From Bacteroidales bacterium (GTDB lineage: Bacteria; Bacteroidota; Bacteroidia; Bacteroidales; UBA932), in assembly GCA_017519865.1 (NCBI GenBank), contig JAFWRQ010000011.1:1-36173 (forward strand): a DNA stretch of 36,173 nucleotides. Direction: 5' to 3'. Shown here piece by piece: positions 1 to 36,173 of the stretch (position 1 is its first letter; each line of letters starts with the position of its first letter). The translations under genes and the position numbers were made by a program. The notes beneath the pieces were generated by a model. It was given only the letters and a program-made list of their open reading frames with translations, did not search any database and had not been told where the DNA came from.

Positions 1-286
1 CAGGCGCCCGCTCCTCTGGAGCTGCGCCGCCGCGGCTGCCGCGCTCGCGCTGGTCCTCCTGCTGCGCCCTGCGGCGCAGGAGGCCCCGGCCATGACTCCC
101 TTGGAGATCGCCGAAAGCCTCAGTACCATCGCCGACCTCGGCCTCGGCGACATCGAGTCCGTCACCGCGGTGCCTTCGGGGGCCAATTTCCTTGTGACCG
201 TCCACATCAAGGACGGAAGCGACCTGACTTTCATAATGTCCAAGGACGGGGATACCGGTACCCTGTCCCTGGCCTCAACAGAATAA
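1..286 (+). CDS. C-terminal end of a membrane-anchored protein (partial)
   Basis: The reading frame is open from the left edge and ends at TAA 284-286, so the start lies outside the window. The visible 94 residues begin with a basic Arg-Arg pair, followed by an Ala/Leu-rich stretch of about 18 residues that looks like one transmembrane helix. A tail of about 70 residues follows, with alternating hydrophobic residues suggesting a small beta-rich extracytoplasmic domain. An internal ATG at 92 is not taken as the start, because the frame upstream is open and includes the membrane helix. The neighbour 13 nt downstream is a small exported protein, so the two are probably co-transcribed. A single-helix anti-sigma factor is one possibility, but no recognisable motif supports it. 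The family is not recognised. Confidence 0.6.
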   Translation, partial: RRPLLWSCAAAAAALALVLLLRPAAQEAPAMTPLEIAESLSTIADLGLGDIESVTAVPSGANFLVTVHIKDGSDLTFIMSKDGDTGTLSLASTE

Positions 287-299
287 AAACAGACGAATT

Positions 300-845
300 A
301 TGACAAGCATTATCCTTTCCACCATTTGCGCCCTTGCGCTGAACGCTGCTTCCATCCCTGCCCAGGCGGACACGAACGACATCTATCTGATTGACCTTGC
401 CAAAGTCGAGAACTTCAACGGTTCCCAGCTCGCAGGCAAGACCATCCGCGCCTATAGTATCCAGAGAGAAAACGTCGGAGGCGTACCGACCCGCATACAT
501 CTAATCACAACGAAGACAGACGGGGCCCAGACTCCCGTGGTCGCCATATTTGACAATGATTTCAACAATGCCACTTCCGTTACGGTCGGAGAAAAGAGCC
601 AGCCGTCGATAAACGTAAGGGCCACCGATCCTTCCTTGTCCGCAGATGATATCGTCTATATCGTGGACGGCAAACAGACAGGCACGGAAGAATTCAAGAA
701 ACTCGACCCTAAGGATATCAAGTCGATAGAGGTGATGAAGGACTCTTCTGCCGCCAAATACCTCCAGGACCTGAAGGACCAGGGCAAATACCAGGGAGAC
801 GTCAATCCCAAGGGCGGCGTCATCGTGGTGAATCTGAAGAAATAG
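300..845 (+). CDS. small exported protein with TonB-plug-like segments
   Basis: The 181-residue protein starts with a probable Sec signal peptide (residues 1-23, ending in AQA). It then appears to hold two related segments. The first (about 28-95) contains the pattern YLID...GKTIRAYSI...RIHLITTK. The second (about 117-181) contains IVYIVDGK, then LDPKDIKSIEVMKDSSAAKY, and ends in GGVIVVNLKK. The second segment follows the carboxypeptidase-like/TonB-receptor plug pattern (a VDG motif, then 'I.SIEV.KD.SA', then 'GVI.V..K'). Similar stretches occur in Bacteroidota TonB receptors and in C-terminal extensions of BlaR1/M56 proteins. There is no beta-barrel and no peptidase here. About 15 residues are inserted between the KD-SA motif and the final strand. 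The role is unknown; a periplasmic scaffold or interaction partner of the upstream membrane protein is only an inference. Confidence 0.65.
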   Translation: MTSIILSTICALALNAASIPAQADTNDIYLIDLAKVENFNGSQLAGKTIRAYSIQRENVGGVPTRIHLITTKTDGAQTPVVAIFDNDFNNATSVTVGEKSQPSINVRATDPSLSADDIVYIVDGKQTGTEEFKKLDPKDIKSIEVMKDSSAAKYLQDLKDQGKYQGDVNPKGGVIVVNLKK

Positions 846-848
846 GTC

Positions 849-1127
849 TCAGTGCCTGTCGATCCACTTCCACAGGGCGTACATGAGCGCGCCCCAGGCG
901 AGGAAGAGCAGGACATAGACTATGTAGGGAATGGAAGTGGGGTTGCTCTCCCCGCCGACATATTTCTCGAAATCCGGAATGTCGGCGTAGTAATATGCCC
1001 CCGCCCCGAAATCCTTGTCCGGCGAGAGCCCCGCACCCCGGACCATGATCATGACGGCAACAACCAAAACAGCCACGGCGACGAACGCCGTGGCTATTTT
1101 GAATATCTTTTTTCCTTTCGGGGCCAC
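849..1127 (-). CDS. small two-helix membrane protein coupled to YeiH-type transporter
   Basis: A 92-residue protein with two predicted membrane helices (about residues 9-29 and 66-86), joined by a polar loop rich in Tyr, Asp and Gly. It starts with GTG at 1127, which shares one base with the TAG stop of the upstream transporter gene (TAGTG). Translation is therefore probably coupled, which suggests the two proteins work together at the inner membrane. I recognise no named family. The start fits because the first residues (MAPKGKK) are basic, as expected before an inward-anchored helix. It converges with the plus-strand gene that ends at 845, with only 3 nt between them. Confidence 0.65.
   Translation of the reverse strand: MAPKGKKIFKIATAFVAVAVLVVAVMIMVRGAGLSPDKDFGAGAYYYADIPDFEKYVGGESNPTSIPYIVYVLLFLAWGALMYALWKWIDRH
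1071..1113 (+). terminator. candidate intrinsic terminator inside opposing gene
   Basis: A perfect 10-bp stem (AGCCACGGCG with CGCCGTGGCT, 1071-1095) closes a 5-nt ACGAA loop. It is followed on the plus strand by ATTTTGAATATCTTTTTT. It lies about 225 nt past the plus-strand gene ending at 845, inside the start of the opposing small membrane protein gene. It could end read-through from the plus strand. The T tract is interrupted, and the stem could also be a coincidence of Ala/Val codons, so this is tentative. Confidence 0.4.
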
Positions 1128-2455
1128 TACTTGAACAGGTCAAGCACGGGAACCTTGAAGACAACGCCGCTGAGCAGGAACCAAACGGCGAAGAGCGTAA
1201 GGGCGATATTGAAGACCTGGCCGACGATATACAGCCAGAGGACCTTTCCGCCCTGCATCTGCTTTGCGAGCTCCTTGAAGTTGGTGTCAAGGCCGATGCT
1301 GGTGAAAGCCAGCACGAAGCACCAGTTCTTGTACTGGTCGAGGACCTTGTTGATGGCGCTGACCTGGTCGCCGCCGAAGACGGGCTGGAACAGGAAGGAA
1401 GCCAGCAGGGAAGCCACGAAGAAACCGATGATGAACTTCGGGAAGCGCTTCCAGATCTCGCCGGCACCTACCTTCTGGGCCCCGCTGTTCTCGACGCGGG
1501 TGGCGAAGAAGATGGCGACGAAGAAGGCGATGAAGCCGATGAGGATGTTCTGGATGCTCTTGACGAGCACGGCGGCCTGCTCGGCCTCGGGGCCGAGGGC
1601 ATTGCCGGCGAGCACCACGGCGCCGGTCGAGTCGACCGTGCCGCCGATGAGCGCGCCGCCCATCAGCTGCGTCATGCCGCAGGCCTTGATGATCATGGGC
1701 TCGAACACCATCATGAGGATGGTGAATATGATCGAGATGGAGATGGCGATGGAGAGGTCGTCCTTCTTGCACTTGGCGGCTGCACCGGTGGCGATGGCTG
1801 CGGAAGTTCCGCAGACGGAGGTCGCGGCGGCGAGGGTCATGACAAGCGGTTTATTCTTGAGTTTCAGGACCTTGGTGCCGAACCACCACATGAAGATGAT
1901 GACGATGGGGGTGACGATCCATGCAATGCCGAGACCGTAGAGGCCGAACTTGGCGATGTTGCTGAACAGCACGGAGAAACCCATCACGACCAGACCGACC
2001 TTGATGTAGAACTCGGTCCTGACGGCGGGTTTGAGCCACTCGGGAACGCCGACGGTATTGGAGACCAGGAGACCGATGATCAGTGCCCAGAAAGCCCACT
2101 CGAGATAGCGGTTGAGGGTGAACTCCGCGCTGACCAGGCGTACGATTACGGCCAGGAGGAACAGCATCAGGAATGCCGGGATATACTTCTTGAGGTCCCC
2201 TCCCTGAAGCTTGACGGCGCCGCCGAACAGTATCAGGAGCACGGCGACGGTAAGGACGAGCTTGCCGAGGAAGCCCCAGGTGAACTGGCTCCAGAGGCTT
2301 GAAGCCGTAGCGGCTTTCTCTCCGAGAGTCCACGTGCCGAACTTGAGTGCCGAGAAGTCGAACCAGCCGGTCAAGACGGCGACCGCGCCGATGAGGATGA
2401 TTATGAAGCCGATCCAACAGGCCATCCAATCATCAGATTTCCAATTCTCTTTCAT
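1127..2455 (-). CDS. YeiH/UPF0324-family putative sulfate exporter membrane protein
   Basis: A polytopic inner-membrane protein of 442 residues with about ten or eleven hydrophobic helices. Family-typical stretches include the Gly/Ala-rich segment ATSVCGTSAAIATGAAA and the later GGTVDSTGAVVLAGNALG. It belongs to the YeiH / UPF0324 (PSE, putative sulfate exporter) family, whose substrate is not well established. The reading frame continues upstream to 2566. I place the start at ATG 2455 because a clear -7 promoter box lies 33 nt upstream of it, and the extra 37 residues are polar and would overlap that promoter. The gene is followed by a coupled small membrane protein. Four hundred residues and up is longer than the roughly 350 of Escherichia coli YeiH. 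Confidence 0.8.
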   Translation of the reverse strand: MKENWKSDDWMACWIGFIIILIGAVAVLTGWFDFSALKFGTWTLGEKAATASSLWSQFTWGFLGKLVLTVAVLLILFGGAVKLQGGDLKKYIPAFLMLFLLAVIVRLVSAEFTLNRYLEWAFWALIIGLLVSNTVGVPEWLKPAVRTEFYIKVGLVVMGFSVLFSNIAKFGLYGLGIAWIVTPIVIIFMWWFGTKVLKLKNKPLVMTLAAATSVCGTSAAIATGAAAKCKKDDLSIAISISIIFTILMMVFEPMIIKACGMTQLMGGALIGGTVDSTGAVVLAGNALGPEAEQAAVLVKSIQNILIGFIAFFVAIFFATRVENSGAQKVGAGEIWKRFPKFIIGFFVASLLASFLFQPVFGGDQVSAINKVLDQYKNWCFVLAFTSIGLDTNFKELAKQMQGGKVLWLYIVGQVFNIALTLFAVWFLLSGVVFKVPVLDLFK

Positions 2456-2483
2456 AATGTCAGGTTTTAGTTTGTTTACTCTG

Positions 2484-2516
2484 TTTGACAAAAATAGGTT
2501 ATTTTTTGTAAATTTG
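2484..2516 (+). promoter_or_regulatory. promoter for the CpXC gene (-33 TTTG, -7 TAAATTTG)
   Basis: TTTG at 2484-2487 and TAAATTTG at 2509-2516 match the Bacteroidota -33 and -7 elements with a 21-bp spacer. The -7 box ends 25 nt before ATG 2542. Opposing polymerases would compete here, because the minus-strand box at 2489-2496 lies within the spacer. Confidence 0.65.
2489..2496 (-). promoter_or_regulatory. -7 promoter box for the YeiH-type gene
   Basis: Read on the minus strand this is TATTTTTG, an exact match to the Bacteroidota -7 consensus TAnnTTTG. It ends 33 nt before ATG 2455. It lies only 12 bp from the plus-strand box at 2509-2516, so two divergent promoters overlap here. Confidence 0.6.
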
Positions 2517-2541
2517 TCCCAATAGCGCCAAAAAACGTCCA

Positions 2542-3189
2542 ATGATTTCTCAGACAGAAGTTTCATGCATCCGCTGCGGTTCCCGCCAGACGATAACCGT
2601 TCACGACAGCATCAATGTCCGCGAGGAGCCCGCCCTCAAGGCGGAAGTCCTTGACGGGTCGGCGTTTGTCTGGGAGTGCGCGCATTGCGGCGCCCACAAC
2701 CTCGTGCGCAGGCAGACCCTGTACCACGACCCCGACGAGAAGCTTATGATCTGGCTGACCTTCGGCTCGGAAGAACTCGAGGAGCGCGTCCGGGCGGCCT
2801 ACGGAGGCATGGAAGAACTCAAGGGCTATACCGCCCGCTTCGTGGACGATGCCGGATCGCTGGTAGAGAAGGTCAAGATCTTCGACGCCGGCCTGGACGA
2901 CGTGGTCATGGAGATGACCAAGTACGTCGTACGGATGGAATTGCGCAGCAGCATGCACGAGCGTGCTGATGAGATCTCGTCGGCACCGTTCAAGTTTCTC
3001 CGCCTCGACGGTGCCGACGGTGAGATAACCTTGGCATATCCCCTTGACGGACAGATGGTAATGGCCGCAGTCGGCTTCAATGTCTACGAGGATTGCCGGG
3101 GCATCCTGAACCGCAACCCGGCAATGGCTGCTGCTGCCTCCGGCTTCGCAAAGGTCGACGCCGCATTCGTCGGCAGGTATTTCAGATAA
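2542..3189 (+). CDS. CpXC domain zinc-binding protein
   Basis: A 215-residue soluble protein. The N-terminal third carries two Cys-x2-Cys pairs (C9/C12 in CIRC and C46/C49 in CAHC), arranged like the CpXC family, which is expected to hold a zinc ion. No signal peptide is visible, so it should be cytoplasmic. The remaining 160 residues are mixed alpha/beta without a motif I can name. The start is the first ATG after a well-formed promoter. The phosphatase gene follows after 19 nt and may be read from the same transcript. The molecular function of CpXC proteins is not known to me. Confidence 0.75.
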   Translation: MISQTEVSCIRCGSRQTITVHDSINVREEPALKAEVLDGSAFVWECAHCGAHNLVRRQTLYHDPDEKLMIWLTFGSEELEERVRAAYGGMEELKGYTARFVDDAGSLVEKVKIFDAGLDDVVMEMTKYVVRMELRSSMHERADEISSAPFKFLRLDGADGEITLAYPLDGQMVMAAVGFNVYEDCRGILNRNPAMAAAASGFAKVDAAFVGRYFR

Positions 3190-3208
3190 TCCACAAAACA
3201 TATATGAA

Positions 3209-4582
3209 ATGAAAAAACTCCTTCTTTCTTCCCTGTTCCTGGCACTTTGCCTCAGCCTTGGCGCCCAGGAAGACGCTGTACGTCTCTTTGCAGAGAATCC
3301 CGACCGTGCGGCCAACAACATGCATTCGTACGAGTTCAACCCCATCCAGGACACTAAGGCCCCCAAGGGGTTCAAGCCGTTCTACATTTCGCACTACGGC
3401 CGCCACGGGTCCCGCTACGAGCAGAACTCCACGTTTGGACGCGCAGCGCTTGAAGGATTTGCGCACCTCGACTCGCTCGGTCTCCTGACCGACTCCGGAA
3501 AGGCACTTTATGCCGACGTCAATGCCGTCGTCGAGGCCCACAAGGGAATGGAAGGTTCCCTCACGCCGCGCGGGGCACGCGAGCACAAAATGCTTGCTGC
3601 CAGGATGTACGAGCGCTTCCCCAAGGTCTTCAAGAATAAGGACCGTATGGAGATCAACAGTTTTTCAAGCACGAGTTTCCGCTGCATAGTCAGCATGTGC
3701 AACTTTACCAACAGCCTCACCGAGAAGTGTCCCAAGCATGAATTCACTTTCACCAGCGCGGATAAGTTCATGGCTTACATCAACCCCAGCCTCAATATCC
3801 CCCGCCCGGGAGAGGTCCCGGCCCCGCGCCAGACCATGTCGGCAGAGGCGCTAGCCAGACTGAGGTCGGCTTCCGGCTCGGCTTCCGCCGCGCCGCAGGG
3901 CTATACTCCCGCTACCGGCACTCCCGGCTACGACTTCAAGCGCTTCCTGACCCCCCTGTTCAAGGACTATGACGCTGCGCTGAAGGAACTTGGCAACCCC
4001 GAGCCTTTCGTACGCGCCATCTATACTACCGGCGGCCTCTGCCAGGTCATCGACTTCCTCGGTGTGGACATCTACAGGAAATACTTTACCCCCGAGGAAC
4101 TCGTTTATTTCTGGGCAGGCGGCAACGACTCCCTGTACAGGATGTGGGCCGGCTCCGTAGAGAACGGTGATGTCATCCGTTACGCCATCATCCCGTTGCT
4201 CAAGGACTTCATCGAGAAGGCCGATGCCGCGATCCAGCCCGACAGCCACCGCGCCGCCGACCTTCGCTTCGGCCACGACACTTCCGTGCTTCCGCTGTTC
4301 GCCCTGATGGGCGTGGACGATCCCCAGAACCGCGTCTTCCCTTACCGCGAGGCCCACAACAACGGCTGGTACGCATTCTTCCAGATCCCGATGGCGACCA
4401 ACTGCCAGTTCATTTTCTACCGCAACAAGAAAGGCGAGGTCCTGACAAAGGTCCTCTATAACGAGAAGGAGATTCCCATCCCCGGTGTCGAGCCCGTTTC
4501 CGGGCCTTACTACCGCTGGTCCGAACTGAAGGCACACTTCTACAATCTCATCGACAAGGCAGCGGCTCCCTGGAACGCCTGA
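3209..4582 (+). CDS. secreted histidine acid phosphatase family protein
   Basis: A 457-residue protein with a signal peptide (1-19, ending in LGA before QED), so it should be periplasmic or surface exposed. The catalytic phosphohistidine motif is HYGRHGSR (R65-H66-G67), and a second active-site motif GHDT is present (H356-D357). These define the branch-2 histidine phosphatases that include acid phosphatases, phytases and the MINPP inositol phosphatases. MINPP enzymes usually have HAE in place of HD, so this looks closer to the HD type. Bulky insertions around 210-235 are rich in Ser, Ala and Pro. The substrate, phytate or another phosphomonoester, cannot be told from sequence. It ends 7 nt from the stop of the opposing large exported protein gene. 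Confidence 0.85.
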   Translation: MKKLLLSSLFLALCLSLGAQEDAVRLFAENPDRAANNMHSYEFNPIQDTKAPKGFKPFYISHYGRHGSRYEQNSTFGRAALEGFAHLDSLGLLTDSGKALYADVNAVVEAHKGMEGSLTPRGAREHKMLAARMYERFPKVFKNKDRMEINSFSSTSFRCIVSMCNFTNSLTEKCPKHEFTFTSADKFMAYINPSLNIPRPGEVPAPRQTMSAEALARLRSASGSASAAPQGYTPATGTPGYDFKRFLTPLFKDYDAALKELGNPEPFVRAIYTTGGLCQVIDFLGVDIYRKYFTPEELVYFWAGGNDSLYRMWAGSVENGDVIRYAIIPLLKDFIEKADAAIQPDSHRAADLRFGHDTSVLPLFALMGVDDPQNRVFPYREAHNNGWYAFFQIPMATNCQFIFYRNKKGEVLTKVLYNEKEIPIPGVEPVSGPYYRWSELKAHFYNLIDKAAAPWNA

Positions 4583-4589
4583 TCAGGCT

Positions 4590-7500
4590 TTAGGGAAGGT
4601 TGACAGAAAAGATCAAACCCAAGTGATGGGCGGGAACGGAAATGTCCCGCCCTTTTATTTCGTCCAGGATCGTTCCTCCGTTGTAATTGTATGAGATGCC
4701 TATACGGGTGTCGTAGGGAATCCAAAGAAGGTTTCCGAGCCTTACGGAGATGTCTGCCCCTGCGCTGAAGAGCCACTCTGTCCGGGACGCCGTCGACGCG
4801 CCGTCGCCCTCCGGAAGCCTGACGGTGTATGCCGTACCGCTGGCCGTAGGAACCACTCCGCCGTCGCTGAGGATGACGCCGTCGGCGTGGAGTGTCAGTT
4901 CGAAGTTGCGTACGAATGCGACCGGGCCGAGGCCCGACCAGTCCAGCGGGAGCAGTGGCATGGCGTAATCCGCGCTCAGGCGCGTCTGACGGCCGAAACG
5001 GGACTGGATATAGGAGGAAAGTTCGGATACGGAGGTCATGCCCCGGGGAATCATTGTCAGGTAGTTGTCGGGGAAACGGCCGTCCAGGCGCGCCTGGTGC
5101 ATGACAGAGAGGCGTATTCCGTGGGTGTCGACCACTCCGGGGAGGTAGCCGTACAGGTACGCGAACGCCGAGGGGGCGAAAACGGCGGTGAGGCCGGGCC
5201 TGGCGCTGAGGCCGGCCTCGGCGCCAATGCCCCAGCGGGGGTATATGGCAGACCGTGCCGTGCCGAGCATCGTGTAGCCCCGCAGGCTCGCAGTGACGCG
5301 CGACAGCGGGACGTTCCGTCCGGCGTCGGCTCCCGCAATGACGCGGTAGGCTCCCGGCTTGTCCCCGATTACCCGGACCAGCTTCTGGAAGACATCGGTA
5401 GTGTTCACCATGTCGTTTGCAAACTGGACATCGATGCGCGGGACGATGCCGCGGAACCAGCCGGAGCGGGAAAAATCGAGCGGGACATACATCCTTGCGG
5501 TAGTCCTGTAATACGGGGTGCCGGTCGGTTTTCCTTCCAGGGTGGAAATCCTGGAAGCCGTCTGTATGAGAGTGTTGTACCGATATTGCCGTGCGTAGCG
5601 CGTACCTGCGTCGACGCCGAGTTCGATCACGGGATAAAGGCCACGGTACGTGAACCGGCCGTGGAAGGAATGGAACCATTGCGGCCCCTCGTCCGTTTTG
5701 GTCCTGGATGCAGAATACCCTACGATGGCGGATGCCGTGCCGAGGTCGTTCTGGAGAAATGCCGTGGCTCCCAGTCCGGCGGAGGAGGCAATGGTCTCGA
5801 AACTGGAGTTGGCTACGGCGTCGTAATCGACGTACATGGGCGCCCAGGAATGCAGGTGCAGGAGGTGGGGGAGTTTGCGGTAAGGCTTTGCCGGGGAGAA
5901 CCGGGCAGGAGACGCTGCCGGCGCGGCGCCGAGGGCTGCCTCCTGTTCCGATAGGCGGTCGGCAACGGGCCGCGGGGCGGGCCGGCCGGTTGCAACCGGG
6001 CCGGATACGGCCTCCCGGAACAGGAGTCTGCCGGCGGGCGTGAGGGCGGCGAAGGTCAGGCTGTCTCCGGAGGCGTCCGGCAGGAAGTCCGATGCCCCGA
6101 AACGATGGTTGGTAAGCCGGGCTGTACCCTCATTGATGTTGAATCTGTAGAGTTCATTTACCCCGTTGAGGTCCGACACGAACAGGATTTCGCTGCCGTG
6201 CGAACGCAGCTGCTTGATTTTGATTGGCTCCGGTGGCAGCAGGACGTGGAATCCGTCAGTTACGTCATATAGTCCGAATCCGTAATCGGAGATGGCGCTG
6301 GCTATGAGCCTGCCGTCCGCCCAGGCGGTTTCCACGACCTGCAGGCCATCTGGTGCGGGGTATCTTCGAAGCGTGCTGCCGTCACGGCCGTCGATGACCC
6401 GTACGGCAGAACCGCCGTGGAGAGGATACTCCGTCACGGATACGGACGGTCCGTCCGGTGCGGGCGAAGGATTGAAAAGGTTACCTTCCCTTGTCAGCAT
6501 GCGCGCGCTCCGCCCGTCCGGTCCCAGGTAGAATACACGGGATTCGGACTTGAGCGTCCAGCGCGGGTCCGTGACGGTCTCGCTCCAAAAAAGCCGTCCG
6601 GTTGCCTCCGAATAGTGGATCTGTTCCGTTCCGGACGGGAAGGGCCGTACGGAATCCGTACTTCCGTCCGGAAGGATGCGGACCAGCCGTGGCGTGAAGG
6701 TCAGTCCCTGTTGTATGGCGAAAATGTCATTGCCGGCCGCTTCCGGACTCTGGAACGAGGTGTAGCGGCGGGCCGGGGGCGTAAGCGTCCTGACCGTCCC
6801 GAAGGGACCCCTCGCCGCTTCGTCCGCGGCCCAAAGGGCCTGCTGCGCCGCAGCAATCTCCTGCCAGGTCTCCTTAAGGTTCTTGCCCGAAGCCTGCTTC
6901 ACCGTTTTCTGGAGGTTGAAGAAAGGCAGGGGGAGCACGGGGGAGAGGACGTTTTCATAGTATCGGGCCGAGAACAGGGGGTCATCGTACACGTATCGCA
7001 TACCGGCCACCAGCATGTATCCCGCGCGGTAATGGTCCGGAACGAAGGTCTTCTGCGAACGCCAGCGCCAGCGGTACCAGTCGCGGAAATCCCCTTCGGC
7101 GAAACTGACGCGGTAATGCTCCAGGAAGTCCGCCGATCGGCCGCGCCCGGCGCGTGTAAGGGCGGTTTCCGCCACGACGGCGTCGCCCTCCAACAGCGCC
7201 GGGCCAGGATAAAGCGCGGCCGCTGCGCCGGTGAAAAGCTCTCCGACAACGGCATTGAACAACCCGAATCCTCTGCCACGTGCGAATTGCATCTGCGAGA
7301 CGTGGCGCGACTCGTGGACGGCCAGTTCCGTGATCCAGTCCAAAGGCTCGGGACTGCTCGCGTCGGGACAGGTGAACAGGTCCATCCTGCGCGGGGCCCA
7401 GGTAACGGAGCCGTTGGCCTGTGCCGTAAAGCCGTGCAGGATCACCGGCATGGGTCGGCGGTACATACCGTTGGGGGCGTAACCGATGCTGGAGCCCAGC

Positions 7501-7697
7501 GGGAGGCGCCATCTCTCGAGTTCGATGCCGAACCGGAGGGCCAGCGAATCGCTTCCTGCCGGATAGATGATCCTGTAATTGTCCGAGGAGATGCTGCGCC
7601 AGCGTATTCCACCCGGATCGTCCCCGGAGGAATAGAACTGTGCACTGGCGTTGAAGCACACCAGCATCATCAGCAATATGCAGAACCGCCCTTTCAT
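4590..7697 (-). CDS. exported HEXXH metallopeptidase-like / TolB-propeller / outer-membrane barrel protein
   Basis: A 1035-residue exported protein from ATG 7697, with a signal peptide (1-19, ending ASA before QF). Residues 120-175 carry a gluzincin-like zinc site: H128-E-S-R-H132, then LLEGDAVVAE with E170 as the likely third ligand. Residues about 290-580 contain repeated short beta motifs and aspartate-rich turns typical of TolB-like propellers. From about 630 to the end there are alternating beta strands with a terminal aromatic pattern, ending IFSVNLP, consistent with an outer-membrane beta-barrel. The frame extends 15 codons upstream, but those residues would overlap the promoter and precede the signal peptide. 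It is probably a surface peptidase or an envelope assembly factor. The barrel is inferred from strand patterns, not from a named family. Confidence 0.75.
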   Translation of the reverse strand: MKGRFCILLMMLVCFNASAQFYSSGDDPGGIRWRSISSDNYRIIYPAGSDSLALRFGIELERWRLPLGSSIGYAPNGMYRRPMPVILHGFTAQANGSVTWAPRRMDLFTCPDASSPEPLDWITELAVHESRHVSQMQFARGRGFGLFNAVVGELFTGAAAALYPGPALLEGDAVVAETALTRAGRGRSADFLEHYRVSFAEGDFRDWYRWRWRSQKTFVPDHYRAGYMLVAGMRYVYDDPLFSARYYENVLSPVLPLPFFNLQKTVKQASGKNLKETWQEIAAAQQALWAADEAARGPFGTVRTLTPPARRYTSFQSPEAAGNDIFAIQQGLTFTPRLVRILPDGSTDSVRPFPSGTEQIHYSEATGRLFWSETVTDPRWTLKSESRVFYLGPDGRSARMLTREGNLFNPSPAPDGPSVSVTEYPLHGGSAVRVIDGRDGSTLRRYPAPDGLQVVETAWADGRLIASAISDYGFGLYDVTDGFHVLLPPEPIKIKQLRSHGSEILFVSDLNGVNELYRFNINEGTARLTNHRFGASDFLPDASGDSLTFAALTPAGRLLFREAVSGPVATGRPAPRPVADRLSEQEAALGAAPAASPARFSPAKPYRKLPHLLHLHSWAPMYVDYDAVANSSFETIASSAGLGATAFLQNDLGTASAIVGYSASRTKTDEGPQWFHSFHGRFTYRGLYPVIELGVDAGTRYARQYRYNTLIQTASRISTLEGKPTGTPYYRTTARMYVPLDFSRSGWFRGIVPRIDVQFANDMVNTTDVFQKLVRVIGDKPGAYRVIAGADAGRNVPLSRVTASLRGYTMLGTARSAIYPRWGIGAEAGLSARPGLTAVFAPSAFAYLYGYLPGVVDTHGIRLSVMHQARLDGRFPDNYLTMIPRGMTSVSELSSYIQSRFGRQTRLSADYAMPLLPLDWSGLGPVAFVRNFELTLHADGVILSDGGVVPTASGTAYTVRLPEGDGASTASRTEWLFSAGADISVRLGNLLWIPYDTRIGISYNYNGGTILDEIKGRDISVPAHHLGLIFSVNLP
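4628..4660 (+). terminator. intrinsic terminator for the phosphatase gene, inside the opposing gene
   Basis: An 8-bp GC-rich stem (GGGCGGGA at 4628-4635 with TCCCGCCC at 4645-4652) and a 9-nt loop are followed by TTTTATTT. The hairpin starts 46 nt after the phosphatase stop codon. It lies wholly within the last 25 codons of the minus-strand gene, where it encodes part of the final beta strands. Confidence 0.7.
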
Positions 7698-7701
7698 CTT
7701 C

Positions 7702-7732
7702 TTGGCAAATCTAATAAAAAAACGTAAATTCG
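7702..7732 (+). promoter_or_regulatory. promoter for the Na/Pi cotransporter
   Basis: TTG at 7702-7704 and TAAATTCG at 7725-7732 (one mismatch to TAnnTTTG) are separated by 20 bp. The box ends 26 nt before ATG 7759. It overlaps the divergent promoter of the large exported protein gene within a 61-bp intergenic region. Confidence 0.5.
7706..7713 (-). promoter_or_regulatory. -7 box for the large exported protein, very close to its start
   Basis: The minus strand reads TAGATTTG, an exact TAnnTTTG match, and only 8 nt separate it from ATG 7697. Transcription should begin within a few bases of the start codon, giving a leaderless or nearly leaderless mRNA. No better upstream box was found. Confidence 0.5.
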
Positions 7733-7758
7733 CACCGGACAAGAGTTATATTAATCAA

Positions 7759-9501
7759 ATGAGTACAGTTCTTCAAGTCTGCACGATGCTTGGCTCCCTG
7801 GGCATGTTCCTGTACGGAATGTCCCTCATGAGCGGCGGACTTCAGAAAATGGCCGGCGACAAGTTGAGGTCGTTCATGGCCACGATGACCTCCACAACAT
7901 TAAAACGCGTTCTTACCGGTGTCATTGTCACCGCCCTGGTCCAGTCTTCGACCGCCACCACGCTCATGCTGGTGAGTTTCGTAAACGCAGGTCTCCTATC
8001 CCTTGCCAACGCCATCGGCGTCATCATGGGTGCCAACATCGGTACTACCGTCACGGCGTGGATCTTCGCCCTCTCGTTCGGGGGAGGGTCATTCAGCCTG
8101 GGCGCCATCGCCGTGCCGCTCATGTTCCTGGGATACCTGCTGATAGCCTCCAAGAAGAAACAGAACAAGAGTTTCGGCGAGTTCGTTATGGGTTTCGCCT
8201 TCCTGTTCCTCGGCCTCAGCACCCTGCGCGAGACCTCGACACTGCTCCTGGACAACGACCCCGTCCGCATATTCCTGTCCCACCTGACCGGATACGGCAT
8301 CGGCTCCATCCTCATCTTCATGGTGACGGGTGCACTCATGACCCTGATGCTCCAGTCTTCTGCGGCCACCATGGCCATCACCATGGTTCTCGTCGCCAAC
8401 GGCTACATCCCCTTCGAGATGGCTGCCGCGATGGTTCTCGGCGAGAACATCGGTACGACCATCACTTCCAACATCGCGGCTTCGGTCGCGAACGTTTCGG
8501 CTAAGAGGACGGCACGTGCCCATATGCTCTTCAACGTGTTCGGAGTCTGCTGGGTCTTCTGCATATTCCATCCTTTCCTGAGGCTGGTCGGCTCCGTTGT
8601 GGAACTGTTCGGCTTCCCGAACCCCGCAACGACGGATTTCAGTTTGGCCGACGTGCAGACCAGGCAGGCCCTGGTCGCATCCCTGCCTTACAGCGTCGCC
8701 ACGCTCCACTCCCTGTTCAACGTCATCAACACCTTGATCCTCATCTGGTTCGTCCCGGTCATCGAGAGGATCGTGAAGTGGATGGTACCTTCTCCGAAGG
8801 GCGAGGAAGAGGTCTTCCGCCTCAAGTACATCAACCGCGGCCTCCTCAGCACCTCCGAGCTTTCGCTCAATGAGGCCAAGTCCGAGGTCGTGCATTTCGG
8901 AGAGATCTGTTACAAGGGCTTCGGCTACATACGCCAGGCCGTGAACGAGAAGGATCCGGAGAAGTTCGAGGCGATAAACGACAAGCTCGTAAAGTACGAG
9001 GCCATCACCGACAACATAGAGTACGAGATCGCGCAATACCTCGCCGAAGTCTCCAAGGGCGAACTGAGCGATTCCTCGACGATACGCGTCAAGAGCATCT
9101 ACAAGATCATAGGCGAGATGGAGAGCCTCGGCGACTCCGGCGAGGCCATCGGCCGCATGCTGCGCCGCGTCCATGTCCACGGCAAGAGTTTCGACGACGA
9201 GATGCTCTGGAAACTCAACCGCCTGATGGACTACGTCGAAGAGGCGTACAAGGCCATGCTGGAGAATCTCAACGTTGGATACCAAAACATTTCGGACATC
9301 TCGAACGCCTCCGACGCCGAATACAACATCAATACCTATCGCAACAGCCTGCGTGAGGAACTGATCACCAACATCGAACACGACGACTACAAGTACCAGG
9401 TCGGCGTATTCTATATGGACGTTGTCAACGAACTCGAGCAGATCGGCGACTTCATCATCAACATTTCGCAGGCCCTTCTGGAGGAAAAGAATGGCAAATA
9501 G
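7759..9501 (+). CDS. Na/Pi cotransporter family protein with PhoU-like C-terminal domain
   Basis: A 580-residue protein that imports or exports phosphate with sodium across the inner membrane. The N-terminal 330 residues hold the two inverted PNaS repeats, each with the hallmark Gln-Ser-Ser motif (QSSTATT from Q62 and QSSAATM from Q199) and NIGTT repeats at two places. From about 370 to the end the protein is acidic and helical, with a PhoU-like four-helix character that in related proteins is cytoplasmic and regulatory. The start is ATG 7759; upstream in-frame codons lie in the promoter and in the divergent gene. Its last 11 nt overlap the start of the next gene, a lipoprotein with a thioredoxin fold. 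Confidence 0.88.
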   Translation: MSTVLQVCTMLGSLGMFLYGMSLMSGGLQKMAGDKLRSFMATMTSTTLKRVLTGVIVTALVQSSTATTLMLVSFVNAGLLSLANAIGVIMGANIGTTVTAWIFALSFGGGSFSLGAIAVPLMFLGYLLIASKKKQNKSFGEFVMGFAFLFLGLSTLRETSTLLLDNDPVRIFLSHLTGYGIGSILIFMVTGALMTLMLQSSAATMAITMVLVANGYIPFEMAAAMVLGENIGTTITSNIAASVANVSAKRTARAHMLFNVFGVCWVFCIFHPFLRLVGSVVELFGFPNPATTDFSLADVQTRQALVASLPYSVATLHSLFNVINTLILIWFVPVIERIVKWMVPSPKGEEEVFRLKYINRGLLSTSELSLNEAKSEVVHFGEICYKGFGYIRQAVNEKDPEKFEAINDKLVKYEAITDNIEYEIAQYLAEVSKGELSDSSTIRVKSIYKIIGEMESLGDSGEAIGRMLRRVHVHGKSFDDEMLWKLNRLMDYVEEAYKAMLENLNVGYQNISDISNASDAEYNINTYRNSLREELITNIEHDDYKYQVGVFYMDVVNELEQIGDFIINISQALLEEKNGK

Positions 9502-10462
9502 GCTGATCGTGCTGGCTATCGCCGCACTGCTGGCCGCTGCCTGCGGCCAGCGTGCCGGCCGTGCCGCCGGCTCCGAAGCCGCCGTGCGCGACTTCCCCGC
9601 GGTACAGATTCCCGGCATGTACACCGACAACGAATCGCGGCAAGCCTATGCCGCAGAGCATTTCTGGGACAGGTTCCTGGCCGCGACGGAGGGCTATCTC
9701 TGCGACTCGTCGACCGTCTGCGGAGTCTCCCGTGACGACCTGGAGGAGCGTTTCTCCACCTGGTTGGCCATAGTCGGAATGCAGGACATCGAGGCCGGGC
9801 GCAGTAGCGTCGACTCCTTCTTCAGCCGGGTCGAAGCATGTCAGATGAAGGACACCCTGTCCAATGTGTTCGCGTTCTTCTCCGAGATGGCCGAGCATTA
9901 TCTGTACGACCCCAACTCCCCGTTCCGCAACGAGGACCTGTACCAGCCGTTCGTGGCGCGGCTCGCGGAGTCTCCGCTCACCGACCCGGCGCTGGCGCCC
10001 GCCAGGGCGTTCGAGGCGCGCCTGTGCGCGCTGAACGCCGTCGGGACGCCCGCCGCCGACTTCCGTTTCACGGACGCCGCCGGCCGTACGCGCCGTCTCT
10101 ACGACGTACGCGCCGACTTCACGCTGCTCTTCTTCTCCAATCCCGGCTGCGAAGCCTGCAAGGAGATCATCAACACCCTAGGCTCGATGCCTGCGCTTCC
10201 CGGAATGATTTCCTCCGGGCGGCTGGCAGTGGTGAACATCTATATCGACGAGGACCTCGAGGCTTGGAGGGAGTACCAGTCGTTCTATCCCAGGGAATGG
10301 TTCAACGGCTACGACCCGACATTCACCATACGCCAGGACCTCCTCTACAACGTGCGCGGCATCCCTTCCCTCTACATCCTCGACAAGGATAAACGCGTGA
10401 TAATGAAAGACGCTCCCGAGGACCGCGTTTTCTCCTTTTTAAGTTCCATCAGTAGGGATTAA
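9491..10462 (+). CDS. thioredoxin-fold lipoprotein, DUF5106-like
   Basis: A 323-residue lipoprotein with a lipobox-like ending (ALLAAAC, Cys 18) after a short hydrophobic leader. Residues about 30-180 are helical, of the DUF5106 type common in Bacteroidota. Residues about 190-320 form a thioredoxin-like domain with the redox pair C220-E-A-C223 and the cis-proline region RGIPSLYILD. CEAC is not the standard CxPC pattern, so oxidoreductase activity is likely but not certain. ATG 9491 lies inside the end of the Na/Pi cotransporter gene (11-nt overlap), so the two share a transcript. The upstream in-frame residues are cut because the lipoprotein signal begins exactly at this Met. Confidence 0.75.
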   Translation: MANRLIVLAIAALLAAACGQRAGRAAGSEAAVRDFPAVQIPGMYTDNESRQAYAAEHFWDRFLAATEGYLCDSSTVCGVSRDDLEERFSTWLAIVGMQDIEAGRSSVDSFFSRVEACQMKDTLSNVFAFFSEMAEHYLYDPNSPFRNEDLYQPFVARLAESPLTDPALAPARAFEARLCALNAVGTPAADFRFTDAAGRTRRLYDVRADFTLLFFSNPGCEACKEIINTLGSMPALPGMISSGRLAVVNIYIDEDLEAWREYQSFYPREWFNGYDPTFTIRQDLLYNVRGIPSLYILDKDKRVIMKDAPEDRVFSFLSSISRD

Positions 10463-10475
10463 CGTTTTTTTTGTT

Positions 10476-10483
10476 TAAATTTG
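10476..10483 (+). promoter_or_regulatory. -7 box for the galM-thyA-folA operon
   Basis: TAAATTTG is an exact match to the Bacteroidota -7 consensus and ends 40 nt before the galM start. A -33 TTTG at the expected distance is not evident. Confidence 0.55.
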
Positions 10484-10523
10484 ACATTCGCACGCAAATG
10501 CGTCTGATTTAAACGAAAAGAAC

Positions 10524-11543
10524 ATGGATATCAAGAAAAACGGCAGATTCTACACCCTTACCAACTCCAAGGGCGCGAGCGTCGTACTCTCCGAGGTCGG
10601 CGCAGGCATCGTCTCCATCAATGTCCCCGACCGGGAAGGCAAACTCGGCGACGTGGCCCTCGGTTATGACAAGGCCGAGTCTTACATCAAGGACGGCCCT
10701 TGCCTGGGCAAATGCCCCGGCCGCTTCGCCAACCGCATCGCCCTCGGCAAGTTCACCCTTGACGGAGTGGAGTACAACCTTCCGATAAACAACGGCCCCA
10801 ACTCCCTGCATGGGGGTCCCGAAGGCTTCGCCAACAGGATCTGGGACAGCCGCATTGAAGGAGATGCCGTAGAGTTCATGTATTTCTCCGAGGACGGCGA
10901 GCAGGGCTATCCCGGCAACCTCAAGGCCGTCGCCCACTACGAGTGGAGCGAGGACAACGAACTCAAGCTCACTTTCACTGCCGAGTGCGATGCCCCGACC
11001 GTAGTGAATCTCACCAACCACGTCTACTTCAACATGGACGGTGAGGGCAGCGGCACCATCCTCGACCACATGCTCAAGCTCAACTGCTCCGAGTACCTTC
11101 CTACCGACCCCACTCAGATTCCTCTGGGCGACAGTGAACCCGTTGCCGGAACTCCCATGGACTTCATCAACCCCAAGCCGGTGGGACGCGATATAAAGGC
11201 TGATTTCGAGCCCCTCAAGATAGGCAAGGGCTACGACCACTGCTGGGTGATCGACGGTGCGGAGCCCGGCCAGCTTCAGGCTGCCGCCAAGCTCTGGTCC
11301 GAGAAGAGCGGGCGCCTCGTGGAGATCTTCACCACCCAGCCCGGCATCCAGATCTATACCGGCAACTGGCTTTCAGGCTGCCCCGTCGGCAAGCACGGCC
11401 ACGTCTACAACGACTATGACGGCATCGCCCTCGAGTGCCAGCACTTCCCGGATTCGCCCAACAAGCCCGAATATCCCAGCACGGTTCTCAGGCCGGGCGA
11501 GGTGTATGAAGAGGCCATCATCTTTGCTTTCAGGACCGTCTGA
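10524..11543 (+). CDS. galM: aldose 1-epimerase (galactose mutarotase)
   Basis: A 339-residue cytoplasmic enzyme that interconverts alpha and beta anomers of aldoses such as galactose and glucose. Family marks are the GRFANRI loop, [10 protein letters not shown], the catalytic base region LTNHVYFN (H166) and the catalytic glutamate in [12 protein letters not shown] (E304). The length is normal for the family, and there is no signal peptide. It heads a compact group: the TGA stop shares one base with the ATG of thyA. It is probably driven by the promoter box at 10476. Confidence 0.92.
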
Positions 11544-12337
11544 TGAAACAGTATCTCGACCTGTTGCGGCACATCCGCGAGAATGGTGTGGTCAAGAAGG
11601 ACCGCACCGGAGTGGGCACGCAGAGCGTGTTCGGATATCAGATGCGCTTCGACCTCAGCGAGGGTTTCCCCCTCCTCACCACCAAGAAGGTGCATCTCAA
11701 GTCCATCATCTACGAACTGCTCTGGTTCATAGCCGGCGACACCAACATAAAGTACCTCAAGGACCATGGAGTCTCCATCTGGGACGAATGGGCGGACGAA
11801 AACGGCGACCTGGGGCCGGTCTACGGCCACCAGTGGCGCAGTTGGCCCGCCCCGGACGGGAAGGCTATCGACCAGCTTTCGCAGGTCATCGACACCATCC
11901 GCCGCAACCCTGACTCCAGGCGCATGATCGTCAGCGCGTGGAATCCCGCGGAAGTGGACAGGATGGCCCTGCCCCCCTGCCACTGCCTCTTCCAGTTCTA
12001 CGTTGCCGACGGCCGGCTCTCCTGCCAGTTGTACCAGCGCAGCGCCGACACCTTCCTCGGAGTGCCTTTCAACATCGCCTCCTATGCCCTCCTGACCATG
12101 ATGATCGCACAGGTCTGCGGCCTGCAGCCGGGCGAGTTCGTCCACACTACTGGCGACACCCACATCTACCTCAACCACTTCGAGCAGGTGGACCTGCAGC
12201 TCTCCCGCGAGCCGCGTCCGCTGCCCAGGATGGTCATCAACCCGGAGGTAAAGAGTATATTTGACTTTGATTACGGAGACTTCACGCTGGAGGGCTACGA
12301 TCCCTGGCCGGCGATCAAGGCTCCGGTAGCCGTTTGA
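11543..12337 (+). CDS. thyA: thymidylate synthase
   Basis: A 264-residue enzyme, the same length as Escherichia coli ThyA. It methylates dUMP to dTMP using methylene-tetrahydrofolate. The nucleophile is C146 in LPPCHC. Other family motifs are KKDRTGVGT (folate/phosphate loop), [22 protein letters not shown] and HIYLNHFEQ. The start codon overlaps the galM stop (TGATG), and the stop lies 2 nt before folA. Thymidylate synthesis produces dihydrofolate, which the next gene product recycles, so the pairing is functional. Confidence 0.95.
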
Positions 12338-12339
12338 TT

Positions 12340-12837
12340 ATGGAGAAATGCCTTATAGTGGCCGTGGCCGACGACTGGGCCATCGGCGTTAAGGGCGGGC
12401 TGCCCTGGCACCTGCCCGAGGACCTGAAGTATTTCAAGGAGAAGACGCGGGGTTTCCCCGTGATAATGGGCCGGACGACCTACTTCTCCCTGCCCTTCCG
12501 CCCTCTCAAGGGACGTAAGAACATCGTCCTCAACCTCGGATGGGACCCGATCCCGGACGATGTCGTATGTGTCAATTCCTTCGAGGAGGCGTACGCCGCC
12601 GCCGAAGGGGCAGAGAAGTGTTTCATCATGGGAGGTGCGTCCGTATACCGCGCTGCACTGATGGACATGGACAGGCTTTACATCACGCACGTGCATACGA
12701 CCATCCCCGAGGCTGACGCTTTCTTCCCCGTCATCGACGGGGAGTTCTGGGAGAAAGAATCCGTCTCGGAGACGCATGTGGACGAAGCCACGGGATTCTC
12801 CTACGAGTTCGTAGTGTACAGGAGACGCCCCGAATAG
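12340..12837 (+). CDS. folA: dihydrofolate reductase
   Basis: A 165-residue enzyme that reduces dihydrofolate to tetrahydrofolate with NADPH. Visible motifs are AIGVKGGLPWHLPEDL (substrate loop, the final Asp being the expected catalytic acid), FPVIMGRTTY (NADPH loop) and CFIMGGASVYRAAL (second glycine-rich loop). The ATG at 12340 is preferred over TTG 12334, which would overlap the thyA stop. It follows thyA by 2 nt. Confidence 0.94.
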   Translation: MEKCLIVAVADDWAIGVKGGLPWHLPEDLKYFKEKTRGFPVIMGRTTYFSLPFRPLKGRKNIVLNLGWDPIPDDVVCVNSFEEAYAAAEGAEKCFIMGGASVYRAALMDMDRLYITHVHTTIPEADAFFPVIDGEFWEKESVSETHVDEATGFSYEFVVYRRRPE

Positions 12838-12876
12838 GCATCCCCTTTCAGGAATAAGGTTAGTTAGTAGTAGTCA

Positions 12877-14244
12877 ATGGAAAAGAAGAGAGAAGGCTTC
12901 GGCAGCCGGACTGCCGTCATATTCGCCATGGCCGGGTCGGCCATAGGTCTGGGCAACATCTGGCGCTTCCCTTACATGGTCGGTGAGCATGGGGGGGCGG
13001 TGTTCGTGCTGATCTACATCGTTGCGACGATCCTCTTCTCGCTGCCTATCTTCATAGCGGAAGTCATCATTGGACGTCGCAGCCACTCCAACGCCCGCGA
13101 CGCTTTCGTAAGGCTCGCCCCCGGAAAACCTTTCTGGAGGTATGTCAGCGTGCTTCCCATAATCATTCCCACGCTCATCGCATCCTACTACAGCGTCATC
13201 GGCGGCTGGTCCCTGGAGTATTTCTTCAAGGCCTGCTCGCTGGAGTTCCTGAATACGGCCCCTGAGGGGGCCAGCGGGCTTTTTTCCGGCTTCGTGTCCA
13301 CCACCTGGGCTCCCGTGCTGATGCACCTGGCCTTCTTCGCTGTTTCTGCCGTAATCGTGGTGCTCGGCGTGAAAGCCGGCATCGAGAAGTTCAGCAAATT
13401 CATCCTGCCGGTCCTCTTCGTCCTGATAGTAGTGATTGCGGTGTATTCGCTGAGCCTCCCCGGCTCATCGGACGGCGTAAAGTACCTGTTCAAGCCTGAT
13501 TTCAGCGAGTTTACCCCCAGGACCTTCGCATACGCCCTGGGCCAGAGTTTCTATTCCCTTTCCTTGGGAATGGGTATCATCATCACCTACGGATCCTATG
13601 TCCGCAGGGATGAGAACATACTTGTCTCGAGCGCGGGGACGGCAGTGTCCGACCTCCTCTTCGCGATGCTGGCCGGCCTGGCCATCATGCCGGCGGTCTT
13701 CGCCGCAGGCATCGAGCCGGGCGCCGGCCCCGGCCTCATCTTCCAGAGCATCCCATACATTTTCAGCAAGATGGGTGCGGAGGCTCCCGTACTCAGCACG
13801 ATCGCTGCCGTGCTGTTCTTCTTCACCGTCATCGTGGCGGCAATGACCTCGCTGATATCGCTCATCGAGGTGGGAACAGCGTTCCTGATAGAGAAATTCA
13901 ACTTGAAGCGCGGCCGTGCCGTGGGAGTCATGTTCCTTATCTGCGGTGCTGCAGGCACGCTTTGCTCGCTGTCTTTCGGCCCGCTCAAGGGACTTGTCGT
14001 CGGCGGAATGAACATCTTCGACATCTTCGACTGGACCTGCTCCAACATCCTGCTGCTGATCATGGCCTTCCTTTCGGTCGTGTTTGTCGGCTTCGTGATG
14101 AAGAAGTCCGACGTCCGTGACGAATTCACCAACGGAGGCACGAAGAGACGCAACACGCCCCTTTTCAACGCCGTGTATTTCCTCATCAAGTGGGTTGCGC
14201 CCATCGCGGTGCTGCTCATATTCTTCACCAATTTCATCCTTTGA
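12877..14244 (+). CDS. sodium-dependent transporter, NSS (SNF) family, first copy
   Basis: A 455-residue inner-membrane symporter of the neurotransmitter:sodium symporter family, with about eleven or twelve helices. The family signature is near the N-terminus (SAIGLGNIWRFPYMVGEHGG), with the unwound helix-1 glycines that bind sodium and substrate. A second conserved region is PAVFAAGIEPGAGPGLIFQSIP. Bacterial members usually move amino acids, but the substrate cannot be told. The C-terminal tail (KKSDVRDEFTNGGTKRRN) is almost identical to that of the next gene. The two look like a tandem duplication that has since diverged. The 39-nt gap after folA has no clear promoter box. Confidence 0.9.
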   Translation: MEKKREGFGSRTAVIFAMAGSAIGLGNIWRFPYMVGEHGGAVFVLIYIVATILFSLPIFIAEVIIGRRSHSNARDAFVRLAPGKPFWRYVSVLPIIIPTLIASYYSVIGGWSLEYFFKACSLEFLNTAPEGASGLFSGFVSTTWAPVLMHLAFFAVSAVIVVLGVKAGIEKFSKFILPVLFVLIVVIAVYSLSLPGSSDGVKYLFKPDFSEFTPRTFAYALGQSFYSLSLGMGIIITYGSYVRRDENILVSSAGTAVSDLLFAMLAGLAIMPAVFAAGIEPGAGPGLIFQSIPYIFSKMGAEAPVLSTIAAVLFFFTVIVAAMTSLISLIEVGTAFLIEKFNLKRGRAVGVMFLICGAAGTLCSLSFGPLKGLVVGGMNIFDIFDWTCSNILLLIMAFLSVVFVGFVMKKSDVRDEFTNGGTKRRNTPLFNAVYFLIKWVAPIAVLLIFFTNFIL

Positions 14245-14247
14245 CGC

Positions 14248-15618
14248 ATGGCCAGGGACAGGGGCAGTTTCAACAGCCGTTTCACGGCTATTATGGCCAT
14301 GGCCGGTTCGGCCATCGGCCTCGGCAACATCTGGCGCTTCCCGTACATGGTCGGGCAGAACGGAGGTGCGGCTTTCATCCTCGTATATCTTTTCTCGGCC
14401 GTTTTCCTCTGCATCCCCATCTTCATTGCCGAGTCGATAATCGGCAAGCGTACGCACCTGAGCACGTTCGGGGCGATGGAGAAACTTGCTCCAGGCAGCC
14501 GCTGGAAGTGGCTGGGATTCCTGACGGTCTTCACCCCGCTGATCATCCTGTCGTACTACAGCGTCGTGGGCGGCTGGTCAATAGAGTATTTCCTGAAGTC
14601 ACTTACGCTTTCGTTCTCCGACCCGTCCGTTGGCCGGGCGGAGCATTCCGCCGTTTTCGGAAGTTTCATCTCCTCCGCCTGGGGGCCGATTATCTTCCAT
14701 ACGGTATTCCTGCTGATCAACGCCTTCGTCATCGTATTCGGAGTGCGCGGCGGCATCGAGCGTTTCACGAAACTTACCACGCCTGTCCTGTTCGTGCTGA
14801 TAGTCCTGATAATGCTGTATTCGGTGAACCTTCCGGGTGCTGCTGCGGGTATAGACTATCTTATACATCCCGATTTCTCGAAACTGACCGGCTCCGCCCT
14901 GCTTTCCGCAATGGGACAGGCGTTCTTCTCGCTCTCCCTGGGCGTCGGATGCATCCTTACCTATGCGTCTTACCTCAAGTCTGACGAGGACCTGTTGGCT
15001 ACCGGCTTTTTCACGGCGCTTTTCGACCTGCTGTTCGCCATCATAGCCGGCTTCGCCATCATGCCGGCGGTCTTTGCCGCGGGCATCGAACCGGGCGCCG
15101 GCCCGGGGCTCATCTTCGAGACCCTTCCGTTCATCTTCTCCACGATGGGAGCGGACGTGCCGTGGCTTTGCGACATCGTTTCCATCCTTTTCTTCCTGAC
15201 CATACTCTTCGCGGCGCTGACGTCCTCCATTTCAATGCTCGAAGTCGGCGTCGCCTATCTGGTCGACCAGAAGAAGATGTCCCGCGCCCGGGCTACGCTC
15301 CTTCTCTTCACGGGATGCTGGGCCCTGGGTGTGCTGTGCTCGCTCTCGTTCGGCCCCCTCAAGGACCTGCACGTGTTCGGAATGACGATATTCGATGCCT
15401 GCGACCACCTGACGTCAGACTTCCTGATGACCTTCGGAAGCTTGCTCTTCGTGTTCTTCGTCGGCTGGAAGATGAAGAAAGCCGACGTCCGCGACGAGTT
15501 CACCAATGGGGGGACGCTGCGTCGCAACGGCAAGGTCTTCGACGTGGTGTATTTCTTCATCCGTTATGTCGCCCCGGCGGCGATAATCATAATTTTCATA
15601 TCGAACTTGCTGATGTAG
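14248..15618 (+). CDS. sodium-dependent transporter, NSS (SNF) family, second copy
   Basis: A 456-residue paralogue of the preceding transporter. It has the same signature (SAIGLGNIWRFPYMVGQNGG), the same PAVFAAGIEPGAGPGLIFETLP block and a matching tail (KKADVRDEFTNGGTLRRN). The gap between the genes is 3 nt, so they are co-transcribed. The hydrophobic cores differ clearly in the middle of the protein, which suggests different substrates, or that the two copies assemble or act in parallel. The start at ATG 14248 aligns with the start of the first copy. Confidence 0.9.
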   Translation: MARDRGSFNSRFTAIMAMAGSAIGLGNIWRFPYMVGQNGGAAFILVYLFSAVFLCIPIFIAESIIGKRTHLSTFGAMEKLAPGSRWKWLGFLTVFTPLIILSYYSVVGGWSIEYFLKSLTLSFSDPSVGRAEHSAVFGSFISSAWGPIIFHTVFLLINAFVIVFGVRGGIERFTKLTTPVLFVLIVLIMLYSVNLPGAAAGIDYLIHPDFSKLTGSALLSAMGQAFFSLSLGVGCILTYASYLKSDEDLLATGFFTALFDLLFAIIAGFAIMPAVFAAGIEPGAGPGLIFETLPFIFSTMGADVPWLCDIVSILFFLTILFAALTSSISMLEVGVAYLVDQKKMSRARATLLLFTGCWALGVLCSLSFGPLKDLHVFGMTIFDACDHLTSDFLMTFGSLLFVFFVGWKMKKADVRDEFTNGGTLRRNGKVFDVVYFFIRYVAPAAIIIIFISNLLM

Positions 15619-15632
15619 AAGAAAATAATTAG

Positions 15633-15640
15633 TAGATTTG
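15633..15640 (+). promoter_or_regulatory. -7 box for the tlpA-like/uvrC/pnuC-like group
   Basis: TAGATTTG exactly matches TAnnTTTG and ends 25 nt before ATG 15666. A possible -33 TTG at 15607-15609 gives a long 23-bp spacer and lies inside the end of the preceding transporter gene. Confidence 0.55.
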
Positions 15641-15665
15641 CACGATTTTTAAACTAGGATAGACA

Positions 15666-16487
15666 ATGAAGAAGATTCTTTTAGCGGTCGCAATCATGAT
15701 TGCCGCCGTTTCCTGCAACAACGGTCCCAAGACCAATGCCGAGAAGATGGCCGCCTATGAGGCGGAGATGCAGAAGATCATGGACGAATACGAGGCTGCC
15801 GAAGATCCCGACGCCATCGAGGACGAGACCATCAAGAAACTCGTCGACCTCAGCCTGGCCACGATCAAGAAATACCCCAACGATACCGTTGCTCTCGAGG
15901 CCCTTCAGCAGTGCTATTATTATGCTGACCCCGAAGACCTCAAGGACGCCATCGACCGCCTCTCCGACACTTTCAAGGAGGAGCCTTTCGTAAAGATGAT
16001 CGCCGAGAGCCTCGACGCCAAGCTTCTTACCCAGGTGGGCAAGCCTTTCGTCGATTTCACCGTGGACCACGTCCTCGGCGAGAACCCGGACGGAACCCTC
16101 AATACCGAGAAGCGCAGCCTCTCCGACTATGTCGGCAAGGGCAAGTACATCCTCGTGGACTTCTGGTCCCCCTGGTGCCCTCCCTGCAAGGATGAACTTC
16201 CGAACATCGTCAACGTCTACAACAAGTACCACGGTGACAAGTTCGACATCCTCAGCGTCGCTGTCTGGGAGGAGAGCCGCGGCATGAACTGGAAGAACAC
16301 CATCGACACCGCCGCCGTTTACGGCATCACCTGGAACCAGATCAACAACGGTCACCAGGAGCCCGCATCCCTCTACGGCATCGAGGGCATCCCGCACGTG
16401 ATCCTCTTCGGTCCCGACGGAACGATCGTCAAGCGCGATCTCCGCGGCAAGGCCCTTGAAGAAGCCGTCGCGGCCATCGCCCGGTAG
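15666..16487 (+). CDS. TlpA-like thioredoxin-fold lipoprotein
   Basis: A 273-residue lipoprotein (lipobox AAVSC, Cys 17) with an acidic helical linker (about 25-115), followed by a TlpA/ResA-type thioredoxin domain. The redox motif is WCPPCK (C171, C174), and the cis-proline region is EGIPHVILFGPDG. Such proteins reduce disulfides or cytochrome c apoproteins in the periplasm, but the partner here is unknown. The final TAG shares one base with the GTG start of uvrC, an unusual neighbour for a periplasmic protein. It has its own promoter. Confidence 0.88.
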   Translation: MKKILLAVAIMIAAVSCNNGPKTNAEKMAAYEAEMQKIMDEYEAAEDPDAIEDETIKKLVDLSLATIKKYPNDTVALEALQQCYYYADPEDLKDAIDRLSDTFKEEPFVKMIAESLDAKLLTQVGKPFVDFTVDHVLGENPDGTLNTEKRSLSDYVGKGKYILVDFWSPWCPPCKDELPNIVNVYNKYHGDKFDILSVAVWEESRGMNWKNTIDTAAVYGITWNQINNGHQEPASLYGIEGIPHVILFGPDGTIVKRDLRGKALEEAVAAIAR

Positions 16488-18280
16488 TGGACGTCAAGGA
16501 TAAAATAGACCTTTTACCGCATTCCCCCGGAGTCTACAGATACTATGACTCCGAGGGGAATGTGATATATGTGGGCAAGGCCAAAGACCTGTTCAAGCGG
16601 GTCCATCAGTATTTCGTGCCGCCCGAGCGGCTGAATACCAAGACCCGCGTGCTGGTTTCGAAGATCGCCGACGTACAGTATTCCGTCGTCGACTCGGAAG
16701 CCGACGCGCTGCTGCTCGAGAACAATCTCATCAAGCAGTACAAGCCCAAATACAACATCCTGCTCAAGGACTCCAAGACCTATCCATGGATATGCGTGAC
16801 TTCGGAGCCGTATCCCAGGGTCTTCTTGACGCGGCGCCTCGTGCAGAACGGCTCGCGCTATTTCGGTCCGTACAGTTCCGCCACTTACGCCCATAACCTG
16901 CTGGACCTTTTCTATGCCAACTATCCGCTGCGCTCCTGCAAGCACAAGATCGATTCCGATTCCATCCTTCGCAAGAAGGTGCGGCCTTGCCTGGATTTCC
17001 ACATCGGCAAATGCCGGGGATGCTGCATCGGTGCCGTCTCGACCGAAGAGTACGGCGGCTGGATCGAGGAGGTCACATCGTTGCTGAAAGGCGGCGTGGG
17101 CGACATCATGCGCCGCTACCGCGAGCGGATGTCGCAGGCCGCCGAGGCTCTTGATTTCGAGACGGCCCAGGAGTTCAAGGACAGGATAGCCGCCCTGGAG
17201 AAGCACTATTCCCACTCGATCATATCCGCCGCACGCGATACCGACGCGGATGTCTTTTCGCTTGTTTTCGAAGGCAACGAGGCTTTCGGCAATTTCCTTC
17301 GCATACGTTCAGGCTCCGTGGTGCAGTCGCTCAACCTCGGGTTCAGGATGAATATCGAGGAGGAGCAGGCATCGGTGCTGAGCACGTTCATAGCCGAGAT
17401 CGAGTCGAAGTTCGGCGAACTGTCCAGGGAGATCGTCGTCCCCTTCCTTCCGGACGTGGAGATACCGGGCGTCACATTCAGAATACCCGTCAAGGGTGAC
17501 AAACTTGCCCTTCTGACGCTGAGCCAGAAGAATGCGAAGGAGTATCAGTTCAACCAGTTGAAACAGCGCGAGCATACCGATCCGGACGCTTTCCGTGCGG
17601 CGGTCGTAGAGGAGATACGCAAGGCCCTTGGAATGAAAGAGGCCCCCGTGCACATGGAGTGCTTCGACAACTCCAACATACAGGGGACCAATCCCGTGGC
17701 GGCCTGCGTCGTGTTCCGCAACGGAGTGCCTTCCAAGAAAGACTATCGCAAGTTCAAGATCAAGACCGTCGTCGGGGCCAACGACTATGCCTCGATGAAG
17801 GAAGTCGTGAACAGGCGTTATTCCAGGATGCTCGCAGAGAATCCGGACGACCTTCCGCAACTGGTCGTAATCGACGGAGGCAAGGGGCAGCTGAACTTTG
17901 CCTGGCAGGCCCTGTGCGAACTCGGGATCCAGGACCGCCTGACCGTGGTCGGACTGGCGGAACGTATGGAGGAAGTGATACGGATCGGTGACCCGTATCC
18001 TCTTTTCCTTGACCGTAACTCCCAGGCATTCAGAGTAATAACCCATATACGAGACGAGGCGCACCGCTTCGGCATCACTTTCCACCGGGACCTGCGCAGC
18101 AAGGCCCAGGTGCATTCCGCCCTGCGCGATATACCCGGCATAGGCGAGAAGACCGAACAGAGGCTGCTGATGCATTTCGGGAGCGTGGCGCGCATAGCGG
18201 CGGCGCCGCAGGCCGACCTCGCGAAGCTGGTCGGGCCCGCGATGGCCGCCCGCATCCGCGCCGCCCTAACCAGTGAATGA
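16487..18280 (+). CDS. uvrC: excinuclease ABC subunit C
   Basis: A 597-residue nucleotide-excision-repair nuclease that makes the two incisions around a DNA lesion with UvrB. Domains in order: GIY-YIG nuclease (about 13-90, GVYRYYDSEGNVIYVGKAKDL), a Cys cluster around residue 165-180 (RPCLDFHIGKCRGCC), the UvrB-interaction UVR helix pair (about 205-240), the RNase H-like 3' nuclease domain (about 370-530, ECFDNSNIQGTNPVA and VVIDGGKGQL) and C-terminal helix-hairpin-helix motifs (IPGIGEKTEQRLL). It starts with GTG 16487 overlapping the previous stop by one base, and its last 4 nt overlap the next gene (ATGA). Confidence 0.95.
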   Translation: MDVKDKIDLLPHSPGVYRYYDSEGNVIYVGKAKDLFKRVHQYFVPPERLNTKTRVLVSKIADVQYSVVDSEADALLLENNLIKQYKPKYNILLKDSKTYPWICVTSEPYPRVFLTRRLVQNGSRYFGPYSSATYAHNLLDLFYANYPLRSCKHKIDSDSILRKKVRPCLDFHIGKCRGCCIGAVSTEEYGGWIEEVTSLLKGGVGDIMRRYRERMSQAAEALDFETAQEFKDRIAALEKHYSHSIISAARDTDADVFSLVFEGNEAFGNFLRIRSGSVVQSLNLGFRMNIEEEQASVLSTFIAEIESKFGELSREIVVPFLPDVEIPGVTFRIPVKGDKLALLTLSQKNAKEYQFNQLKQREHTDPDAFRAAVVEEIRKALGMKEAPVHMECFDNSNIQGTNPVAACVVFRNGVPSKKDYRKFKIKTVVGANDYASMKEVVNRRYSRMLAENPDDLPQLVVIDGGKGQLNFAWQALCELGIQDRLTVVGLAERMEEVIRIGDPYPLFLDRNSQAFRVITHIRDEAHRFGITFHRDLRSKAQVHSALRDIPGIGEKTEQRLLMHFGSVARIAAAPQADLAKLVGPAMAARIRAALTSE

Positions 18281-19041
18281 AGATGGAAGAGAAATTCAAC
18301 AAATGGTTCAACGCTTTCATCCTGATAGGGATGACTGTGGCGATCGTGCTGACCACGATCCTGAAGTTCAATGCATCTGAAGCAGGACGCATCGGGCTGC
18401 TCATCGCCGCCTTCGGCTCGCTGATGGGCATCCTCAGCGTGGTATGCTCCGCCAACGGCAAGATACTTACCTTCCTTTTCGGCTTGCTGGACGTAGCGAT
18501 CTATGCTGTGATGTGTTTCGTCACCTGGCGCAGGGGAGGGGCAGGCCTTGGCAACGCCATCATCAACGGCCTGTATTTCGTGCCAATGCAGTTCATTGGT
18601 TTCGCCCAGTGGAAGAAGCGCGGAGCGAAGGCCCACAAGCAGGTGAACGCCAGGAGGCTGGACGGAAAGCAATGGATACTTTTCTCTTCCCTTTTCCTTT
18701 TGGGTACGGTCGCGGTATATTTCATTCTATGTTCCGTCGACAAGGAGGCTGCGGGGCAGTTCCTCCGCGTAGCGGTGCTGATGGATGCCATAAGCATGGT
18801 CTGCAATATCCTCGGACAATACCTTCTTTCCACCGCATATATGGAGCAGTGGATATTCTGGATCCTGGTCAACATCGCTTCCGTCATAATGTGGAGCGTG
18901 GCGCTGCACAAGACATCTGACCAATACTCAGCGATTTACGTTGTCAAGTATGCGTTCTATCTGCTGAATTCCCTCAACGGCCTGAGGATTTGGATCAACC
19001 TGAGCAAGCGGCACGATGATTGCAAAGAGCAGGTTTCGTAG
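18277..19041 (+). CDS. PnuC-like nicotinamide mononucleotide (or related vitamin) transporter
   Basis: A 254-residue inner-membrane protein with about seven helices. The blocks NGLYFVPMQFIGFAQWKK and MEQWIFWILVNIASVIMW resemble the PnuC family, facilitators for nicotinamide riboside/mononucleotide, with relatives for thiamine and riboflavin. ATG 18277 overlaps the uvrC stop (ATGA); a second ATG at 18283 would also fit. No kinase gene (nadR or thiamine pyrophosphokinase) is adjacent to reveal the substrate. No riboswitch structure was seen upstream, since the gene sits inside an operon. The start position is uncertain by two codons. Confidence 0.75.
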   Translation: MKMEEKFNKWFNAFILIGMTVAIVLTTILKFNASEAGRIGLLIAAFGSLMGILSVVCSANGKILTFLFGLLDVAIYAVMCFVTWRRGGAGLGNAIINGLYFVPMQFIGFAQWKKRGAKAHKQVNARRLDGKQWILFSSLFLLGTVAVYFILCSVDKEAAGQFLRVAVLMDAISMVCNILGQYLLSTAYMEQWIFWILVNIASVIMWSVALHKTSDQYSAIYVVKYAFYLLNSLNGLRIWINLSKRHDDCKEQVS

Positions 19042-19082
19042 GGATTGACCGGCAATCGGCAAAAGTTCCGGAAGTTTTGAGA

Positions 19083-19114
19083 TTTGGAGATTTGGAAAAT
19101 TATTCGTTACTTTG
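19083..19114 (+). promoter_or_regulatory. promoter for acyl carrier protein gene
   Basis: TTTG at 19083-19086 and TTACTTTG at 19107-19114 (one mismatch to TAnnTTTG) are separated by 20 bp. The -7 box ends 53 nt before ATG 19168. The short repeat GATTTGGA occurs twice at the -33 end. The region is AT-rich relative to its surroundings. Confidence 0.55.
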
Positions 19115-19167
19115 CCGAACATTGCAACGAAGTGTATTTTTAAACCATAAACTAAATTTTATTGATT

Positions 19168-19413
19168 ATGCAGTACGAGGAAATCGTAAAAAAGGTTAAG
19201 GAGATCATCGTCGACAAGCTCGGCGTCGAAGCTTCGGAGGTTACTGAAACCGCCAACTTCACCAACGATCTCGGTGCTGACTCCCTTGATACCGTGGAGC
19301 TTCTCATGGAGTTCGAAAGGGTATTCGGCATCAAAATCCCCGATGAGGAAACTAGCGCTATCGCTACTGTACAGGACGCCATTGACAAGGTCAAGGAAAA
19401 ACTCGGTGAGTAG
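19168..19413 (+). CDS. acpP: acyl carrier protein
   Basis: An 81-residue acidic, helical protein. S39 in [12 protein letters not shown] is the site where phosphopantetheine is attached, and the protein carries growing fatty acyl chains during fatty acid synthesis in the cytoplasm. The length and motif are typical. The start is ATG 19168 rather than TTG 19162 two codons earlier. It stands alone with its own promoter and a strong terminator; the usual partner fabF is not the next gene. Confidence 0.95.
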
Positions 19414-19438
19414 CATCTGAAAAAAGCGTAAACACAAA

Positions 19439-19471
19439 GAGGATGGCCCGTTCGGGTCATCCTCATTTTTT
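19439..19471 (+). terminator. intrinsic terminator after acpP
   Basis: GAGGATGGCCCG (19439-19450) pairs with CGGGTCATCCTC (19453-19464), with one G-U pair; the innermost bases form a 4-nt loop. ATTTTTTATC follows. On the other strand the hairpin is followed by TTTGTGTTTACGCTTTTTT, so it could also end the opposing DUF4270 transcript. Confidence 0.85.
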
Positions 19472-19493
19472 ATCTTTTCGTTGAAGGAACTGT

Positions 19494-21218
19494 CTACTGG
19501 GAGTCCTTGGGAAGGGCGTAGACGACACGGATCGTCGGGACCCTGCCGCCCGGGGCTTCGGGCCCGTTCAGGACGGCGTTGAAATAGCGGTCCTTGTCCA
19601 TGTCGATCTTGGACTTGCGGTTGGACGTGGTGGACGAGGAGTTGTACATCGATGCGAGCAGCGCCATGCTGTAATAGTTGGACATGCTGCCATAACCGTA
19701 GCCGCCATATCCGTCATAGCCGTAACCGCCGTAGCCGCCATAGCCATACCCTCCATATCCGTAGCCGTAGCCGCCGTAACCATAGCCGTAACCACCGTAT
19801 CCTCCGTACAACTGGTTGAGGTACATCATCTGCTGCATGTTGTACATGTATTCGGTCATCTTGGCGGAAGTGTCATTCTCCGTTATGAAGTATTCGGTGC
19901 TCATAAGGAGCGTCCAGATGTCGTAGTTTGAGAGCTTCGCATCGTCCGGGGCCTGGAGGAGTTTCTGGATATGGTAAGTGATGTCCGGAGCGTACTGGAG
20001 CAGCGAGCGGTTGAGTCTGCCGGGGTCCTCGCTGCTGGACGAGACGTCGGTGAGGCTGGCGAAGGAAACGCCCTCCTCATAGCTCAGACGGCAGGTGGGG
20101 CTGATGTAGTCCGGGAACTTGTACATCTCGTTGTAGTCCTCGGGCATTTCGAAAGGCAGGACCATCGTAGCGCGGGTCACCACTGCCTCGGCGGGGTCGC
20201 CGTGCCGGGAGATCTCGTCGCGAAGCCTGCCGAGGATCTCCTCGGCCGAGAAAACGGCCTTGAGCCCGCCGCCGCCTTCGATGTGGATGTAATCGGAGGC
20301 CTTGCCCTCGCGGTCGCGCGACTCGTGCGACGTGGAGTTGAAGCAATATTGCGGGAAGGTATAGTAGTCGGCATAGTCGCTGTTCTTCTTGCGGTAGATC
20401 AGCGAGTCGAGCTTGACGAAATCGTTGGGACTGAAGTAGAAGACGACCGTGGAATCCTTCCGTACACCGTTGTACTCGGCAGAGAACGCAAGTTCGGCAT
20501 AGTCCTTCGTGATGTAGCCGTAAGAGGTGTTGATGCCCAGCTGCAGGTTGAACATGTTTATGCGGCCGCCGATGCCTTCGGGTGAATCGGTGTCGATATA
20601 GATGCCCGGGAACTTGGCCAGGTACGCTTTCATGTCCTTCAGGTCGGCATTGGTGATCTTCATGTATTTTTCACCGAAAGCCCGGCTGAAGCGGAAACTA
20701 AGGGAGTCCTTGCCGTTGTAGACGGGGACGCCGTCCGTGATGCGCTCGGACTTGTGCTCCAACGGGGTATTGAGGTCGATGATGTCGAATTCCATGGGCT
20801 TGGCCAACTCATAGACGTTGATGTTCTGGAGGATGTCGGCCTCGGAAACGTCGGCAAAACTGATGGTGTCACGGGCAGCGGTGAACCTGAAGTACTTGAA
20901 CTCGGGATTCCGGCCGAAGTCGACGGAGTCGACAACGGGCACGAGCGAGAGCGCGCAGCTGCGTGTCGTGAGCCCGAACTCGGCGTCGCGCACGGCGCCG
21001 ATGGTGATGCGGGTGTTGGAGTATCCGGTGAGGCTGTCCAGCATCTTCATGTTGATGTCTGTCAGGGGGAACTCAGCGCTGTATACGTCATAGAGCTGCG
21101 AAAGGGGGATGAGGTTCGACCCCAGGGAGTTGTCCACCTTCACGCAGGAATGGCTGCCAAGGATGACGAAGGCTGCGGCAGCCAGGCCGCAGATCTTAAC
21201 CGTGATTCGAGATATCAT
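19494..21218 (-). CDS. DUF4270 family lipoprotein with a Gly/Tyr-rich tract
   Basis: A 574-residue exported protein. The leader ends in ILGSHSC, so Cys 25 is the likely lipidation site. The body (about 30-440) fits the DUF4270 pattern: repeated beta segments, with the early motif NSLGSNLIP at about residue 30. Near the C-terminus (about 471-510) lies a low-complexity run of GGY and GYG units, followed by a Ser/Asn-rich stretch and a final conserved segment ending VVYALPKDSQ. It follows the starch-synthase-like gene by 3 nt on the same strand, an association I recall in Bacteroidota. The function of DUF4270 proteins is not known to me. Confidence 0.8.
   Translation of the reverse strand: MISRITVKICGLAAAAFVILGSHSCVKVDNSLGSNLIPLSQLYDVYSAEFPLTDINMKMLDSLTGYSNTRITIGAVRDAEFGLTTRSCALSLVPVVDSVDFGRNPEFKYFRFTAARDTISFADVSEADILQNINVYELAKPMEFDIIDLNTPLEHKSERITDGVPVYNGKDSLSFRFSRAFGEKYMKITNADLKDMKAYLAKFPGIYIDTDSPEGIGGRINMFNLQLGINTSYGYITKDYAELAFSAEYNGVRKDSTVVFYFSPNDFVKLDSLIYRKKNSDYADYYTFPQYCFNSTSHESRDREGKASDYIHIEGGGGLKAVFSAEEILGRLRDEISRHGDPAEAVVTRATMVLPFEMPEDYNEMYKFPDYISPTCRLSYEEGVSFASLTDVSSSSEDPGRLNRSLLQYAPDITYHIQKLLQAPDDAKLSNYDIWTLLMSTEYFITENDTSAKMTEYMYNMQQMMYLNQLYGGYGGYGYGYGGYGYGYGGYGYGGYGGYGYDGYGGYGYGSMSNYYSMALLASMYNSSSTTSNRKSKIDMDKDRYFNAVLNGPEAPGGRVPTIRVVYALPKDSQ
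19689..19809 (-). repeat. Gly-Tyr coding low-complexity tract
   Basis: About 120 bp encode some forty residues almost entirely Gly and Tyr (GGYGGYGYGYGGYGYG-type units, interrupted once by Asp). Codons vary between GGC/GGT/GGA/GGG and TAC/TAT, so the repeat is kept at the protein level more than as an exact DNA repeat. Near-repeats of 9 to 15 bp could still change in number by slippage. Confidence 0.9.
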
Positions 21219-21221
21219 CGT

Positions 21222-22040
21222 CTACAAATGATCATAAAAACCGTTGTATTCGTCGACGTACCGTCCGCTTGCGAGGGACTCGGCATCGAAGGGGAGGACC
21301 GGAAGGCCCAGTTCCTTGCACCAGGACACGATGTCCTGGTCGACGTCGGGCGACCCGAGGATGATGCCGTCGGAATACTGCGCAGCAGTTTTCGCAAGAT
21401 TTATGCCATCGGGGTTCTCCAGGAGGGGGACGTCGTCGGGGGTGATGCCTCCGAACAGTACGGTTTTCTGGAAATCCTTCCCCAGGGACTCCTTGGGGGT
21501 GTCGCCGAACAATGAAAGGACGACCTTGCTGCCCGAGAAGATCGGGTCGTCCTTGTATGCCTTTTTCAGATACAGGGGGAGGACCTGGGAGATCCAGCCC
21601 TGGCAGTGTATGACATCCGGGGCCCAGCGGAGTTTCTTGACCGTCTCAAGTACTCCACGGGCGAAGAAGACGGCGCGCTCGCCGTTGTCGGCGAAGAACT
21701 TGCCGTTGTCGTCGAAATATGTCTGCTTGCGGCGGAAATAATCTTCGTTGTCGATGAAGTAGACCTGGAGACGGGCCGCGGAGATGGAAGCGACCTTGAT
21801 GATGAGCGGCCTGTCGACGTCGCTTATGATGATGTTCATTCCGGAGAGCCGTATGACCTCATGCAACTGGTTCTTGCGCTCGTTGATGCAGCCGTAGCGC
21901 GGCATGAACGAGCGGATCTCCTTCTTCTTCTCCTGGATACCCTGTGGAAGATGGCGGCCAATGGATGCTATTTCCGATTCCGGAAGGTACGGAGACATTT
22001 CGGAATTGACGAACAGTATTCTTTTTACGGACTCTTCCAT
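21222..22040 (-). CDS. glycogen/starch synthase N-terminal-domain-like protein
   Basis: A 272-residue cytoplasmic protein resembling only the N-terminal Rossmann half of GT5 glycogen/starch synthases (start KRILFVNSEMSPY; later PDVIHCQGW, like the family's 'DVVHAHDW'). The C-terminal GT-B half is absent. The ADP-glucose binding motif KxGGL that should follow the first strand is replaced by LPESEI, so catalysis is doubtful. The start is ATG 22040, 28 nt after a clear -7 box; earlier in-frame codons overlap that promoter. Related stand-alone proteins in Bacteroidota often sit beside panC and DUF4270; here DUF4270 is kept and panC is not adjacent. Confidence 0.75.
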   Translation of the reverse strand: MEESVKRILFVNSEMSPYLPESEIASIGRHLPQGIQEKKKEIRSFMPRYGCINERKNQLHEVIRLSGMNIIISDVDRPLIIKVASISAARLQVYFIDNEDYFRRKQTYFDDNGKFFADNGERAVFFARGVLETVKKLRWAPDVIHCQGWISQVLPLYLKKAYKDDPIFSGSKVVLSLFGDTPKESLGKDFQKTVLFGGITPDDVPLLENPDGINLAKTAAQYSDGIILGSPDVDQDIVSWCKELGLPVLPFDAESLASGRYVDEYNGFYDHL

Positions 22041-22068
22041 TTTGTCTTGCTGTAACAATATCAATATA

Positions 22069-22076
22069 CAAAGGTA
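22069..22076 (-). promoter_or_regulatory. -7 box for the starch-synthase-like/DUF4270 operon
   Basis: The minus strand reads TACCTTTG, an exact TAnnTTTG match ending 28 nt before ATG 22040. It stands back to back with the ftsX promoter. Confidence 0.6.
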
Positions 22077-22106
22077 AGATTTTTTTTTCATATTTCGATA
22101 TTTCAC

Positions 22107-22114
22107 TATCTTTG
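22107..22114 (+). promoter_or_regulatory. -7 box for the ftsX operon
   Basis: TATCTTTG is an exact TAnnTTTG match and ends 23 nt before ATG 22138. A run of nine T lies where a -33 element would be expected. Confidence 0.6.
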
Positions 22115-22137
22115 AGTCTTAATTGCTGAATAGGCCT

Positions 22138-23016
22138 ATGTCCAAAGCGGAGAACAGAATGATGCGCCGCCGCCTGCGCAGCGCCTACCTCTCGACGGTT
22201 ATCAGCATCAGCCTCGTGCTGCTGCTGGTCGGTGTCGCGGCGCTCCTGCTGGTCAATGCGCGCGGCGTTTCCGACTACTTCAAGGAGCTCATGCAGATCT
22301 CCGTGCTCATGAAGCCGGACATCAGCGACGCCCAGACCCTCGAGTTCCAGGTGGTGCTCGACTCCATGTCGTTCGTTTCTTCCACGGAGTTCATCTCAAA
22401 GGCCCAGGGCACCCGTGAGATGGAGCAGATGCTGGGCGAAGGATTCCTGGACATATTCGAGGCTTCCCCCATCCCGGCTTCGGTCAATGTAAGGCTCAGG
22501 GCCGATTACGTGTCTCCCGACAGCCTCGACATCGTCAAGTCGCAGATCCTGGCGTATCCCATCGTGGACGAAGTGGAGTACCAGCAGTCCCTGATCGAGG
22601 CGCTTAACGCCAATCTCCGCAAGATATCCGCGATCCTCGGCATACTCATCGTGCTGCTGCTGTTCATCTCCTTCGTGCTGATCAACAACACCGTCCGGCT
22701 GAACGTATTCGCCCGGCGTTTCACCATCCACACGATGAAGCTCGTGGGTGCGACGCGCTCCTTCATACGCGGACCTTTCATCGTCCAGGCTGTGTTCCAG
22801 GGCCTTTTCTCGGCCTTCATCGCCATCCTCCTCCTGCTCGGCCTGCTGTTCTTCGTCAGGAGCGAGTTCGCGCAGCTTTTCGAGATCTTCTCCCTCAAGC
22901 TGCTGCTCATGGTCATAGGCATCGTCCTGGTCAGCGGCGTGCTCATCTGCGTGGTCAGCACATATTTCGTAGTCAACAAGCTTGTCGCATCCGGCAAGGA
23001 TGAATTATATTATTGA
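22138..23016 (+). CDS. ftsX: cell division permease FtsX
   Basis: A 292-residue inner-membrane protein. It has an N-terminal helix (about 20-42), an extracytoplasmic domain (about 45-165) with ISVLMKPDISD and PIPASVNVRL, and three further helices (about 175-195, 225-250, 260-285). The FtsX block RRFTIHTMKLVGATRSFIRG precedes the third helix. With the ATPase FtsE it transmits a signal to cell-wall hydrolases at division; ftsE is not adjacent, which is usual in this phylum. ATG 22138 is chosen over the upstream TTG 22123. It is followed by DUF3098 after one base. Confidence 0.92.
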   Translation: MSKAENRMMRRRLRSAYLSTVISISLVLLLVGVAALLLVNARGVSDYFKELMQISVLMKPDISDAQTLEFQVVLDSMSFVSSTEFISKAQGTREMEQMLGEGFLDIFEASPIPASVNVRLRADYVSPDSLDIVKSQILAYPIVDEVEYQQSLIEALNANLRKISAILGILIVLLLFISFVLINNTVRLNVFARRFTIHTMKLVGATRSFIRGPFIVQAVFQGLFSAFIAILLLLGLLFFVRSEFAQLFEIFSLKLLLMVIGIVLVSGVLICVVSTYFVVNKLVASGKDELYY

Positions 23017-23017
23017 T

Positions 23018-23266
23018 ATGGAAGACAATCCTAAGATGGCCGTCACCCCGAAAGGACTCAAAACGCTCATAATAGGCGTTCTGGTGATGGTTGCGGGCTA
23101 TATCCTTATGATGGGAGGGGGCGTAAAGGACCCCCAGGTGTTCAACTACGACATGTTCGACTTCCGGCGTCTTGTCGCCGCTCCGCTGGTGATCATAGCC
23201 GGCGTAGTCATAGAGATAATCGGCATAATGGGCGTCGCCAGGAAAGGCCGCAATGATAAGGAGTAG
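23018..23266 (+). CDS. DUF3098 family two-helix membrane protein
   Basis: An 82-residue protein with two hydrophobic helices (about residues 12-32 and 52-72) and the DUF3098 layout: a short polar N-terminus, GYILMMGGG, a loop with the motif DMFDFRR, and a second helix. The start is taken as ATG 23018, one base after the ftsX stop (TGATATG); an in-frame ATG at 23000 inside ftsX is the alternative. DUF3098 between ftsX and uppP is a conserved order in Bacteroidota as I recall, hinting at a role in the cell envelope or division. No activity is known to me. Confidence 0.8.
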   Translation: MEDNPKMAVTPKGLKTLIIGVLVMVAGYILMMGGGVKDPQVFNYDMFDFRRLVAAPLVIIAGVVIEIIGIMGVARKGRNDKE

Positions 23267-23269
23267 GCC

Positions 23270-24076
23270 ATGAACTGGTTGCAGGCGCTTATCCTAGGAC
23301 TGGTGCAGGGACTGACGGAGTTCCTGCCGGTCAGCAGCAGCGGCCATCTCACCATCGGCCGTGAAATCCTCGGCGTGGAAGCGGCGGAGGACCTCGTCTT
23401 CGAGATTACCGTTCATGTCGCCACCGTGCTGGCCACCATTATCGTTTTCCGCAAGCAGATCTGGAAACTGCTCTGCGGGCTTTTCAAGTTCAAGTATAAC
23501 GACGAGACCGACTATATCCTCAAGATCTGCGTTTCCATGATCCCCGTCTTCATTGTCGGGATGTTCTTCAAGGACAAGGTCGAGTCGTTGTTCTCCTCCT
23601 TGCTCGTCGTCGGCCTGGCGCTCGTCGTGACTGCCATGCTGCTGTTCTTCTCCGACGTCTACGGCGGCAGGGCCAGGGCTTCCGCCAAGTCGTATCGCAA
23701 CGGCATCGGCTGGTGGCAGGCTTTGACGGTAGGCCTCGGCCAGGCCCTGGCGGTCGTTCCGGGCCTTTCCCGTTCCGGAACCACCATCAGCACCGGCCTG
23801 TTATGCGGCATGAAGCGCTCCGACGTGGCGCAGTTCTCCTTCCTGATGGTCCTCATCCCCATACTCGGCGAGGCTTTCCTCGACCTGGTGGGCGGCGACA
23901 TGGCGGCGTCTTCAGTCGGAACCGTTCCGCTCATCGTCGGCTTCCTGGCAGCTTTCTTCTCCGGTCTTTTCGCTTGCAAGGTGATGATCGCGCTTGTCAA
24001 GAAGGCTAAACTACGCTGGTTTGCGCTTTACTGCGCCCTCGTCGGCCTTGCCGTCATCATCTTTACGATGTTCTAG
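23270..24076 (+). CDS. uppP: undecaprenyl-diphosphatase
   Basis: A 268-residue integral membrane enzyme (BacA/UppP family) that removes one phosphate from undecaprenyl diphosphate. This recycles the lipid carrier used for peptidoglycan and surface polysaccharide precursors. Signature motifs are QGLTEFLPVSSSGHL near the N-terminus and GLSRSGTTIS in the second half, which form the active site on the periplasmic side. Length and topology are normal. The gene starts 3 nt after DUF3098 and ends 3 nt before the lpxH-like gene, so the four genes form one operon. Confidence 0.95.
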   Translation: MNWLQALILGLVQGLTEFLPVSSSGHLTIGREILGVEAAEDLVFEITVHVATVLATIIVFRKQIWKLLCGLFKFKYNDETDYILKICVSMIPVFIVGMFFKDKVESLFSSLLVVGLALVVTAMLLFFSDVYGGRARASAKSYRNGIGWWQALTVGLGQALAVVPGLSRSGTTISTGLLCGMKRSDVAQFSFLMVLIPILGEAFLDLVGGDMAASSVGTVPLIVGFLAAFFSGLFACKVMIALVKKAKLRWFALYCALVGLAVIIFTMF

Positions 24077-24079
24077 CCA

Positions 24080-24832
24080 ATGCCTGAACGCAAGGGGGTA
24101 TACTTTGTCTCCGACGTCCATCTCGGTCTCGCCGTGAAGGATCCTGAAGGGCGCGAGGCGCGCTTCGTATCCTTCCTGCGCTCCATTCCTGCCGATACTA
24201 CTCTCGCCCTGTATATGCTTGGCGACATCTGGGATTTCTGGTACGAGTACCGCGACGTTGTTCCGAAGGGTTATGTCAGGGTTTTCTCCGCCCTCATGGA
24301 CCTTATGGACGCGGGCGTGAAGGTGTATTTCTTCCCGGGCAACCACGACATCTGGTGCTACGGCTATTTCGAGTCCATGGGCATCACCGTCGTGCGGGAG
24401 CAGCCGCAGTTGGTCGAGATGGGGGGCAAGGTGTTCTGCCTGGGACACGGCGACGGCCTGGGTCCCGGCCTCCGGGGCTACAGGTTCATGAATTCCATCT
24501 TCAAGTGCCGGGTGATCCAGAGGCTCTTCAGCACGCTGCATCCCTGGCTTGCGTTCCGCATGGGCCTGGGATGGTCGCGTCACAGCCGTCTGGCCCGGAA
24601 CGAAACCTACGTGTTCAAAGGAGAGTCCGAGCCGTTGTACAAGTGGGCGGAGGACTTCTCTTCACGCACCCACGTCGACTGCTTCATCTTCGGGCACCTG
24701 CACTGTGAGGCTGACCTGACGCTGCCGACCGGGGCGCGCCTGATAGTGATGAAAGACTGGATGGACGGAGGTCAGTACTGGTATTTCGACGGGATCTTGG
24801 TCGGTGTCGGCCATTCCATGAACACCGAGTAG
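24080..24832 (+). CDS. lpxH: UDP-2,3-diacylglucosamine diphosphatase (LpxH-like)
   Basis: A 250-residue metallophosphoesterase. Metal-binding motifs are SDVHLG (from S11), GDIWDFW, GNHD, GHGDG and GHLH, all in the order expected for LpxH, with a basic helical insertion (about 140-190) for the lipid substrate. LpxH hydrolyses UDP-diacylglucosamine to lipid X in lipid A synthesis at the inner membrane. A more general calcineurin-type phosphatase cannot be excluded without comparison. Its last 61 nt overlap the end of the opposing DUF4294 gene. Confidence 0.85.
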   Translation: MPERKGVYFVSDVHLGLAVKDPEGREARFVSFLRSIPADTTLALYMLGDIWDFWYEYRDVVPKGYVRVFSALMDLMDAGVKVYFFPGNHDIWCYGYFESMGITVVREQPQLVEMGGKVFCLGHGDGLGPGLRGYRFMNSIFKCRVIQRLFSTLHPWLAFRMGLGWSRHSRLARNETYVFKGESEPLYKWAEDFSSRTHVDCFIFGHLHCEADLTLPTGARLIVMKDWMDGGQYWYFDGILVGVGHSMNTE

Positions 24833-25458
24833 TACAGGCGGTCGAACTCTCCCGCCTCCCATGCCTTGACGAGTTCTTCCGTCTGCGCGTCCTGCCCCTT
24901 CGGGTCATACGCGCTTTTGAGGTTCTGTCCGAACAGGCGGGCGACGCCCTGCCAGAAAACGGCGGAAACCGAACTCCTGTAGTCCTTTACGATCTTGTAG
25001 GAAGTCCGCGACGTCTCGCGGTCGACCAGGCGCATCAGCAGCTGGCCCTGCGAAACGCTCATCTTGCGTATGATGGGCTCGAAGTCCTTGAGGATCTGCT
25101 TCTGCCACTCGCTGGTGTAGCGGTTCTCTTCGGCACGCTTGAAGTTGTTGGCTTCCATGGTGCTGTCTACGTGGTTGAGAACTTTGCTCACCATAAGGGC
25201 GTAGGGGTAGACCTTGTTGAAATTGTAGACGAGCTTGTAGTAGTTGCGCCAGTCCTTGCGGTCGCGGCGCGTGCCTTTGGGGAAGCACCATACGGGAGGC
25301 AGTTCGTCGTAGAAGATGGTGTCACCCTGATCCACGTAGTAGGCCATGTAGACGCCTTTCTGGCCGGCGTTCTGGGCGGCGGAATACGGACTCCGGAGGC
25401 TTGCCGCCACGAGGACGGAAGCCACTGTGAGGAACAATATTGCGCCGCTTCTTTTCAT
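24772..25458 (-). CDS. DUF4294 family exported protein
   Basis: A 228-residue protein from ATG 25458. The N-terminal 30 residues are hydrophobic and look like a signal peptide or anchor. The central block (GDTIFYDELPPVWCFP, then NYYKLVYNFNKVYPYA) matches the DUF4294 pattern, as does the helical stretch FKRAEENRYTSEWQK. The function is unknown; it is presumably periplasmic. TTG 25467 is the only earlier start, but it lies inside the -7 box. Its last 20 codons overlap lpxH on the other strand, and both reading frames are intact. Confidence 0.8.
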   Translation of the reverse strand: MKRSGAILFLTVASVLVAASLRSPYSAAQNAGQKGVYMAYYVDQGDTIFYDELPPVWCFPKGTRRDRKDWRNYYKLVYNFNKVYPYALMVSKVLNHVDSTMEANNFKRAEENRYTSEWQKQILKDFEPIIRKMSVSQGQLLMRLVDRETSRTSYKIVKDYRSSVSAVFWQGVARLFGQNLKSAYDPKGQDAQTEELVKAWEAGEFDRLYYSVFMEWPTPTKIPSKYQY

Positions 25459-25464
25459 AGTCTG

Positions 25465-25472
25465 CAAATATA
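25465..25472 (-). promoter_or_regulatory. -7 box for DUF4294, nearly abutting the start codon
   Basis: The minus strand reads TATATTTG (exact TAnnTTTG), with a TTTG 17 bp upstream as -33. Only 6 nt (CAGACT) separate it from ATG 25458, so the transcript should have almost no leader. Confidence 0.55.
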
Positions 25473-25511
25473 CGGACTTTTTTCTTCTTCAAATATCCGG
25501 CCATACACTTT

Positions 25512-25757
25512 CTCCTCCCCGTCGATGGCAGGCAGACCGCTGTCTCCGCGGAAAATGCTCCGACAACGGTCAGCCTGTCCATCTCCGTGGAAAATGCTCC
25601 TCCCTTCGATGGCAGACAGACCGCCGGCTCCGCGGAAAATGCTCCACCGACGGTCAGTCTGACCATCTCCGTGGAAAATGCTCCTCCCTTCGATGGCAGA
25701 CTGACCGCCGGCTCCGCGGAAAATGCTCCACCGACGGTCAGTCTGACCATCTCCGGG
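25512..25757. repeat. 84-bp tandem repeat of alternating inverted arms and a 17-nt box
   Basis: Three units begin at 25512 (85 bp), 25597 (84 bp) and 25681 (incomplete). A box TCCGYGGAAAATGCTCC occurs five times (25545, 25584, 25629, 25668, 25713), spaced alternately 39 and 45 bp. Between boxes lie a left arm (GATGGCAGACTGACCG in unit 3) and a right arm (CGGTCAGTCTGACCATC) that are reverse complements apart from one bulged base. Each unit can therefore fold as a 16-bp hairpin with a box in its 27-nt loop and another box between hairpins. Arms are at 25524-25539/25567-25583, 25608-25623/25651-25667 and 25692-25707/25735-25751. Unit 1 has a G-C pair where the others have A-T. Confidence 0.9.
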
Positions 25758-25908
25758 AGGGCCTTTTTCGGCCTGTCGAAAATCGCGGAAAAAAGTTTTT
25801 AACAGGGTTCGTTAAGTCGCTGAAAAAACGGAGGTTAAGTATTTGCTTTCCGTGTCGAAAATATGTGAAAAAATATCTTAAAATTATTTCAAATTCAAAA
25901 ATTATTAC

Positions 25909-25916
25909 TATCTTTG
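25909..25916 (+). promoter_or_regulatory. -7 box for the rplP-rplQ ribosomal operon
   Basis: TATCTTTG is an exact TAnnTTTG match in a strongly AT-rich region, with TTTC 18 bp upstream. It ends 87 nt before rplP, leaving a leader of about 80 nt. In that leader TCCC/GGGA and GAGAA/TTCTC can pair around a purine-rich stretch. Confidence 0.65.
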
Positions 25917-26003
25917 CAGTCCCAAAATTGAGGAGAAGTTCGCCCAACCAGCTGATTCTCAGGGATTTAGGGAAGTTTGAAATTATTTTAAAGTTATACA
26001 GCA

Positions 26004-26423
26004 ATGTTACAACCTAAAAGAACAAAATTCAGAAGGGAACAGAAAGGACGCATGAAGGGTAACGCCCAGCGTGGCAACCAGCTTGCATTCGGCTCCTTCG
26101 GTCTTAAGACTCTCGAGAATTGCTGGCTTACCGCCCAGCAGATTGAGGCCGCCCGTCAGGCTATCTCGCGCTACATGAACCGCGAGGGACAGATCTGGAT
26201 CAGGGTTTTCCCTGTCAAGCCTGTCACCAAGAAGCCCCTCTCCACCCGTATGGGTAAGGGTAAGGGTGATCCTTACGGATTCGTCGCTCCGATCACTCCC
26301 GGCCGCATCATCTTCGAGGCTGAGGGTGTCTCCCTTCCGGTCGCCAAGGAGGCAATGCGCCTCGCGGCTAACAAGCTCCCCGTTGCTACGAAGTTCATCG
26401 TTCGCAGGGATTATGTTGAATAA
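26004..26423 (+). CDS. rplP: 50S ribosomal protein L16
   Basis: A 139-residue protein of the large subunit near the A site and central protuberance. The N-terminal [11 protein letters not shown], the [12 protein letters not shown] block and the [11 protein letters not shown] motif are standard for L16. It is the first gene after a long gene-free region with its own promoter. In most bacteria rpsC immediately precedes it, but here it does not. The leader before ATG 26004 lacks a Shine-Dalgarno sequence. Confidence 0.97.
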
Positions 26424-26441
26424 TATTAATGGAGAAAGAAA

Positions 26442-26639
26442 ATGAAAGTTTCAGAAGTACGCGAAATGTCCGTAGCGGATCTGCGCGACCGCATCGAGGT
26501 TGAGAAAGCCAATCTTGATACCATGAAGATCAATCACGCTATCTCTCCATTAGAGGATACGTCCAGGTTCAAGAAGACCCGGCAGGATATTGCCCGCATG
26601 ATCACTATCCTGGCTGAAAAAGAAAAATCACTGAATTAA
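26442..26639 (+). CDS. rpmC: 50S ribosomal protein L29
   Basis: A 65-residue, two-helix protein at the exit of the peptide tunnel, where chaperones and the secretion machinery dock. The helical pattern and the block [17 protein letters not shown] in the second half are family-typical. It lies 18 nt after rplP and 11 nt before rpsQ, in canonical order. Confidence 0.93.
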
Positions 26640-26650
26640 AAAGATATCCC

Positions 26651-26905
26651 ATGGAAAGAAATCTTCGCAAGGAAAGAATAGGTGTAGTGGTCAGCAACAA
26701 GATGGATAAGACCATCGTCGTGTCCGCCGAGGTCAGGGAGAAGCACCCCCTTTACGGCAAGTTCGTCAAGAGAACCACCAAGTTCGTGGCCCAGGACGAC
26801 AAGAACGAGTGCGGCATCGGTGATACCGTCCGCATCATGGAGACCCGTCCCCTCAGCAAGACCAAGAATTGGAGATTAGTTGAAATCATCGAAAAAGCCA
26901 AGTAG
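26651..26905 (+). CDS. rpsQ: 30S ribosomal protein S17
   Basis: An 84-residue small-subunit protein that binds 16S rRNA early in assembly. Recognisable blocks are [33 protein letters not shown], and [20 protein letters not shown] near the end. An A-rich stretch precedes ATG 26651. It sits 2 nt before rplN. Confidence 0.96.
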
Positions 26906-26907
26906 TT

Positions 26908-27273
26908 ATGATACAGCAGGAAACACGTTTACAGGTAGCCGACAACAGCGGAGCCAAGGAAGTCCTTTGCATCCGTGTGCTTGGCGGTACCCACCATCGC
27001 TATGCCACTGTCGGCGACACCATCGTCGTTGCAGTCAAGAGCGCCATCCCTGGTTCCGACGCCAAGAAGGGTACGGTCACCAAGGCCGTCGTGGTGCGCA
27101 CCAAGAAGGAGATCCGCAGGCCGGACGGTTCCTATATCCGTTTCGACGACAACGCATGCGTCCTCCTCAACAACGCGGGCGAACTCCGCGGCACCCGTAT
27201 CTTCGGCCCTGTCGCCAGAGAGCTTCGCGACCAATACATGAAGATCGTTTCACTGGCACCGGAGGTCCTTTAA
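26908..27273 (+). CDS. rplN: 50S ribosomal protein L14
   Basis: A 121-residue protein on the subunit interface. Family motifs are [18 protein letters not shown] at the start, [14 protein letters not shown], and [16 protein letters not shown] in the C-terminal half. Length is as expected. It is separated by 2 nt from rpsQ and 12 nt from rplX. Confidence 0.97.
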
Positions 27274-27285
27274 TATTATAAGGTT

Positions 27286-27603
27286 ATGAAGAAATTGAAT
27301 ATAAAGAAAGGCGACACCGTTTATGTAAACGCCGGCAATGACAAGGGCAAGACCGGAAAGGTCCTCTCCGTCATTCCCGCCAAGGACCGCGCCATCGTCG
27401 AGGGCATCAACCTCGTCAGCAAGCACACCAAGCCGAACGCCAAGCAGCCTCAGGGCGGCATCATCAAGCAGGAGTCCGGTATCCATATTTCCAACCTTCA
27501 GCTCATCGACCCCCAGTCCGGCAAGCCTACGAGGGTTGGCCACAAGGTCGTCGATGGAAAGAAGATCCGTTACGCTAAAAAGTCTGGGGAGGAGATCAAG
27601 TAA
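27286..27603 (+). CDS. rplX: 50S ribosomal protein L24
   Basis: A 105-residue protein that helps start 50S assembly. It has the KOW motif ([20 protein letters not shown]) at residues 6-25, and further on [12 protein letters not shown] and [16 protein letters not shown]. It ends 2 nt before rplE. Confidence 0.96.
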
Positions 27604-27605
27604 TT

Positions 27606-28208
27606 ATGGCAAAGAAAGCTACCAACAAACCTGCAGAGGTACAGGCTGTGCCCGCAGGATACGTACCTACCCTCAAGAAGGTATATAAAGAGGAGATCGT
27701 GGAGAAGCTCATGAAGCAGTTCTCCTACACCACCGTGATGCAGGTCCCCAAGCTCGTCAAGATCACCCTCAACGAGGGCGTCGGCGACGCTACCCAGGAC
27801 AAGAAGATCGTCGAGGAGGCAGCTGAGGAGCTCGCTCTCATCACCGGTCAGAAAGCCGTCATCACCACTTCCACCAAGGACGTCTCCAACTTCAAGCTCC
27901 GTAAGGGCATGCCCATCGGCGCCAAGGTCACTCTCCGTGACGTGAAGATGTATGAGTTCCTCGAGAAGCTCATCCGTGTCACCCTTCCCCGTATCCGTGA
28001 CTTCAACGGCGTCGCCGAGAAGCTCGACGGCCAGGGCAACTACACCCTCGGACTCAAGGAGCAGATCATCTTCCCTGAGATCGATATTGACAAGAATCCC
28101 CGCATCCACGGCCTCGAGATCACTTTCGTGACCACCGCCAAGACTGACGAGGAGGCCTATGCACTCCTTAAGGAGTTCGGTATTCCGTTCAAGAAACACA
28201 ATAAATAA
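27606..28208 (+). CDS. rplE: 50S ribosomal protein L5
   Basis: A 200-residue protein that binds 5S rRNA. It is about 20 residues longer than usual because of an Ala/Lys-rich N-terminal extension before the family start ([17 protein letters not shown]). Typical blocks follow: [37 protein letters not shown] and FPEIDIDK near the end. A downstream start would remove the extension, but no good initiator Met lies there, so ATG 27606, 2 nt after rplX, is retained. Confidence 0.95.
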
Positions 28209-28216
28209 GAATATCT

Positions 28217-28486
28217 ATGGCAAAAGAATCAATGAAAGCCCGCGAGGTGAAGCGCGCCAAGATGGTCGCCAAGTACGCCGAGAAGAGAAAGGCTCTCAAG
28301 GAAGCCGGTGACTGGGCCGCTCTCGACAAGCTCCCCAAGAACTCTTCCGCCGTCCGCCTGCACAACCGTTGCTCTCTGACCGGTCGTCCGAAGGGATACA
28401 TGCGTGACTTCGGTCTCAGCCGTATCCAGTTCCGTGAGATGGCCTCCAACGGTCTTATCCCGGGCGTCAAGAAGGCTAGCTGGTAA
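28217..28486 (+). CDS. rpsN: 30S ribosomal protein S14, zinc-independent form
   Basis: An 89-residue protein of the small-subunit head. It is the long form without the paired Cys-x2-Cys zinc motifs; only one Cys is present ([20 protein letters not shown]). The C-terminal [11 protein letters not shown] is conserved. A longer than usual gap of 90 nt follows before rpsH. Confidence 0.95.
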
Positions 28487-28576
28487 CATCCGGGCGCCGG
28501 GTGCGCCGTACGATAATATATTATTAACAATCGGATATCGGGCGTAAGTTACGCCGGTCCAAAAAAAGACAAAAAA
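28487..28576 (+). other. intercistronic region rpsN-rpsH with two small hairpins
   Basis: In an operon where most gaps are 2 to 20 nt, this 90-nt spacer stands out. It can form a 5-bp stem GGCGC/GCGCC (28493-28507), an AT-only palindrome ATAATATATTAT (28513-28524) and a second stem GGCGT/ACGCC (28541-28555). An A-rich run of 18 nt precedes ATG 28577. Neither stem is followed by a T run, so these are not terminators. A regulatory or processing role is possible but unproven. Confidence 0.4.
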
Positions 28577-28972
28577 ATGACTGATCCAATTGCAGATTAT
28601 CTCACCAGGATCCGCAACGCTTACCTCGCAGGTAAGAAAGTCGTGGAGGTTCCCACTTCCAAGATGAAGGTTGCCCTTACCAAGATCCTCTGTGAGAAAG
28701 GTTACATCCTCAGCTACAAGCTGATCGATGCAGAACCTCAGGGCTCCATCAAGATCGCCCTCAAATATCATCCCCAGACCAAGGCTCCCGCGATCAAGAA
28801 GATCGAGCGTGTGTCCACTCCGGGTCTGAGGCGTTATACCAGTGTGGAGGACATGCCGAGAGTGCTCAACGGCCTCGGTATCGCCATTATCTCCTCCTCC
28901 AAGGGTATCATCACCGACAAGGAAGCAAAAGAGATGAATGTCGGCGGTGAGGTTGTATGTTACGTTTATTAA
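28577..28972 (+). CDS. rpsH: 30S ribosomal protein S8
   Basis: A 131-residue protein that organises the 16S rRNA central domain and in many bacteria represses its own operon. Typical blocks are MTDPIADYLTRIRNAYLAGK at the start, and ISSSKGIITDKEAKEMNVGG near the C-terminus, which binds rRNA. It is preceded by the structured spacer and an A-rich tract, not by a Shine-Dalgarno site. Confidence 0.97.
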   Translation: MTDPIADYLTRIRNAYLAGKKVVEVPTSKMKVALTKILCEKGYILSYKLIDAEPQGSIKIALKYHPQTKAPAIKKIERVSTPGLRRYTSVEDMPRVLNGLGIAIISSSKGIITDKEAKEMNVGGEVVCYVY

Positions 28973-28990
28973 TCTAAAAGTCCAAGAATA

Positions 28991-29551
28991 ATGTCACGAA
29001 TTGGAAAATTGCCTGTAAACCTTCCGGCCGGCGTGAGCGTAGAGCTCCTCGACGGCAACGTCGTTAAGGTTAAAGGACCTCTCGGTGAGATGTGCCAGAA
29101 AGTTGATCCGGACATCGAGGTCACCATTGAGGGAAATGAAATTAAGTTCTCCCGTCCTACGGACCAGCCCCGCCACCGCTCCATGCACGGTCTCTACCGC
29201 GCTCTCGTACACAACATGGTGGTCGGTGTATCCGAAGGGTTCGAGGTGAAGCAGGAGTTCGTCGGTGTCGGTTACCGCGTCGAGGTCCAGGGCCAGATGG
29301 TCATCCTCAACCTCGGTTACTCGCACAGCATCCAGCTTCTCCTTCCCAAGGAGGTCAAGGCCGAGACTCCCCAGGTCAGGAAGGGTGAGAACCCTGTCCT
29401 CGTCCTCAAGAGCTGCGACAAGCAGCTTGTCGGCCAGGTGGCCGCCAAGATCCGCTCGTTCCGTGAGCCGGAGCCTTACAAGGGCAAGGGTATTAAGTAT
29501 GTCGGCGAGCAGCTTCGTCGCAAGGCCGGTAAGTCTGCATCCGCTAAATAA
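28991..29551 (+). CDS. rplF: 50S ribosomal protein L6
   Basis: A 186-residue protein at the base of the factor-binding stalk. MSRIGKLPVNLPAGV at the start, SMHGLYRALVHNMVVGVSEG in the middle and EPYKGKGIKYVGEQLRRKAG near the end are diagnostic. It lies 18 nt after rpsH. Confidence 0.97.
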   Translation: MSRIGKLPVNLPAGVSVELLDGNVVKVKGPLGEMCQKVDPDIEVTIEGNEIKFSRPTDQPRHRSMHGLYRALVHNMVVGVSEGFEVKQEFVGVGYRVEVQGQMVILNLGYSHSIQLLLPKEVKAETPQVRKGENPVLVLKSCDKQLVGQVAAKIRSFREPEPYKGKGIKYVGEQLRRKAGKSASAK

Positions 29552-29553
29552 TA

Positions 29554-29557
29554 GGAG
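29554..29557 (+). promoter_or_regulatory. Shine-Dalgarno-like GGAG before rplR
   Basis: GGAG lies 8 nt before ATG 29566. Such sites are rare in this window, where most starts have only A-rich leaders. The two other strong sites (before rpmD and rplO) have the same 8-nt spacing. Confidence 0.5.
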
Positions 29558-29565
29558 ATTGAGTT

Positions 29566-29928
29566 ATGGCATTGAATAGAATTGAAAGAAGAAGAAGGAT
29601 TCACTACCGTATCCGCAAGCATGTCAGCGGCACCGCTGAGAAGCCGAGGATGAATGTCTTCAGAAGCAACAAGCAGATTTACGTCCAGGTGATCGACGAT
29701 GAGCAGGGCAAGACCCTCGCCGCCGCGGCATCCAACGACAAGGCTCTTGCCGCCGAGTGCAAGGGCAAGACCGGTATTGAGGCTGCAGCCATCGTCGGCA
29801 AGGCCATTGCAGAGCGTTGCCTCGCGAAGGGTATCACCACCATCGCTTTCGACCGTGGCGGTTACCTTTTCCATGGCAGGGTTAAAAGTTTGGCAGACGC
29901 TGCCCGCGAAGGCGGCCTTAAATTCTAA
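29566..29928 (+). CDS. rplR: 50S ribosomal protein L18
   Basis: A 120-residue protein that binds 5S rRNA together with L5. Recognisable blocks are [20 protein letters not shown] at the start, [18 protein letters not shown], and [20 protein letters not shown] at the C-terminus. It follows rplF by 14 nt and has a GGAG ribosome-binding site. Confidence 0.97.
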
Positions 29929-29938
29929 TTGAAAGACT

Positions 29939-30457
29939 ATGGCAAATACAAATGTTAAGAGAGTAAAGACCTCTGACCTTGAACTCAAGGACAGACTTGT
30001 CGCCATCCAGAGGGTGACCAAGGTCACCAAAGGTGGACGTCACTTCCGCTTCGCGGCCATCGTGGTCGTAGGTGACGAGAACGGCGTTGTAGGCTATGGT
30101 CTGGGCAAGGCCAACGAAGTCACTTCCGCCATCGCCAAGGGTGTCGAGGATGCAAAGAAGAATCTCGTGAAGATTCCCATCATCAACACCACCATCCCTC
30201 ACGAGCAGGAGGCCAAGTTCGGCGGCTCCCGCGTTTTCATGAAGCCTGCCGCTCCCGGTACCGGTGTCAAGGCCGGCGGTGCCATGCGCGCCGTTTTCGA
30301 GTCTGCCGGTATCCAGAACGTGCTTGCAAAGTCCAAGGGCTCTTCCAACCCTCACAACCTCGTCAAGGCCACCATCACGGCCCTTACCGAGATGAGGGAC
30401 GCCTACACTGTTGCAGGTCTCCGCGGCATCCCCATGAGCAAGGTTTTTAACGGATAG
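29939..30457 (+). CDS. rpsE: 30S ribosomal protein S5
   Basis: A 172-residue protein involved in decoding accuracy and mRNA unwinding. Typical blocks are [36 protein letters not shown], and [19 protein letters not shown]. It is placed 10 nt after rplR. Its TAG stop provides the first G of the GGAGG site of the next gene. Confidence 0.97.
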
Positions 30458-30461
30458 GAGG
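30457..30461 (+). promoter_or_regulatory. Shine-Dalgarno site GGAGG before rpmD
   Basis: GGAGG begins at the last base of the rpsE stop and lies 8 nt before ATG 30470, an ideal canonical spacing. This is unusual in a phylum whose genes mostly lack such sites. Confidence 0.65.
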
Positions 30462-30469
30462 CACAGATT

Positions 30470-30652
30470 ATGGCAAAACTCAGAATTACACAGGTTATAA
30501 GCAGCAATGGCGAGACCCGCAGGCAGATAGCGAACCTTCGCTGCCTCGGCATCCGCAGAATGCATCAGACCGTAGAGGTGGAGAAGACCCCCGTTTCGTT
30601 GGGCATGCTCGAGAAAGTTCGTCACCTCGTAAAGGTTGAAGAAATTGACTAA
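30470..30652 (+). CDS. rpmD: 50S ribosomal protein L30
   Basis: A 60-residue protein of the short bacterial type. Diagnostic features are KLRITQVISSNGETRRQ at the start, and LGIRRMHQTVEVEKTP in the middle with its conserved Arg-rich turn. It has a canonical Shine-Dalgarno site and sits between rpsE and rplO as in most spc operons. Confidence 0.95.
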   Translation: MAKLRITQVISSNGETRRQIANLRCLGIRRMHQTVEVEKTPVSLGMLEKVRHLVKVEEID

Positions 30653-30654
30653 GA

Positions 30655-30659
30655 GGAGG
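30655..30659 (+). promoter_or_regulatory. Shine-Dalgarno site GGAGG before rplO
   Basis: GGAGG follows the rpmD stop by 2 nt and lies 8 nt before ATG 30668, the same spacing as at rpmD. Confidence 0.65.
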
Positions 30660-30667
30660 AACGGATT

Positions 30668-31117
30668 ATGAAACTTGAGAATTTGACCCCCGCTAAGGGC
30701 GCTACCAAGAAAAGTAAGAGAATCGGCCGCGGCGAAGGCTCCGGCAAGGGCGGCACCGCCACCCGTGGTACCAAGGGTGCACAGGCACGCGCCGGTTACG
30801 AGCATAAGATCGGTTTCGAAGGCGGCCAGATGCCTATCCAGAGAAGGCTTCCCAAGTTCGGCTTCAAGAACCCTACCCGCGTAGAGTACAAGGCCGTCAA
30901 CGTGGCTGCCATCCAGGCTCTCGCCGAGGCTTACAGCGTTTCCGAGATCAGCAATGAGGATCTCATCAGGGCTGGCCTCGCCTCCAAGAACGACCTCATC
31001 AAGGTCCTCGGCAACGGTGACATCACCTCTGCCGTGACCGTTACCGCCAACGCATTCTCGAAGTCGGCCGTTTCCAAGATCGAGGCCGCCGGCGGAAAGA
31101 CCATCGTAATCGAGTAA
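30668..31117 (+). CDS. rplO: 50S ribosomal protein L15
   Basis: A 149-residue protein with a long glycine- and lysine-rich N-terminal arm (KRIGRGEGSGKGGTATRGTK) that threads into 23S rRNA, then the globular part (GGQMPIQRRLPKFGFKN). It precedes secY by 4 nt, as in nearly all bacteria. Confidence 0.96.
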   Translation: MKLENLTPAKGATKKSKRIGRGEGSGKGGTATRGTKGAQARAGYEHKIGFEGGQMPIQRRLPKFGFKNPTRVEYKAVNVAAIQALAEAYSVSEISNEDLIRAGLASKNDLIKVLGNGDITSAVTVTANAFSKSAVSKIEAAGGKTIVIE

Positions 31118-31121
31118 GGAG

Positions 31122-32459
31122 ATGAAGAAGTTTTTCGAGACTATCAAGAATATCTTCAAGATTGAAGAGCTGCGCAAGAGACTGGCCTATACCCTCGCGC
31201 TGATCCTGGTGTACCGCTTCGGCTGCCAGGTTGTGCTCCCGGGTATCGACGCCACTCTCCTCGCCTCCTTCCAGAGCAGCACCCAGGAAGGCCTCGTCGG
31301 CCTCCTGAACATGTTCTCCGGCGGCGCGTTCGGCAACGCTTCGATCTTCGCACTGGGCGTGATGCCGTACATCTCGGCATCCATTATAGTCCAGCTGCTC
31401 GGCGTCTTCGTCCCCTACTTCCGCAAACTCCAGATGGAGGGCGAAAGCGGACGTAAGAAGATGAACCAGCTGACCAGATATCTGACCATCCTGGTTCTCT
31501 GCATCCAGGGTCCCGCCTACATGGCTGCCCTGCACAACCAGATCCCCGGCCAGGCTTTCACCGCGGTGAACCAGCTCGGTTGGAGCAACTTCGTGTTCAA
31601 CCTCGTTTCGACCATCATCCTGATGGCGGGTTCCATGTTCGTCATGTGGCTCGGTGAGCGCATCACCGACCGCGGTATCGGCAACGGTATCTCCCTCATC
31701 ATCATGATCGGTATCGTGGCCCGCTTCCCTCACGCCATCGTGGCTGAGGCCGGTGAGAAGTGGACGACCACCAATGGCGGTCCGCTCCTCTTCATCGTCG
31801 AACTTCTCCTTTGGTTCTTCATCGTTGTCGCAGCTATTGCGCTCGTGCAGGCCGTCAGGAGGGTTCCCGTCCAGTATGCCAAGCGTGTCATCGGTAACCG
31901 CCAGTACGGTGGTGTCCGCCAGTACATCCCCTTGAAGATCAATGCCGCCGGCGTTATGCCTATCATCTTCGCCCAGGCCCTCATGCTCTTCCCGCTCCTC
32001 TTCGCGCGCTGGGATGCCACCCGTGGACTCGCCGCCACCCTCGGTAACTACACCGGATTCTGGTACAATCTGATCTTCTTCATCTTCGTCGTCATCTTCA
32101 CGTACTTCTATACTGCAGTCACCGTGAACCCTACCATGATGGCGGAGGACATGAAGAGGAACGGAGGCTTCATCCCCGGAGTCAAGCCCGGCAAGAAGAC
32201 CGTCGAGTACCTCGACTCTGTGATGTCGAAGGTCACTCTCCCGGGTTCCATTTTCCTCGGCATCATCGCCATCTTCCCGGCCATCGCCAGGAAACTCGGC
32301 GTGACGGACGCTTTCGCGGGCTTCTTCGGCGGCACTTCGCTGCTGATCCTCGTGGGTGTCGTCCTGGATACCCTCCAGCAGATTGAAAGCTATTTGCTGA
32401 TGCGTCATTACGACGGTCTCATGAAGACCGGCCGTCTGACCGGACGCTCTGGAATGTAA
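31122..32459 (+). CDS. secY: preprotein translocase subunit SecY
   Basis: A 445-residue inner-membrane protein with ten helices forming the Sec channel. Family blocks are LALILVYRFGCQVVLPGID at the first helix, MFSGGAFGNASIFALGVMPY at the plug region, GERITDRGIGNGISLIIM, and RYPVQYAKRV-type sequence (RRVPVQYAKRVIGNRQYGG) in the fourth cytoplasmic part. SecE and SecG partners are not in the window. GGAG directly abuts the start codon, so initiation may depend on coupling with rplO. Confidence 0.97.
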   Translation: MKKFFETIKNIFKIEELRKRLAYTLALILVYRFGCQVVLPGIDATLLASFQSSTQEGLVGLLNMFSGGAFGNASIFALGVMPYISASIIVQLLGVFVPYFRKLQMEGESGRKKMNQLTRYLTILVLCIQGPAYMAALHNQIPGQAFTAVNQLGWSNFVFNLVSTIILMAGSMFVMWLGERITDRGIGNGISLIIMIGIVARFPHAIVAEAGEKWTTTNGGPLLFIVELLLWFFIVVAAIALVQAVRRVPVQYAKRVIGNRQYGGVRQYIPLKINAAGVMPIIFAQALMLFPLLFARWDATRGLAATLGNYTGFWYNLIFFIFVVIFTYFYTAVTVNPTMMAEDMKRNGGFIPGVKPGKKTVEYLDSVMSKVTLPGSIFLGIIAIFPAIARKLGVTDAFAGFFGGTSLLILVGVVLDTLQQIESYLLMRHYDGLMKTGRLTGRSGM

Positions 32460-32482
32460 CTTTGAAATAGAATAATAGGAAG

Positions 32483-33262
32483 ATGGTCAAGCCGAAAACA
32501 GAGGAAGAGATCGAGCTCTTGCGCGAGAATGCCCTTATCGTCTCGAAGACGCTGGCAGAAGTCGGTAAAAGGGTCGCTCCTGGTGTGACAACTCTCGAGT
32601 TGAATAGAGTGGCCGACGAGTTCATCCGCGACAATGGCGCGATTCCGAGCTTCCTTGGATATGACGGCTTCCCCGCAGCTCTCTGCATGTCCGTAAACGA
32701 CGTGGTGGTCCATGGGTTCCCCTCGGACTATGTCCTCAAGGAGGGCGACATCGTGTCGGTGGACTGCGGGACACTGTACAAGGGCTATAACGGTGATTCG
32801 GCATACACCTTCCCCGTCGGGGAGGTGGATGCCGAGACCCGGAAGCTCCTTGACGTGACCAAGGCTTCGCTCTACAAGGGCATAGAAGCCGCTGTGGCAG
32901 GCAACAGGACCGGCGATATCGGATACGCGGTGCAAACGTATGTGGAATCATTCGGGTTCTCCGTGGTACGCGAATTGGAAGGCCACGGACTCGGAAGGGA
33001 GATGCACGAAGAGCCCGGCGTCCCGAACTACGGGCGCAGGGGAAAGGGCACCCACCTTGTCGAGGGAATGGTTATCTGTATCGAGCCGATGATCAATGCC
33101 GGTGGCAGGGGCGTGTATTTAGCTAGGAATGGTTGGGCAGTACACACCTCCGATCACCGCAAGTCGGCTCACTACGAGCTTACGGTTGTTGTCCGTAAAG
33201 GCCGGGCCGAGCAGCTGTCGACCTATGATTTTATCGAGAAAGATGGAACGATCAATTTTTAA
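32483..33262 (+). CDS. map: type I methionine aminopeptidase
   Basis: A 259-residue cytoplasmic metalloenzyme that removes the initiator methionine. Metal ligands are visible: D94 and D105 (VSVDCGTLYKGYNGDSAY), His in LEGHGLGREMHEEPG, Glu in VICIEPM, and the last Glu in SAHYELTVVV. It lies between secY and infA, as in many bacteria. Confidence 0.96.
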   Translation: MVKPKTEEEIELLRENALIVSKTLAEVGKRVAPGVTTLELNRVADEFIRDNGAIPSFLGYDGFPAALCMSVNDVVVHGFPSDYVLKEGDIVSVDCGTLYKGYNGDSAYTFPVGEVDAETRKLLDVTKASLYKGIEAAVAGNRTGDIGYAVQTYVESFGFSVVRELEGHGLGREMHEEPGVPNYGRRGKGTHLVEGMVICIEPMINAGGRGVYLARNGWAVHTSDHRKSAHYELTVVVRKGRAEQLSTYDFIEKDGTINF

Positions 33263-33274
33263 AGTGTTGTTTTA

Positions 33275-33493
33275 ATGTCGAAACAAGTAGCAATAGAACA
33301 AGATGGAAAAGTCATCGAGACTCTTCCGAACGCCATGTTCAAGGTGGAGTTGGAGAATGGACACGTCCTTCTCTGCAACATTTCCGGCAAGATGCGCATG
33401 AACTTTATCCATATTCTTCTGGGCGACCGGGTTAGAGTTGAAATTTCACCTTATGATTTGACCAAGGGCAGAATATCTTTCAGATACAAATAA
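33275..33493 (+). CDS. infA: translation initiation factor IF-1
   Basis: A 72-residue OB-fold protein that occupies the A site during initiation. Sequence blocks are [40 protein letters not shown] and [14 protein letters not shown]. Length and order are standard. It is separated from rpmJ by 13 nt. Confidence 0.97.
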
Positions 33494-33506
33494 AAAATTA
33501 CACGAT

Positions 33507-33623
33507 ATGAAAGTCAAAACATCCATCAAAAAGCGTAGCGAGGATTGCAAAATCGTCCGGCGTAAGGGCCGTCTCTATGTGATCTGCAAGAAGAACCCCA
33601 AGTTCAAGATGCGCCAAGGATAA
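33507..33623 (+). CDS. rpmJ: 50S ribosomal protein L36, degenerate zinc site
   Basis: A 38-residue protein read from ATG 33507 to TAA 33623, easily missed because of its size. It starts [15 protein letters not shown] and ends FKMRQG. Of the four usual zinc ligands only C14 and C27 remain; the first Cys is Ser11 and the His is Phe33. This is therefore the zinc-independent form, as commonly seen in Bacteroidota. It sits between infA and rpsM in canonical order. Confidence 0.94.
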
Positions 33624-33655
33624 TAGTTGTATAACAAGTTAACGTAGAATAAATT

Positions 33656-34033
33656 ATGGCAAGAATAGCCGGTGTTGATTTACCCAACAACAAAAGAGGA
33701 GAGATAGGCCTTACCTATATCTTCGGAATCGGCCGCAGCTCCGCGAAGAAGATCCTTGACAAATGCGGCATCGATTATGGCATCAAGGTGGGCGACTGGA
33801 ACGACGAGCAGATCGCAGCCATCCGTAACGAGGTCGGCGAGAACTACAAGATCGAAGGTGAGCTCCGCTCCTCCGTCCAGATGGACATCAAGCGTCTCAT
33901 GGATATCGGTTGCTACAGAGGCATCCGTCACCGCAACGGCCTCCCCGTCCGCGGACAGAGCACCAAGAACAACGCCCGTACCAGGAAGGGCCGCAAGAAG
34001 ACCGTTGCCAACAAGAAGAAGGCGACCAAGTAA
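33656..34033 (+). CDS. rpsM: 30S ribosomal protein S13
   Basis: A 125-residue protein of the head that contacts P-site tRNA and forms a bridge to the 50S subunit. Family blocks are [34 protein letters not shown], and [20 protein letters not shown], with a basic tail. Confidence 0.97.
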
Positions 34034-34046
34034 AAACAGATGAATT

Positions 34047-34433
34047 ATGGCAAAGAAAACTCAAACATCAAAGAGAGTTGTCAAGGTTGAAGCTTATGGC
34101 GAGGCCCATATTTCATCGACCTTCAACAACGTTATCGTTTCCCTTACCAATGCCCAGGGCCAGGTCATCAGCTGGTCTTCGGCCGGAAAGTGCGGCTTCA
34201 GGGGCTCCAAGAAGAACACTCCCTATGCTGCCCAGATGGCAGCTGAGGACGCTTCCAAGACCGCCTATGACGCAGGTCTCCGCAAGGTCAAGGCTTATGT
34301 AAAGGGCCCTGGTGCCGGTCGTGAGTCCGCCATCAGAACCATCAACAACGCAGGCATCATCGTGACCGAGATCATCGACGTCACCCCCATGCCTCACAAC
34401 GGTTGCAGACCTAAAGGCCGCCGCAAGGTTTAA
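34047..34433 (+). CDS. rpsK: 30S ribosomal protein S11
   Basis: A 128-residue protein of the platform. Blocks are [53 protein letters not shown] and the terminal [15 protein letters not shown]. It is placed 13 nt after rpsM and 27 nt before rpsD. Confidence 0.97.
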
Positions 34434-34460
34434 TCGTCCAACTATTAAAATCAGATTACC

Positions 34461-35063
34461 ATGGCAAGATATACTGGTCCTACCACCAAGATCGCCCGCA
34501 AGTTCGGCGAGCCTATTTTCGGTTCTGACAAGGATTTCGAGAAGAGGAATTATCCTCCGGGACAGCACGGTCTCGCATCCAAGCGCAAGAAATCCAAGGA
34601 GTACGGCACCCAGCTCAAGGAGAAGCAGAAGGTCAAGTACATGTACGGTGTTCTCGAGCGTCAGTTCCACAACACCTACAACAAGGCCTCCCGCATGGCC
34701 GGACAGAAGGGTGAGAACCTCATCGTCCTGCTCGAGTCCCGTCTGGACAATGTCGTCTACCGTCTCGGCATAGCCCCCACCAGGGCCGCTGCACGTCAGC
34801 TCGTATCGCATCATCACATCACCCTCAACGGCAATGTCTGCAACATCCCGTCCGCCCTCGTGAAGGCCGGCGACGTCGTCGCAGTCAGGGAGCGCTCCAA
34901 GAGCCTTGAGGTCATCCAGAACAGCGTCGCATCCGCGTCCAAGTACTCCTGGCTCGAGTTCGATCCCCAGACCCTTACTGGCAAGTTCCTCAACGCTCCT
35001 GTCAGGGCAGAGGTCCCGGAGAACATCAACGAGCAGCTTATTGTCGACCTCTACTCCAAGTAA
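34461..35063 (+). CDS. rpsD: 30S ribosomal protein S4, zinc-independent form
   Basis: A 200-residue protein that nucleates small-subunit assembly. The N-terminal [20 protein letters not shown] lacks the Cys-type zinc site of other S4 forms. The S4 RNA-binding domain is at about 90-155 ([20 protein letters not shown], then [11 protein letters not shown]). It precedes rpoA by 19 nt. Confidence 0.97.
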
Positions 35064-35082
35064 CATTTAACACCCGAACAAT

Positions 35083-36090
35083 ATGGCAATCTTAGCATTT
35101 CAAAAACCAGACAAGGTGATCATGCTCGAAGGTACTGACACCGTCGGTCGTTTCGAATTCAGGCCCCTTGAGCCCGGATACGGACAGACCATCGGCAATG
35201 CCCTCCGCCGCATCCTCCTGGCTTCTCTTGAAGGCTTTGCTATCAGTCAGATCAAGATCTCCGGCGTGGACCACGAGTTCGCCACCATCCCCGGCGTCAT
35301 CGAGGGCATGCAGGACATCATCCTCAACCTCAAGCAGGTTCGTTTCAAGAGGATGGTCGAGAGTGTTGATTCCGAGGTAGCAAACATCGTTATCAGCGGT
35401 AAGCAGGAGTTTACCGCCGAGGATATTTCTAAAGGATTGTCTTCCTTCAAGGTGTTGAATCCGGAACAGCACATCTGTTCGCTCGAACCTTCCGTCAAGT
35501 TTGAGATTACCATCACCATCACCAAGGGCCGCGGCTTCGTCCCGGCCGAGGAGAGCCGCGATGAGAACACCCCGATCGGCACGATCGCGGTGGACGCCAT
35601 CTACACTCCCATCAAGAAGGTGAACTGGACCGTCGAGAACTGGCGCGTCGAGCAGAAGACCGACTACGAGAAACTCAACCTCGAGATCGTCACCGACGGC
35701 TCTATCTCTCCGAATGCGGCCCTCCAGGATGCTGCCGGCATACTTATCTACCATTTCAAGCTCTTCACCGACGAGCGTACCGTGACCATCGGTCCGGCTA
35801 CCGAGTCCGAGTCCAAGGAGCTCGACGAGGAGTCGCTGCGCATGCGCCATCTCCTCCTCACCAAGCTCTCCGACATGGGCCTCTCCGTGAGGGCGTTCAA
35901 CTGTCTGAAAGCCGCCGAGATCGACACTTTCGCCGACCTCGTCTCCTACTCCAGGGCCGAGCTGATGAAGTTCCGCAACTTCGGTAGGAAGTCCCTCAAC
36001 GAGATCGATATCCTCGTGGAGAAGATGAAGCTTTCATTCGGAATGGATGTTACCAAATATAATATTGAACCCAAGAAAAAGACCGTATAA
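35083..36090 (+). CDS. rpoA: DNA-directed RNA polymerase subunit alpha
   Basis: A 335-residue subunit that dimerises to start polymerase assembly. The N-terminal domain has [17 protein letters not shown] and [11 protein letters not shown]. The C-terminal domain (about 255-320) has the DNA- and activator-binding helix-hairpin-helix region [20 protein letters not shown] and [11 protein letters not shown]. It is followed by rplQ after 2 nt. Confidence 0.97.
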
Positions 36091-36092
36091 AA

Positions 36093-36173
36093 ATGAGGCA
36101 CAATAAAGCAATCAATCACCTTGGTCGCAAGAGCGGTCACCGCAAGGCCCTCCTCGCCAATATGGCTTCTTCC
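36093..36173 (+). CDS. rplQ: 50S ribosomal protein L17 (partial, N-terminus)
   Basis: The first 27 residues are present and the gene runs off the right edge. MRHNKAINHLGRKSGHRKAL matches the start of L17, and the position after rpoA is canonical. ATG 36093 is 2 nt after the rpoA stop. Confidence 0.95.
   Translation, partial: MRHNKAINHLGRKSGHRKALLANMASS

Follow-up and report, generated by a model that had tools for sequence, protein, structure and literature searches.

Between a DUF4294 gene and rplP, which point away from each other, a Bacteroidales genome carries a short tract of tandem hairpins whose arms change in pairs, and the question it raises is whether these paired changes mark a functional folded RNA or arose in some other way. 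The window (the whole 36,173-nucleotide stretch of DNA that was analysed) is contig C5 of a 2.1-Mb genome (37 contigs, 75% complete). A preliminary description, made from the letters of the window, had offered an extragenic palindromic element, a structured RNA or a protein-binding array as possible identities. We consider it probable (at about 0.65) that the array is a local, three-unit, head-to-tail amplification of a dispersed mobile palindromic repeat, in which template switching keeps the two arms complementary.

Layout of the array

The features of the array and its neighbours are collected in Table 1. Tandem Repeats Finder and the unit spacing agree with the three tandem copies described earlier, and a box search placed all five boxes where they had been reported, spaced 39, 45, 39 and 45 bp, all copies of TCCGYGGAAAATGCTCC. 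The inverted arms with one bulged base per right arm were seen again, both on reading the sequence and in folds, and unit 1 does differ from units 2-3 by a change from G-C to A-T that affects the two arms together. Two details had to be corrected: the units had been given as 84/85 bp long, and they start 84 and 84 bp apart with 0% indels (39 + 45 gives 84 twice), and the array had been said to break any reading frame, which it keeps because 84 is a multiple of 3.

Table 1. Position of the tandem array, its component parts and the two adjacent genes within the window.
Feature	Coordinates	Strand	Basis
Tandem array, three 84-bp units	25512..25755	+	Tandem Repeats Finder: period 84, 93% matches, 0% indels; spacing 84/84
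Unit 1 left arm	25524..25544	+	Sequence, folds
Box 1, loop of unit 1, TCCGCGGAAAATGCTCC	25545..25561	+	Box search
Unit 1 right arm, one bulged base	25562..25583	+	Sequence; fold of 25522-25584
Box 2, linker, TCCGTGGAAAATGCTCC	25584..25600	+	Box search; flanked by right arm 1 and left arm 2, themselves complementary
Unit 2 left arm	25608..25628	+	Sequence
Box 3, loop of unit 2	25629..25645	+	Box search
Unit 2 right arm	25646..25667	+	Sequence
Box 4, linker	25668..25684	+	Box search
Unit 3 left arm	25692..25712	+	Sequence; inverted pair I2
Box 5, loop of unit 3	25713..25729	+	Box search
Unit 3 right arm	25730..25751	+	Sequence; inverted pair I2
DUF4294 gene, left neighbour, points away from rplP	24772..25467	-	Pfam PF14127, E 7.3e-47
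rplP (ribosomal protein L16), right neighbour	26004..26423	+	Pfam PF00252, E 1.5e-51

The linker boxes are flanked by complementary arms too (arm scores of 10 and 14), and unit 2 carries a one-sided change, having CAGACAGACC where unit 3 has CAGACTGACC, with an identical right arm in both. RNA folds of the array on both strands were better than all of 200 shuffles (z of -8.3 and -12.2, the minus strand being the stronger), and a single unit folded as single-stranded DNA was likewise far better than shuffles.

Positions 25468-26003 of the window form a 536-bp gap which stands, together with the divergent gene, upstream of rplP where rpsC would stand. On reading, the sequence upstream of rplP was also varied in relatives, and L208 (genome G022) has several other inverted repeats with CGTGAAATTCACCT, 400-600 bases upstream of rplP and near the place of the array.

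Further copies in the same genome

The box, allowing at most one mismatch, had 13 matches in the genome (5 in the array and 8 elsewhere), compared to 0 for the box read backwards. Each of the 8 dispersed boxes is the loop of a single hairpin, giving a total of 11 hairpins at 9 sites, and the arm scores of the dispersed copies are 11-21, when only 10 of 2000 random positions reach at least 10. A covariance model of the 11 hairpins, in a genome scan that scored 150 of 2274 first-look candidates, gave 15 matches at E<=1, these being the 11 hairpins and reverse-strand readings of four of them. By reading, the single copies lie in gaps, several of them right behind stop codons.

The arms of these 11 copies share the sequence AGGC..TGCCA. 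Double changes occur in 16 of 20 stem pairs (57 cells) and 89.1% of the 220 cells are paired; unpaired arm changes, which had been named as evidence against a kept structure, do occur (24 of the 220 cells), yet they are outnumbered. The covariation of the 11 copies was 0.667, compared to a shuffle mean of 0.240 and to 0.045-0.148 for slid versions, while their number of pair types was not above that of shuffles (185 of 500 shuffles reach the value).

Two further observations were made in this genome (G000). L194 (1501-1598, contig C19) is a longer palindrome, similar to the class with a 38-nt loop described below and with GC-rich arms of its own, and may be a twelfth member. One hairpin copy, at L015 and L018 (the end of contig C28 and the start of C20), is part of a longer segment that is repeated close to these contig ends; genome G109 has a very similar one.

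A family in the genus

Relatives of the array were sought in 400 sampled genomes of the genus, which is probably GTDB Cryptobacteroides (one genome per species, many of them fragmented). The model of the 11 hairpins matched 10 of the 400, own genome included, at E<=1e-4. A second model, built on 17 hairpins whose arms were mixed, matched 39, own genome included, at E<=0.01 per genome, where about 4 would match by chance, 15 candidates were scored per genome and the model E-values are rough. The idea of a dispersed palindromic element is thus upheld by more copies in the same genome (the 8 single hairpins found with box and arms) and by relatives in the genus, which also rule out a single-locus curiosity. 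The carriers G353, G250, G398 and G109 come from rumen-type samples, water buffalo and sheep among them.

Among 99 elements examined, the loops are mostly 17, 26 or 38 nt long, with lengths of 16, 19, 25 and 50 nt also found (entries of 28, 32, 44 and 47 nt were sub-matches and were dropped), and the arms around the core are about 16-25 nt. Counts were restricted to elements with complementary arms (score of at least 11), and as hits were chosen by model score and paired arms, uniform loops and good stems are over-represented. The 38-nt loop reads TCCGCG-TCGCTTCGCGA-CCCTGTACGGG-CAAATGCTCC and contains two small internal hairpins, one of them with a paired change. Tandem pairs were also found elsewhere, at L040, L060 and L088, with spacings of 78, 72 and 90. 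On reading, many arms resemble small palindromes themselves.

Outside the own genome the box alone is a weak marker, being present at 11 places in 200 genus genomes compared to 9 for the reversed box (own counts excluded); 6 of these 11 have arm scores of at least 10 and the other 5 score 4-6, with no arms beyond chance. An origin from viruses was rejected, as the two viral contigs with the 17-mer lack arms (scores of 5 and 4, within the null). Among 14 further contig loci, ten were dismissed with arm scores of 4-8, the chance range, and L061, L063 and L073 duplicate sequences that were scored under other loci; L065 shares its right arm with L061 but not its left arm, and has an arm score of 8.

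A search of 61 relatives (R1) matched the own genome and, weakly, one genus genome (L037), with no match in 24 other genomes of the order. A search of 314 genomes of the order (R3) matched the own genome only, at L194; it missed the 11 own copies with 17-nt loops and is blind to that class, and the genomes listed for it include one other of the genus, so these searches say little about the range outside the genus. No description of the family was found in the accessible parts of the open-access literature, to which the search was confined, as distinct from subscription papers and preprints.

Copies within genes and at shared sites

Outside the window's genome most elements appear to lie in frame within genes, as opposed to the own copies in gaps. 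The preliminary description had held that translation of the tract would speak against its reading: the tract in the window is in a noncoding gap, and its relatives in other species appear to be coding. One frame of the element reads as SAENAP or SASLRDPVRANAP and the opposite strand as GAFARTG.RS.AE, in host proteins which, from their peptides, we take to be AtpB-, MurE-, HisH-, biotin-carrier- and TrmH-like, among others. The longest frame has at least 200 codons or is open at both ends in 10 of 12 other elements with 17/19-nt loops, 20 of 24 with 25/26-nt loops and 47 of 52 with 38-nt loops. Open frames alone are no proof of coding, since 6 of the 11 own gap copies also have frames of at least 200 codons. 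The bias of frame, in which the longest open frame of 49 of the 52 elements with 38-nt loops falls in three of six frames and the own copies spread over five, appears to speak more for coding than open frames do. The family is found in both orientations.

Several sites can be compared between species. The insertion in murE of G163 (L095) and G164 is absent in G019, and two of four readable relatives seem to hold other palindromes at this place; by reading, the palindrome of the G164 copy extends over four host bases (GATG) common to G163. At the atpB site (L104-L133, of which 24 of the 30 fetched loci were readable) a 38-nt element is present in one orientation in five loci and in the other in one, three loci have degenerate or 26-nt elements, and the remainder have unrelated palindromes, with nothing obvious in L125. 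The N-terminus of atpB before GEIIFEH seems to be a hotspot for unrelated in-frame palindromes, such as VIPSEAEES, VMPG.DRAS and EENYFSQSFAKNQFSS.

Over the rplP region the closest of 150 sampled genomes is G105 (88%). Where the window has its array, G105 has a family member that faces the other way, its loop being 50 nt long and its arms different. No family hairpin was found at four corresponding sites of G105 (the C28 contig-end site aligns poorly). At the C33 site G214 carries a family hairpin, which shows a paired change. In 28 further relatives with the rplP region no family hairpin was found at the array site, some having other inverted repeats nearby. One site can also have different loop classes in different species, namely 26 and 38 nt (L246, L261 and L271) or 17 and 38 nt (L044 and L102), and classes are mixed at atpB as well, which implies that replacement of the element at a site does happen. 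L254/L262 is another site with different loop classes between species. In the murE and G105 comparisons, where border alignments were poor, no target duplication of the kind a MITE would leave was recognised, and no fresh insertion with clean borders and no clean empty site was seen among these genomes, one per species.

Uniform cores and variable arms

The 11 copies in genome G019 have cores that are 99.5% identical, arms that are 57.5% identical and a within-copy complementarity of 98.9%, although 7 of these copies came from a BLAST search with a copy from G163, which biases them toward identical cores. With BLAST-found copies excluded, 38-nt elements at different sites of the same species differ by 0.70 of 38 core positions and 5.53 of 16 left-arm positions (57 pairs), compared to 1.50 and 3.90 at the same site in different species (10 pairs, atpB excluded) and 0.40 and 2.70 for the atpB pairs. 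Similarity of the core is thus higher among copies of one species, and similarity of the arm among copies at one site.

At ten orthologous 38-nt sites there were 15 core differences compared to 59.7 expected at the rate of the flanks. Over 13 orthologous sites, 47 stem positions had changes on the two sides together and 14 on a single side, when 14 double changes would be expected if the sides were independent; changes were tallied regardless of the resulting pairing, orthology was judged from flank similarity, and the count excludes same-genome pairs, atpB pairs (which are not independent), mixed loop classes and L247/L251, where the element does not adjoin the matching flanks. The flank comparison took in 99 elements, in the orientation of the element, and the inverted pairs come from a separate comparison. 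Between L100 and L277 (G207 and G312, host gene 89% identical) the whole 38-nt loop is inverted and the arms are kept, and two more 38-nt sites (L094/L259 and L281/L289) have opposite orientations, while ten non-atpB sites have the same orientation.

Across 12 elements of the 38-nt class pairing is seen in 98.7% of cells, with 45 double-change cells, one one-sided cell (G-U) and four unpaired cells (A.C). Covariation of the stem is present both here and in the 11 own copies. Mispairs read on the box strand are A.C in 45 cases and G.T in 20, in a count that took only the 97 elements with 12 or more of their 16 positions paired, a choice which raises their pairing of 93.8%; 94 of 100 elements with an arm score of at least 11 have at least 12 of 16 pairs.

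Origin of the paired changes

The family is multi-copy, is present or absent between related species, occurs in both orientations and combines a uniform core with site-specific, self-pairing arms. We propose that the core would spread from site to site by transposition or conversion, through some enzyme, and that template switching during replication, in which the growing strand would copy the opposite arm, may rewrite both arms consistently. Such switching could also draw adjacent host bases into the palindrome and could invert the loop. The double changes, the loop inversion and the host bases in the G164 murE arm are all explained by template switching, and the inversion of the loop between kept arms raised our estimate for a mobile palindrome from 0.60 to 0.65. 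Template switching is described as homogenising the arms of inverted repeats and inverting their spacers (PMC8604942), and as creating and maintaining hairpins (PMC8794818). On this view the genome would mainly tolerate the element as a parasite, and a copy within a gene would survive only if it leaves the frame open.

Some of the data sit less easily with a mobile palindrome rewritten in this way. The uniformity of the core within a species goes beyond template switching and needs mobility, conversion or selection, and the greater conservation of the core than of its flanks might mean a selected function. The arms of the 11 own copies share sequence, so arms also travel or descend together, and double changes at one site could stem from loss and independent re-insertion.

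The paired changes had been taken to point to a folded structure being kept; the folded form is indeed kept and paired changes are frequent, and it is the functional folded molecule that is less supported. The covariation is genuine but is weak evidence for a functional RNA, because DNA copying explains the double changes, the different yet complementary arms and the loop inversion without any RNA function. A structured RNA (such as a terminator, a stabiliser or a protein-binding hairpin in an untranslated region), with a recognised loop and a stem selected via compensatory changes, is unlikely. It would fit a conserved loop on a covarying stem, a loop that changes slower than its flanks, and own single copies in gaps and behind stop codons, and the excess of A.C would be tolerable as U.G wobble on the other strand, where the fold is stronger. 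Copies elsewhere, however, are apparently mostly in coding genes and in both orientations, 28 relatives are without a family hairpin at the array site, and at certain sites the loop has inverted in situ. Furthermore, double changes exceed single ones at orthologous sites, when slow drift would leave one-sided intermediates, few of which were seen (one G-U and four A.C compared to 45 double). No Rfam family was matched above its gathering score, the lone match in window positions 24500-26600 having 20.3 bits compared to the 90 needed.

We think it quite improbable that the conserved 17-38 nt core alone is mobile, its arms being made anew at each insertion by inverted duplication of target DNA, which, if true, would make it a mobile element whose ends always derive from the host. 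Cores that are alike and arms that differ within one genome suit this proposal, as do arms closer at the same site across species than between sites (3.90 compared to 5.53 of 16), but the arms of the 11 own copies are recognisably related. The right arm at the G105 array site resembles the sequence to the right of the window's array, its left arm runs for 6-9 bases into an inverted version of TGTCGAAAA, a conserved host sequence, and four host bases lie within the G164 murE arm; such copied host bases are, however, few, those of G105 are T-rich with two mismatches in nine and may be chance, and they could have been added afterwards by extension. None of the sites compared was a clean empty site.

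Exchange of cores, swapped or inserted within pre-existing inverted repeats as with IS1272, is very unlikely. It would account for the different loop classes at one site between species (L246/L261/L271, L044/L102 and atpB), except that the arms differ too at these mixed-class sites and that, as a weaker point, no bare matching palindromes were found at element-free sites, only four murE relatives being readable and other palindromes being present near rplP in some relatives. Lastly, it is extremely improbable that the array offers binding sites through which a DNA-binding protein controls the DUF4294 gene or rplP, as its position between divergent genes and its five regularly spaced copies of one 17-mer might suggest, given that 0 of 28 relatives with the rplP region have a family hairpin there and that the other copies in the genome are at unrelated places.

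Comparison with known systems

Rickettsia palindromic elements (RPE) are short dispersed palindromes found in gaps and inside genes. CGTC-tagged palindromic families are described as having no dedicated transposase, with stems of 8-9 bp and loops of 4-5 nt (PMC3733652). Compared by description, both resemble the present family in being short palindromes dispersed over gaps and genes, and the family shares with RPE that copies lie in frame in genes of unrelated kinds; as far as these descriptions go it differs in its stems of 16-25 bp, its long conserved core, its copy-specific arms and its phylum.

The REP/REPIN-RAYT system shares with the family two inverted arms around a spacer, dispersal, and Y1-transposase genes in the genus. 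In REPINs the arms are the conserved part, whereas here it is the spacer, and the element is absent at the 31 Y1 loci scanned. Y1 genes are present in 21 of 22 carrier genomes examined (carriers only). No element was found within 1.5 kb on each side of 30 of the 75 Y1 matches, a word scan giving two incidental 9-mers, and the own Y1 locus gave 0 matches allowing 3 mismatches. A RAYT-driven REP was rejected, as no flanking copies were found at the 31 loci, and no mobilising gene was found in these scans. Subclass 2.6 of the Bacteroidetes Y1 proteins is described as having atypical flanking structures, with copies elsewhere (PMC6006769). At L023 (2500-4500 of contig C9 of G000), copies of another palindrome, ATCCTTCGGGAAATGCCCGAAGGAT, lie just downstream of a Y1-transposase gene (PF01797), and this palindrome is also inside the reading frame of the gene preceding it.

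Template switching, or quasipalindrome correction, is reported to homogenise arms, to make multi-base paired changes, to invert spacers and to create stems (PMC8794818, PMC8604942, PMC7202029). Here too arms change together and the spacer can invert, although template switching is a mutation process and not an element family, and leaves the dispersal and the uniform core unexplained. IS1272 is described as replacing inverted-repeat targets (PMC5678879) and is similar, so far as that description extends, in being a mobile sequence at such targets, but it has a transposase gene where here there is a core of 17-38 nt. A survey of bacterial stem-loop repeats is reported to have covered 92 families across 40 genomes (PMC2267715); by that description these families, as dispersed repeats with a common stem-loop, can be likened to the present one. 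In Nematomorpha mitochondria perfect inverted repeats are reported to be kept within translated genes (PMC6649704), which is similar to the palindromes inside genes seen here, while the summary of that work mentions neither a conserved core nor dispersal.

Significance of the family

Covariation in a stem is usually taken as proof of a functional RNA, and here copying of DNA fits as well or better, in a covarying family which spans coding genes and gaps alike. The family offers many replicate sites for measuring template switching in bacteria, and it is a case of palindromes entering housekeeping proteins (AtpB, MurE and others, judged by their peptides).
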